From Anaerolineaceae bacterium (GTDB taxonomy: Bacteria > Chloroflexota > Anaerolineae > Anaerolineales > Anaerolineaceae), in the NCBI GenBank assembly GCA_002702705.1, contig PABH01000049.1:1-64000 (forward strand): a stretch of 64,000 bases of DNA. The letters are read 5' to 3'. Both the position numbers and the translations under genes were made by a program. Below, piece after piece: positions 1-64,000 of this stretch. The notes under the pieces were generated by a model that saw only the letters and a list, made by a program, of their open reading frames with translations, ran no database searches and had not been told where the DNA came from. The stretch's first letter is position 1. The number at the start of each line of letters is the position of its first letter.

Positions 1-109
1 ATAATTCCATTTTAGCAAATTCTTCCCTGTTTCTTTACTTATATAGGTTAGGGTATCCCTAACGTAATGTTACTCGCAATGACAAAAAAGAGCTAAACCC
101 GAACCGACG

Positions 110-1456
110 TTAAAAAAGCGTCGGCTGCTGAAAACGAGCGGTGCGCATTTCAATCTCCGCCTGGTTCAATAGGCCGGTAGCGTCACTGCCATCCCGCGGG
201 TAAATACTGCTGCCAATATATAAAATAACTTCCACACGGTTGGATTGTACCAATATCGGGGCTCCGACATTTTTTTTGATCTTTTCAACAATGGTGGAAA
301 TCACCTTCGCTTCTTTGATTTCTTCCAAAATTAACGCAAACTGGTTATCTCTTAAGATGGCCACCGTGTCACACTCTCGCACCGTACCCACCAATCGCCG
401 TACGAGGTGTTGGTCAACCTCGTGTTTATATTCAGGGGACATCTCCTCAAGTTCTGGGAAAATAACGGAGATGACAATTACCGCTACCATTTGTTTGGCC
501 CGATCCATTCGTAAGATAGCCCGTTGTAAACGGTCCATAAATAACGGCCCCATTGGAACCTGCGTGACAGGATCATATAACCATTGTTCAGGGGGGGGAG
601 AAGGTTGAGATTTTTCCACAGGTTTTGTCGGCACTTTGGAAGAGGCCAGGCTGCCTGTATCAATCGAATCCAGGGGTAAACCATTTTTGATGAGTGTGTA
701 TAACTGTTTGGTTTCGGGGGACGGTTCAATGCTTAATTCACGTTGGATAATGGATTTGCAATATTCATATTGCTGGAGGGCCGCGTTGCGGCGTCCGGAT
801 AAAGCCAGTAGGCGCATCAATAAACGATGCGCTCCCTCTTCTAAAGGTGCCAGATCGACATAACGCCAGGCATACCAATAAGCCTGATCGTAATTACCCC
901 GTTTGTAATAGACCTTACTTAAGGTTTTAATCACTTCGATCATGTGATGGAAGTGTCGTTCGCGGTTAAATACAACCCATTCCTGAAATCCGGTCACGTT
1001 CCCCAGGTACAAACCATCCAAAAAATCGCCGCGATATAGTTCACTGGCTTTTTCTAACAATTGCACACAGTTTTGACAGGTATGCAGGTGATCGTGTTCG
1101 TGCGTTTTTGTAATTTGTAAATATTCATTAAAAGCACGTGTGTCCGACCAGGCCGCATTTGGTTTAAACCGTACCGTTGTTTCCGTGATGCATAAGAACG
1201 GGCTGAGTCCTTCTTCCCCACCAAATGCTTTACGGATACCTAATAAAGCCTGGCGCAAATTCATGCGGGCATAACTCTCGGGACGATCTGACCAGAAAAA
1301 TTCCGCAATACTTTCACGCGGATGGACACGCGTCGATTCTTCTGCCAGGTACGCCAAAATGGCGCGCTCTTTTTTGGTACGCATCGTGTCGGTGATATTG
1401 ACCCCATCCAGGTGGATTTTGAATGACCCTAGAAAAAAAATCTCGAGTTTTTTCAT
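110..1456 (-). CDS. BTAD-domain transcriptional regulator with degenerate GGDEF domain
   Basis: 448 aa. Residues 1-95 look like the winged-helix DNA-binding half of SARP/AfsR-type regulators (FFLGSFKIHLDG, then KKERAILAYLA) and about 100-255 like the helical BTAD half. After a Pro/Ser linker, residues 294-440 resemble a GGDEF domain (DPVTQVPMGPLFMDRL matches the usual D-LT-LPNR-LF-DRL start). The active-site GGDEF is replaced by RDNQF (369-373), so cyclase activity is unlikely, but RECD (360-363) sits exactly five residues before it, the spacing of a c-di-GMP inhibitory site. A CxxC lies at 127-130. The ATG at 1456 is preceded by AGGATT. It is divergent from the cytochrome cluster and probably controls it and itself (inference). 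Ligand binding is not shown by the sequence. Confidence 0.85.
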   Translation of the reverse strand: MKKLEIFFLGSFKIHLDGVNITDTMRTKKERAILAYLAEESTRVHPRESIAEFFWSDRPESYARMNLRQALLGIRKAFGGEEGLSPFLCITETTVRFKPNAAWSDTRAFNEYLQITKTHEHDHLHTCQNCVQLLEKASELYRGDFLDGLYLGNVTGFQEWVVFNRERHFHHMIEVIKTLSKVYYKRGNYDQAYWYAWRYVDLAPLEEGAHRLLMRLLALSGRRNAALQQYEYCKSIIQRELSIEPSPETKQLYTLIKNGLPLDSIDTGSLASSKVPTKPVEKSQPSPPPEQWLYDPVTQVPMGPLFMDRLQRAILRMDRAKQMVAVIVISVIFPELEEMSPEYKHEVDQHLVRRLVGTVRECDTVAILRDNQFALILEEIKEAKVISTIVEKIKKNVGAPILVQSNRVEVILYIGSSIYPRDGSDATGLLNQAEIEMRTARFQQPTLF

Positions 1457-1469
1457 TTCTAATCCTAAA

Positions 1470-1498
1470 TCACGCTAATTTCACGCTGATTTCACTAC
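1470..1498. promoter_or_regulatory. Three 11-bp-spaced direct repeats (SARP/BTAD-type operator candidate)
   Basis: TCACGCT at 1470, TCACGCT at 1481 and TCACTAC at 1492 are spaced exactly 11 bp, one helical turn. Direct repeats with this spacing are the known binding pattern of SARP-family BTAD regulators. They lie in the divergent gap, 14 bp upstream of the BTAD gene's start codon and about 60 bp upstream of the 77-aa gene. Autoregulation and control of the rightward genes are inferred. Confidence 0.55.
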
Positions 1499-1558
1499 TG
1501 GTTCCCGCTCATTTACGATAATGGACTTAATCTTCCCGCTAGAAAAAGATGGAAACCT

Positions 1559-1792
1559 ATGCCAGAAAAAAACCGGAACTATTTATCCTATTTATTGAGA
1601 ATTTGGAAAGACAGTGCAGACGGAGAATGGCATGCAACATTGCAGGATGTGTTCAGCGGCGATAGTTACCATTTTGCCACCCTTTTTGAATTATACGTGA
1701 ATTTACAGGAGTTGACCAGCGGAAACAGGCAGGAAAACAACAAAAACCCGAAGGAATTATTGATGTCCCAAATTTCAGAGAAAGCTGAATAG
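1559..1792 (+). CDS. Small protein of unknown function (77 aa)
   Basis: No named domain recognised. The first half reads YLLRIWKDSADGEWHATL, then a D-SG motif and an aromatic/leucine-rich stretch, a pattern I associate with short proteins common in Chloroflexota; that resemblance is from memory and unverified. The tail is polar (GNRQENNKNPKE). No signal peptide or membrane segment. It is the first plus-strand gene after the BTAD operator candidate and precedes the large secreted protein by 85 bp, so it may be the leader gene of the cytochrome operon. Confidence 0.6.
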   Translation: MPEKNRNYLSYLLRIWKDSADGEWHATLQDVFSGDSYHFATLFELYVNLQELTSGNRQENNKNPKELLMSQISEKAE

Positions 1793-1877
1793 AAATGAGG
1801 TTAACCGCAAAAAACATTTTTAACACCAATCCACTTGTTGTTCTTAAATGATTCAATTGTTTTGAGGAGGTTAGATC

Positions 1878-4800
1878 ATGAATCTTAAAAAAATCGTAAT
1901 TTATTTGATAACCATCATTATGCTGCTCAGCATGAGTATTGGCGTCGCCTTGGCAGAAGATGGAGTCTTATTCCGGCGGAATATCTCGAAAACGCCGGAC
2001 AATGAGACAGAAAAATCAGCCATCTATATGATGGATTTTTATGTTCCCGCCCAGGCTTCTACCGGTCTGGTTGGACCAGTGGATAATTATCTTTTGGATG
2101 ATGGTATTGATGATAATGAGGATTTGATTGCCTATGATGCTCGCGATTTCGCCAAACCATTAATCACGGTCTGGATTGATGACCTGCATCCGGAAGACAG
2201 CAAAGGTGGTATCACATTTGGTCATTTTGATGCCTTCGCCGGGGTTTCATTGGATGATGGCACCAGTTGGAAAACCACCAATCTTTCTCGTTCTTCCGAC
2301 CTTTCTTCATTTAACTTGGCAAATGGATATGCTTATCCCGGTGATGTGCACAATGTTGTTCATCAGGTTGCAGGTGACCAAATTTTTGTGGCTTGGGTCA
2401 GCAAGTATTGCGAAGGCGGGACACCGCTTTACAAATTGGATCCCACGGAGGATGCAGATTATCTGAGTATTCTTGAAACAACCTACGAAAAAGATACCCT
2501 TTATCTTTACGATTTGTTTGGGGTTAAGGGTAATCAGGGTTCTGTAGATTACACCTTGCAAGGTTATCCGGAAGTGGGAGAGGTGCCATATTCCTGTGTC
2601 TGGACGGCCCGAGGTAAGTTGATCGCTGGTGATGATCTTTCTACAACCGAAGCGGAAGCTACCCATGTGGTGTGGACAAAACCGGAACGCCTGACCTCTG
2701 GCGCACGCGATGCCAACCTGCCGGCTGTAGATTGTGCTGCTGGTGCCGGGTGTGTGCTGACCTGGCAGGAAGACCCCGAAGGTCTGCGCCCAGGGCAAGG
2801 TCTTGGACCTGGTGAAGGTTGGTCCGGTGCTGTAGCCAATGGCAAAACCGATATCTGGTACTCCTTCATCGGCTATGATGATTTTGATGATGTGTTTGTC
2901 GATGAAACCGTAGACCTGCAAGTAACTTCCTTGGCAGATTATGAGGGAGAAACTTTGCCAAAATCTTTTGTGCCAATGGCAATGCCCACCCGTTTAACGG
3001 ATAACAATATGTGTAAGGCAATCAGCTCAGAAACAAAACCAAGTGATCCGTATTGTTATATTGATTTTGATACCCTGGATGAAACCCATCTCACAATAGA
3101 AGATTTCTTAGAGAACCTTGATGGTCCCGAAGAAGGCGCAGACTTTTGTGCTAGCGAACTTGATTGGACAACTCCTGGTGGGGCAACCATCCCGATTTGT
3201 GTCACCGAAGATGGTCGAGTGATGAATGGCCGCGTTGCTTCAACCCGGGTACGGATGAACCTGAAACCATACACCAAAGCTGATGGTACAAAAAGTGCCT
3301 GGCTTGTGATGGGTTCAGAAGAGACCAAAGCCTTAGGTGATATCTTGGTTGATCCCTTCGGAAATCCCACCGAAGACCCAATCGATATCGGCAAGGACAT
3401 GTGGTATTACAGTTTTGACATGTTTGACCATGTTATTGTCGATCAGGGCGGAATGATTAACCAACCTGCCCAATGTAGTCCCTGGACAGTTGGTGCTACC
3501 TATACCTGTGAAGGTGGAGAATTTTTCCCGACTCAAATTGACCCGCTGAATGGAGGAATATTTCACCTGACGGAGATTTCACGGCGGTTTGCCTTAACGA
3601 CCAATTCGGTACAATCTGCTATTGATTCCGAGAGTGGACTGGCTGCGATGTTGATCTACAAACAAGGTATCATCAATCAGGGTGGTCCGGCAGATATCAT
3701 GCTGCGACGGGTTGTTATCCCGGAGGAATTCGACCCAACCGTAGATAATCCGTATGCCTTCGAAAACATGGAGTGTGATGAATGGCTTTACACGGATGGC
3801 AGCAACCCCAACTACTTAAAAGGGTTATGCCTCACGCCAGCCATTAATATCTCCGGTGCCACGATTACGGAATGTTCCGGTGGCAGCGATAACGATACCT
3901 GTGCGGCTACCTTCCCGGTTGCGGATGACGGCAGTATTCCGGACAATACCGATTCCTTCCCCAAGGTGCTTGAATGGCGGCAGTGTGATGGCAGCGCTTC
4001 GATTGATGGCTGTGAAGCTGATAACGACCTGGATGACCAATCTTGGGAGAATCCTTTTGATGTTGCCAAGGGTCACCGCGGTTTCCTGGATGGTGATTAT
4101 GTCATGATGATGTACGCCTGGTCACCGAACTGGAAAGCCAACAGTGTTGGCAACGATCACTACAACCTGTATGCACGGCGTTCCTTTGACGGCGGTCTGA
4201 CCTGGACAACCACCCCGGCAGATCTGGGCGGTGCTGGCACAACGGCGGTTGAAAATTACTGTGTAAATACATCATCAACTGACTGTGTGGGAACAGAGTT
4301 TGTGTATAGCGCTGGTGAATTTGAACAGGCTCGTAACGTTTCGCAGTTGATCGGCAACAAGATCACCGTTTTAGATCCACGTTATACACCCACCGGTGGT
4401 CTTAAACTGTACCCAACCATCAGAACCGACTGGTTATCGGAAAATGGTTTTTCAACTGAAGGATTGCCTTATGCGGATGATTTAGAGCGTAATCCCTCCG
4501 TCTTCTTTATGATCTACGAAACTGGTGATAACACCACTGTGGCCGAAGGTGAAGCTGTTCCGTTGGATCTTTACTACAGTCGTGCGACGGTCTATGGTGA
4601 CTTTTACGAATTAGACCCAGCCTGGTACGACGAAGAAACCGGAATAATCGAAGATTACCGCTGGCCGTGGGTGGAAAATAAAGCGGACATCCTCTCCGGT
4701 GAAGCATCGATGTTATCTAACCCTGGCGGAACCTTTATGTATACGGTTTGGAACCAGTGGCAGGAAGATGAACATGAAAATGTCTTTGACAGCGATATCT

Positions 4801-5165
4801 GGTATCGAAGATTCCTATATATCGATAACCTTGAATATGATCCGACAGCAGCGTTCCTTTACACTGGACCAGTGATGCAAGATACGGATGATGAAATAAT
4901 TTTGGTTGCCACCGCCCGAGATTTTGACAGTATGGGTGAGGGTGATGAGATCGTTGAATTAGAGTGGTCTGTGGATGGTGTGGTTGATCCTGATACCAAA
5001 GGTTACAAATACAATGCTCCACCACGCACTTTATCCAACGGCTGGCACGGTTTTAGTGTGCGTGCCAAAGATAATGATGGACATTGGTCCAAACCCGTCA
5101 AATTTGATATGTATGTGGCAGAAGATATTTTCCACATCCACCTCCCGATGACGGTAAATCCCTAA
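1878..5165 (+). CDS. Large secreted protein upstream of cytochrome operon (possibly choice-of-anchor O family)
   Basis: 1095 aa. A clear signal peptide (hydrophobic core IYLITIIMLLSMSIG, cleavage near VALA/EDG) follows ATG 1878, which has GAGGAGG at 1864-1870. The mature chain is acidic, rich in Asp, Gly and aromatic residues, with many Cys in pairs and stretches such as RSFDGGLTWTTTPADLGG typical of beta-propeller (sialidase/BNR-like) blades. The C-terminus has an Ig-like stretch (LEWSVDGV, RAKDNDG) and ends IHLPMTVNP, similar to the end of the next protein. From memory it resembles the choice-of-anchor O family seen near cytochromes; that needs a profile search. Likely extracellular and co-transcribed with the electron-transfer genes. 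Enzymatic role unknown. Confidence 0.75.
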   Translation: MNLKKIVIYLITIIMLLSMSIGVALAEDGVLFRRNISKTPDNETEKSAIYMMDFYVPAQASTGLVGPVDNYLLDDGIDDNEDLIAYDARDFAKPLITVWIDDLHPEDSKGGITFGHFDAFAGVSLDDGTSWKTTNLSRSSDLSSFNLANGYAYPGDVHNVVHQVAGDQIFVAWVSKYCEGGTPLYKLDPTEDADYLSILETTYEKDTLYLYDLFGVKGNQGSVDYTLQGYPEVGEVPYSCVWTARGKLIAGDDLSTTEAEATHVVWTKPERLTSGARDANLPAVDCAAGAGCVLTWQEDPEGLRPGQGLGPGEGWSGAVANGKTDIWYSFIGYDDFDDVFVDETVDLQVTSLADYEGETLPKSFVPMAMPTRLTDNNMCKAISSETKPSDPYCYIDFDTLDETHLTIEDFLENLDGPEEGADFCASELDWTTPGGATIPICVTEDGRVMNGRVASTRVRMNLKPYTKADGTKSAWLVMGSEETKALGDILVDPFGNPTEDPIDIGKDMWYYSFDMFDHVIVDQGGMINQPAQCSPWTVGATYTCEGGEFFPTQIDPLNGGIFHLTEISRRFALTTNSVQSAIDSESGLAAMLIYKQGIINQGGPADIMLRRVVIPEEFDPTVDNPYAFENMECDEWLYTDGSNPNYLKGLCLTPAINISGATITECSGGSDNDTCAATFPVADDGSIPDNTDSFPKVLEWRQCDGSASIDGCEADNDLDDQSWENPFDVAKGHRGFLDGDYVMMMYAWSPNWKANSVGNDHYNLYARRSFDGGLTWTTTPADLGGAGTTAVENYCVNTSSTDCVGTEFVYSAGEFEQARNVSQLIGNKITVLDPRYTPTGGLKLYPTIRTDWLSENGFSTEGLPYADDLERNPSVFFMIYETGDNTTVAEGEAVPLDLYYSRATVYGDFYELDPAWYDEETGIIEDYRWPWVENKADILSGEASMLSNPGGTFMYTVWNQWQEDEHENVFDSDIWYRRFLYIDNLEYDPTAAFLYTGPVMQDTDDEIILVATARDFDSMGEGDEIVELEWSVDGVVDPDTKGYKYNAPPRTLSNGWHGFSVRAKDNDGHWSKPVKFDMYVAEDIFHIHLPMTVNP

Positions 5166-5189
5166 ACCTTTCCTCAAACCCTTTTTGAT

Positions 5190-5214
5190 GGGGCCTGCCT
5201 CACAGGCAGGCCCC
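5190..5214 (+). terminator. Perfect 10-bp hairpin between the two secreted-protein genes
   Basis: GGGGCCTGCC (5190-5199), loop TCACA, GGCAGGCCCC (5205-5214). The stem is perfect and GC-rich but no T-run follows, so it is more likely a partial terminator or an mRNA-stability/processing element within the operon than a strong terminator. It also argues against starts at 5185/5188 for the next gene. Confidence 0.6.
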
Positions 5215-5220
5215 CAAAGG

Positions 5221-6726
5221 ATGTTTATTTTGAAACATAGAACACGCTCCCCACTTTTTTTCCCGGCCATGCTGCTTATTTTATTAACAGCATGGCCCTG
5301 GGGAAAAACCAGTACCAGCCCCATTTCCGTCGTGCAGGCTGCGTTAGAAGTTAACACAGCACTTTACATGCTGCCAGATTGGGTTAGTGAGGGTGGAGAC
5401 CAGGGTGTGGAATATGGTGCTTCCGTAGCTTCTGCCGGGGATATCAACAACGACGGTTTTGCAGATGTGGTTGTTGGTGCCTGGAAATATTATGTAAACG
5501 ATGAACGCAGCGGTTCAGCCTTTGTGTTTTTGGGTGGGCCAAGTGGGTTATCGCAAACATTATATAAACAGCTTTCTCCCACCGAACCGAACTCATATTT
5601 TGGGTTTTCCGTTTGTGGAGCAGGTGATGTAAACGGTGATGACTTTGATGACATCATTATTGGTGCACCCAATCACCGGGAACCGGAATTGGAAAGTATT
5701 GGTTCAGCACATCTTTATCTTGGTTCGGCAGCCGGAATCAATGAAACACCAGCCTGGAGTAAAATTGGTATTGGAAGAGCTTCTCAATTTGGGTCAACCG
5801 TGTGCGGTGTCGGTGATGTTAATAACGACGGTTTTGATGATGTCTTAATTGCAGCAACCACCCTCAGTAATCCCGAAATTAACGAAGGTGGGGTGTATTT
5901 ATTCCTGGGTTCCGCGTTGGGTCTATCCAATGATCCTGCCTGGATGATGGAAGGGAATCAATCTTACGCCGTGTTTGGTTACGCTCTAGCTGGCCTGGGT
6001 GATCTCAACTACGATGGGTATGCGGATTTTGCGGTCAGCGCACCTTCTTTCCAGAATGGGACGGATGAAGAGCAGGAAGGAAAAGTGTGGGTGTTTTACG
6101 GTGCAGCCGATGTATCCACACTCGCCCCGGTTTGGAGCGCAGAGGGTAATCAATATGATGCCCGTTTTGGCAGCGCACTTGACAGTGCCGGGGATGTCAA
6201 TGGGGATGGCTATCTCGATTTGATCGTAGGCGCCCGTGGTTACGACGACAATTTAACCGACAATGGTGCTGCCTTTGTGTTTTATAACAACAATGGTGAG
6301 TTAAACCCAACCCCCAATTGGACGGACAGCGGCAGTCAGGAATTCTCAGGTTATGGAATTTCTGTCGCAGGTTTGGGTGATGTGAATGAAGATGGTTATG
6401 GTGATATCGCGGTTGGGGCTCATTATTATACGGATGACCAATCGAAGGAAGGAGCAGTATTTGTATATCGAGGCAGCCCGGTTGGGGTAGAAAGTTCCCC
6501 TACCTGGCAGGCCAATGGCAATAAAGCGGATACCGAATTTGGGTATGCCATCGCTGCCGCCGGTTTTGTCAACAATGATACCAAGGCGGATTTGATAGTG
6601 GGTGCTCCCGCGTATAAAAAAGATGAAAAAATTGTGATGGGGCGCGCCTATGTTTTTCTTGGGGCAGATGCATCGCAGGTGTTTGTTCACCGGTCTTATT
6701 TGCCCATGTTGTTAACAGGTCATTAG
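5221..6726 (+). CDS. Secreted seven-repeat FG-GAP (integrin alpha-like) beta-propeller protein
   Basis: 501 aa from ATG 5221; a TTG at 5230 has better spacing from AAAGG (5216-5220) and is an alternative. The N-terminus is a signal peptide (PAMLLILLTAWPWG). Seven FG-GAP repeats are visible, each with a Ca-binding loop of type GDVNxDGxxD followed by VGA: GDINNDGFADVVVGA, GDVNGDDFDDIIIGA, GDVNNDGFDDVLIAA, GDLNYDGYADFAVSA, GDVNGDGYLDLIVGA, GDVNEDGYGDIAVGA, and a weaker GFVNNDTKADLIVGA. Seven repeats would close one propeller. The end is HRSYLPMLLTGH, like the LP tail of the preceding protein. Probable role: cell-surface adhesion or scaffold beside the cytochromes (inference). Confidence 0.88.
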   Translation: MFILKHRTRSPLFFPAMLLILLTAWPWGKTSTSPISVVQAALEVNTALYMLPDWVSEGGDQGVEYGASVASAGDINNDGFADVVVGAWKYYVNDERSGSAFVFLGGPSGLSQTLYKQLSPTEPNSYFGFSVCGAGDVNGDDFDDIIIGAPNHREPELESIGSAHLYLGSAAGINETPAWSKIGIGRASQFGSTVCGVGDVNNDGFDDVLIAATTLSNPEINEGGVYLFLGSALGLSNDPAWMMEGNQSYAVFGYALAGLGDLNYDGYADFAVSAPSFQNGTDEEQEGKVWVFYGAADVSTLAPVWSAEGNQYDARFGSALDSAGDVNGDGYLDLIVGARGYDDNLTDNGAAFVFYNNNGELNPTPNWTDSGSQEFSGYGISVAGLGDVNEDGYGDIAVGAHYYTDDQSKEGAVFVYRGSPVGVESSPTWQANGNKADTEFGYAIAAAGFVNNDTKADLIVGAPAYKKDEKIVMGRAYVFLGADASQVFVHRSYLPMLLTGH

Positions 6727-6765
6727 AAAAAGCGGTAAAAGGGTTTGAAAGTGAAAGGAACGGTT

Positions 6766-8118
6766 ATGCAAAACACAAAATTGACCTGGATTCAAAAAAT
6801 CCTCGTAAAGGACAAGAAAGAAAGAAAAAATATTGTTACGGTTGCCAACAACCTGGTGATGCATTTGCATCCCGCCCGGGTTCCAGCAGCCGCACTGGAT
6901 TTTAAATATACCTGGGGCTTGGGCGGCATCTCTACCGTGTTGGTCGTGTTACTCGGTCTGACCGGGTTACTGCTGATGTTCCGTTACGATGCCCGGGTGG
7001 ATTATGCTTATCTCAGCATTCAAGCCTTAGAAACCCAGATCCAATTCGGGTCGTTGATTCGGGCGGTACATCATTGGTCTGCCAATCTTTTGGTGATCAC
7101 CACTGCCTTGCATCTCTTAAGGGTCTTCTTCACAGGGTCGTACAAACAAGGTCGTTCGACCAATTGGATCATCGGGCTGGTTTTGTTTTTCCTGGCGTTG
7201 ATCTCCAATTTCACCGGATACCTGCTGCCGTGGGATCAATTAGCCTATTGGGCCATCACCGTCAGCACCAACCTGATGTCGTACATTCCTGTCATCGGTT
7301 TTGAAATGCGCAATTTCTTCCTGGGTGGGCCGCAAGTTGGGCAAAATGCATTAAGTAATTTTTATGCCCTGCATGTGGTTTTTGTACCCTTTTTATTGAT
7401 CATTATTTTGTCTTATCACTTCTGGAAAGTTCGCAAAAACGGAGGTATTTCTCAGCCAATCCAAAAAGAAAACCAACGTGTGTCATACGTACAGACCCTG
7501 CCAAATCTGGTGCGGGTCGAATATGCGGCGGCACTGGTGGTTATCGTTGTGATTGTTTTGTGGTCCATGATCAAACCGGCGCCGTTAGGGCCAATTGCTA
7601 ATCCGTTTAATTCTCCCAACCCTGCCAAAGCAGCCTGGTACTTTTTGGGTTTGCAGGAACTGCTGTTACACATGCAGCCTTTGGCTGTCTTGGGTTTGGT
7701 GGCGGTATTGGGCGGCGTTTTGGTGCTGACTCCCTTTTTTGATAAAGAAGAAGAGGACATCGGCCTTTACTTCCGTTCGCCGGTTGGTAAACGTGCTGCC
7801 ATGTGGGGTGCTCTGTTGGGGCTCAACCTGACACCCATCATCGTGCTGTTAGATGAATACTGGATCGATTTGTTAGCCTGGATGCCAGGTGTCCCAGCCA
7901 GCATTTCTACTGGATGGGTGCCCTTTTTAACCACCTTGATGGTGATGGCTGTCATTTATGCGGTTTTTCGCAGCACGCGAGTTTATCAAACCAAAAAAGC
8001 GAACCACAGCGAAGCCGTTTTGGGCGTATTTGCCTTTATCGTGGTTGCCTTGCTTGTGCTTACAGCAATCGGCATCTTTTTCCGCGGCCCGAATATGGCT
8101 TTTGTTTTACCGTTTTAG
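6766..8118 (+). CDS. Cytochrome b of a Rieske/cytochrome b (bc-type) complex
   Basis: 450 aa from ATG 6766 (AAGGAA at 6755-6760); the in-frame TTG at 6745 is not preferred. A full-length fused cytochrome b with about eight membrane helices. Heme-ligand helices carry HHWSANLLVITTALHLLRV and NALSNFYALHVVFVPF...SYHFW. PWDQLAYWAITV follows helix C, and PAKAAWYFLGLQELL occupies the place of the PEWY quinol-site loop, with AAWY instead of PEWY, as in some b6/b hybrids. It oxidises quinol and passes electrons to the Rieske protein encoded 18 bp downstream. The outward c-type partners are the multiheme proteins that follow. Confidence 0.95.
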   Translation: MQNTKLTWIQKILVKDKKERKNIVTVANNLVMHLHPARVPAAALDFKYTWGLGGISTVLVVLLGLTGLLLMFRYDARVDYAYLSIQALETQIQFGSLIRAVHHWSANLLVITTALHLLRVFFTGSYKQGRSTNWIIGLVLFFLALISNFTGYLLPWDQLAYWAITVSTNLMSYIPVIGFEMRNFFLGGPQVGQNALSNFYALHVVFVPFLLIIILSYHFWKVRKNGGISQPIQKENQRVSYVQTLPNLVRVEYAAALVVIVVIVLWSMIKPAPLGPIANPFNSPNPAKAAWYFLGLQELLLHMQPLAVLGLVAVLGGVLVLTPFFDKEEEDIGLYFRSPVGKRAAMWGALLGLNLTPIIVLLDEYWIDLLAWMPGVPASISTGWVPFLTTLMVMAVIYAVFRSTRVYQTKKANHSEAVLGVFAFIVVALLVLTAIGIFFRGPNMAFVLPF

Positions 8119-8136
8119 TGGAGAGGAGTGATCAGA

Positions 8137-8655
8137 ATGAATAAAAAATCTCAAACCAAATCAAATACCGGTGATGAACCTGACAATATCAGCCGGCGTA
8201 ATTTTTTACAGGGCAGTCTGAAAGCCCTAACCGCACTGGCTGCCATTGAACTGGGCGCTGCTGGTTTGTTGTTTTTACGGGCTCGCAGCCTGGATGGTGA
8301 ATATGGCGGCATCATGACGGTCGGAAAGGTGGAGGATTTTACACCCGGTTCCGTCGTGGAATACGAGGATGGAAATTTTTTCCTGGTGCGTGTGGAAGAC
8401 GGCGGTTTTATGGCCGTTTACCGGCGCTGTCCTCACTTGGGCTGCACGGTGCAGTGGGTGGCGAAAAAACAAAAATTCTTCTGTCCCTGCCATGCCGCCA
8501 GTTTTGACCCCTACGGCGAGTTTGAAAATCAGCCCGTTGCACGGGCCTTGGATACCTTCAAGGTGTTTTTTGAAGACGACATGGTGAAAGTGGATACCTC
8601 TCAAATGAGGACGCGAGAACACCATAGTGCTCAGGATATCAGTTACCAATCCTAA
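8137..8655 (+). CDS. Rieske 2Fe-2S protein
   Basis: 172 aa from ATG 8137 with GAGAGGAG upstream. The N-terminal SRRNFLQG followed by one hydrophobic helix (ALTALAAIELGAAGLLFL) resembles a Tat-type membrane anchor. The cluster-binding motifs are CPHLGC and CPCH (Rieske C-x-H...C-x-x-H), both complete, with the two extra Cys that form the usual disulfide. It transfers electrons from quinol at cytochrome b to a c-type heme. The stop lies 22 bp before the cytochrome c start, so translation is probably coupled. Confidence 0.96.
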   Translation: MNKKSQTKSNTGDEPDNISRRNFLQGSLKALTALAAIELGAAGLLFLRARSLDGEYGGIMTVGKVEDFTPGSVVEYEDGNFFLVRVEDGGFMAVYRRCPHLGCTVQWVAKKQKFFCPCHAASFDPYGEFENQPVARALDTFKVFFEDDMVKVDTSQMRTREHHSAQDISYQS

Positions 8656-8677
8656 GCCGGAGAAAGGAGATGATGCC

Positions 8678-9574
8678 ATGAATAAAACCCAATGGATCAG
8701 CTTGATCGCTCTCCTGATTCTGGTCATTTCCCTGCCGGTGTATGCGGTGTTTGAAAACCAGCGAATGGAAAAAGCACAGGTGCATCTACAGGAACAATAT
8801 GTTTTGGAAGGTATCGATGTATATTTGCAAAATTGTGCTTCTTGCCATGCAACGGATGGCAGCGGGATGGGGATGATGCCTGCATTAAACCGATCTGCAT
8901 TGGCCGAAGCAAACTCCGACATGCTTTTCAGAACGATTGCTCGTGCCACACACGGCACAGCCATGGCAGCCTGGCACAATGAAGAAGGCGGTATTTTAAA
9001 CGATTACCAGATACAAGAAATTGTGGCACTCATCCAAAATGTGGACTGGGACATGGTATCTCGCATGGCGGCTGTTCGTGGTTATGTTGAACCGCCGGTG
9101 CCCGCTGCGGAAACCGGCATGGCCTACCTGGAAATTGAAGATATGGATGACCCGCATCAATGTTTGGACTGTCACGAAGAGCCAGATATCCATGCTGAAC
9201 TGTTTGGTATTAACTGCGCACGCTGTCACAACACGGAAGCATGGAAACCAGCAGTATTAACCCGCCATGATTTTCTGTTGGATCATGGTGGAAAAGGTGA
9301 AGTGGACTGTGCCACCTGCCACCCCAATAATTATGTTGAATACGATTGTTATGCCTGTCATGAGGATCACCAACCGCCTGAAATGGAAACGGTGCATGTC
9401 GCAGAAAATTTAACGGAATATGAGAACTGTGCTTCCTGTCACCCGACGGGTGTAGCCGGTGAAGCGGATCAATTACGAAATATGAAACCGGAATTATACG
9501 GTCAACTGGATTTTAACACTACGGTTAATTTCACATTTGATCCAAATGAGATTGAATTGGTACCAGCGAAATAA
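8678..9574 (+). CDS. Six-heme c-type cytochrome (monoheme domain plus five-heme module)
   Basis: 298 aa from ATG 8678 with AAAGGAG at 8663-8669; the ORF extending to 8627 overlaps the Rieske gene and lacks a site. An N-terminal hydrophobic anchor (ISLIALLILVISLPVYAV) is followed by a class I cytochrome c domain: NCASCH with a later TAMAAW supplying the likely distal Met. A second part has five CxxCH motifs (CLDCH, CARCH, CATCH, CYACH, CASCH). This five-heme part is closely paralogous to the end of the next protein. Likely the electron acceptor of the Rieske protein, feeding the larger cytochromes (inference). Confidence 0.93.
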   Translation: MNKTQWISLIALLILVISLPVYAVFENQRMEKAQVHLQEQYVLEGIDVYLQNCASCHATDGSGMGMMPALNRSALAEANSDMLFRTIARATHGTAMAAWHNEEGGILNDYQIQEIVALIQNVDWDMVSRMAAVRGYVEPPVPAAETGMAYLEIEDMDDPHQCLDCHEEPDIHAELFGINCARCHNTEAWKPAVLTRHDFLLDHGGKGEVDCATCHPNNYVEYDCYACHEDHQPPEMETVHVAENLTEYENCASCHPTGVAGEADQLRNMKPELYGQLDFNTTVNFTFDPNEIELVPAK

Positions 9575-9635
9575 ACAGAAATAAAAAACAATAAAGGGTT
9601 TGTAACAAAAAACAAAAAGGAAAGGAGAGAAACTG

Positions 9636-10784
9636 ATGCAAATGAAAAAACTACCCCGCAAATACATGGTTTTATTCGTAATCGCATTTGTGGGAGCATT
9701 GGTCTTGAGCGTCTTGTTATACCTGAAATTCACGCATCAATTAACTCCTGGGCCGTTATCCGATTCACACCCCAAAGGTGTTTCGCTGGGTGGGGTTAAC
9801 TCTCACGCGGAACTAGAAACCAAATGCACTCACTGCCACGCCCCGGTGCATTGTTTGGAAGATACGCGCTGCCAGGATTGTCATAAAGATATTGCCAAAG
9901 ATCGTTTGGATGTATCCACCCTGCACGGGCGACTACCCGGGGTATCCCGCTGCCAGAACTGCCACACGGAACATAAAGGCCCTGACAATGAGTTGACGGT
10001 GCTGGCATACAATAATGTGGATCACTACCTGTTGGCTGGCTTCAGCCTGGATCAACATACTGAAGATTATGACGGCAGCAGTTTTAATTGCTCCACCTGT
10101 CACACACAGGAAGGTAGTTTTATTGAAACGATTGACTGTGTTAGCTGTCATGCCGAAAAAGATCATGACTATATCGCCACCCATATTGAAACGTACGGGT
10201 ATGCCTGTGCCGATTGCCATGATGGCAAAGATCGCATGATGGATGGTCTGAACCATGAGGAGTTTTATCCTCTCATCGGCGGGCATGAAACATTGGCCTG
10301 CGCGGACTGTCACCAGGATGGTGGTTATGTGGGATTAACACAAACCTGTTATGACTGCCACGCGGAACCTGAAATGCACGCCGGTGTATTTGGAACCGAT
10401 TGTTTACGCTGTCATTCCGAAGTCGCCTGGGCGCCTGCAGAATTAAAACAACACACCTTTATGATTCAACATGGTGAGGAAGAGATCGAAAGTTGTGAGA
10501 CCTGCCATGCTGGAACCTATACCGAATATCCATGTGGAAGCTGTCACGAAGATGCGGATATGGTGAGCGCGCATGCCGGTGTCGAGACACCTAATCTCCA
10601 CGATTGTATTTCCTGCCACCCCACAGGGCGAGGCAGTCAAATTACGGCACAAACCGGAAAACCAGACAATCCGGCGGGTGCTGACCAAGCGGTTAATGCC
10701 AATAATATGGCAATTGATCCAGTACTAAATCAAGAGCAATCCCAAGAGCAAAATCATGGCGAAGAACCACCTAAGAACAAATAG
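9636..10784 (+). CDS. Twelve-heme c-type cytochrome
   Basis: 382 aa, ATG 9636 with AAAGGAG at 9621-9627. One N-terminal membrane segment (MVLFVIAFVGALVLSVLLYL), then twelve CxxCH motifs: CTHCH, CQDCH, CQNCH, CSTCH, CVSCH, CADCH, CADCH, CYDCH, CLRCH, CETCH, CGSCH, CISCH. The last five match the five-heme module of the preceding gene, including MH-VFG-DC, W-PAEL, QHG and CHPTG. The tail is hydrophilic, Gln/Asn-rich and heme-free. Probably an anchored multiheme conduit outside the membrane; partner order is inferred from gene order. Confidence 0.93.
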   Translation: MQMKKLPRKYMVLFVIAFVGALVLSVLLYLKFTHQLTPGPLSDSHPKGVSLGGVNSHAELETKCTHCHAPVHCLEDTRCQDCHKDIAKDRLDVSTLHGRLPGVSRCQNCHTEHKGPDNELTVLAYNNVDHYLLAGFSLDQHTEDYDGSSFNCSTCHTQEGSFIETIDCVSCHAEKDHDYIATHIETYGYACADCHDGKDRMMDGLNHEEFYPLIGGHETLACADCHQDGGYVGLTQTCYDCHAEPEMHAGVFGTDCLRCHSEVAWAPAELKQHTFMIQHGEEEIESCETCHAGTYTEYPCGSCHEDADMVSAHAGVETPNLHDCISCHPTGRGSQITAQTGKPDNPAGADQAVNANNMAIDPVLNQEQSQEQNHGEEPPKNK

Positions 10785-10825
10785 CCCAGAAGTGGCCAAC
10801 GATTGGCCCGGAGAGGATGGGTAAT

Positions 10826-13201
10826 ATGAAAAAAATTATCATTTTACTTGTAGCCATAAACCTCAGTTTGATTGTTCTGCTGGCTGGTCTGTATTACCTG
10901 GCGGAGACATATCCCTTTCACCCGGGGAGTCCGCTGTTTGGCGTACAGAGTTTTGCAGAAAACCAACGAATCAAACTGACCAGTGATCCAATTCGTCAGG
11001 CTGAAATGAGTTTTGAACTTGTTGAACGCCGTCTGGCAGACCTGGCGATGGTCACAAATGCGGCCCATTTGGAGCCAGCTATTAAGGCGTTTGACCGCTG
11101 TTTAACCGCGGCCATCCCCAAGATTGAAGAAATTCCTCCAGAAAAAGCCGAAACCCTCTATCAAGAAGTGAGAAATCTAACGTTTCGAGCCGATATTGTT
11201 TTGGCAGACCTGGAACAACAGGTGAATGGAGAGTACTTGATTGTAATGAGGAATAAATTCGCCGCATTACAATCAACCGTGAATCCGGTACTTATTCCAA
11301 TCACCGGCGCAACACCAAACATGCCAATGGGTATCCTCGGAAAATTGATTCCCTTCCTTGGTAAGGAAGTTGACCATGGTGATTTTCCATTAAATGGCGG
11401 TCATGCGGATATTGACTGTCTGGATTGCCACGAAGATGGCGTTTATACAGAAACCCCTACGGAATGCGGCAGCTGCCATATTTTGGAGAGAGAACTGGAT
11501 TACTCCCAGACCTATGTCTTTAATTTGAATATGGATAACCACGCCAACTATCCGGAAAAATATGCACAGGACTGTGGAGAATGTCACCTGGTTAATAATT
11601 GGACCAGCCTGGAATTTGACCATACCAATGTGGGTACCTGCAAATCATGTCATAAAAATGATCTGCCTGAGCAAATTCCTGTAACTGGCCTACAGCCTGT
11701 AAGTTTTTCTTTGCGAGAATACAGCTATGAACCACTTTCCGTGAACGCTGATCACTACCCTAACGATGATTGTGCTTTATGCCATACGAATACGGAAGAC
11801 TGGGCAGAGGCTGTGTTTGACCATTACCAGGGTGACTGCGAATCCTGTCACGGTTTTACGGAAGAAACAAACCTCCATCCCCTTGGTGGTGAATGTCTGA
11901 AAGTGGAAAGCTGCGAATCCTGCCATAGTTATGACCTGCATGAAGAAGAGTATGCAGGTTCCTGTACCAATTGTCATAACGATGTGGAAGATTGGCTGAA
12001 CATTGAAGTGGACCATACCGAATACACCAACTGTTTTGACTGCCATGTGGATGATCGCCCGGTGGAACATTACAAGAGCAACTGTTCTACCTGTCATAAT
12101 ACCAGCCAGTGGGTGCCGGCCTTCTTTGACCACAGCCCCGATTCCACCTGTGTATCTTGTCACGCTGAACCAGTGGGTCATTATGGCAATGAATGTGCCA
12201 CATGCCATTCCATGGAAACCTGGGAAAATGGACGGTTTCCGCACACCTTTGATAACTGTTCCAGCTGCCACAACAGCCCCCAGAATCACTATCCGGCTAC
12301 CTGTACCACCTGCCACACCACCCAGTCCTGGCATACCATATCCATTGACCACACCGATTTGGTGTTATGCACCCAGTGTCATGCCGCCCCTACAGCCCAT
12401 TACGATGGCGCCTGCCAAAACTGCCATGACATTTCCAATTGGACTGGTGCTGTCTTTAACCACATGGGCCAGACGGAATGTTTGCAGTGCCATACAGCAC
12501 CCGGTGGGCATTATGAAGGTGTTTGTTCCAACTGCCATAACACCTTCAACTGGAGCCAGATTAATTTTGACCACAGTGGATTAACTTATTGTGAAGGCTG
12601 CCACAGCAGTCCGGAGAACCATTATGACGGAACTTGCTCGGGCTGCCATACCACAACCACCTGGTCCAATGTGATCTATACCCATACCGATAACGCCACC
12701 TGTTCCAGCTGTCATGAAAAAGAAGGACACTGGCCGGGACAATGCTCTCGCTGCCATATCACGTCTGCCTGGAATATCTACACCTTTGATCACACCGGGT
12801 ACAGTGATTGTAAGGCCTGCCATGCCCGCCCGAGTGGTCATACCCGCGGACAGTGTTCTCGCTGCCATACCACGGATGATTGGACGCCCATCCCAACCCA
12901 GGTGCCTACCTTAACACCGACCGAAACACAGCCAGAGGAACCGGAAGAAAAATCGGTACCGACCCAACTGCCGCCAACCAGCGAAGTGATTGTGCCGCCC
13001 GTCAGCACGACGGCCGTGCCCATAATCATACCGACTCAACCACCAGCAACTGCTGTGCCAACCGAACCGGTTGAACCGACCACCGTCCCGACCGAGATGC
13101 CCACCCCGGAACCGCCGGTTGTTTCACCGGAACCACCGGTAGAACCAACCCCAACCCCGGGTGAGTTCCCAGAACCGCCGGTGCCCGTGCCCGGTTTGTA
13201 A
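10826..13201 (+). CDS. Twenty-four-heme c-type cytochrome with Pro/Thr-rich tail
   Basis: 791 aa from ATG 10826; ATG 10817 is possible but sits on the GGAGAGGA site. An N-terminal membrane segment (IIILLVAINLSLIVLLAGLYY) and a heme-free helical region of about 180 residues precede 24 CxxCH motifs. From the tenth motif on they form about eight tandem units of 36-37 residues with two hemes each, of pattern CxxCH-W-F-H-CxxCH-GHY. Conserved FDH and HY histidines could be axial ligands. The last ~104 residues have no heme and are rich in Pro, Thr, Val and Glu, like a cell-wall-spanning spacer. It ends the operon before a terminator. Likely a long heme wire or surface cytochrome (inference). Confidence 0.93.
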   Translation: MKKIIILLVAINLSLIVLLAGLYYLAETYPFHPGSPLFGVQSFAENQRIKLTSDPIRQAEMSFELVERRLADLAMVTNAAHLEPAIKAFDRCLTAAIPKIEEIPPEKAETLYQEVRNLTFRADIVLADLEQQVNGEYLIVMRNKFAALQSTVNPVLIPITGATPNMPMGILGKLIPFLGKEVDHGDFPLNGGHADIDCLDCHEDGVYTETPTECGSCHILERELDYSQTYVFNLNMDNHANYPEKYAQDCGECHLVNNWTSLEFDHTNVGTCKSCHKNDLPEQIPVTGLQPVSFSLREYSYEPLSVNADHYPNDDCALCHTNTEDWAEAVFDHYQGDCESCHGFTEETNLHPLGGECLKVESCESCHSYDLHEEEYAGSCTNCHNDVEDWLNIEVDHTEYTNCFDCHVDDRPVEHYKSNCSTCHNTSQWVPAFFDHSPDSTCVSCHAEPVGHYGNECATCHSMETWENGRFPHTFDNCSSCHNSPQNHYPATCTTCHTTQSWHTISIDHTDLVLCTQCHAAPTAHYDGACQNCHDISNWTGAVFNHMGQTECLQCHTAPGGHYEGVCSNCHNTFNWSQINFDHSGLTYCEGCHSSPENHYDGTCSGCHTTTTWSNVIYTHTDNATCSSCHEKEGHWPGQCSRCHITSAWNIYTFDHTGYSDCKACHARPSGHTRGQCSRCHTTDDWTPIPTQVPTLTPTETQPEEPEEKSVPTQLPPTSEVIVPPVSTTAVPIIIPTQPPATAVPTEPVEPTTVPTEMPTPEPPVVSPEPPVEPTPTPGEFPEPPVPVPGL

Positions 13202-13221
13202 ACCAATTGCCTTGCCGATTT

Positions 13222-13257
13222 CCATCCGGTGGTTGTGCGTGAATTTCCACCGGATGG
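13222..13257 (+). terminator. Terminator of the cytochrome operon
   Basis: CCATCCGGTGG (13222-13232) pairs perfectly with CCACCGGATGG (13247-13257) across a 14-nt loop, followed by TTCGTTTTAAG. It lies 20 bp after the 24-heme gene. Confidence 0.7.
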
Positions 13258-13339
13258 TTCGTTTTAAGATTCGATCATCGTTTTTTTAAGGAAGACCAAT
13301 TTGGAGGTTACGTTTTTTGAATGTTGAAGTTAATCAGCT

Positions 13340-13615
13340 CTACGATGATGATCCCTTGACTAACTTCTTTGCCCGATCGAAGTCTTTTGGTTTCACATAA
13401 ACCGTATAAATAAAGGATGGCGGGGAAGCCCCTTTATACATGGCGAGATTTGCATTGGCATAGGTTTGGGCATCAATGGCTGAACCGATGCTGCCACGGG
13501 TGCGTGTGGTCCGGATTTCATATTTGACATTGTTTTTCTCAAGGATAGTGGTTGTTCTTCTGATCTCTTCAGCGGAAGTATCCACAGCCAGTTTTTTCAT
13601 AAATAACCCAAACAT
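13340..13615 (-). CDS. Small protein of unknown function (DUF2007-like)
   Basis: 91 aa from the ATG at 13615, which has AGAGGTGG upstream; the reading frame stays open to 13888 but that part is repeat-bearing intergenic sequence, so the short form is chosen. The sequence has EEIRRTTTILEKNNVKYEIRT, then FIYTVYVKPKDFDRAKKLVKG, resembling small signal-transducer-like ferredoxin-fold proteins (DUF2007), where a strand precedes a helix with DFDRAKKLL. Identification is tentative. It converges on the cytochrome operon terminator. Confidence 0.65.
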   Translation of the reverse strand: MFGLFMKKLAVDTSAEEIRRTTTILEKNNVKYEIRTTRTRGSIGSAIDAQTYANANLAMYKGASPPSFIYTVYVKPKDFDRAKKLVKGSSS

Positions 13616-13746
13616 TTTTGCCACCTCTTTTTTAAGTTTTCCCACATGACAGAAATATAACCAAAGTTTAATTAATAATAGCATGCCCAATCGGTGCGAC
13701 GCAACTCCAGGAACCGGACAATCCTGGGTTTTTGTCCTTGAAGAGC

Positions 13747-13837
13747 AAACCTCGGGCTTGTATCCTTGCTGATGGTGTGTTGGTTTTTTTGTTAGGTTAA
13801 GCAAATAGGTAACCCTGGTTATCACAAACCCGAGGTT
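13747..13837. repeat. ~90-bp inverted-repeat element, copy 1
   Basis: AAACCTCGGGCTTGT at 13747-13761 is complementary, with one mismatch, to ACAAACCCGAGGTT at 13824-13837. The length and arm layout match copies at 25579, 25681, 28582, 46413 and 54828. Confidence 0.65.
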
Positions 13838-13923
13838 GGGGAAGGCTTCTAGCCGGGTTGACCGAAGCCAGATTGTGGGATTCGGCATAAAAAGAATGGT
13901 AACTAAGACGGGGTTTATAAATA

Positions 13924-14112
13924 GGTGCGACGCACTTTATTTTACAGGAGACCCTTTTTAGGCAAGCCCTTTGGCAAACCATTCAGTCGATAACCAGTTC
14001 AGTGCGTTGCACCTTGGAGCAAGAAGGTGCAACGTACTTTTTTGAGGCTGGGTAATTTGGGCAGAGGAAAATCTTATTACCCTGCCCCCTTAACAAACCA
14101 AGTACGTCGCAC
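13924..14112. repeat. Element with GGTGCGACGCACTT ends and an internal hairpin
   Basis: GGTGCGACGCACTT (13924-13937) is the inverted counterpart of AGTACGTCGCAC (14101-14112). Inside, AGTGCGTTGCACCTT (14001-14015) pairs with AAGGTGCAACGTACT (14024-14038) over an 8-nt loop, followed by TTTTTTG, so the inner hairpin could also act as a terminator. Same end sequence as the 16758-16845 element. Confidence 0.6.
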
Positions 14113-14218
14113 GAAGAAGTTATCTGTTATTCCAGTGTTAAAATTAATTAAATCCATCGTTTCATAATAAAAATGAAGGTTTTTCCTGGTTTAAACGTCT
14201 AATAGATAGAAATAATTT

Positions 14219-14776
14219 ATGGATACTATTACCCTGATTCAACAATGCCAAGCTGGTGATACAACTGCGATTGAGGTGCTGGTTGAGACCTATCAAAGCA
14301 GCATGTATCGGTTAGCTATCCTCTTGCTGGATGATCCGGCAGAGGCGGATGAAGCCGTGCAAAATGCTTTTATTTCCGCCTGCCGTTCGATCCATTCCTA
14401 TCAGGGAAATGCATCCTTACGCACCTGGCTGACGTCAATTGTGATTAATGAGTGTTACAACATATTGCGAAAAAGGGCAAGAATGGAGCGGCTTAAAGAG
14501 AGAATTTTGATCTTTGTCCGTCTCTTTGCCCCTACAAAACACCCCGAAAATAAGGTTATTGAGCGTGAGGAAAACGACTTGGTTTGGCATACGATTCAAA
14601 CGCTTGGTGAGAAACATCGGGTTCCCATTATTTTGAGATATTACCAGGATTTATCAGTAATAGAGATTGCTCAGATACTCAATATCAAAGAAGGGACCGT
14701 TCATTCTCGGCTAAATACAGCCCGGGAACGTTTGCGTAAGGCGTTAAGTCATTTGAAGGCAGAAGATTATGAATGA
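14219..14776 (+). CDS. ECF-type RNA polymerase sigma-70 factor
   Basis: 185 aa. Region 2 spans about residues 12-85 (ALVETYQSSMYRLA-like helix, DEAVQNAFISACRSI, TWLTSIVINECYNILRK) and region 4 about 115-180 (RVPIILRYYQDLSVIEIAQILN, GTVHSRLNTARERLRKAL). No region 3, as in ECF sigmas. ATG 14219 has only a weak ribosome site. The last bases overlap the start of the anti-sigma gene by 8 nt (stop TGA at 14774, next ATG at 14769), so the two are translationally coupled. The regulon cannot be told from the sequence. Confidence 0.95.
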   Translation: MDTITLIQQCQAGDTTAIEVLVETYQSSMYRLAILLLDDPAEADEAVQNAFISACRSIHSYQGNASLRTWLTSIVINECYNILRKRARMERLKERILIFVRLFAPTKHPENKVIEREENDLVWHTIQTLGEKHRVPIILRYYQDLSVIEIAQILNIKEGTVHSRLNTARERLRKALSHLKAEDYE

Positions 14777-16511
14777 AATTTCACATAAAAAGGCGCATCG
14801 TTGGATCCAGAAGTCTAGCGACGGCATGCTGACGGATAGGGAAGAGGTATTACTGGCTAATCATTTATCCGGATGTGATGGTTGCCGGTCCTACCAGAAA
14901 GAGTTGGAAGACTTACAAACTTCCATCAAAGTATCATTGCAACGGCGGACTGTTATGCTTACACGTCGCTTCCCTCAAAAAAAAGGAGAGAAACAACCGG
15001 CTCAGTTGTATCAAACATTACGGAGGACTATTCGTATGAAAAAAATTCAAAAGGTAGCGTATGCGTTTGTTGGCGTTTTTTTGATGGCTGTGCTCTTATT
15101 TGTGGGCATAAGTCTGGGTCAACAAATTATTCCAACCCCTGGCATGAGTGAAACCTCAATGCCCACAAAGAACGTTCTTTCTACCCAACAGCCATTGGTG
15201 GAGGAGGAGGTCACGATTGAATCCTTGGACGTTGTTTTAATTGATTTCTACTTCTATAGCTCCTTGACTCGGGAACAGGAAGCTGTAAATGCGCTGGTCA
15301 GTCAATTTAATCAAATTCATAAGGATGAAATTGTTATCCAGCAAACTAAAGATTTTCCTGATCTGGCTGGCGAGGGGGGATACTATCAAGGTATGGCAGA
15401 GCAATTTGATTGTTTCGTCACACAAACAGACCCAAGAGGTGCAGCATTGTCAGGTGCTGTTCTTGACCTGAACGCCTGGATGGAAGCGGAAAAATCAGCT
15501 TTTCAGCAAGATTTCGATCAGACCATCCTGGATGCCTCTCGCTACGAAGGCAGCCTTATTAATTTGCCTCTTTCTATTCAGCCCCCAATCATGGTATATA
15601 ACGCTGAATTACTGGCCCGGCATGGGTTGGAACCCCCGTCTACCGACTGGACCTTTGATGAATTTTTAGAATTGATTACATCCGTTACCTCGATTTCCGG
15701 GTCCGAAAAAAGTTATGGTTTTTTACTTAGTAGTAATTCAGTAAACACATCTGAACTATTGTATGCTGGGAACGACCTGCAATGGCTTGATTTATCCGGT
15801 GATTTTCCGATGGTAAACTTAAACACCCCCGAAATGGTGAATACATTAAGCTGGTTAAACGATATGGAAAAGTCCGGGGTTCTGTTTGAAAGTTCACCTG
15901 AGGAAGATTGGTGGACAGCAATCAGTAGCGCAGTTCAGTCAGGGCAAATCGGTTTTTGGACGACGTACGCAGGAAGCGAGCATGAACAATTTTTTAAACA
16001 ACAAAAGGCAACCTTCGAGATTGGTATTGCACCGATTCCGTTTACAGCAGAACCAAATGGCCCCTACGAGCACGCTTATCAGCAAGGGTTCTACATCTCC
16101 CACCTTTCACAGAATCCAGAGGCCTGCTGGGAATTCGCAAAATACTTATCAGAACACTCCGCTGTGTTGAATGGTATACCCGCGCGCACTTCGGTGTCTT
16201 TTTCTCCCACCTGGGAATCTCAGGTGGGTGTTACACAAACAGCCATCTATCGGGTCGCATTGGCAAACACGCTCGTTGAAAATGACCCTCATCGATACAA
16301 CTATCTGCTTATACCCGTCAATAACTGGTTATGGCGAGTTTATCAGAATATTAAAATCGGGAATGACCCTATGCAGGAATTAAGTCTTGCGCAACAGAAA
16401 GCCGATGTATACCTGGCGTGTTTGACCCCACTGGATGTGTCCCATCTAACGGACAAGGACTTATCCGCGGAAGTAGAGGCTTGCGCAAAACAAAGCGATC
16501 CATCTTATTAA
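14769..16511 (+). CDS. Anti-sigma factor fused to an extracellular solute-binding domain
   Basis: 580 aa. Residues 1-50 form a zinc-finger anti-sigma domain with HLSGCDGC (the H-x3-C-x2-C signature) on the cytoplasmic side. A membrane helix follows at about 95-117 (VAYAFVGVFLMAVLLFVGISL). From about 155 to 560 the sequence is a complete family-1 extracellular solute-binding fold: REQEAVNALVSQFNQ, LDLNAWMEAEKSAF, LPLSIQPPIMVYNAELL, DWTFDEFLELI, GIAPIP, NPEACWEFAKYLSEHS. No permease or ABC ATPase gene is adjacent. The natural reading is a one-protein receptor: an outside ligand, probably a sugar or oligosaccharide, controls release of the ECF sigma factor encoded just upstream (inference). Confidence 0.88.
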   Translation: MNEISHKKAHRWIQKSSDGMLTDREEVLLANHLSGCDGCRSYQKELEDLQTSIKVSLQRRTVMLTRRFPQKKGEKQPAQLYQTLRRTIRMKKIQKVAYAFVGVFLMAVLLFVGISLGQQIIPTPGMSETSMPTKNVLSTQQPLVEEEVTIESLDVVLIDFYFYSSLTREQEAVNALVSQFNQIHKDEIVIQQTKDFPDLAGEGGYYQGMAEQFDCFVTQTDPRGAALSGAVLDLNAWMEAEKSAFQQDFDQTILDASRYEGSLINLPLSIQPPIMVYNAELLARHGLEPPSTDWTFDEFLELITSVTSISGSEKSYGFLLSSNSVNTSELLYAGNDLQWLDLSGDFPMVNLNTPEMVNTLSWLNDMEKSGVLFESSPEEDWWTAISSAVQSGQIGFWTTYAGSEHEQFFKQQKATFEIGIAPIPFTAEPNGPYEHAYQQGFYISHLSQNPEACWEFAKYLSEHSAVLNGIPARTSVSFSPTWESQVGVTQTAIYRVALANTLVENDPHRYNYLLIPVNNWLWRVYQNIKIGNDPMQELSLAQQKADVYLACLTPLDVSHLTDKDLSAEVEACAKQSDPSY

Positions 16512-16566
16512 TATATATACCCGGCTCGAGGTCTGTTTTTCGAAAAAAGATTCGTGTCAAAACGTT

Positions 16567-16618
16567 CGCCGGGAGGGGTGATTCTTCACAGGGTTGGACT
16601 TCAAGTCACCTCCCGGCG
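16567..16618. repeat. ~52-bp palindromic element
   Basis: CGCCGGGAGG (16567-16576) pairs with CCTCCCGGCG (16609-16618); the pairing continues with TGA/TCA on the inner side after a 2-nt bulge. Related in size and arms to elements at 16628, 25430, 25506, 25786 and 31271. Confidence 0.6.
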
Positions 16619-16627
16619 AGGAGCACC

Positions 16628-16682
16628 CTCCCCGTTGGTGATTTTGGCAACGACGTATGGTAAGAATCAGCCCAACGGGGAG
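16628..16682. repeat. ~54-bp palindromic element
   Basis: CTCCCCGTTGG (16628-16638) pairs perfectly with CCAACGGGGAG (16672-16682). Carries the internal AAGAATCA seen near the right arm or right flank of other copies. Confidence 0.65.
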
Positions 16683-16757
16683 CTGGTTACGAGGAATTTT
16701 GAACTCCGAATCTAATCGTTTGGCAAAATGCCTCCGAAAGGTGTCATTTAAAAAAGG

Positions 16758-16845
16758 GGTGCAACGCACTGTATACGTCATCAGCTAATAATTTGATATG
16801 AGATTTGCCTAGAAGACTATTTGGTGAGCAAAAGTGCGTCGCACC
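16758..16845. repeat. 88-bp element with GGTGCAACGCACT terminal inverted repeats
   Basis: GGTGCAACGCACT (16758-16770) is the inverted counterpart of AAGTGCGTCGCACC (16832-16845), one mismatch. MITE-like in size; same family as the 13924-14112 element. Too small to encode a protein. Confidence 0.6.
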
Positions 16846-16865
16846 TCGGAACTGCTTCTATTTAT

Positions 16866-18779
16866 TTAATCATCTTTGAACTGTGTTTCGTATAACTGGG
16901 CATATAAACCTTGCTGCTCGATCAGGTCGTGATGTTTACCAGCTTCCACAATTCGTCCCCTGTCGATGACCAAAATCTGATCCGCAGCCAGGATGGTGCT
17001 CAGACGGTGGGCGATGACAATACTGGTACGCCCGACCATGACATGTTTTAACGCTTCTTGAATCAGCGATTCGGATTCACTGTCGAGGTGGCTGGTAGCT
17101 TCGTCCAGAACCAGGATGCGCGGGTCTTTTAAGATGACGCGGGCTAATGCGATGCGCTGTTTTTCACCGCCGCTCAGGCGGTAACCGCGTTCCCCCACAA
17201 CGGTGTCATATCCCAGTGGCAAACCCATAATGAAGTCATGGATATTGGCAACCTTGGCGGCTGTCTCCACTTCTTCCTGTGTTGCATCCAGGCGAGCGTA
17301 GAGCAGGTTGGTACGGATCGTATCGTGGAAGAGGTACGATTCCTGGGTAACCATCCCAATTTGATCACTTAAGGATGCCAGGGTTACATCTCGCAGATTT
17401 ATGCCGTCGATCCGCACTGCACCCTGGCTGGGGTCGTATAGGCGCGGAATGAGATAGGTTAAAGTTGTTTTCCCGGCTCCCGATGGGCCGACCAGAGCTA
17501 CCAATTGACCGGGGTTCACCTTAAATGATATATCCTCTAAGGCTACCTGACGGGCCTGGGTGTGGGCTTCTTCGGGTGTGACGATTTCTTTTTTTGCTTC
17601 ATCGCCGGATAAGGCCAATTCCACGGAATCGGTACGCCCAAAACGTTTCACTGCACTTAAGCCGCCGTTTTTATCATCCTGGTATAAAAAGTGAACATGG
17701 TCAAACTCCAGTTCTCCGTTAACACGCTCTAACACAAGTGCGTTTTCTTTTTCCGGGATATCTTCCGGAAGATCAATGATTTCAAAAACACGCTCAAAAC
17801 TAACCATGGAGGTAGCAAATTCAACCGGAGCATTCGCCAGTCCCTCCAGCGAGGAATAGAGGCTGGTGAGGTATGCGCCAAAGGCTACAATGGTGCCAAC
17901 CGTGAAGGCGTCTTTGATGACCAGGTACCCGCCGATACCGTATACCAGGGCGGTACCGACCGCGCTGATCAGGCCGACGATGACCATAAAGGCAACACTG
18001 ATCACAGCCCGTTCAATGCCGATATCCCGCACTTGTTTGGCACGGTTATCAAAACGATCTACCTCAACCTCTTGGCGGCCAAATAATTTCACCAGTAAGG
18101 CGCCGCCGATATTAAGGGTTTCGTTCATCATGGCATTCATGCGGGCATTAATATCCATTGATCTGCGGGCGATGTCCCTTAAACGATTGGCAAGCCGTTT
18201 GGTAACCACGATAAAAAGCGGCATGATGATCACACTCACAAGGGTTAAACGCCATTCCAGGGTCAACATAACAGCCAAGACAGCGATTGCTTGGATAACA
18301 TTGGTGATTAGATTAACAATGGTATTGCTGATGGCGTTTTGCGCCCCAACGACATCATTGTTTAAGCGGCTCATTAGTTCACCTACTTTGGTATGGGTGA
18401 AGAACCGCAGGCTCATACGCTGTAAACGGGCATATAAACTCACCCGCAAGTCATAGATTACCCCTTCCCCAATGCTGGCATTTAAACGGCGCTGAATCAC
18501 GTTTAAGCCGCCACCAACAGCCGGAATTAATAACAAAGCCACCGCTAAAAAAATCAAACGTTGTATATTTTTTTCTGGTAGGGTCTTATCGATCAAATCG
18601 CGTAAGATTAAAGGGGAGAGCAGGGTTAAACCCGCCGAAAGCAGGATTAAAATCAAGGTAAAAATGATTTGTTTGCGGTAGGGTAATGCATAATCCAATA
18701 CCCGTTTTAATAAAGCCCGGGTTAATTTTGGGCGCCCTCCGGGCGCGTGTATATAATTAAACCAACCTTTTCCCATCAT
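16866..18779 (-). CDS. ABC transporter, fused permease/ATPase (exporter type)
   Basis: 637 aa half-transporter. Six membrane helices lie in residues 30-330 (e.g. IIFTLILILLSAGLTLLSPL, LIFLAVALLLIPAVGGGL). The nucleotide-binding domain has Walker A GPSGAGKTT, Q-loop at MVTQESYLF, signature LSGGEKQRIALA, Walker B ILVLDEATSHLD and switch AHRLSTI, all intact. About 40 extra charged residues (around 375-415) are inserted near the start of the ATPase domain, between the first strand and the segment before Walker A. GGAGG lies about 10 nt before ATG 18779. Homodimeric lipid/drug/peptide exporter; substrate unknown. Confidence 0.93.
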   Translation of the reverse strand: MMGKGWFNYIHAPGGRPKLTRALLKRVLDYALPYRKQIIFTLILILLSAGLTLLSPLILRDLIDKTLPEKNIQRLIFLAVALLLIPAVGGGLNVIQRRLNASIGEGVIYDLRVSLYARLQRMSLRFFTHTKVGELMSRLNNDVVGAQNAISNTIVNLITNVIQAIAVLAVMLTLEWRLTLVSVIIMPLFIVVTKRLANRLRDIARRSMDINARMNAMMNETLNIGGALLVKLFGRQEVEVDRFDNRAKQVRDIGIERAVISVAFMVIVGLISAVGTALVYGIGGYLVIKDAFTVGTIVAFGAYLTSLYSSLEGLANAPVEFATSMVSFERVFEIIDLPEDIPEKENALVLERVNGELEFDHVHFLYQDDKNGGLSAVKRFGRTDSVELALSGDEAKKEIVTPEEAHTQARQVALEDISFKVNPGQLVALVGPSGAGKTTLTYLIPRLYDPSQGAVRIDGINLRDVTLASLSDQIGMVTQESYLFHDTIRTNLLYARLDATQEEVETAAKVANIHDFIMGLPLGYDTVVGERGYRLSGGEKQRIALARVILKDPRILVLDEATSHLDSESESLIQEALKHVMVGRTSIVIAHRLSTILAADQILVIDRGRIVEAGKHHDLIEQQGLYAQLYETQFKDD

Positions 18780-19337
18780 GGGTCCGTACCTCCAATATTT
18801 TATTCCTTTTCATTGTAACCCAAAACATTAAACGACAGTTCCCTGGCGCTATACACCAGGGAACTGCGGGATAAAAGGATAAAATGTGAAGCAGTTAACC
18901 AATCTCTAAGACTTACTCTGTTTCGATACAGGTACACCCAAATTGTCCCAAAACGAAACCCAAAACAAAGAACAAGGAGAATCTCAACACTGGCATAAAA
19001 CCAGACTGTCTGCAGAGGCCCCAAAAAGGGGCAAGTTACCCCGTATGGGGCTGGATAATCCTGATAATCCCTATTGTTTATCGCTGCAATAATCTGTAAA
19101 AGTTCAAATAGAATTTTACTCATCAGGATTGGTGTTAGTTTACAACCTGAATGTTAACAACAGGCTAACAGCTTGTAATCATCTGATTAATAAAGGTTTA
19201 AAATTCGGATTTTCACCTTTTTTATCTAGATATTTCTCCATTATTAAGATGAGCTTCGACAGAACCGTATCCGGTTCATGCCCGTATGGAAGATACACGG
19301 TCAGTTGAACAAATGGTAATTTGGAAAAATTACCCCT
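18780..19337. other. 558-bp stretch without a convincing gene
   Basis: A 107-codon minus-strand frame (18800-19123) has one hydrophobic segment but no ribosome site, codons unlike its neighbours, and a perfect 10-bp inverted repeat (AGTTCCCTGG 18837-18846 with CCAGGGAACT 18856-18865) inside its end, so I do not call it. A short palindrome GAACCG-TATC-CGGTTC lies at 19262-19277. Nothing else seen. Confidence 0.6.
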
Positions 19338-20075
19338 TTATTTTAAAGCTGGGCGCGCGGACCAGCGCTGCCAAAGTGTAGTCAGGCACTCTTCCAGGCG
19401 TTCTCCCAGTGCTTCTCCGCGCCCGGTAGTAACATCATCGGCATTGTCAAAAATCACATAAGGCACCTGCACACCCTGTACTTCAATATAGGCCGGGTCG
19501 TTTTTTGCCAGATCAAACCAATCTACATTTTTATACAATCGTTCCATCTTTTCATCCGATAACCCATGTTCCAAAATGCTGTCGGGTCGTTCGGGATTAA
19601 AACGTTTCCGGTTTTTACGAAGAGATTCTTCATAACTTACATCCAGGTATAAAATTACCATCCGTTCTACGATTTGCGGGTCAAGATGTTGGTAAGCAGA
19701 CTTGTAACCGCCGTGTTCCGTGCCGCGGGCAAATTCAAGGATGGTTGTGGTTGTATCGTGGTAATTGGGAATGCGGTTTTCCCGTTTTTTATATTCCATA
19801 CTCATCCGCCGGATTAATAAATCCCATAAATATTGTTCTTTAAAATAGCCTGCTTGATCACTGTGTAAACGCGGTAACCCCATTTCTTCTAAAATTTCAT
19901 CTTCTTCAAACCAGGTCCACAGCATGGGGAAGTCATCAATCTCTTCAAATTCTCCAATATGAAAACGCTTTTTCCGGCTTTGCAGATCACAACGTTTTAA
20001 ATAATCAATGATTTCACTTTTCCCGGCTGCGGGGCGGGCATTTAAGAGTAAAACGTCAAAGGTTTCTTTTTTCAT
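19338..20075 (-). CDS. P-loop kinase-like protein of unknown substrate
   Basis: 245 aa. The N-terminus VLLLNARPAAGKSEIIDYL is a Walker A (A-R-P-A-A-G-K-S), followed by a strand-helix pattern typical of nucleoside or phosphotransfer kinases. ERMVILYLDVSYEESLRKNRKRF looks like the Walker B/lid region of small kinases; then charged helices and VPYVIFDNADDV, an end strand. AAAAGAAAA-type upstream sequence only, so the start is fairly weak. Flanked by non-coding DNA and divergent from degV. No specific function can be assigned. Confidence 0.75.
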   Translation of the reverse strand: MKKETFDVLLLNARPAAGKSEIIDYLKRCDLQSRKKRFHIGEFEEIDDFPMLWTWFEEDEILEEMGLPRLHSDQAGYFKEQYLWDLLIRRMSMEYKKRENRIPNYHDTTTTILEFARGTEHGGYKSAYQHLDPQIVERMVILYLDVSYEESLRKNRKRFNPERPDSILEHGLSDEKMERLYKNVDWFDLAKNDPAYIEVQGVQVPYVIFDNADDVTTGRGEALGERLEECLTTLWQRWSARPALK

Positions 20076-20222
20076 TTTTCTTTTCCTGATGCTTTTACAA
20101 GATTAGGGGAAGGGCGAATAGCCATTTTACCCTACCATAATTGTACATTAAATCCGAACCTGCTACACGAATTTAGGGTTTTAAGAAAAATACGCTATAA
20201 AAAAAATAAAAGAGGGTTTTTT

Positions 20223-21059
20223 ATGTCAATCCGAATCGTAACCGATAGTGCTTGTGATTTACCGAAAGAACTGATCGAAAAGTATCAGATTAACGTTGTG
20301 CCATTGTATATCAATATTGGCAATAAGAGTTATTTGGATGGGGTAGAAATGGACCATGAAGTCTTTTATAAAGGGTTGGAGAAATTTGAACATCATCCCC
20401 AAACTGCCGCACCCGGTCCGGATACTTTTGAAAAAATTTACAATTCACTCTCAAATGAAAACGATGTTGAAATATTAAGCATCCATGTTTCAGGCAGCCT
20501 GAGCGCTACCATTACATCCGCTCAAAAAGCAGCCCGCCAATCGAATGCTCGTGTAACGGTTCATGATTCTGGGCAGTTGGGTTTGGGAGCTGGTCTGCAG
20601 GTATTGTTAGCGGCCAGGGCTGCCGCAGCCGGGAACAGCATGCAAGAAGTGTTAACCCAGATTAAAGATTTGGGAAGGCGCACCCATGTTTTTGCCGTTT
20701 TGGATACGCTGAAATATTTGCAGCGTAGCGGGCGGATGAACATGGCAATGGCAGGGGTAGGCTCTTTGTTAAGGATCAAACCATTGATGAAAATGCACGA
20801 AGGCATCCCCAGTTCAGAGAAGATCAGCACACATTTTCGGGCCATGCAGCGTCTGATTGACCTGACGGAAAAAGTGGGTGAGCTGGAAGAACTGCATTAT
20901 TTGCATACCCAGGCGTTAAGTGCGGCGAAATCCTTTTACGAAAGGACCAAAGAACTTGTGCCCTCCAATACCACGCCAATCTTTCAATCGATTACACCGG
21001 TTTTGGGTGCCCATGTTGGCCCAAATGTGTTGGGTGTGGTTTGTGTGACAAAAAATTAA
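20223..21059 (+). CDS. DegV family fatty-acid-binding protein
   Basis: 278 aa. Starts IRIVTDSACDLPKELIEKY, the family signature, followed by VVPLYINIGNKSYLDG, then GSLSATITSAQKAA and a C-terminal domain with LRIKPLMKMHEGIPSSEKI and HVGPNVLGVV. Length is normal. ATG 20223 has GAGGG nearby. DegV (FakB-like) proteins bind a fatty acid and hand it to a FakA kinase; no fakA is seen here, so its partner is elsewhere. Confidence 0.93.
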   Translation: MSIRIVTDSACDLPKELIEKYQINVVPLYINIGNKSYLDGVEMDHEVFYKGLEKFEHHPQTAAPGPDTFEKIYNSLSNENDVEILSIHVSGSLSATITSAQKAARQSNARVTVHDSGQLGLGAGLQVLLAARAAAAGNSMQEVLTQIKDLGRRTHVFAVLDTLKYLQRSGRMNMAMAGVGSLLRIKPLMKMHEGIPSSEKISTHFRAMQRLIDLTEKVGELEELHYLHTQALSAAKSFYERTKELVPSNTTPIFQSITPVLGAHVGPNVLGVVCVTKN

Positions 21060-21248
21060 CCGCGGAATAAAAATAAGCCAACAAAAAAAGCGTAAACAAG
21101 CCACCGAAAAAAACACCATTTTACAGAAAAACGGAGAAACGAAAAAGCAGGGTGGGTTGTGGTTAACGGAACGTCCATTTGAATCACAAAATCAACTTTG
21201 TTCAGTGTCAAACAAGTGAAAACAATCGTTGTTAATAAGTTTGTTTGA

Positions 21249-21695
21249 TTACAAGTCTTGGATGGCTTCTCCCAAAGCGTGAATGCCCTCTTTTAACTGT
21301 GGGTAAAATTCGGTTTTTAAGGAAACCCCTTTTTGGGTGGGACGTTTTTCCCCTTCGATTTCCATAAAAGTTCGGATGGATATCAAGGCCATTCCCTTAT
21401 ATTGGTTGATGCCAAGACGGACCTCCTGGGTTTTGGATTTGCTAATCACAGCAGCTTCATGTTCGGTTAGCAAGTCTTGACCCAATGTTTCAATGGCTTC
21501 CCGCAAAAGCGGATAAGCAGAAATCGCCAAAGAGACTCCTTTTTTTGTGGGAATCCAAGTATCCGGTTCTTCCAGGGAAGGAATGTAGGTCCGTAAAAAG
21601 AGATACCATTGGTCTTTCCATTGGTTTAACCCGATCCAAACTTGTTCACGACTGTTTTTTTCGATCCGCGCTACAATTTTTGTTTCTTCACCCAT
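21249..21695 (-). CDS. Tandem PC4/YdbC-like ssDNA-binding domain protein
   Basis: 148 aa made of two similar halves. First: EQVWIGLNQWKDQWYLFLRTY, then WIPTKKGVSLAISAYPLLREAI. Second: QEVRLGINQYKGMALISIRTF, then RPTQKGVSLKTEFYPQLKEGI. Each matches the PC4 (transcription coactivator p15) pattern of V-LG-N-(Y/W)KG, strand, K-T-KG-SL and an end helix. PC4-like proteins usually act as homodimers on single-stranded DNA or as regulators; here one chain could form the dimer internally. A strong AGGAGG and a TATAAT lie upstream of ATG 21695. Not part of an operon. Confidence 0.8.
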   Translation of the reverse strand: MGEETKIVARIEKNSREQVWIGLNQWKDQWYLFLRTYIPSLEEPDTWIPTKKGVSLAISAYPLLREAIETLGQDLLTEHEAAVISKSKTQEVRLGINQYKGMALISIRTFMEIEGEKRPTQKGVSLKTEFYPQLKEGIHALGEAIQDL

Positions 21696-21837
21696 GCCGT
21701 TATCCTCCTGTCTATATTATACAGAGCTATTCGCAAAGCAGTACTCAATGGAGGTGTGCACAATTATCTTTATGAGCCGTGCATGGCAAATCTTGTTTGT
21801 CTGCTTTGCAAATTGTGGCGTTAATTATCGTAAAAAA

Positions 21838-21866
21838 GCGGTTGTTTGGTTTATCCAAACAACCGC
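21838..21866 (-). terminator. Terminator of the marR-MFS operon
   Basis: GCGGTTGTTTGG (21838-21849) and CCAAACAACCGC (21855-21866) form a perfect 12-bp stem with a 5-nt loop. Read on the minus strand the stem is followed by TTTTTTACG. It lies 20 bp after the MFS stop. Confidence 0.88.
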
Positions 21867-21886
21867 GATCTTTATTTTGTTACGTT

Positions 21887-23095
21887 TTAATCCATTGCCG
21901 GTTCGGCTTGATGGAAAACATCGGCTGCCGGATTGATGCGTGCATGCAGCCAGATTAAGCTGGTGATGAACAAAATCGCCATCACAATCGCACCGCTGAT
22001 GTAAGGCAACGTTAAATTAATATCAAACATTGTGCCTGCCCAAAGCGGCCCGATAATCCGCCCCAGGCTCATAAAGGCGTTATTTAACCCCATCGCGATC
22101 CCCTGTCCACTCTGTGCTTCTCTGGAAATGATGGCAGAAATTGCTGGACGTAACATGGCATTACTCAGAACAAAAAAGCCAACCGTTAAATAAACCCCAA
22201 AGGGTGTTTTGGGTAAAAGCATTAACACAAACCAGACTGCGCTCGAAATGAGAGACCCTTTAATCACGTTGGTTTCACCAAATCGTTTGGTGAGCGGTCC
22301 GGTTAATCCACCCTGTGCCACCGCCGATACGATACCAACCACGGTTAACACGAATCCGACATGTACCGGGTCGTAATTATAACGATACTGGGCATATAAA
22401 CCAAACACACCTTCAAAATTGGTTAGTGCGAAGGAAACGCTAAAAGCCAAAAGCAACAGAAAACCCATCGGTCCCATTAAGGCTTTCCATAAATAACGAA
22501 TACTGGGGCCGCTTATCTTCTGATCACTCTGGCGTTCTTCTTTTGAAAGTGATTCAGGCAGTATGATCAGGATTAAGATCATCGCCAGCAAAGACAAAGC
22601 AGCGGCAACAAAAAAGGGTAATGATAAATTCGTTTTTGCCAGTGATCCCCCGATACCGGGACCTAATACCATCCCAACCCCCATCGCCGCCCCGATCACA
22701 CCCATGCCGCCACCGCGATTTTTGGCTTCGGTGGTGTCACCGATATAAGCCATTGCGGTTGGCATGGTAGCGGAGGATAAAATGCCAGCCAGTGCCCGCG
22801 AAGCGTACATCATCCACATCTGGGTGGATAATCCAAAAAATAAAAGCGAAAGTGCGTTGCCGAACACCCCAATCACAAGAATTGGCTTCCGTCCAAAACG
22901 GTCTGAAAGGGTGCCCCAGATGGGGGCAAAAATGAACTGCATAATGCTGAAGATGGCCATTAACAAGCCCAACGCTTTTCCGCTGGCGCCAAAACTTTCA
23001 ATATAAAAAGGGAGAATCGGGATGATGATGCCAAAGCCCATCATGACCACGATCATTGTAAAAAATAAAATGATGATATTTTTGTTGTTTTTCAT
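21887..23095 (-). CDS. MFS drug-efflux type transporter (Tet/DHA1 family)
   Basis: 402 aa with about twelve membrane helices. Contains GTLSDRFGRKPIL, the MFS motif between helices 2 and 3, RALAGILSSATMPTAMAYIGD in helix 4, and GMGVIGAAMGVGMVLGPGIGG, the antiporter motif in helix 5, typical of DHA1 drug:proton antiporters. Its ATG overlaps the marR stop by 4 nt (ATGA type), so the two are coupled. MarR control of an efflux pump is the usual arrangement; the exported compound is unknown. Confidence 0.93.
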   Translation of the reverse strand: MKNNKNIIILFFTMIVVMMGFGIIIPILPFYIESFGASGKALGLLMAIFSIMQFIFAPIWGTLSDRFGRKPILVIGVFGNALSLLFFGLSTQMWMMYASRALAGILSSATMPTAMAYIGDTTEAKNRGGGMGVIGAAMGVGMVLGPGIGGSLAKTNLSLPFFVAAALSLLAMILILIILPESLSKEERQSDQKISGPSIRYLWKALMGPMGFLLLLAFSVSFALTNFEGVFGLYAQYRYNYDPVHVGFVLTVVGIVSAVAQGGLTGPLTKRFGETNVIKGSLISSAVWFVLMLLPKTPFGVYLTVGFFVLSNAMLRPAISAIISREAQSGQGIAMGLNNAFMSLGRIIGPLWAGTMFDINLTLPYISGAIVMAILFITSLIWLHARINPAADVFHQAEPAMD

Positions 23096-23565
23096 GCTGC
23101 CTCCTGATTTAATAACCAGGTTTCCATATTTTGTAGGTACCGTTCTAATATTTCAATGGTCGATTGTCGTTCTTGCAGCGTTAAAGTTAATAAATATTGA
23201 TCCAAATATTCCCGGCGAAGTTGGGTGATTTCTGATAATAACTGCTGCCCGGTTTCGGTTAACAGGATGAGGGTGGTACGGCGGTCAGAAGGATCCGGTT
23301 TTCTTTCCACCAGACCGCGTGAGACCAGCCGTTTGATAATGCCCGTCATGGTAGGCATCACAGCCTGACAATGATCCGATAAATCAGACATGCTGACCCC
23401 ATTTTGTTTTTGTGCAATACAGCGCAGGGTTGCAAATTGGGGTGGTGTGATTTGAAATTGATTCAATTGACAGCTGATGTATCGTTTGGACACCCAAGAT
23501 AAACGGGATAAGATTTCCTCCAGCTGAACTGTTTCGGTTAATAAAGTGTTTTGTATGTTTTGCAT
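23092..23565 (-). CDS. MarR family transcriptional regulator
   Basis: 157 aa from ATG 23565, preceded by AAGGAAA. The frame also opens at 23598, but that codon lies inside the operator palindrome and at the transcription start, so it is rejected. Winged helix: QFATLRCIAQKQNGVSMSDLSDHC, TMTGIIKRLVSRGLVERKPDPSDRRTTLILLT, the classic MarR recognition helix and wing. It probably represses itself and the efflux gene by binding the palindrome 10 bp upstream of its start. Confidence 0.94.
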   Translation of the reverse strand: MQNIQNTLLTETVQLEEILSRLSWVSKRYISCQLNQFQITPPQFATLRCIAQKQNGVSMSDLSDHCQAVMPTMTGIIKRLVSRGLVERKPDPSDRRTTLILLTETGQQLLSEITQLRREYLDQYLLTLTLQERQSTIEILERYLQNMETWLLNQEAA

Positions 23566-23574
23566 CGTTTTTTC

Positions 23575-23605
23575 CTTAGCCGTGCTAATACTTAGCACGG
23601 CTAAG
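23575..23605. promoter_or_regulatory. MarR operator: 14-bp perfect palindrome
   Basis: CTTAGCCGTGCTAA (23575-23588), spacer TAC, TTAGCACGGCTAAG (23592-23605). It begins 1 bp after the -10 box on the transcribed side, covering the likely transcription start, the place where a repressor blocks polymerase. Confidence 0.88.
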
Positions 23606-23606
23606 T

Positions 23607-23635
23607 ATTTTACGCCTAGCGAATACGATTGTCAA
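23607..23635 (-). promoter_or_regulatory. Promoter of marR-MFS operon
   Basis: Minus-strand -35 TTGACA (23630-23635), 17-nt spacer, -10 TAAAAT (23607-23612). Near-consensus housekeeping promoter immediately next to the operator. Confidence 0.85.
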
Positions 23636-23712
23636 GCACCATGAAATCGCCCCCTTGTTTTTATTTTACTTATATCCTATTTATTCCCCATAGATCATAC
23701 CGAAATGTGTTA

Positions 23713-25305
23713 TTACCCTTTTGGTGGGGCGTACGCTCGCTGCCAAAGAGTGCGGTATAAATCTACTTCGTTTTGCCAGGTTGTTTCATCCCAACCAAGT
23801 GCGGATTGGGTTAAGGAGCGAATGGTTTGTATATCGTCCAGGCCGCCATTTGGCAGCAGATTCCCCAGCCGGGTGCGGCGCAGCAGGAGGTCTTCCAAGT
23901 GGACAACCTGTTCCACTTGGGCTGCCCAGCGGATTTCGCCCCACAAGGTGGGCAGATTGTGGACTGGTTTAAGTTCCTGCGCGGTTGCGTTTTGTAAAAA
24001 CCCCGGAGTATCTGCCCCGTAACGCCCGAACAAACGCTGTTTTTGTTGTGGGCTGAGGTCTGTGCGGGTGACCAGATTGTGCATGGTTTCATTCTGCAGC
24101 GCATCAAAAGACCAGGCCTTGCGGTTGATTTTAATAGGCCGCGGCAGCTGCTTGCGCACAAAGTTTAAGGTTGTGTTTGCCATGTGGCGGAACATGGTTA
24201 ATTTGCCACCTGTGATGGTGATCAGGCCATCCTCATTCCATAAGATTTCATCACGTGATTCTTTGGATGGATCGCTTTTTCCGGTATCCAAGACGGAGCG
24301 AATGCCTGCCATGGTGGAGATGACATCTTGTTTTTGTAATCCCAGGCAGCCAAAGATCTGGTCCACAATCGCCATCAGGTAGTCACTTTCCGCTGAACTG
24401 ATGTGTGGGTCGGTTAACATCGGTTCTTGATGATCCACATCCGTGGTACCCACCAAAGTGGCCCCTTCCCAGGCAAATGCGAATACGGGGCGTTGGTCGA
24501 TAGGATGCAAAAAGCTGACCACATCATGCACCGGAAATTTTTGAGTTGGGAAAACCAGATGGCTGCCGCGTAACTGCCGCAGGCGTGGGGGTTTATCGAC
24601 ATGGGCTCGCAGGTCATCAGCCCAGGCTCCGGTTGCGTTAATCACCACACTTGCTTTTATTTCCGTGCTGCGGTTATTAACCAGATCATGTAACTGAATT
24701 CCGGCTACTTTTCCGTTTTGATTCCGCAGCAGTCCTTCCACCTTGGCATAATTTAAGGCTGTACCCCCAGCCAATTGGGCTTCACGGATGATCCTCAAGA
24801 CCAGGCGGGCATCATCGGTTTGGGCGTCATAATAACTGAAAGCACCGGTCAGATTCTCCGCTTTTACATTGGGGCATATTTCTTGAATTTTTTGCACGGG
24901 ATAACGATTGTGATCCCATTTAAGGGCCAATGTATCGTAAATGATTAAACCCAAACCAAACATCCAACCCGGAATTTTATCCTTTTCGTAACTTACCAGG
25001 AAAAACTCGAGTGGGTCCACCAGCCCGACCGCTTCGTTGATCAAACGTTGACGCTCCCGCACGGAATCAAGGGTTAATTTGATTTGGCCGTTTTTTAAAT
25101 AGCGTAAACCACCATGCACCATTTTGGAAGAGCGGCTGGATGTGCCGGAGGAAAAATCATGAGCTTCCACCAACAAGGTTTTTAACCCGGCGCGGACCGC
25201 TTCGCGGAAGACGCCAGCCCCAACGATGCCGCCGCCAATGATGATAACATCCCACGGGGTCTGAATAGACTGCCAGGTTAAATCGCGCCAGGGTAGGTTA
25301 GACAT
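23713..25305 (-). CDS. glpD: Glycerol-3-phosphate dehydrogenase, FAD-dependent
   Basis: 530 aa. DVIIIGGGIVGAGVFREA is the FAD dinucleotide motif, followed by the family signature SSGTSSRSSKMVHGGLRYL. Later GTTDVDH and ITGGKLTMFR match GlpD. Length is typical. It oxidises glycerol-3-phosphate to dihydroxyacetone phosphate at the membrane and reduces quinone, so it could feed the cytochrome b complex. AGGAG precedes ATG 25305. It stands alone, without glpF or glpK nearby. Transcription regulator not evident. Confidence 0.95.
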   Translation of the reverse strand: MSNLPWRDLTWQSIQTPWDVIIIGGGIVGAGVFREAVRAGLKTLLVEAHDFSSGTSSRSSKMVHGGLRYLKNGQIKLTLDSVRERQRLINEAVGLVDPLEFFLVSYEKDKIPGWMFGLGLIIYDTLALKWDHNRYPVQKIQEICPNVKAENLTGAFSYYDAQTDDARLVLRIIREAQLAGGTALNYAKVEGLLRNQNGKVAGIQLHDLVNNRSTEIKASVVINATGAWADDLRAHVDKPPRLRQLRGSHLVFPTQKFPVHDVVSFLHPIDQRPVFAFAWEGATLVGTTDVDHQEPMLTDPHISSAESDYLMAIVDQIFGCLGLQKQDVISTMAGIRSVLDTGKSDPSKESRDEILWNEDGLITITGGKLTMFRHMANTTLNFVRKQLPRPIKINRKAWSFDALQNETMHNLVTRTDLSPQQKQRLFGRYGADTPGFLQNATAQELKPVHNLPTLWGEIRWAAQVEQVVHLEDLLLRRTRLGNLLPNGGLDDIQTIRSLTQSALGWDETTWQNEVDLYRTLWQRAYAPPKG

Positions 25306-25429
25306 GGGGAACTCCTGAGAGGAAGGTTGTTTTGGTAAGAGGTCATACCAGTTAAACTTATTATAGAGAAATCACCTGCCAAGTCAAGAGGGAGTTTTTC
25401 ATTGCCAATTGAAAATGACCTAAGATTCC

Positions 25430-25483
25430 CCTCCCGTTGGTGAAAATTAAATTAACCCGTTTAAAAAACAACCCAACGGGAGG
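25430..25483. repeat. 54-bp palindromic element, identical pair member A
   Basis: Arms CCTCCCGTTGG (25430-25440) and CCAACGGGAGG (25473-25483). Arms, 32-nt centre and the following TTGTT are identical to the copy at 25786-25839. Confidence 0.75.
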
Positions 25484-25505
25484 TTGTTATAAGAATCAGT
25501 CTTAA

Positions 25506-25560
25506 CCTCCGGGAGGGTAGGCTGTTAATTTGTCTGTATTGAAAAATCACCTCCCGGAGG
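25506..25560. repeat. ~55-bp palindromic element
   Basis: CCTCCGGGAGG (25506-25516) pairs with CCTCCCGGAGG (25550-25560). Arms differ from the neighbouring copies but remain complementary. Confidence 0.65.
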
Positions 25561-25578
25561 GGTGTGCTCGGTACCCCG

Positions 25579-25664
25579 ACCTTGAGATTTTTGGAGGCGC
25601 GGGTGAATATTTGGTAAGCAGAAGGGGTAAATGAAAAGACCCTTGGCAAGAATCATCTCAAGGT
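25579..25664. repeat. ~90-bp inverted-repeat element, copy 2
   Basis: ACCTTGAGAT (25579-25588) pairs with ATCTCAAGGT (25655-25664). The right end runs on into CTGTTCTTT, as in other copies. Confidence 0.65.
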
Positions 25665-25680
25665 CTGTTCTTTAAAAACA

Positions 25681-25769
25681 AAAACCGAGATGAAAACTGC
25701 ATAATCGGTATCTTTTTTTGCGGCGTCTACTTTATTCTGGGGATCCTTTTTTACAAAAATCTCGGTTTT
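25681..25769. repeat. ~90-bp inverted-repeat element, copy 3
   Basis: AAAACCGAGAT (25681-25691) pairs perfectly with ATCTCGGTTTT (25759-25769). Starts 16 bp after copy 2 ends. Confidence 0.6.
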
Positions 25770-25785
25770 GGGGTGTTAGGATCAC

Positions 25786-25839
25786 CCTCCCGTTGGTGAA
25801 AATTAAATTAACCCGTTTAAAAAACAACCCAACGGGAGG
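25786..25839. repeat. 54-bp palindromic element, identical pair member B
   Basis: CCTCCCGTTGG (25786-25796) and CCAACGGGAGG (25829-25839). Identical over about 59 bp to member A 356 bp away, which points to recent duplication or gene conversion. Confidence 0.75.
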
Positions 25840-25941
25840 TTGTTTAAAAAAACCAGCCATAATTTTTCTTCGTGTGCTTTTCTTTCTTCGTGGTTAATAT
25901 ATTAACTGCCAACACACCCCGAAGCGGTCTGGCCTGCTAAC

Positions 25942-26823
25942 CTATTCTTTTGTTTTGCTGTGCTGGATGATGGGGGCGCTGGGTTCTGCACCATGGTTTT
26001 CCAGCACCTTACGCAGGGTTTGGGTCACACCCACGCGCTGCTGGCGAGCGAGATGTTTAACCATCAATACTTTTTGTTGGCTGGGTTCCCCGTGTAATGA
26101 TTCGGCAGCGCTGTTTAACCAGGATTGATACTCCCGCACCGCCAGGTAAACCGGGCGGCCAAACAAGGCCGGTAACTGGTTAATTAATTTTTCCAACAGC
26201 AGGGCTGGTTGGCGTAGATTGGGATGCACCACCGGCAGCAGGAAAACACCCAGGGGTCCGTGGATCACTTCCACAAAGGCCATTAATTCCCCATTTTGGG
26301 TATATCCCAGACCGTGCACCGGACGTTTATCCATCGCCTCAGCCCCTTGCACCAACGGCGGCACAATGACATGGTATAAGTTTTGCAGTGCGTGCTGCGA
26401 GGCCGCATTTAACGTCACCCAGGGGTTATCTTCGTTGTTTCGCGTATCCTGCTGGGAAGCCGGGATTTTCCAAATGCGCTGACGGGCATACACCATAAAA
26501 CCGGCCTGCCGGAAAGCCTCAAAACAAGGATCGTCTTCATCAATCTCTGCGATCAGGCGCAGGGCGTGCCGGTTACCGCATTCCCATGCCAGGTGGTCCA
26601 GCAAGGCTAAGAGAGGGCGGTTGTCGAGTTCTTCCGCCGGCGCAAAAAAGGAAAGCCGGGCAAATTGTTCACCAATATTAAAACGAACCTGGCCGACATG
26701 CGGTTTTTCTCCCTTGCCGGGATGCACAATGGCTGTGTAACTGCTGTATTCCATGCGCAGATACGATAAAATGGCATTTGACCCAATCAAATTACCGCGC
26801 GTCAAACCGATCGCACTATCCAA
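25942..26823 (-). CDS. GNAT-like acetyltransferase family protein, start codon unclear
   Basis: 293 aa from a TTG at 26823. The pattern of LIGSNAILSYL, VRFNIGEQFARLSFFAP, LDHLAWECGNRHALRLIAEID and CFEAFRQAGFMVYARQRIWKI resembles the N-acetyltransferase fold, and a second half (VVHPNLRQPALLLEKLINQLP) looks like a repeat of it. The frame is open beyond the TTG to 26925 and reads sensibly there (NPIAWHDLLTLYRFRN, ahead of TLCLD), but contains no ATG, GTG or TTG. The real start may be a rare codon overlapping pdxT, or a base is wrong. It follows pdxT in the same direction. Substrate unknown. Confidence 0.7.
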   Translation of the reverse strand: MDSAIGLTRGNLIGSNAILSYLRMEYSSYTAIVHPGKGEKPHVGQVRFNIGEQFARLSFFAPAEELDNRPLLALLDHLAWECGNRHALRLIAEIDEDDPCFEAFRQAGFMVYARQRIWKIPASQQDTRNNEDNPWVTLNAASQHALQNLYHVIVPPLVQGAEAMDKRPVHGLGYTQNGELMAFVEVIHGPLGVFLLPVVHPNLRQPALLLEKLINQLPALFGRPVYLAVREYQSWLNSAAESLHGEPSQQKVLMVKHLARQQRVGVTQTLRKVLENHGAEPSAPIIQHSKTKE

Positions 26824-26882
26824 ACACAGGGTGTGATTTCGAAAACGGTATAAGGTCAGCAGGTCATGCCAGGCAATTGGGT

Positions 26883-27470
26883 TTACTTCGATGAGATCAT
26901 CTCCATAAAATAGCGGTGAAAACGGTCATCATTGGTCAGTTCCGGATGGAAGGAGGTAACCAGCCATTGACCCTCTCGGGCAGCAACAATGCGGTTTCCC
27001 GGCAGGGTGGCTAGGACTTGCACGCCTTCTCCAACCGATTCAATCAAAGGGGCGCGAATAAAAACAGCGGGAAATGGAGCGGGTTTGCTGCCGTTTTTGA
27101 CCAAAACAGGCACATCCAGGCTTGTTTCAAAACTATCCACCTGGCGTCCAAAAGCATTCCGCGCTGTGGTAATATCCATTAATCCCAACAAAGGCTGGTT
27201 GCGGTGAATATCCTTGGAAAGGAAAATCGCCCCGGCACAGGTGCCCCATACCGGGTGTTCTTTTCCAAATTGGCGCAGGTCTTCCAGAATATGAAAATCT
27301 ACGGCTAATTTACCAATCGTGGTTGATTCACCGCCGGGGATAATTAACCCATCCAGGCCGAGCAAGTGTTCTGCCAGGCGGACTTGAACGGTTTCTACGC
27401 CCAGTTTTTCCAGCATATACTGGTGTTCGATAAACGCGCCTTGTAAGGCGAGAATGCCAATTTTCATCAC
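26883..27470 (-). CDS. pdxT: Pyridoxal 5'-phosphate synthase, glutaminase subunit
   Basis: 195 aa. Class I glutaminase: GGESTTIGKL near residue 47, nucleophile Cys78 in VWGTCAGAIFL, and the His-x-Glu pair in SFHPELTND near the end, so the catalytic triad is complete. It releases ammonia from glutamine and channels it to PdxS. It begins 6 bp after the pdxS stop in the same operon. Length is normal for the family. Confidence 0.96.
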   Translation of the reverse strand: MMKIGILALQGAFIEHQYMLEKLGVETVQVRLAEHLLGLDGLIIPGGESTTIGKLAVDFHILEDLRQFGKEHPVWGTCAGAIFLSKDIHRNQPLLGLMDITTARNAFGRQVDSFETSLDVPVLVKNGSKPAPFPAVFIRAPLIESVGEGVQVLATLPGNRIVAAREGQWLVTSFHPELTNDDRFHRYFMEMISSK

Positions 27471-27476
27471 TTAAGT

Positions 27477-28364
27477 TTACCAGCCGCGGTCTGCGATCAA
27501 TTCGTTTTCCGGAATGGCAGAAATCTGGCGTCCGACCATCGGTTCACCGAGGTTGCGGCTGATTTCAGCCAGGATTTTTGCATCTTGATAGTGGGTGACG
27601 GATTTTACAATGGCGGCAGCGCGCTTGGCAGGATCACCGGATTTAAAGATACCGGAACCAACAAACACGCCGTCCACACCCAACTGCATCATCAGGGCGG
27701 CATCGGCAGGGGTGGCAATACCACCTGCGGCAAAGTTGACCACCGGTAAGTGGCCCAGTTTGCGGGTTTCCACGATCAGTTCGTAAGGAGCACCAATCGT
27801 TTTTGCATAAGCCATCAATTCTTCTTCCTGCATGGCCTGTAACATTCGCACATCACCCAATACCTGGCGGGCATGGCGCACCGCTTCCACCACATCACCG
27901 GTTCCGGCTTCGCCTTTGGTACGGATCATAGCCGCACCTTCGCCAATCCGGCGTAAGGCTTCGCCCAGGTTACGGCAGCCGCATACAAAAGGCACTTTAA
28001 AATTATGCTTTAAGATGTGATTGGCCTCATCGGCGGGGGTTAACACTTCGGATTCATCAATATAATCCACCCCGATGGCTTCCAAAATCTGTGCTTCCAC
28101 AAAATGACCAATCCGGCATTTTGCCATGACCGGAATACTGACCGTATCCATAATCTTTAAGATCAATTCCGGGTCACTCATACGGGCCACACCACCATCA
28201 GCGCGAATATCCGCCGGAACACGTTCCAGCGCCATCACCGCACAAGCCCCGGCATCTTCCGCGATGCGAGCATGTTCCGGTGTGACAACATCCATAATCA
28301 CGCCGCCCTTTAACATCTGGGCCAGCCCCTTTTTTACAGCAAACGTGCCAACTTCATTTGTCAT
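27477..28364 (-). CDS. pdxS: Pyridoxal 5'-phosphate synthase, PLP synthase subunit
   Basis: 295 aa from ATG 28364, which has GGAGG five nt upstream; the in-frame TTG at 28376 lies before that site and is rejected. Strongly conserved: [84 protein letters not shown]. Builds PLP from ribose 5-phosphate, glyceraldehyde 3-phosphate and ammonia from PdxT. A minus-strand TACAAT at 28412-28417 could be the -10 box; no clear -35 was found. Confidence 0.97.
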
Positions 28365-28725
28365 CTCTACCTCCAATGGGGATCCATTTGACAGGATTCC
28401 ACTTTAATTGGATTGTACCACGGGGAAGAGCGGAAGTGGAAAGTGAAAAACGAAAAACGAAAAACGAAAAGTGAACACACATTTTTTCGGGGAACAGGTA
28501 GTGAAAAGTAACCAGCCGTCTAAAAAAGGAAACGAAGTGTAACGCTGGTTAAAAAATATACCCCGGGATACGTTGTGTCCCGAAACCGGGATGGTGTGGA
28601 AAGATCAGGCTGGGAAAGGAGGCGTTTTTGGAAAATTTGCAGACCATTAAACCAGGATCAATCCCGGTTTCTGCTCTTTCCGGAAGAAAAAGAAAGGCAG
28701 ATGTATCAAGGCTGAAAAAAAAACA
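28365..28725. other. 361-bp non-coding stretch upstream of pdxS
   Basis: Contains a short tandem run of GAAAAAC units at about 28442-28470 and one ~90-bp inverted-repeat element. No gene seen. Confidence 0.65.
28582..28671. repeat. ~90-bp inverted-repeat element, copy 4
   Basis: GAAACCGGGAT (28582-28592) pairs perfectly with ATCCCGGTTTC (28661-28671); the right side continues TGCTCTTTCC, resembling the TGTTCTTT that follows other copies. Confidence 0.6.
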
Positions 28726-29100
28726 TCAATACTTCCAGGTTTCAATATTCTCTTTAAACCACGCGGCACACTGCGCCGTTAATTGTTCCAGAGCCTGAAA
28801 GAGGGCCGGGTCTTCTTTTTTGAAGTTAAAACAAGATTTTCCCTGCATGTGTTTTTTGAGATTTTCAGGAATATTCTCCAATAGACTGGGGTCCATATAG
28901 ACCGGCATGAGGTGGTAACTGATATAGTTTTTTTTGATCTGAACCCCGCCAAAATAGGCTTCGTTGCCTCTATAGTCCGGCGCTGGCCCGATGACATAAT
29001 ATAGACCCGGTTCATCGTGTTTAACAATCAGCCCGGCGGTGTGTTTGGACATGGTGTTTTTTAATTTTTCGTAAAGCGTTCCAAAGTCTTTTTCTGCCAT
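28726..29100 (-). CDS. Conserved protein of unknown function (124 aa)
   Basis: No named domain recognised with confidence. The central part NYISYHLMPVYMDPSLLENI followed by MQGKSCFNFKKEDPALFQAL is reminiscent of the small DUF1801-like (YdhG-type) group, where a strand-helix pair ends in a lysine-rich segment, but this is weak. Cytoplasmic, no signal peptide. It precedes the antiporter gene in the same direction by a 30-bp gap (29101-29130 on the far side), so they may be co-transcribed. Confidence 0.7.
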   Translation of the reverse strand: MAEKDFGTLYEKLKNTMSKHTAGLIVKHDEPGLYYVIGPAPDYRGNEAYFGGVQIKKNYISYHLMPVYMDPSLLENIPENLKKHMQGKSCFNFKKEDPALFQALEQLTAQCAAWFKENIETWKY

Positions 29101-29130
29101 TTTACCTTTCTATTCCAGAGATGATTCCGT

Positions 29131-31005
29131 TTAATTTTCTTCTTTGGGTAATTTGCTTGCCTGTATTTTTTGGGTTCTATGCGGGCGAAGTTTTTCCATA
29201 AAGGTTTGTAAGGATTGTTTTTGCGGCAGCTGCAAGCTGATGATGGTCTGACCCGGCTTGAGCGTGATCAGGCTGTCACAGGTTGCCACATGCAGGTGAT
29301 CGTTGGCTTCTTGGATGAACATTAAAATCTCTTTTTCACCATGAGTTTCCTGGTAGGCTTCAATTTGTTCCTGAGTTTCCAGTTTGATGGTATGCAGTTC
29401 ACCGCCGTAACTGATGGCAATATCCAAAGATTCATAGGTGACTTCACATTGGAATAAATAGCGTCCGTGAAAACGCTGCCGTACGGTTTGGGAAACATTT
29501 TCCGTGTCCGGATTTAATTGATAAACGTGATCTTTGCCAAAGATATCATCAAAACGTAAAACAGCCAGGGCGTTCACTTCGTCATCAGGGGTGAGGGCTA
29601 AGAGGTAACCAATTTCACCCAAGGGAATTTGATCCAAAATTCCATCGGAAAAGATGCTCTCTTCAATGGCATTTAACCCGGCACGCTGCGCCAGGCGTAC
29701 ACTGACATGACGGGTATCCACCAGCACAACGGTGTAACCCAAGGATTTTAACATTTTGCCAATGGCGCGGGCAGCGCGGTGGGCACCAACCATCAAGACC
29801 CCCTGCGGGTCTTTTTCAACCAAATCCAGGCGGCGAGCCAGCGGACCTGCGGTTAAGGCATAAACCAGGACCGTACCGATCACAACCATGATGGTTACCG
29901 GAACCAAAATTCCGGCTTCCACGTATCCTTCTTGCATAAGTTCCAAAGCGAAGAGGGATGCGACCGACATGGCCACGATACCGCGTGGTGCCATCCAGCT
30001 CAGGAAAATCTTTTCCTTCCCGGTTAAATCACTGCCGCGGGTGGAGATCCACACGCCTAATGGGCGGGCAATCAGGATCAAAACCAGGAAAAAGGCCAGG
30101 CCACCCCAACCGATCATCGCAAAATCAGCCAGTTCAACCCGGGCGGATAAGACGATAAACAAAACGGACAATAACAAGACGCCTAACTGCTCTTTAAACT
30201 CAACAATATGTTCAATATTGATTCGTTTTTGGTTGGCCAGCACCACGCCCATCACGGTTGCACCCATTAATCCGGATTCGTGCATCAGTGTATTCGATAG
30301 GATAAACATCCCTAATAACAAAATTAACGCAATCGGGGTTTGTAAATAAGTTGGCACCAAATCCCTGGAAAGTAATGCCATTAAAAGGAAAGCAGCCAGC
30401 GCACCCAAAACACCACCGATCAATAGGGTCATTAACATGCCGCCTATCATATTGGGAATATGGGTGGCGTAGGTGCCGCCGCTTTTGATGGCTTCAAAAG
30501 CCAAAACAGCAACCGTGGCGCCGACCGGGTCGATTAATATCCCTTCCCATCGTAAAACCGAGGACACTTTTCCGGTTGGGCGGATAAAGCGCAGCAGGGG
30601 AATGACGACTGTTGGGCCGGAAACGATCAGGATGGAGGCCAGCAGGATGGAGAGCGGCCAATCCAGGCCCAGTAAAAAGTGGGCTGCCGGGGCGGCCACC
30701 ACGACGGTAGCCAACGCTCCCAAACTGATTAAATTAATAATTACACTGCGAACCTGGCCTAAATTTTTCATTTTTAGGCCCAAACCACCTTCAAACAAAA
30801 TAATTCCAACCGAAAGGGAGACGGCAGGGAACAACAGTTCGCCGAGAATTTCATCTGGTTTGAGAAAGCCAAAAACCGGGCCTGCTAAAATGCCAAACAA
30901 CAACAGCATTAAAATGGAGGGCATTCTTAATTTCCAGGCCGTCCATTGTGCCAGTACCCCCAAAATAACGATCATTCCGATGCCGATAAAAATATGTTCA
31001 TTCAT
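29131..31005 (-). CDS. Cation:proton antiporter (CPA family) with TrkA-N domain
   Basis: 624 aa from ATG 31005; TTG 31017 is an alternative. About twelve membrane helices fill residues 1-390 (VILGVLAQWTAWKLRMPSI, LILFEGGLGLK-type helix, ILLASILIVSGPTVVIPLL). WEGILIDPVGAT carries the conserved acidic DP motif of CPA1 exchangers, and SWMAPRGIVAMSVASLF a second family motif. Residues about 400-520 form a nucleotide-binding TrkA-N domain (GVLMVGAHRAARAIGKMLK, VVLVDTRHVSVRLAQRAG), which usually gates transport by NAD(H). A TrkA-C-like region ends the chain. Sodium or potassium in exchange for protons; ion not determinable. Confidence 0.92.
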   Translation of the reverse strand: MNEHIFIGIGMIVILGVLAQWTAWKLRMPSILMLLLFGILAGPVFGFLKPDEILGELLFPAVSLSVGIILFEGGLGLKMKNLGQVRSVIINLISLGALATVVVAAPAAHFLLGLDWPLSILLASILIVSGPTVVIPLLRFIRPTGKVSSVLRWEGILIDPVGATVAVLAFEAIKSGGTYATHIPNMIGGMLMTLLIGGVLGALAAFLLMALLSRDLVPTYLQTPIALILLLGMFILSNTLMHESGLMGATVMGVVLANQKRINIEHIVEFKEQLGVLLLSVLFIVLSARVELADFAMIGWGGLAFFLVLILIARPLGVWISTRGSDLTGKEKIFLSWMAPRGIVAMSVASLFALELMQEGYVEAGILVPVTIMVVIGTVLVYALTAGPLARRLDLVEKDPQGVLMVGAHRAARAIGKMLKSLGYTVVLVDTRHVSVRLAQRAGLNAIEESIFSDGILDQIPLGEIGYLLALTPDDEVNALAVLRFDDIFGKDHVYQLNPDTENVSQTVRQRFHGRYLFQCEVTYESLDIAISYGGELHTIKLETQEQIEAYQETHGEKEILMFIQEANDHLHVATCDSLITLKPGQTIISLQLPQKQSLQTFMEKLRPHRTQKIQASKLPKEEN

Positions 31006-31397
31006 AATAATATCCAATTTTTGTGATTAATTTTTTGACGATTTTACACTATAAAAAATAGAATTTTATAAGATAATAATACCTGCTACCAACAAAACCC
31101 CATACAAACATTCTTCAGTTAAAAGTATGCTTAAAAATAAAAGATTCTCCTATTAAGAATATAGGGTTAAAGAGAAAATATTTACCTATTCAAAATTAGC
31201 CCTTCCACACATGCGATGTGAGATGATTATCTCAAAAAGTTTACTCAATGGGAGGGATGGATAAAATAGTCTCCCGTTGGTGAGATTTGTGTTAACCCTG
31301 TCAGAAATATGTCCAACAGGAGGTTATGATTTGACCATATTGATTCTTTCATAAAAATTGTGTTACGATGAAAAAAGCCAGAAAAAAGGACAAGATG
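31006..31397. other. 392-bp divergent intergenic region
   Basis: AT-rich. Upstream of the antiporter (minus) and the DinB-like gene (plus). Holds one palindromic element (31271-31322). No gene seen and no clear promoter assigned. Confidence 0.6.
31271..31322. repeat. ~52-bp palindromic element, diverged copy
   Basis: CTCCCGTTGG (31271-31280) pairs with CCAACAGGAG (31313-31322), one mismatch. Related to the 25430 and 25786 copies. Confidence 0.6.
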
Positions 31398-32225
31398 ATG
31401 AAACAATCTCCGGTTTTGGTAAACCCTCTTTTCCCCGAACTATTACAACACTTGCTCGAGACCCTGCGGGGTTTATCTCCCGCGGATTGGTTAAAACCAA
31501 CCGCTTGTGCCGGATGGCGTGTGCGTGAGGTAGCACTGCACCTTTTGGGTGATGATGTGGGTATGCTTTCATCCCGGCGTGACGGATATTCGGTCCAGAC
31601 ACAGATTGATTCTTGGGAGAGTCTGGTTGATTTCATCAATTTATCCAATCGGAACTGGATTGATGGTTTGCAGCGCATCAGCCCGCGGTTAATTGTCGAT
31701 TTTTTAAGCCTGACCGGACCGCAGGTTTGTGAAGTATTTGATCAACTGGATCCCTATGCGATTGGTGGTCCGGTTAATTGGGCTGGGCCGGAGCCAGCAC
31801 CGGTCTGGCTTGATCTGGCTCGGGAATATACCGAGCGCTGGCACCACCAGCAGCATATTCGCGAAGCGGTCGGACTGCCGCTTTTAACCCAGCCGCGTTA
31901 CCTGGGCCCCGTACTGGCAACTTTTATGTTTGCTTTTCCGTATACATACCGTGATGTGAAAGCTGAACCCGGCAGCGCCATCAGCCTGACAATTGGCGGT
32001 CCGGCGGGCAACCGCTGGTTTATCCAACGTGAGGAAGACGCTTGGTTATTGCATCAAGGCAAACCGGAAGTAAAACCATTGGCAGAGATTACTTTGGATC
32101 AGGACACAGCCTGGCGCTTGTTTAGTAATGGCTTGGATCGAGAAATCGCCCGGCAGCGAATGATTTTTGAGGGAGATATGACCTTGGCGCACAAGGCGCT
32201 GGAGATGGTCTCGATTTTGGCGTAA
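31398..32225 (+). CDS. DinB-fold / maleylpyruvate isomerase N-terminal family protein
   Basis: 275 aa from ATG 31398 (AAGGA at 31386-31390); ATG 31395 and 31368 are also in frame. An N-terminal four-helix bundle with TACAGWRVREVALHLLGDDVGM supplies one metal-type His, and YTERWHHQQHIREAVG supplies others, the arrangement of DinB/MDMPI metal enzymes. The C-terminal part (SLTIGGPAGNRWFIQREED, DQDTAWRLFSNGLDREIARQ) matches the SCP2-like/MDMPI-C fold. Members use thiols such as mycothiol or bacillithiol in transfer or isomerisation reactions; substrate unknown here. It is followed by a methyltransferase 52 bp away. Confidence 0.85.
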   Translation: MKQSPVLVNPLFPELLQHLLETLRGLSPADWLKPTACAGWRVREVALHLLGDDVGMLSSRRDGYSVQTQIDSWESLVDFINLSNRNWIDGLQRISPRLIVDFLSLTGPQVCEVFDQLDPYAIGGPVNWAGPEPAPVWLDLAREYTERWHHQQHIREAVGLPLLTQPRYLGPVLATFMFAFPYTYRDVKAEPGSAISLTIGGPAGNRWFIQREEDAWLLHQGKPEVKPLAEITLDQDTAWRLFSNGLDREIARQRMIFEGDMTLAHKALEMVSILA

Positions 32226-32277
32226 GTTGTGTTTGCTCTGATAACAAGCTGTAAATTTAAAAAACAAGGAATAAACC

Positions 32278-32898
32278 ATGAAGACAAATATCTGGAATGA
32301 AATTTTTGACCGGGAGGGACGGGTGTTTGAAGAATGTCACCCGGATTTTCATAAGTTTACGGAAAAAATGCAAAACAGCGGAGGTAAACGAATACTGGAT
32401 CTGGGCTGTGGCTCGGGCCGGCATTTGGTGGCGTTAAGGAAATTGGGGTTTGAAGTGGTCGGTTTAGATGCCGCCCCAAGAGGCCTGCTTTTAACGCAAG
32501 ATTGGTTAAGCCGAGAAGGGTTAACGGCAGAAGTTTTTTTGCAAAGCATGTTTGAAGCCTTTCCCTTTCCAGATAATTATTTTGATGGGGTTTTATCCAT
32601 CCAGGTTATTCACCACGGTATCTTGAAGGATGTACAGACTGCGGCAATGGAGCTGCAGCGGGTATTAAAACCAGGTGGCCTGCTGTGGGTGACGGTACCG
32701 CGTGGACAAAGAGCAGCGCAGCATGACATCGAAATTGAACCGGGAACTTTTATTCCGCAGCAAGGGTTTGAAAAAGGTTTGCCACACCATATCTTTACCC
32801 CACAAGCGTTTGTCGCATTATTTAACAAATGTGAAGTGCTGGAACAACATGAGGATGGCAAAAATCATCAGGCGGTGTGGGCAAGGAAATTGATATAA
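32278..32898 (+). CDS. Class I SAM-dependent methyltransferase
   Basis: 206 aa. Motif I RILDLGCGSGRHLVAL, motif II VVGLDAAPRG, post-I/motif III YFDGVLSIQVIHH and LKPGGLLWVTVPRG are all present. Typical Rossmann methyltransferase of the 11-family group, cytoplasmic. Starts at ATG 32278 after AAGGA. Probably co-transcribed with the DinB-like gene. Acceptor unknown; some such proteins in similar contexts act on small metabolites, but nothing here decides it. Confidence 0.9.
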   Translation: MKTNIWNEIFDREGRVFEECHPDFHKFTEKMQNSGGKRILDLGCGSGRHLVALRKLGFEVVGLDAAPRGLLLTQDWLSREGLTAEVFLQSMFEAFPFPDNYFDGVLSIQVIHHGILKDVQTAAMELQRVLKPGGLLWVTVPRGQRAAQHDIEIEPGTFIPQQGFEKGLPHHIFTPQAFVALFNKCEVLEQHEDGKNHQAVWARKLI

Positions 32899-32981
32899 AT
32901 TTAAATAAATGAGAAAAAAAATCAAATTATTAATAAGGTCCCTGGCTATAATACCCATAATCATGATTGATAGAGGCCTGA

Positions 32982-33854
32982 ATGAATTTTTACGAAACCA
33001 TCCAAAACGGAATTAACTACATCGAAACCAATCTGGAAAAAGAAATCACTCTTGAAAAAGTAGCCGCAGAATCTTATATGTCCTTGCCTAGTTTGTACCG
33101 GCTTTTTTATGCCCACACTGGCTTTACCGTAAAGGAATATATTCGAAACCGCCGGTTAAGTAAGGCGGCTCTTGAGCTGGTTAATCATAACGAAAGCATT
33201 TTGCAAATTGCGGTTAAATATGGATTCAAAAGCCATGAAGCCTTTACCAGAGCGTTTAAGAAAAAGTTCGGACTTAACCCGGGAGAAATCCGCTCACATT
33301 CCGTACACTGTTTTTTTGAAAGGATTAACCTCATGGATCAGCATTTTGAAATTTTGGAGCAAGATTTGGCTAATAAATACCCGAAGATTAAGGTAATTAA
33401 GCAGCTTGCTCCGTTAAAAGTTGTCAGTTTTTGTTATTTTGGCAAACATCCGGAAGATCATGCCTGGCAGCGATTAAACCGGTGGTTAACCGATAAACAC
33501 CTGAAATCCGAAATGTCCCGGTACCGCTTTTTTGGTTTCAATAATCCTAGTCCTACGGAGCCCGGACAAACCGAATATGGGTATGAGGTTTGGGTCACCT
33601 TTGAAGAGGGCATGGAAGATATTGATCCGGACATGGAAATCAAGACATTTGATGGTGGTTTATACGCTATCCGCCACATCGGGGGAGACCCTGAAACGGA
33701 GATGTTCCCGGCCTGGCAGGAACTGCGCGAATGGTTGGTTGACAGTCCCTATCTATTAGGGGATCACCAATGGTTGGAAGAACACCTCGATTTTGATGAA
33801 AAAATGGATCTGCCGGCTGGTTTTGATTTGTATATGCCGATTAAAAGAAAGTAA
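32982..33854 (+). CDS. AraC-family regulator with GyrI-like effector domain
   Basis: 290 aa. The N-terminal 100 residues carry two helix-turn-helix units (EITLEKVAAESYMSLPSLYRLF and ILQIAVKYGFKSHEAFTRAFKK, with GLNPGEIR ending the signature). Residues about 130-290 form a GyrI/BmrR-like SHS2 small-molecule domain (YGYEVWVTFEEG, GGLYAIRHIGG, QELREWLVDSPY). The HTH-first order is the usual form of this subfamily (Rob/BltR-type). A TATAAT lies at 32947-32952, 29 bp before the start. Target genes not evident, possibly the neighbours. Confidence 0.94.
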   Translation: MNFYETIQNGINYIETNLEKEITLEKVAAESYMSLPSLYRLFYAHTGFTVKEYIRNRRLSKAALELVNHNESILQIAVKYGFKSHEAFTRAFKKKFGLNPGEIRSHSVHCFFERINLMDQHFEILEQDLANKYPKIKVIKQLAPLKVVSFCYFGKHPEDHAWQRLNRWLTDKHLKSEMSRYRFFGFNNPSPTEPGQTEYGYEVWVTFEEGMEDIDPDMEIKTFDGGLYAIRHIGGDPETEMFPAWQELREWLVDSPYLLGDHQWLEEHLDFDEKMDLPAGFDLYMPIKRK

Positions 33855-33877
33855 ACAACAACTTTAGTGATAAACCA

Positions 33878-33903
33878 AAAGCTGCTTAGTCATAAGCGGC
33901 TTT
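33878..33903 (+). terminator. Terminator after the AraC/GyrI gene
   Basis: AAAGCTGCTTA (33878-33888), loop GTCA, TAAGCGGCTTT (33893-33903), with one G-U pair, then ACTTTTT. Confidence 0.75.
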
Positions 33904-34013
33904 ACTTTTTAAGTGCCGGTTTTCTTTCGGCAAAAATTAACCTATAATAAATCAGATCATAAACTTGGTTTTTTAATCATTAAAAAACTCAATTCATAGT
34001 GGATGGAGGTTGT

Positions 34014-34790
34014 ATGGAAGGTTTAATCGGATTCGGTTGTTTTTTGGGTGGTGCATTTATCGTTTTGCTCTTTTTGCTGCGGTTGGGTTTGGTAGTGATT
34101 TACCAATATGAACGCGGCGTGATTTTTATGTTGGGAAAATTCCAGGGTATTCGTGAACCGGGCCTCAACTTTGTCATCCCCATTTTGCAGCGGATTCAAA
34201 AAGTGGATATGCGCCTCCAAACCGCTGAAATTCCACGCCAGGAGGTAATGACCAGGGATAATATTCCAATGTTGGTGAATGCCGTGGTGTATTTTAAAGT
34301 GGTCAGCCCGGAAGATGCAATCATTAAGATCCAGGATTATACGTTTGCAATCCGGCAGTATACCCAGGCTGCGCTGCGCGATGTGATTGGTAACAGTGAG
34401 ATGGATTTTGTCCTCACGGAACGTGAATCAATCGCTGACAGCATTCGTAAGATTGTGGATGCTGAAACCAATGGTTGGGGTGTGGATGTAGAATCAATTA
34501 AGATCCAAGAAGTGGAATTACCCGCGGAAATGAAACGTGCGATGGCGAAACAAGCCGAAGCGGAACGAGAACGCCGCGCCATGATCATCAATTCACAAGG
34601 TGAACTTTCCGCTTCCGAAAACCTTAAAAAAGCTGCCGATACCCTGGCCCAAAGCAGCGGCGCTTTGCACTTGCGTACATTACAAACCATCCGTGATATT
34701 GCAGCTGATCCATCCGAAAAGATCATCCTGTTTATGCCGAGTGAAATTATGTCCACCGCGAAAAAACTGATTGATGGCGATGAGGGATAA
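34014..34790 (+). CDS. Slipin / stomatin-like SPFH-domain protein
   Basis: 258 aa from ATG 34014 (GGAGG at 34005-34009; GTG 33999 is alternative). One N-terminal membrane segment (FLGGAFIVLLFLLRLGLVVIY) anchors the SPFH domain: ERGVIFMLGKFQGIREPGLNFVIP, VDMRLQTAEIPRQEVMT, VNAVVYFKVVSPEDAI. A charged coiled-coil follows (KQAEAERERRAMIINSQGE). Slipins form membrane-associated oligomers and usually sit beside a NfeD partner; none is seen here. A TATAAT lies at 33943-33948. The next gene starts 8 bp later, an unusual partner. Confidence 0.94.
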   Translation: MEGLIGFGCFLGGAFIVLLFLLRLGLVVIYQYERGVIFMLGKFQGIREPGLNFVIPILQRIQKVDMRLQTAEIPRQEVMTRDNIPMLVNAVVYFKVVSPEDAIIKIQDYTFAIRQYTQAALRDVIGNSEMDFVLTERESIADSIRKIVDAETNGWGVDVESIKIQEVELPAEMKRAMAKQAEAERERRAMIINSQGELSASENLKKAADTLAQSSGALHLRTLQTIRDIAADPSEKIILFMPSEIMSTAKKLIDGDEG

Positions 34791-34797
34791 AGGTGTG

Positions 34798-35463
34798 ATG
34801 TTAGATAACAAAATCCGATACCTGCAAATTGCATTTAATAAGGATACGCAGCAGGTGCGGAAAATTTTACCCCTCATTCCCGAAAGGCCTAATATCTTTA
34901 TTGAAGCCGGTACACCGTTTATTAAAGAAGAGGGTATGAACGGGGTTTCCGCTATTCGCCGTTTATGGAAGGGCCAGATTGTGGCTGACCTGAAAACGAT
35001 TGATGGTGCTGAAGGTGAAGTGGCAATGGCTGTTCAATCCGGGGCAAACGCAGTGACGGTTGCCGGAAGCTGCCCTACCGAGACTCTCGACCTGTTTATC
35101 CAGGCTTGTGAAGCCTCTGGGGTCTACTCGATGATTGATATGATTGGTGTGGAGGATCCATTACAGGTCATGCGGCCGTTGAAAAAGCCGCCTGATGTGG
35201 TTATTATTCACCGTGGACGGGATGAAGAATCGACCCGTGGTAAAGTGATCCGTTATAAACAGATTAATAAAATCCGCAGTAAATATGATGTTTTGATTGC
35301 GGCGGCAGGTGGAATTGACCTGCACGAAGCGCGCAGTGCCATTTTTAATGGTGCGAATATTGTGGTGGTTAACCTGGTAAGTCCGGTAGATGGCTGGGAA
35401 GGGATTGATGTTACCGGTGATGTGAAAGCCAGTGTGTTAAAGTTTATCGAAACATTGGATTAA
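34798..35463 (+). CDS. HUMPS family (hexulose-6-phosphate synthase / OMP decarboxylase-like) protein
   Basis: 221 aa from ATG 34798 with AAAGG at 34789-34793; upstream in-frame ATGs lie within the slipin gene. A TIM-barrel fold with the family metal/catalytic motif ADLKTIDGAE (D-x-K-x-x-D), FIEAGTPFIKEEG at the first phosphate strand and AAGGIDLHEA followed by VVVNLVSP at the phosphate-binding end. Family members are hexulose-6-phosphate synthase (formaldehyde fixation, or ribulose 5-phosphate formation) and 3-keto-L-gulonate-6-phosphate decarboxylase. No phosphohexuloisomerase is adjacent, so the choice is open. It closes the slipin operon before a strong terminator. Confidence 0.85.
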   Translation: MLDNKIRYLQIAFNKDTQQVRKILPLIPERPNIFIEAGTPFIKEEGMNGVSAIRRLWKGQIVADLKTIDGAEGEVAMAVQSGANAVTVAGSCPTETLDLFIQACEASGVYSMIDMIGVEDPLQVMRPLKKPPDVVIIHRGRDEESTRGKVIRYKQINKIRSKYDVLIAAAGGIDLHEARSAIFNGANIVVVNLVSPVDGWEGIDVTGDVKASVLKFIETLD

Positions 35464-35477
35464 TTTTAAACGGAATC

Positions 35478-35510
35478 AAAAGACCGCAGTTGGGTTATCT
35501 GCGGTCTTTT
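35478..35510 (+). terminator. Rho-independent terminator of the slipin operon
   Basis: AAAAGACCGCAG (35478-35489), 9-nt loop, CTGCGGTCTTTT (35499-35510) then TAC. Perfect 12-bp stem. Confidence 0.92.
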
Positions 35511-35625
35511 TACTTTAAGTCACATCGAGAATTTCAATTATCTTTGTACATCACGTGTAAATTATGACAAAAAAAGTAAATAATTAAGAGGTAAGCGTTA
35601 TGAAATATTAGGAAAGGATGAACAA

Positions 35626-36381
35626 ATGACTGAATTTAAGAATAAAGTAGCGATTGTGACCGGCTCTGGATCAGGAATTGGTAGAGCATGCGCGGTTCTT
35701 TTTGCAAAAAAAGGGGCAAAAGTTGTTATTTCCGATGTCGATGAAAAGGGCGGCAAAGAAAGTGTCGATCTGATAAAAAAGGATGGCGGCGAAGCCACTT
35801 TTATTAAAGCGGATGTTTCAAAACCGGAAGATTGTGAAGCGCTGGTCAAAAAGACGGTTGAGGCTTATGGCCGTTTGGATGTTGGGGTAAATAATGCCGG
35901 GATTGGCGGAGAGGCCAATCTGACGGGTGATTATTCCCTTGATGGCTGGCATAAGGTGATCAATATTAATCTGAATGGTGTATTTTACTCTATGAAATAC
36001 GAGATCACGGAAATGTTAAAACACGGCGGTGGGAGCATCGTTAACATCGCTTCTATTTTGGGTCAGGTCGGTTTTGCGACCGCATCGGCCTATGTCGCCG
36101 CCAAACATGGGGTGGTGGGCTTATCTCAAAATGCAGCCCTGGAATATTCTGCCCAAGGAATTCGCGTTAATTCCGTTGGCCCAGGGTTTATCCGCACACC
36201 TTTGTTAAAAGACATGGAAGAGGATAAGGATACGATGGATATGTTAATTTCCCTGCATCCCATTGGCAGACTGGGACAGGCGGAGGAAGTGGCCGAATTG
36301 GTGGTATGGTTAGCATCCGATAAAGCCTCCTTTGTAACGGGTGCCTATTACCCGGTCGATGGTGGGTATTTAGCCCGCTAA
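35626..36381 (+). CDS. Short-chain dehydrogenase/reductase (SDR)
   Basis: 251 aa. Classical SDR motifs: TGSGSGIGRA cofactor loop, DVSKPED, NNAGIGG, catalytic Ser in NIASILGQ, Tyr-x3-Lys in SAYVAAKHG, and PGFIRTPLL. An Asp (SDVDEKG) at the end of strand 2 suggests NAD(H) preference. ATG 35626 follows AAAGGA. Oxidises or reduces an alcohol or sugar; closest in pattern to glucose-1-dehydrogenase-like enzymes, though substrate cannot be read from sequence. Followed by a two-way terminator. Confidence 0.94.
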   Translation: MTEFKNKVAIVTGSGSGIGRACAVLFAKKGAKVVISDVDEKGGKESVDLIKKDGGEATFIKADVSKPEDCEALVKKTVEAYGRLDVGVNNAGIGGEANLTGDYSLDGWHKVININLNGVFYSMKYEITEMLKHGGGSIVNIASILGQVGFATASAYVAAKHGVVGLSQNAALEYSAQGIRVNSVGPGFIRTPLLKDMEEDKDTMDMLISLHPIGRLGQAEEVAELVVWLASDKASFVTGAYYPVDGGYLAR

Positions 36382-36396
36382 ATTTTCATACAAGAT

Positions 36397-36436
36397 AAAA
36401 AAGACGAGATATCGGAACAGATATCTCGTCTTTTTT
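36397..36436. terminator. Bidirectional terminator between SDR and CPBP genes
   Basis: A 17-bp perfect stem: AAAAAAGACGAGATATC (36397-36413) and GATATCTCGTCTTTTTT (36420-36436), 6-nt loop. A-run on one side and T-run on the other let it serve both convergent genes. Confidence 0.93.
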
Positions 36437-36455
36437 ATCTCTATATTGGAAATTC

Positions 36456-37265
36456 TTATGAAATTGTGCTGCTTTTTTCTTCCGATACAACCCAAATCAA
36501 AACCGCCAAAAGCCACCACAACAGGATATAAACACTTTCCGCAAACAGACTGAGGTCAAACAATTCACCGGTAAAATTGATCATAAAATGCAGGAAAATG
36601 GCGGAGAGTGTGCTGCGGTTCGTTTTGGTGAAGACCCAGGCCATCACAATTGACATCGGGATTTTATCCAACAGAAACAACCAAAACGGCAGGGTGCCCA
36701 CACCAAGCCCATGCTGGTAACTGCCCTGGATGCCAAACAACGGCAGGTGCCAGATCATCCAGATGATGCCAATCCAAACCCCGGCTTTTAAGGGGTTTAT
36801 TTTTTGTTGAAGTTTGTTTTGTAAATAACCACGCCAGGCCATTTCCTCCGGGATGGGGCCAAAAATTAATAAAAAAAAGGCAAAACCGAGCAGACTTAAA
36901 ACCTGCCCGTGGTAGGAATTTAAGCCAACTGCGGTAAGCCCTGTTCCTCCAAAGAGGATATCTACCCCAGCTGCGGTAAAGGTCAGCACGGGTACCAGGC
37001 AAAAAATGACCCCATACCACGGCCAGCTTATGCACTTAAATTTAATCAGCCGCTGCCAGTAATCATTTTGTTCCGCTTTGTTCTCTCGCAAAAACAGGAA
37101 AAACAAGGTAACCAGGAGTGGAACAGCACCCCCCAGGTAATGCAGGATGGAAACACTTAAACCAGACTTGTTTTGTGAAATAAAAATGGCTGGAATCCAA
37201 AATAACCAGGAGAGGCCAATCACAAGGAGCATATATAACCCAATTTTGTTTTTATTTTTCATCAT
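36456..37265 (-). CDS. CPBP family intramembrane metalloprotease
   Basis: 269 aa with about eight membrane helices. The active-site motifs of CAAX prenyl-protease-like/bacteriocin-processing enzymes are present: PEEMAWRGYL (E-E-x3-R), WHLPLF and the third motif HFMINF near the end. ATG 37265 is paired with another ATG at 37262. Hydrolyses peptide bonds inside the membrane; substrate unknown. A truncated relative is left as a remnant at 42.8-43.0 kb. Confidence 0.92.
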   Translation of the reverse strand: MMKNKNKIGLYMLLVIGLSWLFWIPAIFISQNKSGLSVSILHYLGGAVPLLVTLFFLFLRENKAEQNDYWQRLIKFKCISWPWYGVIFCLVPVLTFTAAGVDILFGGTGLTAVGLNSYHGQVLSLLGFAFFLLIFGPIPEEMAWRGYLQNKLQQKINPLKAGVWIGIIWMIWHLPLFGIQGSYQHGLGVGTLPFWLFLLDKIPMSIVMAWVFTKTNRSTLSAIFLHFMINFTGELFDLSLFAESVYILLWWLLAVLIWVVSEEKSSTIS

Positions 37266-37282
37266 CTTTTTTTGTTAACGTT

Positions 37283-37411
37283 TTATTTGGGTAGTAGTTG
37301 TTTGGGATCAAATTGAATGGAACCTTCCAGCCAAATAATCAGATCCGTTTTTTGATAGGTTGATTTCATTTTAATTCCCTCAATCCGCGCTGAGATATCG
37401 TAAAAGCGCCA
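37283..37411 (-). pseudogene. Possible C-terminal remnant or tiny ORF
   Basis: A minus-strand frame reads RFYDISARIEGIKMKSTYQ, continuing KTDLIIWLEGSIQFDPKQL to a stop at 37283. It looks protein-like but is bounded upstream by a stop at 37412-37414 with no start except an internal ATG (37369, giving 28 codons). It may be the tail of a deleted gene. No homologue recognised. Confidence 0.35.
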
Positions 37412-37555
37412 TTAAATTATAGAACCAACTTGAATGTGCATACCCAACCAAATGACCAGTATTATTCCCAACTTTCCTTGAGGAAAAACAAACCCTCCCT
37501 TTATACACCAAGGTTGTAAGATTAAATTAGAAAATCAAATCTTTTTGGAGTGTGT

Positions 37556-40075
37556 ATGAAACAATCAATCATTATTCGGAATGCCCGCCTGCATAATCTA
37601 AAAAATGTTACGCTTGAAATTCCAAAAAACCAGCTTGTTGTTCTGACTGGGTTATCCGGATCAGGAAAGTCCACCCTCGCTTTTGACATCCTGCATAAGG
37701 AAGGCCAGCGCCAATATATGGAATCATTGGGTTTGGTTACGGATGGATTAACGAAACCTCCCGTTGATTCGATCACCGGTTTGTCGCCTTCGATCAGTGT
37801 CGATCAACATTTGACGAACCACAGCCCGCGGTCTACGGTCGGTACGGCTACGGAGGTTTTTACTTATTTAAGGATCTTGTTTGCCCGGCTGGGACACCGG
37901 CCCTGTCCCAATTGCAGGAAGGATGTACCGCCGCCAATGTATGATTTTCCTGAAAACTGGCAGGATGAATCAGATGAAAGTTTGGATGGTTCCATTCCCT
38001 GCCCGCACTGTGGAGCCGCGCTGCCAGAAATGGGGATGGCGAACTTCTCTTTTAATAAACCAGCCGGGGCCTGCCCAACCTGTACGGGATTGGGTGTGAT
38101 GCGCCAGGTGCTGATAGACCGGGTGATTGATGAAAACAAAAGTATTCCGGAAAATGCAATTGATGGTTGGATTGAGTTTCACATCACCCATTACAGCCAG
38201 ATTCTAAAAAACGCGGGTGAGTATTATGGTTTTGAATTTGACCCAACCAAAATCATTAAAGAATACACCCCGATTGAGCGGGATATCCTGTTATATGGCA
38301 CAGAAAGCAAACAGGTTCAACGCCATTTTCCTGGGGTGAAACCACCTTCGGTGAACGCACAGGGACGATTTGAAGGGGTTATTACCAATTTACAGCGCCG
38401 TTACGATGAACATATTACCAATACCGCGTATCGGGAAAAATTGGCACATAAATTTGCGACCCAACCCTGCCCGGATTGTAATGGGACCCGGTTAAGGTCA
38501 GAAAGCCGTGCCGTACAGGTGGCAGGGAAATCGATTATCGAAGTTTCCAATTTGCCGCTGAATGACCTGCACCATTGGCTCAAAAGCCTGCCAGCCCAGT
38601 TTAGTGAAGAAGAAAACCACCTGGCACAGCCGATTTTGGATGATCTGTACGAACGTACCCACCGGCTGCTGGAAGTTGGTGTGGGTTATCTGACATTGGA
38701 TCGCACTTCTCCGACACTTTCGGCTGGTGAGGCCCAACGGTTGCGGTTGGCGGCCCTGCTTGGGTCCGGCTTAACCGGTGTATTGTATGTGCTGGATGAA
38801 CCTACGATTGGATTACACCAGCGGGATACAGCCCGGTTGATTAAAATTCTGCATCGTTTGCGCGATCTGGGAAACACAGTGCTGGTCGTGGAGCATGACC
38901 TCGAATTGATCAAGGCGGCTGATTACCTGGTGGATATTGGTCCGGGGGCAGGAAAACATGGTGGTCAGATTGTGGCTGCCGGTTCACCTCATGAGGTTGG
39001 AAACACGCCTGGCTCTGTAACGGGTGCCTTTCTCACGCAGTCGGAAGTTGTACCGCTGCCCGAAAAACGCAGACAGCCAAATCACAAAGCGTTAATGATT
39101 CGTGGGGCGCGCCATTTTAACCTACAAAACCTGGATGTAAAAATTCCACTCGGGTTACTGGTGGCGGTCACGGGTGTTTCCGGTTCAGGAAAATCATCAT
39201 TGATTTTTGATATTCTCGATCTGGCTGCCCACCAATACCTGAATCAATCTGCGGAGATCCCCGGTAAACATGAATCGATTTCTGGTTGGGAGTATCTGGA
39301 TAAAGTGATCACGATTGATCAAAATCATATTGGGCGGATTCCCCGTTCAAATGCAGCAACCTACTCGGATACCTTTACCCCAATCCGCGAAGCCTTTGCC
39401 GCAACACCCGATGCAAAAAGAAACAAAGTTAAGGCAAGCAGTTTTTCTTTTAATGTGCCAGGTGGCCGCTGTGAGCGTTGTGAAGGAGCAGGTACCTTGA
39501 GTGTGAAAATGCATTTCCTGCCGGATGTGGAAGTTCGCTGTCCGGCTTGTCATGGACGCAGGTTTAAGCGGGAGACATTGGCAATAAAATATAAAGGATA
39601 TGATATTTCACAGGTCTTAAATATGACCGTGGAGGAAGCGTTAACCTTGTTTGAAGATGTTCCGGCGGCTGCTTCTCGCTTACAAGTCATGGCGGATGTC
39701 GGCTTGGGTTACTTGCAGCTTGGCCAGCCAGCCACCACATTATCGGGTGGAGAAGCACAGCGAATTAAATTAGCCAAGGAACTTGGGCGGCGTGCTACGG
39801 GACGCACGTTGTATTTGTTGGATGAACCTTCCACTGGTTTGCACCCGGCAGATACGAGCCGTTTGTTACTTGTTTTACAGCGGTTGGTAGATACTGGCAA
39901 CAGTGTCATTGTAGTTGAACATAATCTTGATCTGATAAAAGCCGCAGATTGGGTGATTGACCTGGGCCCGGAAGGGGGAGCGGCTGGCGGACGAATTCTC
40001 GCGGAAGGTACACCGGAGGAAGTGGCGCTTGTGGAAGCATCTTTTACCGGGCAGTGGTTAAGGAAAATGCTATAA
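37556..40075 (+). CDS. UvrA-like ABC ATPase lacking the UvrB-binding insert
   Basis: 839 aa from ATG 37556 (GGAG at 37547). Two ABC ATPase units in UvrA order: Walker [10 protein letters not shown] (32-40) and VSGSGKSS; signatures [16 protein letters not shown] and [16 protein letters not shown]; Walker B-type [13 protein letters not shown] and [13 protein letters not shown]. Zinc Cys pairs occur at 117/120 and 149/152, and at CERCEGAG with CPACHGRRF. In full UvrA about 110 residues, the UvrB-binding domain, lie between the first two pairs; here only about 28 do. This is the pattern of UvrA2/DrrC-type paralogues, linked to drug or damage tolerance rather than core excision repair. Confidence 0.9.
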
Positions 40076-40076
40076 T
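40068..40076 (+). promoter_or_regulatory. Extended -10 promoter for the 40106 methyltransferase
   Basis: TGCTATAAT (40068-40076): TG, one base, consensus TATAAT. It overlaps the stop codon of the UvrA-like gene and lies 29 bp before the TTG start. No good -35, as is usual for extended -10 promoters. Confidence 0.55.
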
Positions 40077-40105
40077 CACTGAAAATAAATTTTGGCAGGT
40101 GAAAA

Positions 40106-40840
40106 TTGAATCTTTTTTTTGAAATTCACAAAGATTTACCCCGGGAAGGCCCCGGTGATCCGCTTTCGACTGAAAGGGCTTTTCAAGTTATTCCTGATTT
40201 ACCAGTGAATCCAACCATATTGGATATCGGTTGTGGGCCGGGAACACAAACCGTGCAGTTAGCCAAACTTTCCAATGGTACGGTGTATGCGATTGATATG
40301 CACCAACCTTTTTTGGATCAGCTCCAAAACCAGGCCGAAAAACATCATGTAATAAAACAAATCCACCCGCTTAAAATGTCGATGATGGATCTCAAATTTG
40401 AGCCTACCAGTTTTGACCTGATCTGGTCCGAAGGGGCTATTTACATCATGGGTTTCCAAAACGGGCTGGAAAGCTGGAAACCGTTTATCAAACCCGGCGG
40501 ATATTTGGCTGTTAGTGAACTTTGTTGGTTGAAGGATAATCCTCCACAAGAAGTGAAAGCTTATTGGGAAGATGATTATCCGGGTATGAAATCTAACCAG
40601 GAAAATTTAAAGATCATCGAACAGGCCGGGTATACGGTTTTGGATCATTTCTTTTTACCCGAAAACAGTTGGTGGGATCATTATTACAAACCAATCCAAG
40701 AAAGGTTAAATCTACTGCGATCCCAATATGCTGATCAGCCAGAGGCAATAAAAATGCTGGATGCATCACAGCGCGAAATTGATATTTTTAAGAACTATTT
40801 TGGCTGGTACAGTTACGCTTTTTATATTTTAAAGAACTGA
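40106..40840 (+). CDS. SAM-dependent methyltransferase
   Basis: 244 aa, TTG start at 40106 with AGGTG about 6 nt before. Motif I TILDIGCGPGTQTVQLAKL, acidic VYAIDMHQPFLDQL, motif around FDLIWSEGAIYIMGF, and IKPGGYLAVSELCWL. Small-molecule type Rossmann fold. It follows the UvrA-like gene closely, so both could be transcribed together. The acceptor is unknown. Confidence 0.9.
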   Translation: MNLFFEIHKDLPREGPGDPLSTERAFQVIPDLPVNPTILDIGCGPGTQTVQLAKLSNGTVYAIDMHQPFLDQLQNQAEKHHVIKQIHPLKMSMMDLKFEPTSFDLIWSEGAIYIMGFQNGLESWKPFIKPGGYLAVSELCWLKDNPPQEVKAYWEDDYPGMKSNQENLKIIEQAGYTVLDHFFLPENSWWDHYYKPIQERLNLLRSQYADQPEAIKMLDASQREIDIFKNYFGWYSYAFYILKN

Positions 40841-40846
40841 GTTTAT

Positions 40847-40883
40847 AAAGAACCAGCCTGTGGTTCTTTTTCACAGGCTGGTT
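40847..40883. terminator. Two overlapping alternative hairpins between convergent genes
   Basis: Stem A: AAAGAACCA (40847-40855), loop, TGGTTCTTT (40861-40869) then TT, a terminator for the plus-strand methyltransferase. Stem B: AACCAGCCTGTG (40851-40862) with CACAGGCTGGTT (40872-40883), a perfect 12-bp stem that excludes stem A and suits the minus-strand peroxiredoxin transcript. Confidence 0.75.
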
Positions 40884-40913
40884 GTATGATTTTGTTATTT
40901 GTTTCAGTAGGGT

Positions 40914-41624
40914 TTAGTCAAAAGCCATCTCCGGCTTCCATTCCTTCCAAACTTTACCCGCCAAGTCCGGGCCGGGGGTGAGGGTTGGTTTGCCGGGCTG
41001 CCAACCGGATGGGGTTACTTCACCGGTTTCCACAACATGCTGGAAGGCTTTCACCTGGCGGATCAATTCACTGACGTTGCGTCCAACCTCAGGGGTAAGG
41101 ACTTCCATCGCACGAATGTTGAAGTCGGGGTCAATGATAAAACGCCCGCGGATATCTACGCCTGCATCTTCATCATAAACGCCGTAAACGGTTCCAACGC
41201 GACCGCCTGCATCTGAAAGCAAGGGGAAAGGTACACCGCCGTCCACCATTTTGGACAGCTCTTCTTCTTGCCAAATTTTGTGGCTAAAGCGGCTGTCGGT
41301 GCTGATTGCCACGACTTCCACGCCCATCGCCTGTAATTCATCGTATTTAACGGCAACTGCCGTTAGTTCGGTCGGTCAAACAAAGGTGAAATCACCCGGA
41401 TAAAAGCAGACAACGATCCACTTACCCTTATGATCTGACAAACGAACATTTTTAAACCCACCTTCAAAAAACGCACTTAATTCAAAGTCAGGTGCTGGTT
41501 TACCAACTTTTGCTAACATTTTTTGTGTCTCCTTTCCATTTTGCACAGGTTCAGCCGCAGATTTTGTTTCTTCCGTCTGAATCACACCTTTGGATGGCTT
41601 GACACAGCCATCTTTCTTTTCCAT
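40914..41624 (-). CDS. Selenocysteine-containing peroxiredoxin (AhpC/Prx family), TGA read as Sec
   Basis: 236 aa if TGA at 41376-41378 is read as selenocysteine (residue 83). Before it: [19 protein letters not shown] and FYPGDFTFV; after it: [50 protein letters not shown] and [15 protein letters not shown]. This is a continuous peroxiredoxin in which U replaces the peroxidatic Cys of FTFVCPTEL. The two halves keep one frame and full-length conservation, and a small hairpin sits 17 nt after the TGA. The usual resolving Cys in GEVCP is Thr. ATG 41624 has AAGGAAGG; an internal ATG 41519 also has AAAGGAG and would give a 201-aa form with Sec48. No sel genes are in this window. Reduces peroxides. 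Confidence 0.9.
41349..41364 (-). promoter_or_regulatory. SECIS-like hairpin downstream of the Sec TGA
   Basis: On the minus strand AACGGC, loop AGTT, GCCGTT form a perfect 6-bp stem whose loop starts 17 nt after the TGA and carries a G in its second position. Bacterial SECIS elements have a short apical stem-loop within about 16-37 nt of UGA with G early in the loop, so this fits. Confidence 0.7.
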
Positions 41625-41670
41625 AACGTTACCTTCCTTTCAGAGTACACAATAACAAAATCACAAATTT

Positions 41671-41720
41671 ATTGTAGCAGTTTTAATAACAAATTCAAAT
41701 TATTTGTGACAAAATTGTCA
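41671..41720 (-). promoter_or_regulatory. Promoter and palindromic operator candidate of the selenoperoxiredoxin gene
   Basis: Minus-strand -35 TTGAAT (41693-41698), 16-nt spacer, -10 TACAAT (41671-41676), giving a leader of about 40 nt to ATG 41624. Just upstream a perfect palindrome TGACAA-AA-TTGTCA-like arrangement occupies 41707-41720, a possible regulator site; the protein is unknown. Confidence 0.5.
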
Positions 41721-41906
41721 ATTTATTTGCCAAAGCAGCACTGAAGAAGATGTGGGGGGCAAAAATCGGTTGCATCATCAGGCTTTTACCCCTTGGGCAA
41801 TACAGGTGCTTTTTTTGTTATTATTTAGAAAATAAGAGAATTAAAAAACTTGGCGGAACAAATCCGTGTTTGTGAACGTTATATGATGGAAAGAGAGGTT
41901 ATTTTA

Positions 41907-42797
41907 ATGAAACGCTTATTTGTACTGGCAGTTCTTATTGCCCTGATTCTCAGCAGCTGCCAGGTGAATGAAACACCATCTGTTCCCACGCCTGATTTTA
42001 CGATTTCTCCCACCGAGCCCACCGTTAACAACCAGCTTGACCCAGATCTATTGGGACAGGTCTGGTACTGGCGTGCTTTTTTAAGTAATGATGATTCCCA
42101 GCATATTGTAATAAAAAACCCCGAAGTCTATACCTTACAGTTTATGGAAAATGGTATTGCAACGATGCAGGCAGATTGTAACAACGCAGGCGGAGAATTT
42201 ATTCAGCAAGATTCTTCATTATCGTTTGGTGTGTTAGAGATTACTGCCCAATACTGCGGAGATGATTCCTTCGATATGGATTATACGGGTTACCTGCACG
42301 ACGTCGTGACCTACATCATCGAAGATGGTGTGCTGCACCTTAACCTCAAGATGGATGCAGGAGATATGATCTTTACCGCCGCAGCGGACACGCCGCTGCC
42401 CTTATTGGCAGATTTACAACCGGATGAATTTTCTCTGGTGGGGCCAGTCTGGTATTGGTTGGGTTTGCAAAGTATGGATGATATCCACCATATCGTTGTG
42501 CCTGATCCAACAAATTATAACTTCCAACTGAACCCGGATGGAACAGTGCAAATTCAGGCTGACTGCAACACCGGTTTTAGCGCCTATACCCTTGCAGACT
42601 CATCCCTGGCTTTTGAACCAATCGTTACCACAAAGATGGGTTGTCCGCCGGAATCGTTGGGCAGTGAGTTTGTATCGAATTTGGATTACGTGGTGACCTA
42701 TGTCTTTGAGGATGGTCTGCTTTATTTAAATCTGGCAATGGACGGCGGTAATTTGATTTTCAGTACAGACCCGGAGCCGGGCACACTGCCGTTCTGA
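41907..42797 (+). CDS. Lipoprotein with two tandem META (HslJ-like) domains
   Basis: 296 aa from ATG 41907 (AGAGAGG at 41892-41898); the frame open to 41850 has no site. Lipobox LILSSC after a hydrophobic stretch gives a lipid-anchored Cys near residue 19. Two similar domains follow, each with a VWYW start, MQADCNNAGGEF or IQADCNTGFSAY, and a YLHDVVTYIIEDGVLHLNLKMD or LDYVVTYVFEDGLLYLNLAMD end. META domains occur in heat-resistance or secreted proteins; the precise role is unknown. Second domain is slightly diverged, so an internal duplication is likely. Confidence 0.85.
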   Translation: MKRLFVLAVLIALILSSCQVNETPSVPTPDFTISPTEPTVNNQLDPDLLGQVWYWRAFLSNDDSQHIVIKNPEVYTLQFMENGIATMQADCNNAGGEFIQQDSSLSFGVLEITAQYCGDDSFDMDYTGYLHDVVTYIIEDGVLHLNLKMDAGDMIFTAAADTPLPLLADLQPDEFSLVGPVWYWLGLQSMDDIHHIVVPDPTNYNFQLNPDGTVQIQADCNTGFSAYTLADSSLAFEPIVTTKMGCPPESLGSEFVSNLDYVVTYVFEDGLLYLNLAMDGGNLIFSTDPEPGTLPF

Positions 42798-43161
42798 AAA
42801 TAAAACCGGATGTTAAGGTTCGTTTCGGTATTGAGATTGCCTGTATTACATCTTTACCGATGGGGAAGATCCCATTTCCGGCAAGAACCAAAGGCAGCCA
42901 AATCAACCATGACCATAAAAAGGTCACAACGAAAAAAGGAAATGGAACCAATTCTTTTTATTCATGCAGATTTTCTTTGGATAAATTGTTTTTGGGATAA
43001 CTCCTCGTGTTTACGCAAGATTAAATTAATCGTTGCTCCGGATATTAGTAAAAATAAATTCGTTATCGTAAATCATGATGTGAATTGTTAATCACATATT
43101 TATATTGCTGCTGTGGACTGCATTTGTATAATTAAAAAAACACATTCCATCAGGAAAACAA
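42798..43161. other. 364-bp gap with a gene remnant and a promoter
   Basis: Besides the remnant at 42815-42965, a TTGCTG (43105-43110)/TATAAT (43127-43132) pair with 16-nt spacing precedes the nucleotidyltransferase gene. No intact gene. Confidence 0.55.
42815..42965 (-). pseudogene. Truncated, frameshifted CPBP-protease-like N-terminus
   Basis: A minus-strand ATG at 42965 reads MNKKNWFHFLFSL then stops, but the next frame at a run of T residues continues FVVTFLWSWLIWLPLVLAG, then NGIFPIGKDVIQAISIP, the membrane-helix start of CPBP proteases. Coding sense is lost soon after. A one-base frameshift plus deletion of the rest makes this a remnant. Confidence 0.55.
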
Positions 43162-43995
43162 ATGACCAAGTTAAAATTACTTAAACACCATCAACTTGCA
43201 CAAATCGTATCGGAACAATTTAAACAATTTTCCCAGGTGCAGGCCGTAGCGCTCGGTGGTTCAGTTGTCAGTGATAAAGGCGAAGCAGGTTCGGATATCG
43301 ACCTATATGTCTTTACTACTGAGATTATTCCATTGGAAAAAAGACAGGACCTAGTCCAACAGCTTGGTGCTTCTAAAGCTGATCTGAACCTGACTTTTTG
43401 GGATCTTGGAGATGAATGGATCGACAAATCCTCAGGCATTGAGGTGGACATTATTTACTGGGATACAAAATGGATTGAAGACATGTTGGATGGAGTTCTA
43501 GTGAAGCAGCAATCCTGGATGGGATATACGACCTGTTTCTGGCGATCGATAAAAAATGCAAAAATTTTATTTGACCGGGAAGGCTGGTTGACGAATTTAA
43601 AAACAAAAACTCAGGTCGTTTATCCTGAAAAGCTGCGGCAAAGTATTATTGTAAAAAACCATGCTGTTTTGCGATCCGTGATTCCTTCTTACCTGAACCA
43701 AATCAAAAAAGCCATCCAACGAGGAGACCTGGTAAGCCTGAATCACCGTGTGGCGGCTTTAATAGCCAGCTATTTTGATATCATTTTTGCCCTGAACCGG
43801 GTGTTACATCCCGGAGAAAAACGATTGCTTGAAACAGCCCTGGTCGAATGTGAAAAATTGCCGGTAGATATGGCACAGGATATAACCAATATTTTGCGCA
43901 GCGCGGCCATAACCAATCATCAAGTAATTATGGATATAAATACACTATTGGATCATTTGGATGATTTATTAAAACAAGAAGGTTTTTTGGTTTAG
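43162..43995 (+). CDS. Nucleotidyltransferase-fold protein (DUF4037-like)
   Basis: 277 aa. The N-terminal Pol-beta-type nucleotidyltransferase motif AVALGGSVV followed by GSDIDLYVF (GS...DxD) is intact. The C-terminal half (AVLRSVIPSYLNQIKKAIQRGD, FDIIFALNRVLHPGEKR) is helical, resembling DUF4037 proteins. Cytoplasmic. Its stop overlaps the end of the convergent APH-like gene by 4 nt. Nucleotide substrate and acceptor unknown; antibiotic adenylyltransferase or toxin-related roles are possible but not shown. Confidence 0.82.
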   Translation: MTKLKLLKHHQLAQIVSEQFKQFSQVQAVALGGSVVSDKGEAGSDIDLYVFTTEIIPLEKRQDLVQQLGASKADLNLTFWDLGDEWIDKSSGIEVDIIYWDTKWIEDMLDGVLVKQQSWMGYTTCFWRSIKNAKILFDREGWLTNLKTKTQVVYPEKLRQSIIVKNHAVLRSVIPSYLNQIKKAIQRGDLVSLNHRVAALIASYFDIIFALNRVLHPGEKRLLETALVECEKLPVDMAQDITNILRSAAITNHQVIMDINTLLDHLDDLLKQEGFLV

Positions 43996-44792
43996 TTTTT
44001 TAATTTTTTTCTGATCCAGGTTAATATTTTTTGTTCTTCATTGGTCACATTTTCACTCAGGCGGGCGGCTGCAATCGGCAGCATCCAGGCTTGAATGGCC
44101 TGCCGGTCAAACTGCGGGTCGAGTTTTGCCAATTGGTTAAGATAAATCCGAGAAATCCAGCGGCTGATGAGTCTTAAGAGGATTTGTTTTAAAACATTGG
44201 GGTCTGGTAACACGGCAAATTTTAAAAGGGTTAAGGTGCGGGCAATATCCCCATCCGGGTCACCCTGACAGGCTGTAATCCAATCTACAATGACTGGGCC
44301 GGATTCGGTTAAGATGATTTGTCCCGGGTGAAAATCAAAATGACACAGGTTAGAACGGTTTGGCAGTTGATCCAGATGTTTTATCAGTTGGTCTTTTTCA
44401 CTTTGGGTTAATAAAGCTACGCTTGAGATATCGTATCGAATTTTATCCTTTAAAGTAGGTAATTCCGAGATTTGGACTTGATGAAGTTGTGATTGTAAGG
44501 TCGCCATCTGTTGAATCAAACACGGTAACCGCCACAGCTTTTGAAACAGCACCGTTAACATATCCGGACCCTGTACCCTTTCGTACACAATGCCGGCTCT
44601 CCCGTTGAAATGAGTTTCTTCGATTAATTTCGGTATGGGCAGGGAATGTTTTTGAACTTGTTGGTGAATGGTGGCTTCGTAGTGGGGATCACGAGTTGGA
44701 ACCCAATCATAAAATAATTTGAGGATGGTATTGTTTTTCCAGGCGTAAATTTCAGCGGTACGCCCATAGGCAATTGGTTTTTCGTTAATCAA
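43992..44792 (-). CDS. Aminoglycoside-phosphotransferase-family kinase
   Basis: 266 aa. Kinase fold of the APH/choline kinase family: N-lobe TILKLFYDWVPT, VYERVQGPDML; catalytic loop LCHFDFHPGQIILTESG (H-x-D-x2-x-x-N-like position replaced by Q), and metal-binding IVDWITACQGD. The DFHPG-Q variant may affect catalysis because most members have N where Q stands. Two bases separate its ATG region from the pentapeptide gene end, so both are likely co-transcribed. Substrate unknown. Confidence 0.82.
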   Translation of the reverse strand: MINEKPIAYGRTAEIYAWKNNTILKLFYDWVPTRDPHYEATIHQQVQKHSLPIPKLIEETHFNGRAGIVYERVQGPDMLTVLFQKLWRLPCLIQQMATLQSQLHQVQISELPTLKDKIRYDISSVALLTQSEKDQLIKHLDQLPNRSNLCHFDFHPGQIILTESGPVIVDWITACQGDPDGDIARTLTLLKFAVLPDPNVLKQILLRLISRWISRIYLNQLAKLDPQFDRQAIQAWMLPIAAARLSENVTNEEQKILTWIRKKLKN

Positions 44793-44793
44793 C

Positions 44794-45393
44794 TTACTCC
44801 TTTAAAATAATATCCATATTATATAAAATGGACATTGCTTCCGGCAAAGCGAACTTTGCTTTTTTTAAGATATTTGCTCCGGGATCAATCGCATAGTTTC
44901 GCGCCTGGCTTAGATCGGCTTTGGTTAGGTTGGTGTTGCCAAAGATGCTTTTTGCCAGGTCCGTTCCTTTAAAATCCGCTTTGGAACAATTCGTCTCGCG
45001 GAAATCAACTTCATGGGCGATGCAGTTTATGATTTGAAGATTTTCAAGTTCTAACCCGATCAAGGTGCTGTGGTTAAGGACACAATCGTAAAACCCTATC
45101 AATTTCTGAAAACCGGGAGAAGACCAATCTGCCAAAGTCCAGTTGATGCCGATCAGTTTTGACTTTTCGAAACGGGTTGCCGGAAAGGAACAACCCGGTA
45201 ATTGTGCCAGGCTGAGGTCACATTCCAAAAAAGTGCAGCCTGAAAAGCGGCACTTATTAAGTAGTACCGATGTGAAACTGCATTTCACAAAATCACAATC
45301 CGTAAAGTTGGCGCTCAGGGTTGTGTTCGCTTCCAAATGGACTTTTTCAAATATCTGGTCGTAATAATCTTGGTTGTTGCTGATGGTGTTCAT
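44794..45393 (-). CDS. Pentapeptide repeat protein
   Basis: 199 aa from ATG 45393; the frame opens at a TTG near 45429 but overlaps the Mrr gene end. Repeats of the A(D/N)LXX type: ANFTDCDFVKCSFTSVLLN, CRFSGCTFLECDLS, VDFRETNCSKADFKGTDL, NTNLTKADLSQA. The repeats form a right-handed quadrilateral helix; some members (Qnr/MfpA-like) protect DNA gyrase. The ending NYAIDPGANILKKAKFALPEA is typical of these proteins. Function in this organism is not fixed by sequence. Confidence 0.88.
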   Translation of the reverse strand: MNTISNNQDYYDQIFEKVHLEANTTLSANFTDCDFVKCSFTSVLLNKCRFSGCTFLECDLSLAQLPGCSFPATRFEKSKLIGINWTLADWSSPGFQKLIGFYDCVLNHSTLIGLELENLQIINCIAHEVDFRETNCSKADFKGTDLAKSIFGNTNLTKADLSQARNYAIDPGANILKKAKFALPEAMSILYNMDIILKE

Positions 45394-45400
45394 ATGATTT

Positions 45401-46252
45401 TTATACAGAAAGTAACCACTCTTTGTCAATTAATACTTTTTCAACTTGAATAATTTCAGTTTTAACACCCAACCCTAATTCTTTTAACTTATTTACAAGT
45501 AACTCACCATCAATCAAATCAATTGCTGGTGCTCCATCACGTGTTGCTTCGGTTACAGCATCTTTTGTAAAGTTACCAGTGGTTATTAATAACCCTTTAT
45601 CAGCTCTTCCAACCATTGCTCCACGAAAATCTCTTACTTGACTCACTGATACAGATCCTTTATACCGCTTGCATTGGAAAATTACGTGGAAACTCAACAA
45701 ACCGCTGAGACGCATAATACCTTTTCCGTCAATTCCTCCATCACCTGTCCGGCCAGTAACTTGTACTTGTGTAAATCCAGATTCGCGAAGTAGGCGCTGC
45801 GTAAGACGTTCAAATGCATCTGGTTTTATTGAAAGAAGAGTTTTAAGTAATTCTTCTTGCCATGTTATTTCTTTTTCACTTTCATCAATTTCTTCTAATG
45901 TAGTCGAGGTTTCTTTTTTTCTTTCTTCCCGCCAATAACGAGTAACTGTTTTTGGGTTTACTTTATCGATATTTCTACCTTTTGTTGTAAGTGCCCATAT
46001 ACCACGGCTCGAATTTTCCAGTAATCCATATTTCTTTAGATAACTTCGAGTCCAAGCTAATCTATATTCAACTTCTGTATGACTACTACGTTCAGGATCA
46101 TGGATTATTTCAAGTTGATTTTCAGATAATCCCATGATCTCAACAACCTTGTTATATAATTCCTCGATTGTTGCAGAACCACCCAATTCCTTTAGTGCCT
46201 GAAGCGCAGGATTCATCATCATTTCGTAAGTTGGAATCATAATATCTATCAT
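45401..46252 (-). CDS. mrr: Mrr-like type IV restriction endonuclease
   Basis: 283 aa. N-terminal winged-helix Mrr_N domain (PALQALKELGGSATIEELYNKV, WTRSYLKKYGLLENSSRGIWAL) and C-terminal PD-(D/E)XK nuclease: GFTQVQVTGRTGDGGIDG, then FQCKRYKGSVSVSQVRDFRG, with the catalytic D...Q-x-K. Cuts modified DNA. No methyltransferase is next to it, as expected for type IV. Its codons are clearly more AT-rich than those of its neighbours, a sign of transfer. ATG 46252 or 46240 could be the start. Confidence 0.9.
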   Translation of the reverse strand: MIDIMIPTYEMMMNPALQALKELGGSATIEELYNKVVEIMGLSENQLEIIHDPERSSHTEVEYRLAWTRSYLKKYGLLENSSRGIWALTTKGRNIDKVNPKTVTRYWREERKKETSTTLEEIDESEKEITWQEELLKTLLSIKPDAFERLTQRLLRESGFTQVQVTGRTGDGGIDGKGIMRLSGLLSFHVIFQCKRYKGSVSVSQVRDFRGAMVGRADKGLLITTGNFTKDAVTEATRDGAPAIDLIDGELLVNKLKELGLGVKTEIIQVEKVLIDKEWLLSV

Positions 46253-46412
46253 TTTTTTCTCACTGACTTTTGAAAAATCTGTTTTTGGTCAATAAACTTA
46301 TCCCGCTTACATTGTCTATGTATCTAATTAACAGGGAAAATATCATGTTTATTATGACATGAATCTTTAAAACAACATAATGATCTGGAGCCAATCGCTT
46401 TATCGACCTACC

Positions 46413-46507
46413 AAACCTCGGGATTCTGAAATGCAAATCCACTCATACAGCATGCCCGCATTTATCATCATACCGCATTGAAAGCAAGCAATTTTAGCCC
46501 GAGGTTT
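46413..46507. repeat. ~90-bp inverted-repeat element, copy 5
   Basis: AAACCTCGGG (46413-46422) pairs with CCCGAGGTTT (46498-46507), then GTTCTTTAAAC. It fills part of the 282-bp gap between the toxin-like gene and mrr. Confidence 0.62.
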
Positions 46508-46534
46508 GTTCTTTAAACAGATGTGATGCCAAAA

Positions 46535-47071
46535 TTATCGATCAAAAAAAGATAAATGAAGAAACTTCAAACCAGCCAAAATTTGATTGATCCGATCTTG
46601 GGTTAACGTGCCGATATATTCACCAAGTTGTGTTTTATCCACCGTAGAAATTCGGGAAACAACCACAATACTTTGCCTGGATAAATTGGCTTCCCCTATC
46701 TCAAGTAATATATTCCCTGGCAGGTTAGCCTGTTTTTTATTTGAGGTGATAGCACAAACAACCACGCTGTTGGTGTGACTGTGGTTTTGGATAACGACAT
46801 GAGGATGGGAATAACCAGGATCTTCCCCGTTTTGAACCGGTAAACGAACCCAGTATATATCTCCTTGATGGATCTCCTTTTTTTCGCCAGGTTTTTGATT
46901 TGGTTTTTGACGATCAAGGCCAGGGCATGTTTCTTGTTCGTTCAGTTCGGACTGAATTTCCTTGGATGGGCTGTTTTTTTGGATGTGCGTCTCGTCTTGG
47001 GGATTTTTGATGAAATTCGCAAGGGCTGTTTTAAGTAATTTTGTTTCGGAAATGTCTGTTTTTTTTGCCAT
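46535..47071 (-). CDS. MazF/PemK-family endoribonuclease toxin with N-terminal extension
   Basis: 178 aa. Residues about 68-178 match PemK/MazF: IHQGDIYWVRLPVQNGEDPG (the first strand with a Gly loop), HPHVVIQNHSHTNSVVVCAI, LSRQSIVVVSRISTVDK, LTQDRINQILAGLKFL. About 67 extra charged residues precede it, including a possible helix TKLLKTALANFIKN. No MazE-type antitoxin gene is adjacent on either side; the nearest upstream gene is a HAD phosphatase. No clear ribosome site. Cleaves RNA in known family members. Confidence 0.8.
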   Translation of the reverse strand: MAKKTDISETKLLKTALANFIKNPQDETHIQKNSPSKEIQSELNEQETCPGLDRQKPNQKPGEKKEIHQGDIYWVRLPVQNGEDPGYSHPHVVIQNHSHTNSVVVCAITSNKKQANLPGNILLEIGEANLSRQSIVVVSRISTVDKTQLGEYIGTLTQDRINQILAGLKFLHLSFFDR

Positions 47072-47188
47072 AATTTTAGGAGAATCAAAAAGTGTTTTTT
47101 GAATGGGGTTTTTATTGATTATACACTGTCGATGTTCTCCTTGAGACAGGTTGATTGTGTTTTTTTGCTGTGGTGTTACAAAGGTTTG

Positions 47189-47827
47189 TTAGGTTAACAA
47201 CCAGGTTTCTAAGGATTCGATGGTTTCAAACACCCTCACCCGACCATTCCAATCTTCCTGTTTCAGGGTAGCGGTGGAGGCCCAGGCTGCGCCGGCGCCC
47301 CACATACCGCAGGCTTGGGCATCCAGCATATCTTGATTGGTGTCTCCGATATATACGGTACGGTCTGGCAGACACTGGAGTGTATCTAAAGTCTTTTTTA
47401 AGGAGGCCAATTTGCTTTTTTTCTGCATGGATCCAAATTCCACACTATCAAAATAAGCCAAAAGCTCAAAATCACGCAGGGCGATTTCAGCTGTGGTGGG
47501 TCCTTTTCCGGTGACAACTGCCATGGTTAACCCGGCTTGATGGATTTTATTCAACATGGGGCGAACAGCGGGAAAAAGCTGAATATGTTGTTTTTGAAGA
47601 TCTTCATAAACCCGGTAATAGGTTTGTAAAACCTGTGGATACAGTTCGGGACTGACCAGGTGTTTTAAGATACCTTCTTCCGCAGTCCCGAAATATTGGG
47701 TAATTTCTTCGTCCGTGTAGGTCCGGTGGTTTATTTCGGCGAGGGTAATATGAAAGGCTTCAATGCAGTAATAAAGGGTATCCCCTAATGTGCCGTCAAT
47801 ATCAAAAATAATACAGTCAAACTTCAT
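47189..47827 (-). CDS. HAD-superfamily phosphatase (phosphoglycolate phosphatase-like)
   Basis: 212 aa. HAD motifs: I DIDGTLGDT (nucleophile Asp), II VVTGKGPTT, III/IV RTVYIGDTNQDMLDAQACGM with acidic pair. A cap insertion lies between I and II. Substrates of such enzymes are small phosphate esters (e.g. phosphoglycolate, sugar phosphates). It starts 11 bp after the MFS gene stop, so the two form an operon. Confidence 0.92.
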   Translation of the reverse strand: MKFDCIIFDIDGTLGDTLYYCIEAFHITLAEINHRTYTDEEITQYFGTAEEGILKHLVSPELYPQVLQTYYRVYEDLQKQHIQLFPAVRPMLNKIHQAGLTMAVVTGKGPTTAEIALRDFELLAYFDSVEFGSMQKKSKLASLKKTLDTLQCLPDRTVYIGDTNQDMLDAQACGMWGAGAAWASTATLKQEDWNGRVRVFETIESLETWLLT

Positions 47828-47838
47828 TTTTTGTTTTC

Positions 47839-49011
47839 CTAAATTTGTTTATTTATGGGTTGGGTTAATAAAGGTACCAAGAAGCTGAACAGAATCAGCA
47901 CCAAAACCAGTCCATAGGCTGTGTTCAGACCAGTTTGATCAGCGACCAGCCCCAACAGGAGGGGCAAACTTAAGATGGCGCCACCCGAGGCTAAACTGGT
48001 ACGTGCGCTGGCTGCCTCCGTTGACTGAGGTTTCACGGTACGGATGGCAAATGAGATGGTGATCGGGTAGAGGTTACCCACACCGAGTCCGGTGATAAAC
48101 AAACCAATCACTTTAACCGGCAGTACTTCCGGCAGCCAGAATAACAAAAATCCGAGCGTTGTAAGCAGCAAGGCCCAATTATATACACGCCGTTGGTTAG
48201 ATTGTTGTAATAACCGGCTGCCAACTGACCGGCTGACCAACATGGCACTTAGAAAAAAAGCGACCGATAGAGCGGCAATATGGATGGGTAAACCGCTGCT
48301 GCTGATCAAAAAGTCACTGCTCCAGTAGATCATACAAAATTCAATGGCTACCACCAACAGGATGCCCAACCAGGCCCACCAATAGGTAATCGGTAGTTTG
48401 CTGGGCGAAGTTTCAATAGCCTGTTGGCTTTTTAATTGTAAGGAAAATCCCGCTTTGAGATTTTTGTATTGAAAAAGAACGTAGATAAACAGAAGAACAA
48501 ACGGCAGAATCAAGGCACTGCGCCAACCCAGGGGTGTGGCTGCTAATCCACCGACTAACAGTGGGGCAGTTACGGAAGCAAGGGCAGCAAATGCGTTAAT
48601 TTCAGCAAAGGCGGTGGCTTGTAAATCCCCATATTTAATCGCCAGGGCACCGGGAATGGTGGTTAAAATAAATGACCCTAACAAACCACTTAAAAAAGCC
48701 CCGGTTAGGCTGAACCAGATTTGCTGGGCGAAAAGAATAAAAAAGATTCCCGGTACGGTGCCCAGTGCGGAGAACCATAATGTGCGCATGGTGCCCAGTT
48801 TTTTTACGACAAGTTCACCAAAACTGCCGGCAATTAACATTCCTACGGCAAACAGGCTGAAATGTAAGCCGGCGGTTGCATAATTGCTGTTATGTTCTGC
48901 ACGGAGGTATGGGGTTAGCGGACCAAGAATATTGATTAAAAAACCGTAAAAGGAAAGTAAGATATATAACTGCCATGTAATATTATCCCGCTTAAATGCT
49001 TGTTTTTTCAT
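47839..49011 (-). CDS. MFS transporter
   Basis: 390 aa with about twelve membrane helices (ILLVVAIEFCMIYWSSDFLI, VIGLFITGLGVGNLYPITISFAIR). The helix 2-3 loop has GELVVKKLG rather than the full MFS motif, and NLYPITISF is a sugar-porter-like helix. Substrate unknown. It is divergent from the DeoR regulator and upstream of a HAD phosphatase, which suggests a sugar or sugar-phosphate uptake unit (inference). Start region has only a weak AGGCAG site. Confidence 0.9.
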   Translation of the reverse strand: MKKQAFKRDNITWQLYILLSFYGFLINILGPLTPYLRAEHNSNYATAGLHFSLFAVGMLIAGSFGELVVKKLGTMRTLWFSALGTVPGIFFILFAQQIWFSLTGAFLSGLLGSFILTTIPGALAIKYGDLQATAFAEINAFAALASVTAPLLVGGLAATPLGWRSALILPFVLLFIYVLFQYKNLKAGFSLQLKSQQAIETSPSKLPITYWWAWLGILLVVAIEFCMIYWSSDFLISSSGLPIHIAALSVAFFLSAMLVSRSVGSRLLQQSNQRRVYNWALLLTTLGFLLFWLPEVLPVKVIGLFITGLGVGNLYPITISFAIRTVKPQSTEAASARTSLASGGAILSLPLLLGLVADQTGLNTAYGLVLVLILFSFLVPLLTQPINKQI

Positions 49012-49057
49012 GTTACTGCCTATTTAATACCTTTTTATGCAAAATCGTGTATACTAT

Positions 49058-49073
49058 AAGCATAATAATGCTT
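49058..49073. promoter_or_regulatory. Candidate DeoR operator in the divergent promoter region
   Basis: AAGCAT-AATA-ATGCTT inverted repeat, with a second AAGCATAA half-site about 40 bp away (49100-49107). TGTATACT at 49048-49055 may be a -10 box. Sits between the MFS and DeoR genes. Confidence 0.5.
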
Positions 49074-49126
49074 CAAACAAGAAAAGTCAAGAAAAAACAA
49101 GCATAAACACGCAAAAAGAGGTTTGT

Positions 49127-49879
49127 ATGCTGGCTGCAGAACGCAGAAATTACATTTTGGAATTATTACGTAAAGAGGGGCGTGTATTGGCTTCCGAATT
49201 AAGTGCACAATTAGGCACATCGGAAGACACGATTCGGCGTGATCTGCGCGAAATGGCGAGTGATGGTTTGATCCAACGGGTTCATGGTGGGGCTTTGTTA
49301 CGTTCTCCGGATGAAACCAGTTACAGCCACAGACAAAAAAACCTCAGTGCTGCAAAAATCGGTATCGCGCAGCGGGCGGCCCGGCTGGTTCAAAATGATA
49401 TGGTGGTTTTTTTAACAGGCGGTACCACAAATGTGCAGTTGGCAGCGGCCTTACCACTGGATATTAAAGCTACCGTCATCACCCACAACCCGGCCGTTGC
49501 TGTTGCCTTGGGGGACCACGAGCGAATTGAAGTAATCCTGATTGGCGGGCGGTTATTTAAGCGATCAATGGTCACGGTTGGCGGTGAGGCTTTACAATCC
49601 ATCCGCGGCATGCATGCGGATTTATGTATGCTGGGTGTGTGCAGTTTACATCCGGAAAAAGGGATCACCATTCCCGATATGGAAGAATCGATTATTTCAC
49701 GTGCCATGATTGAACAATCGGCAGATGTGGCAGCATTGGCCACGGTTAATAAACTGGGCACGGCTTCCCATTTTACGGTAGGGAAAATTCAGGAATTGGA
49801 AATGATCATCACTGAAAAAAATGCACCGCTCGATTTATTACAGCCCTATCGCGATTTGGGTATTGAAATCATTCAATAA
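49127..49879 (+). CDS. DeoR/GlpR family transcriptional regulator
   Basis: 250 aa from ATG 49127 (AGAGG at 49117-49121); the frame open to 49037 runs through the operator region. The DeoR signature RRNYILELLRKEGRVLASEL and SEDTIRRDLREMASDGLIQRVHGGAL forms the N-terminal HTH. The C-terminal sugar-phosphate sensor domain has VFLTGGTTNVQLAAAL, VILIGGRLFKRSMVTVGGEA and VAALATVNKLGTAS. Such repressors are relieved by a sugar phosphate. It is likely to control the divergent MFS and HAD genes. Confidence 0.93.
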   Translation: MLAAERRNYILELLRKEGRVLASELSAQLGTSEDTIRRDLREMASDGLIQRVHGGALLRSPDETSYSHRQKNLSAAKIGIAQRAARLVQNDMVVFLTGGTTNVQLAAALPLDIKATVITHNPAVAVALGDHERIEVILIGGRLFKRSMVTVGGEALQSIRGMHADLCMLGVCSLHPEKGITIPDMEESIISRAMIEQSADVAALATVNKLGTASHFTVGKIQELEMIITEKNAPLDLLQPYRDLGIEIIQ

Positions 49880-49945
49880 GCGATAAAGTCTGTTTATCTT
49901 TTAAACCGGAAGAATGTTTCAGCCATAAGTTTTTTTAAATCATAA

Positions 49946-49980
49946 AAAAAGTGGATTTCAGATTACGAAATCCACTTTTT
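49946..49980. terminator. Bidirectional terminator between deoR and ettA
   Basis: AAAAAGTGGATTTC (49946-49959), 7-nt loop, GAAATCCACTTTTT (49967-49980): perfect 14-bp stem with A- and T-runs, serving both convergent genes. Confidence 0.93.
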
Positions 49981-49990
49981 GAAATGCTTC

Positions 49991-51667
49991 TTAACGTTTG
50001 ATATCGCGGTATTTGATACGCTGCGGGGTATCGGCAGAAATGCCCAAACGGCGTTTGCGGTCTGCTTCGTAATCCGACCAGTTACCGCCATAGAACATGA
50101 TCTGACTGTCACCTTCAAAAGCAAGGATATGGGTCACGATGCGGTCGAGGAACCAACGATCGTGGGATACTACAATGGCGCAGCCGCCAAAGTTTTCCAA
50201 GGCTTCTTCCAGGGCACGCAGGGTGTTCACGTCCAGGTCGTTGGTGGGCTCGTCTAACAGCACAACATTGGCACCTTGTTTGAGGATTTTTGCCAGGTGT
50301 ACCCGGTTGCGTTCTCCACCAGATAGGGTGTTGACCAGTTTTTGCTGGTCAGGTCCCAGGAAATTAAAGGAAGATACATACGCGCGGGAGTTCATTTTGC
50401 GGTCTCCGAGGGTCAGGTTATCAAGGCCATCGGTAATCTCCTGCCAGACGGTGTTTTCCCCGTTCAGGGTCTCGCGGCTCTGATCTACATAAGCTAACTG
50501 AACCGTTTGCCCGATTTCAATCGTGCCGCTGTCGGGCTGTTCTTGCCCGGTGATCATTCGCATCAGGGTCGTTTTACCGGCGCCGTTTGGGCCAATAACA
50601 CCCACAATGCTGCCTGGCGGAATGATGGCGGTAAAGTTATCAATTAATAATTTGTCATCATAGGCTTTGGTAACGTTATTTAATTCAATGACCACATTGC
50701 CCAATCGTTCTCCAGCAGGCAAATAAATTTCCTGCTCGCCGCGGTATTCTTCAAATTCCTGACTGAGCAGTTTTTCGTAGGCAGCAACACGGGCTTTCCC
50801 TTTGGCCTGTCGAGCTTTGGGGGACATATTGATCCAGTCTAATTCGCGCTGCAGGGTGCGCTGGCGTTTCGATTCGGTTTTTTCTTCCACGGCCAGTTTG
50901 TTCTTTTTCTGTTCCAGCCAGGAGGAGTAGTTGCCTTTCCAGGGAATGCCGTGACCGCGGTCCAGTTCCAAAATCCAACCAGCGACGTTATCGAGGAAGT
51001 AACGGTCGTGGGTGACGGCGATAACAGTACCGCGGTAATCTTGCAGATGGCGTTCCAACCAGGCGACCGATTCGGCATCAAGGTGGTTGGTTGGTTCGTC
51101 CAGTAATAGAATATCCGGTTCGGTTAATAACAGGCGGGTTAGCGCCACGCGGCGGCGTTCTCCACCCGAAAGGATTTTTACGGGGGTGTCACCAGGCGGG
51201 CAGCGTAAGGCATCCATCGCGATTTCCAGCCGGTTATCTAATGTCCAGGCATCCAGGTGATCTAATTCTTCTTGCAGGCGGCCCTGTTCAGCGATGAGGG
51301 TTTCAAAATCCGCATCCGGGTCGGCAAACAAATTGTTAATTTCGTCAAATTTCTTAAGTTTTTCAACAATGGGCTGAACCGCTTCTTCGACCACCTCTCT
51401 TACGGTTTTGTTGTTATCCAGATCCGGTTCCTGTTCGAGCAGCCCAACGGAATATCCTTTGGAGAAAGTCACCTCTCCGGTATATCCGTCATCTTTGCCA
51501 GCGATTATTTTTAACAAAGTGCTTTTACCGGACCCGTTTAAGCCGAGTACACCGATTTTTGCACCATAATAAAACCCGAGCGAAATATCCCGCAGGACCT
51601 GTTTATTGGTCGGGGGGAATGTGCGGCTGACACGCACCATTGAAAAAATTACTTGTTGGTCATTCAT
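49991..51667 (-). CDS. ettA: Energy-dependent translational throttle protein EttA (ABC-F)
   Basis: 558 aa. Two ABC units without membrane parts: GLNGSGKST and GPNGAGKTT Walker A, LSGGERRRVALTRLLL and LSGGERNRVHLAKIL signatures, LLLDEPTNHLD and LLDEPTNDLD Walker B. The linker between them has WINMSPKARQAKGKARVAAYE, the P-site tRNA-interaction motif, which is characteristic of EttA. Length is typical. It binds the ribosomal E site and adjusts translation to ATP/ADP level. Stand-alone gene. Confidence 0.96.
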   Translation of the reverse strand: MNDQQVIFSMVRVSRTFPPTNKQVLRDISLGFYYGAKIGVLGLNGSGKSTLLKIIAGKDDGYTGEVTFSKGYSVGLLEQEPDLDNNKTVREVVEEAVQPIVEKLKKFDEINNLFADPDADFETLIAEQGRLQEELDHLDAWTLDNRLEIAMDALRCPPGDTPVKILSGGERRRVALTRLLLTEPDILLLDEPTNHLDAESVAWLERHLQDYRGTVIAVTHDRYFLDNVAGWILELDRGHGIPWKGNYSSWLEQKKNKLAVEEKTESKRQRTLQRELDWINMSPKARQAKGKARVAAYEKLLSQEFEEYRGEQEIYLPAGERLGNVVIELNNVTKAYDDKLLIDNFTAIIPPGSIVGVIGPNGAGKTTLMRMITGQEQPDSGTIEIGQTVQLAYVDQSRETLNGENTVWQEITDGLDNLTLGDRKMNSRAYVSSFNFLGPDQQKLVNTLSGGERNRVHLAKILKQGANVVLLDEPTNDLDVNTLRALEEALENFGGCAIVVSHDRWFLDRIVTHILAFEGDSQIMFYGGNWSDYEADRKRRLGISADTPQRIKYRDIKR

Positions 51668-51755
51668 ACCTGTCTCCTGGTGAATTGTCTATCAGTCATT
51701 TTACCCGATGCTGAGGGGGAAGTGTAGTGAAAAGGATAGGTTGGTAAAAAGAAAC

Positions 51756-51783
51756 ACGGCGTGTACAGGGGAATACACGCCGT
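51756..51783 (-). terminator. Terminator of the HExxH-protein gene
   Basis: ACGGCGTGTA (51756-51765), 8-nt loop, TACACGCCGT (51774-51783). Read on the minus strand it is followed by GTTTCTTTTTACC. Confidence 0.75.
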
Positions 51784-51818
51784 TTTAAAGGGAGGAAAGA
51801 ATGCGAATAGACTGTTTA

Positions 51819-53000
51819 TTAATCAGCGTTTTGTACCGCTATGTTTAACAAGTCTTCCAGATTTAAAGTAGGATCTTCATACAATAAGGTTTTCCAATCT
51901 GGCAGAAGTTGATCCAGTAGATAAGCCTGGGCCATGCCGCTGTAATAAAATCGGCCATCGCCTTCATCTTTTGCCATACGAGGAATTTGGTTAAGTGCTC
52001 GCTTCCAACGTGTGTTGAATTTTCGGAAATGATAAAAAGATGGGTCCGTTTGGATTGCGGGTACGGATTGGTAGGAGTCGCTTTCTGAAGCTAATCGCCA
52101 ACTTTCAATTTCTACATAAAACGCCATGCCTTCCATCCATTCCCGGTTATTTTCATAATCGGTCAAATTTTGGGGCAAGTTCATATCTTCCCGGCGTTTA
52201 TCCCGTTCGGCTAAAAATTGTTCAACCAATTGACGGATTTCCGCTGTATCACTGCTTTTTAAAGCCGTCTGTAGTAAATTAAGTTCGGTGTCCCATAAAG
52301 AAATTGTTTGTTCTTCAAACCAGGGATACTGTGAAGCCAATCTGCTCGATTTTTCCGCTGGATAAAAACGCTGCGGTGCCCAGGTGGCCTGGTAAGCATG
52401 AAAACTTTCGTGTTCCAGCAGGGAGATATACATATCGCTGCCGCTGATGAAAAAATTGGTCACCCATTGGTAGGGGAAAATCGGTTTTAAGAACCCTGGT
52501 AAATCCTGGCGGAATTGATCCATCAAGCTGATCCGCATCCAATCCAGAGTGGTCATACTACCAGCGTAGGTATCACCAATCCGTACAGCAAAAGCCTGTG
52601 GGGTGATATCATCTTCCAATTCTTGCCGGTAATAAGAGAGCCCGTTCCAATAATCATCGGGAACAAGAGTCCATGCTTTTCCTTTTAAATCCTCAGAAGG
52701 TAAGGCATACCATCCATCAGACGGATTGTGTTGGTTTAACAAAAAGGCGTGTTTTTCGTTGTAGACCACCTGTGCCAAATTTTCTTCTCCAAAACCGGGA
52801 AAAATCTGGTTTCCCAACGTAGCCCTGATGTGAAAACTTTCTTCAATCCGGGCTTTTTCCAAAGCGGAAAGGGTTTCTACAACCGGTGATGTTGTGGGCA
52901 ATGTCAGGTTAATTAAGAAGCTGATCGCTGTCGTCAAAAAACAAAATACGAACAAACCAGGGAAAATCCATAACCAGCGTCTTTTTTTGGTAGGTACCAT
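51819..53000 (-). CDS. Membrane-anchored putative zinc metallopeptidase (HExxH)
   Basis: 393 aa from the ATG at 53000; an ATG at 53006 is the other choice. One N-terminal membrane segment (WLWIFPGLFVFCFLTTAISFL) places the rest outside. HESFHAYQATW is an HExxH zinc motif, and WMEGMAFYVEIES further on offers the glutamate typical of gluzincins (E-G-x-A-Y). No family is recognised beyond that. The region between has many aromatic residues. Function: possible extracellular protease. No operon partner. Confidence 0.72.
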   Translation of the reverse strand: MVPTKKRRWLWIFPGLFVFCFLTTAISFLINLTLPTTSPVVETLSALEKARIEESFHIRATLGNQIFPGFGEENLAQVVYNEKHAFLLNQHNPSDGWYALPSEDLKGKAWTLVPDDYWNGLSYYRQELEDDITPQAFAVRIGDTYAGSMTTLDWMRISLMDQFRQDLPGFLKPIFPYQWVTNFFISGSDMYISLLEHESFHAYQATWAPQRFYPAEKSSRLASQYPWFEEQTISLWDTELNLLQTALKSSDTAEIRQLVEQFLAERDKRREDMNLPQNLTDYENNREWMEGMAFYVEIESWRLASESDSYQSVPAIQTDPSFYHFRKFNTRWKRALNQIPRMAKDEGDGRFYYSGMAQAYLLDQLLPDWKTLLYEDPTLNLEDLLNIAVQNAD

Positions 53001-53192
53001 TAACAATTCTCCTTTATTTTTTTCTACACCCTTAGTATAAATTGAGACAAAAAGCCTTGTACCATCTGCAAAGTTGGTTTTCTCCTATCCGTTTGGATAG
53101 GGGGCTGGTCATTGTTTACTTTCCTCACTCATTTTCTGCCATGTTCCTTTGTGAAAAGCACTGGACCATATATACCGAAGCGGTGTTTATTT

Positions 53193-53221
53193 TTCACTTT
53201 TTATATAGTTTGTCGTATAAT
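53193..53221 (+). promoter_or_regulatory. radA promoter
   Basis: TTCACT (53193-53198), 17-nt spacer, TATAAT (53216-53221). Start expected near 53228, about 25 nt before ATG 53252. Confidence 0.7.
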
Positions 53222-53251
53222 AGAACTAAATTTCAATAAATGGAGATGGTA

Positions 53252-54661
53252 ATGGCAAAAACTAGGGTGCAGTATGTTTGTTCAAATTGCGGGCGGATAT
53301 CGGTACATAATTTGGGGCGCTGTCCAAAATGTGAGCAGTACAATACCATGCAGGAACAAGTGATTAACCCGGAACCATCTGTGAGTAGTAAACATGTTAA
53401 TCGAGGTTTAAGTATTCAATCCAAACCTGTCAAATTACAAGAGATCGAAGGCGGTTTGGATGAACGTATCCCCCTTTCCATCAGTGAATTTGCACGCGTT
53501 TTAGGTGGCGGTATTGTGCCGGGTTCCATTGTGCTGGTGGGTGGAGATCCGGGGATTGGAAAGTCAACCTTGTTGTTACAAATGACAATGGAAATGGCAG
53601 ACCAGGACGAAAGTTCTCCCGTTTTATATGTTTCAGGTGAAGAATCTGAAAAACAAATCAAAATGCGGGCCATGCGGCTGCTGAACCAACCGGGAACCAG
53701 CCAACAGCCCATGCCGGATGATCTGTACCTGGTGACAGAAACCAATCTGAATACCATTTTGGAACATGTCCAAACCGTTAAACCGGAAATCCTGATCATC
53801 GACTCGATTCAGACGGTGTATATCCCGGAAATCAACTCGTCCGCAGGTTCCGTAACCCAGGTGAGAGAGTGTTCTTCCCGGCTGCGGGAACTGGCCAAAT
53901 CAATGGGTGTAGCCGTATTTGTGATTGGGCATGTCACCAAAGAAGGGGCAATTGCCGGGCCGCGGGTGTTGGAGCATATTGTGGATACCGTTTTGTATTT
54001 GGAGGGTGACCGGTACCAGGCTTTTCGGTTATTACGTTCGGTGAAGAACCGCTTTGGACCAACCTCGGAAGTAGGGGTTTTTGAGATGCGGGGCAATGGT
54101 ATGATTGAAGTGCCCAATCCCTCTGAGGCGTTTTTGGCGGAGCGAATGGTGAACGCTCCAGGTTCTTCAGTAGTCGTGACGATGGAAGGTACGCGTCCGT
54201 TGTTGGTGGAATTACAAGGGCTTACCAGTCCCACCCAGTTCGGTAATGCACGCCGCACACCAAACGGCGTTGATTTTAACCGCTTGTTGTTAGTGGTCGC
54301 GGTGTTAACCCGGCGTTTAGGTATTCGCCTGGCAGAGCAGGATGTATTTGTTAATGTCATCGGGGGCTTAAAGATCAATGAACCAGCCGCCGATCTGGCG
54401 ATTGCAGCGGCGATTGCTTCTTCCATGAAGGATGTCCCGGTTCGTGCTGATGCAGTCCTATTGGGTGAGATCGGATTATCCGGTGAACTGCGTTGGGTGG
54501 GGCAGTTGGAAGCACGTTTAAAGGAAGCAGCCAAGTTGGGTTTCCGCACAGCCATTGTGCCCCGCCGGGTGCGGGGTGGTGAACCCTGGCCGAAAGGCAT
54601 TGAGGTGATTGAGGCCCGGTCTTTGCATGAGGCTCTGAAAAAAGCGTTAAAAGAAGCGTAG
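53252..54661 (+). CDS. radA: DNA repair protein RadA
   Basis: 469 aa from ATG 53252 (GGAG at 53242-53245); the upstream ATG 53240 overlaps that site. Order of domains: N-terminal zinc finger YVCSNCG...CPKC; RecA-like core with GGDPGIGKSTLLLQ Walker A, LIIDSIQTVY and the RadA-specific KNRFG motif; C-terminal Lon-like domain with GEIGLSGELRWVGQLEARLKEA. It processes branched DNA in homologous recombination. Confidence 0.97.
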   Translation: MAKTRVQYVCSNCGRISVHNLGRCPKCEQYNTMQEQVINPEPSVSSKHVNRGLSIQSKPVKLQEIEGGLDERIPLSISEFARVLGGGIVPGSIVLVGGDPGIGKSTLLLQMTMEMADQDESSPVLYVSGEESEKQIKMRAMRLLNQPGTSQQPMPDDLYLVTETNLNTILEHVQTVKPEILIIDSIQTVYIPEINSSAGSVTQVRECSSRLRELAKSMGVAVFVIGHVTKEGAIAGPRVLEHIVDTVLYLEGDRYQAFRLLRSVKNRFGPTSEVGVFEMRGNGMIEVPNPSEAFLAERMVNAPGSSVVVTMEGTRPLLVELQGLTSPTQFGNARRTPNGVDFNRLLLVVAVLTRRLGIRLAEQDVFVNVIGGLKINEPAADLAIAAAIASSMKDVPVRADAVLLGEIGLSGELRWVGQLEARLKEAAKLGFRTAIVPRRVRGGEPWPKGIEVIEARSLHEALKKALKEA

Positions 54662-54729
54662 GTTGGGCAAGGTTTGAACTTCAGACTAAACCTATCGCAA
54701 GACTTGGTAGTTTTTCATAACGTTTTAAC

Positions 54730-54976
54730 AGCAAGGTGCCCAACATTTTAACCACGATACCCCTTTCAGGGCACAGGGCCCACAAAGGATTTTTACACAA
54801 AATATAGGTATGTTAAAAGTCTCCCTGACCTCGAGATTTTTGGGCTAAGGATAACCTGTGCGGGAATTTTGACTGATTAACAACAACCTTCTTGGTAGAA
54901 TACATCTCGAGGTCTGTTCTGTCCGTTGCGGTCTAAATTCTCTGCCATGAAAGCAAGGTGCCCAACATTTTAACCA
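54730..54976. repeat. 25-bp direct repeat pair bracketing an inverted-repeat element
   Basis: AGCAAGGTGCCCAACATTTT continuing AACCA occurs at 54730-54754 and again at 54952-54976, 222 bp apart and without a mismatch. The ~90-bp element lies between. Confidence 0.7.
54828..54913. repeat. ~90-bp inverted-repeat element, copy 6
   Basis: ACCTCGAGAT (54828-54837) pairs with ATCTCGAGGT (54904-54913), then CTGTTCTG. Interior shares TTGGTAGAATACATC-like sequence with copy 2. Confidence 0.65.
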
Positions 54977-55085
54977 TTTATTTAAGAATCCCATGAGTCT
55001 TTTGTGAAAACCTATACAATTTAATCTCTTTTTTAATCGAATGGGGTAAATTTACAAAGTAGAATACCGAGTGTAGGGAAGGTTT

Positions 55086-56399
55086 ATGTTTAGAAAAAGA
55101 ATCCAGTTAGCATTGATCCATGTGGCAGTTGCCATGACCCTTGTTCCCATCAACAGTACATTAAACCGGGTGATGATTAAAGAATTGGCGCTTTCTGCCA
55201 CCCTGGTTTCCATTTTGGCTGTTTTGCCTTATTTGTTTTCTCCGATTCAAGTTGCAATTGGGTCGTATGCTGACCGCCACCCCATCTTTGGCTGGCGGCG
55301 TACACCGTATATTCTGTTTGGCTTGATCCTAACCGTGGCCGGTGTGGCGATTGCTCCGATGGCTGTGTTTGTGATGCCCACCAATTTCTGGCTTGGACTG
55401 TTCTTAAGTGCGCTGGTATTTGGTGCCTGGGGTATGGGCTACAACTTTGCCAGTGTTTCTTATCTTTCGTTGGCTTCGGAGTTATCCGGTGAAAAAGGCC
55501 GCTCCCGTACGATTGCCGTCATGTGGGTGTTTATGATTATTGGTATTATTTTTACTGCGGCAGGATTAAGTAGATTGTTGGAAGTCTATTCCCCACAAAT
55601 TTTACAGCAAGCCTTTCGTTATGTAGCCTTGGTAGCGCTTGTTCTGGGTCTGATTGGTTTATTCAAACTGGAACCAAGAGATAAAACCCCATCAAAGACC
55701 ATCAGTAATGAAGACCGTACGCCGTGGTTGGTGTTAATTCGGGGCGTATTTGAAAGCTCACAGGCAAAGGCATTTTTTATCTATCTGACCGTGTTACTGG
55801 CCGCAATTTTAGGGCAGGATGTATTATTAGAGCCTTTTGGGGCGGAAGCGTTTGGATTATCCGTGCAGGCTACCACCCGCATTACTTCAATTTGGGGTAC
55901 TTGTGTCTTAATCGCCCTGATGGCCGCTTCATTTATGGAACGTTGGGTTTCTAAAAAAACGGTGGCACGTTTTTCTGCCTGGATCGCAATGGCCGGTTTT
56001 ATTGCCATTTCAATCAGCGGCATCTTAACCAACAGTTATGTTTTTTACGCCGGTGTTTTACTGCTTGGGTTTGGGACGGGTGCCAGCACCACCTCGAATT
56101 TATCCCTCATGTTAGATATGACCACCGAACGGGTGGGTTTGTTCATCGGTGCCTGGGGTGTGGCGAATGCCTTATCCCGTTTCTTGGGGACGTTAATGGG
56201 TGGTGTGGTTCGTGATCTTGCAACACAGCTGTTAAATAACGCAGTTTATGGTTATGTGATTGTGTTTATTCTCGAAACGATAATGCTGGTCATTTCACTT
56301 TTCCTTTTACAGCGCATCAACCCGAAGAATTTCAAAAAACAAACGGGTGAATTAAGTTTGAGCGAACGCGCTGCTTTGATGAACGAATCTGCGGCTTAA
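55086..56399 (+). CDS. BCD-family (PucC-like) MFS transporter
   Basis: 437 aa with about twelve membrane helices. GWRRTPYILFGLILTVAG, the PucC/LhaA-type motif after helix 2, ADRHPIFG just before it, and FGAWGMGYNFASVSYLSLASE identify the bacteriochlorophyll-delivery MFS family. AGGGAAGG precedes ATG 55086. No other photosynthesis genes are in the window. Phototrophic relatives use it in light-harvesting complex assembly; non-phototrophic members may transport other tetrapyrroles or be relics (inference). Confidence 0.88.
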   Translation: MFRKRIQLALIHVAVAMTLVPINSTLNRVMIKELALSATLVSILAVLPYLFSPIQVAIGSYADRHPIFGWRRTPYILFGLILTVAGVAIAPMAVFVMPTNFWLGLFLSALVFGAWGMGYNFASVSYLSLASELSGEKGRSRTIAVMWVFMIIGIIFTAAGLSRLLEVYSPQILQQAFRYVALVALVLGLIGLFKLEPRDKTPSKTISNEDRTPWLVLIRGVFESSQAKAFFIYLTVLLAAILGQDVLLEPFGAEAFGLSVQATTRITSIWGTCVLIALMAASFMERWVSKKTVARFSAWIAMAGFIAISISGILTNSYVFYAGVLLLGFGTGASTTSNLSLMLDMTTERVGLFIGAWGVANALSRFLGTLMGGVVRDLATQLLNNAVYGYVIVFILETIMLVISLFLLQRINPKNFKKQTGELSLSERAALMNESAA

Positions 56400-56505
56400 G
56401 CAGTGCTGTGACGCATTTTTTTGGTAAGGTCGAATCATCATTCCACAGCTTCGTGTCTCAAGAACCCCATATAACTAACCAAGCGCATCGTTTCCACACG
56501 CTTTG

Positions 56506-58347
56506 TTAATGACCGCCCTTATGTTTTGCCTTTTCTTCATACATACGTTTATCTACAAGAGGCATCACACTATCCAATTGATTGGGATCGGTAATCGTTA
56601 CCACGCCTAATGATAATCCGCTGTTTGTAATCTTTTCTTTTTTTAATATAGAGGATAAATTTTCTAAAATCCGATCTTTTATTTCGGCTGCCTTGGCTCC
56701 GTTTGTGTTTGGCAGCAGCATCACAAATTCATCTCCCCCGATTCGGGCAACAAGATCACTTTCCCGTAAAGAGGCTTGTAAAACCTGGGCAATTTGTTGT
56801 AATAAACGATCTCCTGCCGCATGCCCAAAGCGGTCATTTTGTTCTTTCAGGTTGTCCACATCACCCATCATCATGGTGATAGGAAAATATTGTGGATTTC
56901 CCATTTCCTGTAGAGCTAAATCAAAAGCGTTCCGGTTTTTTACACCAGTTAAGGCATCATGTAATCCCAGGAATTTTAATTTCTCTTCCGCCTGTCGTTG
57001 TGAGGTGACATCCCGCGATATAAATAATATTTGTTCCGGATAACCGGACGCATCACGCTCAAATACAATTGCCCGTGATTCCAGCCAGATGCACTCCCTT
57101 TCACTATTGTATATTTGTAAAAATATTTTACTAACCTCATCATCCATTTTTTGGGATATATCTTGTTTGAATGTTTGAAAACTTTCCTGGCTGTCGGGGG
57201 GAAGTTGATTTTCAAATAAGGAAATATCTCCGGATAAAATCTTTTCAACGGGCAACCCCAAAAAAAGGCTTAATTCACGGTTGGCATAAAGATATTTTTT
57301 GGTTTTACAGTGTACTATCGAAACCATATTTGGCAGTGTGCTTAGGATTTGATCCAAAAACCGCTGGTTTTTATATAGTGACTGGGTGCGTTCCTGAATT
57401 GTTTCTTCCAGATTCTCTTTATGTTTCTTTAAATTAATGGAAAGTTGGTTAAATGCTAGCGCTAAACCATGTAATTCTTCCACTTTTGGCAAAGTGATTG
57501 TCTGCCCCAATAAATTTTCATTTTCGGCGATTTGCTGTGCGGATAAACGAATCTCACGGATCGGATTGACCATGAACTTGTTGATAAAATAATTAAACCC
57601 AATATATAACAAAATAAGCAGGCCAATTAGCGTAATGGAAAGGCTTAAGAAATTCTGATTTGCTTCTTGTAATGCTGCCCCCAAAGGAATGTGGATCGAT
57701 ATGGCTGAAACCACTTCGCCATTTTTACGGTTAAAACTTCGTTCATCACCATAAAATGTTACCAATTCCACGGGTGCGTTTTCCGGCGTCGAGTGACAAA
57801 CCAAACATTCTGAAGACATGGTTTCACCACGAACCATCGTAACAAAATAAGGGTCGCCATCAATAATCCGGATGCGCACATCTTCCTGGAGCGTGGGATC
57901 AGCGTTTAACCGGTTTAAAAATTCACTTTCTAATGAGTCTGCTTCATTTAATGGGTATCTTGCATTAATCGCTGCTTCTTTATAATAATAATCACCAAAC
58001 AAACTCACCTGGCGAAAATATTGATCAATTTCACGTACGGCAAAGGTAGAGGACATCCATTGTGGAGAAAATGAATCAGTATCCCATTCATTGGATAAAT
58101 CGCCAAAAACGGTTGGTTTTAATTGTTTCGTAAAATAAGTATGAATGGCTAAGTTGTGTTGAATTAAAATATTGGCTTTATCTTGGGCTTCATTTAATGC
58201 AAACTGGCGCATTTGGAAATATGACACTGTAATATTGATGCCAACAACCAAAAAAAGAATAACCAGAATGGAGATTTTGATCACTATACTGGCGTATAAA
58301 TTTTTCTTGGTTTTCTTTTGATCCAATAAATTTAATAAACGTTTCAT
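56506..58347 (-). CDS. Diguanylate cyclase with c-heme (DUF3365-like) sensor, HAMP and PAS
   Basis: 613 aa. Membrane helices at 23-45 and about 235-257 flank an outside sensor with CLVCH at 181-185, the CxxCH of Tll0287/DUF3365-type heme sensors. Then a HAMP segment, a coiled-coil, a PAS domain (SIVHCKTKKYLYANRELSLFLG) and GGDEF at 537-541. RESD at 528-531 is the inhibitory I-site, five residues before GGDEF; active-site residues look complete. It should make c-di-GMP in response to redox state or a heme ligand (inference). Confidence 0.92.
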   Translation of the reverse strand: MKRLLNLLDQKKTKKNLYASIVIKISILVILFLVVGINITVSYFQMRQFALNEAQDKANILIQHNLAIHTYFTKQLKPTVFGDLSNEWDTDSFSPQWMSSTFAVREIDQYFRQVSLFGDYYYKEAAINARYPLNEADSLESEFLNRLNADPTLQEDVRIRIIDGDPYFVTMVRGETMSSECLVCHSTPENAPVELVTFYGDERSFNRKNGEVVSAISIHIPLGAALQEANQNFLSLSITLIGLLILLYIGFNYFINKFMVNPIREIRLSAQQIAENENLLGQTITLPKVEELHGLALAFNQLSINLKKHKENLEETIQERTQSLYKNQRFLDQILSTLPNMVSIVHCKTKKYLYANRELSLFLGLPVEKILSGDISLFENQLPPDSQESFQTFKQDISQKMDDEVSKIFLQIYNSERECIWLESRAIVFERDASGYPEQILFISRDVTSQRQAEEKLKFLGLHDALTGVKNRNAFDLALQEMGNPQYFPITMMMGDVDNLKEQNDRFGHAAGDRLLQQIAQVLQASLRESDLVARIGGDEFVMLLPNTNGAKAAEIKDRILENLSSILKKEKITNSGLSLGVVTITDPNQLDSVMPLVDKRMYEEKAKHKGGH

Positions 58348-58460
58348 TGTTGTTGTTTTGTAAAACGGGGATGTTGTTTAATTTAAAGATAACATAAATC
58401 AAAAGAAACCCCATGAATTTTTTGTGAATATTTCTTGATACCAGGTATCAATAATTAGGT

Positions 58461-59297
58461 TTAAAATTCAGACACGGCTTCAACTGGTAACGACGGATAA
58501 ATTTGCTGTGGTTTTGGTGGCATAGCGTTATATACCCAATCAATATCAATCACACCGCAGTTAAACCCCCCTACGCGTTGGATTCCGGCAAATTCTCCGC
58601 GCAGCAAAACATCTTCCATATCAAAGGACATGGCAAAAACGGCAACCGAAGTTCCTTTTGGCAGTTTGCTTAAATCTTGGGTGTATGCACCTGTTGCAAA
58701 TAGAATACGGTGGGAATCAAGGGCTTGTGTTTGAATAACTGGTAAAACAATCGGGAAACCGTCCTGGTCGATATAACTGATGAATTTTAGATTATCGAGC
58801 TTGTTAAATAAAGCCTTTACCCAGGGGTTAAGCACATTGGGCAACTGCTCTTTTTTTGCCAGAAAGCGGGCTGCCATGGTTTTTACGGCTGAAAAAATGA
58901 CTGATCCCATCGGAAGTGCAAGCCGTCCGCTGTTGGAGATCAGGTCCATATAATAAACGGTATGTATTCCAAAATAGGCGTTATAACGAAACATAGCCAG
59001 GTTATTATAGTTTTCGATTTCAGCCCCTTGTTGGCTGTTATGGGTAAATTGGGCTTTACCAAACCAGACCTCTTTATTTAAGGACATAATCAAAAAGCCC
59101 GTTTTTGGGTTGTTTTGGATAAATGTTTTACTCAAACCTTCCGTAAACTGACCCCACACCAGTTTGTCTTTTTCATAAGGGCGCAGAGAAGATAACATGG
59201 TTAAATGAGGCTGTCCCTGCGGGTTAATGGTAGCCAGGATGCCCACTTTTAACGCTACATCCAAATCACGGATATCCGCTTCGGTAAAGGTATTCAT
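58461..59297 (-). CDS. Pyridoxamine 5'-phosphate oxidase-fold protein (FMN-binding split barrel)
   Basis: 278 aa from ATG 59297 with GGAGG and a start overlapping the end region of the activase gene; the frame open to 59318 is not preferred. Two split-barrel halves: DVALKVGILATINPQGQPHLTML and, around residue 175, LKFISYIDQDGFPIVLPVIQ. No catalytic residues can be named. It lies directly behind the glycyl radical enzyme activase, so it may serve that pathway, for example as flavin-dependent reductase, but this is a guess. Confidence 0.72.
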   Translation of the reverse strand: MNTFTEADIRDLDVALKVGILATINPQGQPHLTMLSSLRPYEKDKLVWGQFTEGLSKTFIQNNPKTGFLIMSLNKEVWFGKAQFTHNSQQGAEIENYNNLAMFRYNAYFGIHTVYYMDLISNSGRLALPMGSVIFSAVKTMAARFLAKKEQLPNVLNPWVKALFNKLDNLKFISYIDQDGFPIVLPVIQTQALDSHRILFATGAYTQDLSKLPKGTSVAVFAMSFDMEDVLLRGEFAGIQRVGGFNCGVIDIDWVYNAMPPKPQQIYPSLPVEAVSEF

Positions 59298-59298
59298 T

Positions 59299-60273
59299 TT
59301 ATTCTCCTCCAATAACATTGTTCACCCGGCTGGCACCGGATAGTATGATTTTTTCGGATGGAAAGGAGCTTTCCATCGCCCAGGCTAACCGTTGGTCTAA
59401 CTCGGTTTGTGTAAACAAGGGAGTGTCTGCATAATTCCAATCTAAGTCCAAACGGCGGTATTTATCACGGCATAAATTGTTAAAGGCGCATAATTCCCAA
59501 CGGTCGATAATCCCTGGCAGGTTTTTGGCTAAAAAATCACCGATGCTGATTAGATTCTTTCGCGAATCGGTGGCTTGTGGAATCAAGGGGGTGCGAATCC
59601 ATAAGCGGGTGTTAGGCTGCCTGGTGATCGTATCGCGGACAAGAAGTAGATTATTAAGAATGGCTGTGTTTGAAACGCCTGTATACCGTTGGTGCAACTG
59701 CGGGTCCATCAATTTCAGATCAAACAAAACAAGCCTGGTAAAAGACAGCAGGCTTAACAACTGCTGGCCGGAAGCCAAACCACAGGTATCCAGGGCGGTA
59801 TGTATACCAGCTTCCATTAGATTGGACATCACCGTGGCACAAAAATCAGCTTGTAAGGCTGGTTCTCCACCGGAAAAAGTTACCCCACCACCGCTGGTTT
59901 CGTAATAACTGCGATCTTTTAATAAGATGTCGGTTAAAGCAGAAACGCTGATGGATTGGCCCAACAACTCCATTGCACCGGTTGGGCAGGCTTCCACACA
60001 TTGACCACAGCCATCACACTCCGTCCGGTTAATTTGAATCGTGCCGTTCTCGTCCGCCAGTAAACATCCCTGTGGGCAGGCCGACAAACATGTACCGCAG
60101 TGAATACAGGTCGTTTCAATATGCTGTACCTGCACCTTATTAGAAATACTTTCAGGGTTATGGCACCAGGCACAGTTTAAGAAACAGCCTTTTAAGAAAA
60201 CTGTGGTACGGATACCAGGACCGTCCTCCGTTGATAAACGCTGGAGGTGTAAAAACAAACCATCTTTTGCCAT
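59299..60273 (-). CDS. Glycyl-radical enzyme activating enzyme (radical SAM)
   Basis: 324 aa. GCFLNCAWCHNPES supplies the C-x3-C-x2-C radical-SAM cluster. CIHCGTCLSACPQGC and CDGCGQCVEACPTG are two further 4Fe-4S sites, as in the glycerol-dehydratase/benzylsuccinate-type activases. GGGVTFSGGEPALQ is the SAM-binding GGE motif. It starts 3 bp after the enzyme it activates, so the pairing is safe. It removes a hydrogen atom from the glycine of its partner. Confidence 0.96.
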   Translation of the reverse strand: MAKDGLFLHLQRLSTEDGPGIRTTVFLKGCFLNCAWCHNPESISNKVQVQHIETTCIHCGTCLSACPQGCLLADENGTIQINRTECDGCGQCVEACPTGAMELLGQSISVSALTDILLKDRSYYETSGGGVTFSGGEPALQADFCATVMSNLMEAGIHTALDTCGLASGQQLLSLLSFTRLVLFDLKLMDPQLHQRYTGVSNTAILNNLLLVRDTITRQPNTRLWIRTPLIPQATDSRKNLISIGDFLAKNLPGIIDRWELCAFNNLCRDKYRRLDLDWNYADTPLFTQTELDQRLAWAMESSFPSEKIILSGASRVNNVIGGE

Positions 60274-60276
60274 TAA

Positions 60277-62784
60277 CTACATCCTATGGCTTTCACGGGC
60301 GATGATTTCATCTTGCAGTTCTTTTCCAATGCTGGTGAAATAAGCGTTATAACCGGTAACTCGCACCAAGAGATGGCGGTAATTTTCGGGGTGTTTCTGG
60401 GCATCACGAAGGATATCGGCGTTAATCATATTGATTTGTAAGGCGGTGCCGCCATTTTCCACGTAACCTCGCAGGAAACCCTTGAATTTTTGCTGGTGTT
60501 CCGGGTCACGTACCAAGGAAGGGCTGAATGACATGGTGTGGCTGCCTCCGTTTGGCAGGAGATTAAGATACGCTTCCCAATCACCATTTCCATTGGACGC
60601 TTTACCGCCGAGCACCTTACCAACGGAGTTAACGTTTGCGGTTGGCCCGTTAATATCAGCTCCATTGGAGGGGCAAAGGGCATTGCTGAGGAATTTGCCT
60701 TTAGTGCGTCCATCCGGACTGGCGGGCAAGATAAAACTATCGGCAACCCAATAATTCCAGCTGAGCATACCCGGTCGAAACTGCCGGTGTGTCGATAAGG
60801 TTTTATATTTCCAGGTTTCTTCCGTCCAGAATTCCATCACTTGTTTTGCCATCAAATCAGCCGCATCATCGTCCCGGCCATATTTGGGGGCTTTGTTTTT
60901 GGCTCGCGCTTGCAGCACTTCAAAACCGACCCAATTCTGGCGTAAGGCCTGGATTAATTCACTCATCGTGCAGATTTTTTCATCAAACACCAGGTATTTC
61001 ACCGCCAGCAGCGAATCAACGGTGGTGGCATAGGTGACGGCTTCAATGGTGACAAAACTCAATTCGGCTCCGCCCTGGGTTACATCCAGTCCTTTTTCCG
61101 CGCAGCCGCCTACCAGGCAGGATAAATAAGGTGTCGGAGAAAAGCTTGCCCGTACTTCTTCCCCTTTTTCGTAGAGGTTCACAATGCGGTTTATGATGTG
61201 TCTGGTTTGGGTCAGGTAAGCCTGCCAGAATTGTTCCCAGCTGGTAAACCGGGTTGCGTCACCGGTATCGGCACCCCACCGTTTTGGTTTTTCTGTTTTT
61301 CCGGTCATTTCGTCTGTAAAAGGAATTAAGTCATACCCACCGGTTAGAGTTAATTCCACCGCTTTTAATAAATTCAGGTTCGCATCCACTGTACCGGAAC
61401 GATCATTACCAACCATGGTGTTTTCCAGACAGCCAACCGGGGCATAATCAAAAACATTGTCTTTGTGGATGAGGTGTTCTACCCCGGCTTTTTTGGCTTG
61501 CAGCAGCAGCCCAGCCATGGAACGTTCATCAAAGTTGAGTAAAAAGGGTGCGCCCTGACTTTCAGCGACCATCTGAACCACCCGATCCAAAAGTTTATCC
61601 GGTGAACCGCGGTGTAAACGCACATTCGGTTTGGGTTCCAGAATGGGTGACATTTCATCAATCACATCCAGGAAGATGTAGGTCAGTTCATTGGTTTGGT
61701 CTACCCCGTTTGCACCCAAACCGGAGAGGGTAAATAACTGTCCAAACCCGGCTGTGATGCCCTGGTTGCCACCAGTGCGAATCATGCCGTCATAGGCCGT
61801 ATTGGCATGAATCCAGAAACACTTCAAAACTTCTTTCCCAAATTCGGGGTCCATTCCAGCCTGGATGGAGGTCTTCCAGAAGGGATAGAGATATTGATCA
61901 ATCCTGCCAAAGGAAACTCCAGGTCCGGGATAGTTTTCATCTGCCATGACCAGCATATGGGTTAACCACAGCGACTGCACCGCTTGCCAGAAATTTTGCG
62001 GTGGTAACCAGGGAACAATGGCCAGGTTTTCTGCCATGACTTTTAATTCTTCAGACCGGACCGGATCCGATTCATCTTCAGCCAGGGTTAAGCACAAGGT
62101 CCTATATTTTTTGGCCAATTCTTTTGGCAATAAGGACGCAGTCAGCATGGCTCGTAACTGCGCTCCTTTGTTTCCTTGTTTTTCGTCAGGGGTGAGCGCT
62201 GTATATTTTTCTTGTAGATCCTGATGGATGCCCAACCAACCTACTGCCAGTACGCGGGCATAATCCGGAATGAGGTGCCCGCTGGTGGGACCGGCGTTCC
62301 CATAACCGTGATCGTGAAACCACAATAAAGCTGCCCGAACACCGTTTTTGCCTTCAATGCGGTTTAAGTAGTCACGCGTTTGTTTTTCATCCAGACAGGC
62401 GGAGGTCATGATATTAAACCTTGCCCCTGCAATCAGGTCACCCGGCAGCATTTCCTGCGGCAGATAATTCACCATCACCTCTTTTACAAACCAGGCACGA
62501 CGTTCGGGCAGGGACCAATTCCAAAAATCGGAATCCAATTTCACAGGTAAAGCTGTTTGTTTAAATGAAGAGCGGAAAGTCCTTAAAAAGCTGTAGGTTT
62601 CCGGTACGATGTGAAAACTACCTTCTTCGTATTGAAAATCCCAGGGTGTGCCTGTGGTCCAGGCGGTATATTCATTATTCCACTTACGCTTTACACCCAA
62701 AAAATAATAATCACGCAGCCACTGAATGCGAGGAGAAAGGTTTTTGGTTTGTTTAATACCAAAAGCTGAAACGGCTGTTTCCAT
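60277..62784 (-). CDS. Glycyl radical enzyme (pyruvate formate-lyase family), substrate unknown
   Basis: 835 aa. The glycyl radical motif RVTGYNAYF places the radical at Gly811. The active-site loop FDYAPVGCLEN gives Cys452 and Glu454, the Cys-x-Glu pair seen in glycerol and diol dehydratases, choline TMA-lyase and hydroxyphenylacetate decarboxylase, and not in pyruvate formate-lyase, which has Cys-Cys. So it is an eliminating lyase or decarboxylase, strictly anaerobic. AAAGGAGG lies just before ATG 62784. Neighbours (activase, PNPOx-fold protein, GntR regulator) do not settle the substrate: no aldehyde dehydrogenase, microcompartment or amine genes are seen. Confidence 0.93.
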   Translation of the reverse strand: METAVSAFGIKQTKNLSPRIQWLRDYYFLGVKRKWNNEYTAWTTGTPWDFQYEEGSFHIVPETYSFLRTFRSSFKQTALPVKLDSDFWNWSLPERRAWFVKEVMVNYLPQEMLPGDLIAGARFNIMTSACLDEKQTRDYLNRIEGKNGVRAALLWFHDHGYGNAGPTSGHLIPDYARVLAVGWLGIHQDLQEKYTALTPDEKQGNKGAQLRAMLTASLLPKELAKKYRTLCLTLAEDESDPVRSEELKVMAENLAIVPWLPPQNFWQAVQSLWLTHMLVMADENYPGPGVSFGRIDQYLYPFWKTSIQAGMDPEFGKEVLKCFWIHANTAYDGMIRTGGNQGITAGFGQLFTLSGLGANGVDQTNELTYIFLDVIDEMSPILEPKPNVRLHRGSPDKLLDRVVQMVAESQGAPFLLNFDERSMAGLLLQAKKAGVEHLIHKDNVFDYAPVGCLENTMVGNDRSGTVDANLNLLKAVELTLTGGYDLIPFTDEMTGKTEKPKRWGADTGDATRFTSWEQFWQAYLTQTRHIINRIVNLYEKGEEVRASFSPTPYLSCLVGGCAEKGLDVTQGGAELSFVTIEAVTYATTVDSLLAVKYLVFDEKICTMSELIQALRQNWVGFEVLQARAKNKAPKYGRDDDAADLMAKQVMEFWTEETWKYKTLSTHRQFRPGMLSWNYWVADSFILPASPDGRTKGKFLSNALCPSNGADINGPTANVNSVGKVLGGKASNGNGDWEAYLNLLPNGGSHTMSFSPSLVRDPEHQQKFKGFLRGYVENGGTALQINMINADILRDAQKHPENYRHLLVRVTGYNAYFTSIGKELQDEIIARESHRM

Positions 62785-62867
62785 ACAAACCTCCTTTAAA
62801 GAACCTAATCAATTGTTATATAAAAAAAGGGTAATGGTTTGAAATAACCGATAAAATCCCCGCTGGA

Positions 62868-63602
62868 TTAAGCCAGGGGGAGGATGGACAAAAGATGTTT
62901 TTCACCATGCTGCAGCATTTGTGACATAACCGCCGCAGCCTGATCCGGGTCCTGGTTTTCAATGGCGGTTAATAACTGTTGGTGAAAATCAACCAGTTCA
63001 TCAGCGACCAAACCGGATGGATACGCTCGATAAAAAGCTCCGGCCAGGTTGGTATGTACTTGTTTTAAGGAATTGAGGATCAGGGCATACATCAAGTTAC
63101 CCGAGGCAGCGGCAATTAATTGATGGACATTAAAATCATAGGTTACCAGTGCCGGGATATTGGATGGGTTCAGCGATTTGCGTTCGTTCACCAGTGCTTT
63201 AAATTCCATCAAGTCTGCTTCACTGCGGTTAAGCGCCGCCAGCCGGGCGGTTTCAGTTTCTATTAATAAACGGGCAGCAATCAGACTGGAAAGTAACTGC
63301 GGCTGATAAACCCCGTCTTTGTGTTGGATAAGGGTCATTAATAAAGCAATTGATCCATCTCGCCGAAAATCACACACAAAAACACCCCGGCGGGGTTCGA
63401 TTCGCACCAATCCTTTGGCATCCAATGTAACAATGGCCTGGTGCAAAACTGGCCGGCTGACGCCTAATTGGGCTGCCAGGTCCCGCTCTGAGGGCAGTCG
63501 TTCCCCCGCTTCAAAAACGCCGGAAACGATCAAGCCTTCCAATTTTTGTACACACGCATCCTGCAAACTGACGGATTGGATTGGATCAATTCTTCTGCTC
63601 AT
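62868..63602 (-). CDS. GntR/FadR family transcriptional regulator
   Basis: 244 aa from ATG 63602, preceded by AGAGGAG; the longer frame to 63674 lies in the promoter. N-terminal HTH: FEAGERLPSERDLAAQLGVSRPVLHQAIVTLDAKGLVRIEPRRG. C-terminal FCD ligand-binding domain is all helical (ALVTYDFNVHQLIAAASGN, with the His of the metal site). It is the first gene of the glycyl radical enzyme operon and is likely its regulator, sensing the substrate or a related acid. Confidence 0.94.
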   Translation of the reverse strand: MSRRIDPIQSVSLQDACVQKLEGLIVSGVFEAGERLPSERDLAAQLGVSRPVLHQAIVTLDAKGLVRIEPRRGVFVCDFRRDGSIALLMTLIQHKDGVYQPQLLSSLIAARLLIETETARLAALNRSEADLMEFKALVNERKSLNPSNIPALVTYDFNVHQLIAAASGNLMYALILNSLKQVHTNLAGAFYRAYPSGLVADELVDFHQQLLTAIENQDPDQAAAVMSQMLQHGEKHLLSILPLA

Positions 63603-63644
63603 AAAACTCCTCTTAATCTGGTAAAACCACCAGCCACTAAAAAT

Positions 63645-63674
63645 AGTATACAAAAATAATCGGGGTAGAGTCAA
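63645..63674 (-). promoter_or_regulatory. Promoter of the GntR-led operon
   Basis: Minus-strand TTGACT (63669-63674), 18-nt spacer, TATACT (63645-63650). A GTATAC palindrome at the -10 could be an autoregulatory site. Confidence 0.65.
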
Positions 63675-63851
63675 GTAGAGAAAATTTTAAATAGCATTCG
63701 CTGCCAATTGGACTTGGTTGATGTTTACGATTATTGTTTATGCTATTAAAGGTTGGTAATCTCTTTTTAAATTAAAGGAATATACAATTTACCCTTTATA
63801 ACGAGGTTGTTTATTTATAATAGGGATACCTTAAATTTATAAAGAGAAATC

Positions 63852-64000
63852 ATGAAGACAAAGATTAAAACCCTTCTATGTTTATCCGTACCATTCTTAA
63901 TCGTTCTTTCTTCTTGCACAAGTGCAGGCAATGCGTCACAACCTGCCCCGATTGTGGTACCAACAAAAGAACAATCGAGCACTTCCACAAACCCGGTTAT
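63852..64000 (+). CDS. Lipoprotein, 3' end cut off by the window
   Basis: The first 49 codons read MKTKIKTLLCLSVPFLIVLS then SCTSAGNASQPAPIV, a lipoprotein signal peptide with the lipobox VLSSC and a Ser/Thr/Pro-rich linker after it. A TATAAT lies at 63816-63821, 36 bp before ATG 63852; AAAGAGAAA provides a weak ribosome site. The mature domain is outside this window, so its function cannot be told. Solute-binding lipoproteins often begin this way. Confidence 0.72.
   Translation, partial: MKTKIKTLLCLSVPFLIVLSSCTSAGNASQPAPIVVPTKEQSSTSTNPV

Follow-up and report, generated by a model that had tools for sequence, protein, structure and literature searches.

The stretch of DNA analyzed here, hereafter the window, comprises 64,000 nucleotides from an Anaerolineaceae bacterium. 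Its forward strand carries a gene for an ECF sigma factor of 185 aa (14219..14776; Pfam Sigma70_r2, 1e-15, and Sigma70_r4_2, 1.4e-11), whose 3′ end shares 8 nt with the start of a gene for a 580-aa anti-sigma factor with a predicted extracytoplasmic solute-binding protein (SBP) domain (14769..16511; identified by its open frame and domains). The latter protein displays a zinc-finger anti-sigma (ZAS) domain at residues 7–49 (14787..14915, forward strand), a single transmembrane (TM) helix at about residues 93–117 (15045..15119, forward strand), and an SBP domain of the SBP2 (C-terminal) type at residues 148–580 (15210..16508, forward strand). The proposal of the earlier note that these three elements form one chain overlapping the sigma gene proved exact in its coordinates: the open reading frame begins with an ATG at 14769, its stop ends at 16511, and it runs in a single frame throughout with zero internal stops.

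The ZAS domain is matched weakly by the NCBIfam antisigmaE model (residues 7–49, E 6.9e-6, below the model's own cut-off) and by Pfam zf-HC2 (E 0.00063; 20.2 bits, just below the cut-off of 22.2), and four relatives of the same architecture pass the zf-HC2 cut-off with 30–34 bits. The zinc-binding signature Hx3Cx2C is complete in the window protein, as H32-x3-C36-x2-C39. The membrane helix was recognized from a Kyte–Doolittle peak of 2.66 and the positive-inside charge: because 11 lysines and arginines precede the helix versus 1 following it, an N-in topology is predicted, which puts the ZAS domain in the cytoplasm and the SBP domain on the outer side. We found no lipobox and just one SBP domain in this protein, the ZAS domain and one membrane helix standing in place of the signal. 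Among its Pfam matches up to E 10 there is no RsgI model, and the sigma factor is of the ECF type. An AlphaFold2 model of the protein, with two rows from the locus L024 in the alignment, reached a mean pLDDT of 40 and was left out of fold comparisons.

About 355 nt downstream of the anti-sigma gene lies a convergent gene for an ABC exporter-type protein of 637 aa (16866..18779, reverse strand; ABC_membrane and ABC_tran), whose proximity does not imply membership in the system. As this is the sole ABC gene among the open reading frames at 9–23 kb, where no importer permease or ATPase gene was found, the earlier statement that no transport genes are adjacent is right for importers and wrong for this exporter-type gene. 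Just upstream on the same strand are three consecutive multihaem cytochrome-like genes (8627–13201) with 6, 12 and 24 CXXCH motifs. The sigma/anti-sigma pair is flanked on both sides by an element of about 90 bp with 14-nt terminal inverted repeats (AGGTGCRACGCACT...AGTGCGTYGCACCT), at 13923–14014 and 16757–16846, with no other copy within the window. Genome-wide, there are 22 exact repeat ends compared to 0 in the reversed control; the interior of the element is poorly conserved and its length constant at 89–91 bp. The element is MITE- or binding-site-like. A 15-nt inverted repeat with a T-run behind it (14001–14045), intrinsic-terminator-like in appearance, overlaps one end of the flanking element.

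An ECF-type promoter motif, TGAAGG-N16-CGTCTAA (14174..14202, forward strand), lies ahead of the sigma gene, 45 nt from its start. Its position is conserved before sigma orthologues (a regular expression recovers it in 14 of 25), with about the same distance in G006, a genome of the window's genus, and a looser match in most others. Since this conserved promoter sits before the sigma gene and the genome of 5.9 Mb holds no other exact copy, the sigma/anti-sigma pair looks self-regulated. A genome-wide search allowing two mismatches returned 221 sites, fewer than the 520 of the reversed-pattern control, and is therefore uninformative on the regulon. Two one-mismatch sites opened in detail revealed no convincing target gene, and a stricter pattern recovered, genome-wide, the pair's own site and one site with a shorter spacer. 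In the arrays of relatives described below, no promoter site before a lipoprotein gene was convincing, except one in G004, of the same genus, which precedes a broken sigma remnant.

Regarding the occurrence of this architecture in relatives, whose absence the earlier note would have taken as a refutation, we found six further ZAS–TM–SBP–SBP proteins in four other genomes. They measure 934–1001 aa, the longest including codons ahead of the probable start. They are coded by G006 (L026 1711–4515), an uncultured Anaerolineae genome (L024 5730–8573), G596 (L169 4473–7286, a copy that runs into the contig end) and, at three places, G456 (L073, L171 and L173). An ECF gene is visible directly upstream in four of the six (those in G006, L024, L169 and L171), and the genes in L073 and L173 lie near contig starts. 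The fused gene of G006 stands at the head of an array of double-SBP and permease genes; that of L024 has no transporter nearby. All six possess two SBP domains, the window protein being the only single-SBP case seen. This singularity, together with the rarity of the architecture, might raise the suspicion that an error of assembly or frame has merged two genes, which is nevertheless extremely improbable given the occurrence of ZAS, TM and SBP in the same order at six loci of other assemblies; the frame of the window gene is likewise unbroken, so that the joining of two separate genes by a frame change, considered by the earlier note, is not borne out.

The SBP domain was identified by a strong match to Pfam SBP_bac_1 (residues 165–463; 2.9e-20; 73.9 bits versus a cut-off of 26), and its SBP2 type by the family alignment, a tree and four cysteines. 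Among solved structures, those closest to it are of proteins that bind arabino-oligosaccharides, maltose and trehalose; PDB matches to maltose-binding-protein fusion constructs were set aside as tags. Its strongest relatives are lipoproteins of about 820–970 aa with two SBP domains, not importer subunits. A tree built from 61 SBP2 domains places the window domain, at 100/100 support, together with domains from lipoproteins of G692 (48% identity), G001 (a third genome of the window's genus) and G006. The fused SBP2 domains form no clade, at least five changes of the fused label being forced; both their monophyly (AU p 7e-53) and a group of the window SBP2 with that of G006's own anti-sigma factor (AU p 2e-50) are rejected, with p values that are indicative, since the tested groupings were picked after the tree rows had been seen. 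The fused SBP domains thus have no single fused ancestor exclusive of the lipoproteins. The four cysteines, C215, C453, C551 and C572, are found in 57, 58, 58 and 51 of the 61 domains, respectively. As the equivalents of the first two are jointly absent in the related lipoproteins L082 and L084, which retain the last two, this pattern suggests the pairs C215–C453 and C551–C572.

The cytoplasmic half of the system points elsewhere. The sigma factor nearest to that of the window is the one from G006 (63% identity; clade support 98/99, qualified by two very long branches that join the same group), and the ZAS–TM part shows 33% identity to its G006 homologue over residues 1–150. Because the sigma factor and ZAS domain match those of G006, whereas the SBPs of that anti-sigma factor belong to a different subfamily from the window domain, the cytoplasmic and outer halves differ in history. 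A more recent-looking case is seen in G004, where a lipoprotein gene (L030 621–3158) has 95.5% DNA identity to the SBP part of the G006 anti-sigma gene over 801 aligned bp, an alignment that ends where the query ended. The identity begins at L026 2157, at about residue 149, right behind the membrane helix and linker, and the SBP pair in G004 stands under a lipoprotein signal instead of ZAS–TM. Ahead of this gene, the promoter persists in G004, as does a segment resembling the 5′ end of the sigma gene (77% over 75 nt), after which comes apparently broken sigma sequence, judged by eye. We infer a loss of the sigma factor and ZAS domain in G004, with the SBP pair kept behind a lipoprotein signal, although the events may have run in the opposite order. 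Given the ungrouped fused SBPs in the tree, the match of the sigma factor and ZAS domain to the owner of another SBP subfamily, and the swap in G004, sensor parts appear to undergo exchange.

The outer domains also vary beyond the SBPs. Orthologues of the sigma factor were detected in 43 of 350 genomes of the same order at E ≤ 1e-42, and the anti-sigma factors beside orthologous sigma factors (L145–L159, L087 and L088) display PD40 β-propeller, sortilin/BNR-like or LysM outer domains, with some ZAS proteins having nearly no outer domain. Double-SBP genes in G692 and G001 are directly preceded by an ECF gene and one for a putative anti-sigma factor, which is DUF4367-type in two cases; these ECF/anti-sigma pairs beside separate double-SBP genes are the unfused counterpart of the window design.

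Like class I (ASDI/ZAS) anti-sigma factors such as RsiW, the window protein is co-encoded with an ECF sigma factor and combines the Hx3Cx2C signature, which about half of the class members have, with one membrane helix and an extra C-terminal domain expected to perceive the signal (PMC7406223). It differs in that its outer domain is a complete SBP. Fused domains are reported to be conserved within anti-sigma groups (PMC7406223), whereas the outer domains here differ from one close orthologue to another. In Clostridium thermocellum, SigI/RsgI likewise employs a membrane anti-sigma factor, whose outer domain is the sensor of extracellular substrates (PMC12203970, PMC4711584), but the sigma type and anti-sigma domain differ, and the RsgI outer domains are carbohydrate-binding or enzyme-like modules rather than SBPs. 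The SBP_bac_1 domain is homologous to the family-1 (UgpB/MalE-like) sugar-binding SBPs of ABC importers; unlike these, the window protein has no lipoprotein signal and no importer genes, and features a fused cytoplasmic anti-sigma domain and four family-specific cysteines. With the double-SBP lipoproteins of FtsX/MacB-type loci it shares the SBP2-type domain and the four conserved cysteines, but it has one SBP domain and lacks their signal. Periplasmic-binding-protein domains are also fused directly to a signaling protein in the BvgS/EvgS-type sensor kinases, but there the SBP family is SBP_bac_3 and the output is a phosphorelay rather than sigma release. We found no paper on SBP-fused anti-sigma factors in the searchable open literature, which leaves most subscription journals and protein-architecture databases outside its reach. 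This variant of ECF/anti-sigma signaling, with an SBP as the probable sensor domain, is real, recurrent and sparsely distributed, and its sensor domain is new as far as that literature shows.

The locus is probably an autoregulated ECF sigma/membrane anti-sigma pair with the SBP domain as its extracytoplasmic sensor, the SBP part having been exchanged with double-SBP lipoproteins. In favor of this are the two-gene operon with its 8-nt overlap, the intact fused frame and domains, the six further fusions and the unfused pairs, the varied outer domains beside orthologous sigma factors, the conserved promoter, the SBP tree with its AU tests, and the case of G004; against it stand the zf-HC2 score of this copy, below the Pfam cut-off, and a genome in which no homologue of the array-linked permease was detected. 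Going by ECF/ZAS biology (PMC7406223), the ZAS domain would keep the sigma factor membrane-bound until an external event, in all likelihood a ligand entering the SBP cleft or a contact of the SBP with a protein, exposes the anti-sigma factor to cleavage (PMC7406223, PMC12203970). Once released, the sigma factor would transcribe the operon in which it is encoded, using the TGAAGG-N16-CGTCTA promoter, and perhaps further genes. Upon exchange with the lipoproteins, the window copy would have retained the second SBP type alone. Should the sigma factor indeed be gated by the SBP, transcription would be coupled to a solute-binding protein directly, with no transporter or kinase in between, and anti-sigma sensors would prove exchangeable between neighboring genes.

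The loci in which the related lipoproteins are found bear on the nature of the signal. Among 41 fetched loci with double-SBP genes, an FtsX/MacB-type permease is present in 20 and a MacA/HlyD-like adaptor in 19, several of the loci lacking them being cut by contig ends; no sugar-importer permease was noticed beside the double-SBP genes on gene maps read by eye. The ATPase of these loci resembles LolD/MacB and the adaptor the RND/MacA adaptors (NCBIfam). In G001, G004 and G006, tandem double-SBP arrays are followed by an FtsX-type permease, and the system also occurs outside the class (G874, G998 and others). The finding points to a widespread, seemingly undescribed ABC locus type composed of a double-SBP lipoprotein and an FtsX/MacB-type permease; no paper describing such an SBP/MacB pairing was found.

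The earlier proposal that external nutrients set transcription is upheld as to an intact ZAS–TM–SBP protein coupled to an ECF sigma factor, but not as to the nutrient as the signal. For a nutrient sensor, with a sugar or oligosaccharide as the ligand of the SBP and uptake or degradation genes switched on by the sigma factor, there is the sugar-type ancestry apparent from the nearest solved structures, which would favor a carbohydrate ligand, and the precedent of RsgI-type anti-sigma factors that sense polysaccharides (PMC12203970). We regard it as unlikely, as the closest relatives are tied to FtsX/MacB-type systems and no second promoter copy was found near uptake genes. Weighing against the simple sensing of a nutrient, the link to FtsX/MacB-type loci argues for an envelope-related or antimicrobial cue, or else for a partner protein. 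Accommodating this, the protein could, tentatively, sense such a cue or the state of an FtsX/MacB-type ABC system and its double-SBP lipoprotein, comparable to BceAB-type flux sensing: double-SBP genes share loci with the permease and adaptor, the fused gene of G006 heads such an array, and in G692 ECF/anti-sigma and double-SBP genes alternate before the permease. Against it, the array-linked permease has no detectable homologue in the window's genome, in a search controlled by strong matches in three relatives of the genus, and the L024 fusion stands apart from any transporter. The same absence of the permease, the single promoter copy and the apparent broken sigma gene of G004 would fit a remnant, whose array and transporter were lost and whose sigma/anti-sigma pair regulates itself alone; with both genes intact and the zinc motif and four family cysteines retained, we consider this rather doubtful.

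Returning to the SBP as an exchanged sensor of an autoregulated pair, a broader arrangement is conceivable, if somewhat speculative: SBPs may be exchangeable outer sensors in this Chloroflexota-related group, the same SBP pair being deployed as a lipoprotein beside an FtsX/MacB-type ABC system or, after an N-terminal swap, as an anti-sigma factor, such that ECF/anti-sigma pairs and the apparently undescribed SBP-linked non-importer ABC system make up one modular signaling/transport system.

The conserved combination of a double-SBP lipoprotein, a MacA-like adaptor, a large FtsX permease and a LolD/MacB-like ATPase was observed class-wide and beyond, in L078–L086, L092, L167, L174, L177, L181 and L202–L207. 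In L165 (G692:C60), cassettes of an ECF sigma factor, a putative anti-sigma factor and a double-SBP gene repeat ahead of an FtsX-type permease. Beside the double-SBP array of L028 (3819–13214; G001:C8) are open reading frames that resemble, by eye, signal peptidase I (two of them), MauE/DoxX, TlpA and a secreted Cys-rich protein of small size, along with an ABC exporter, a cluster that resembles one for peptide maturation and export.
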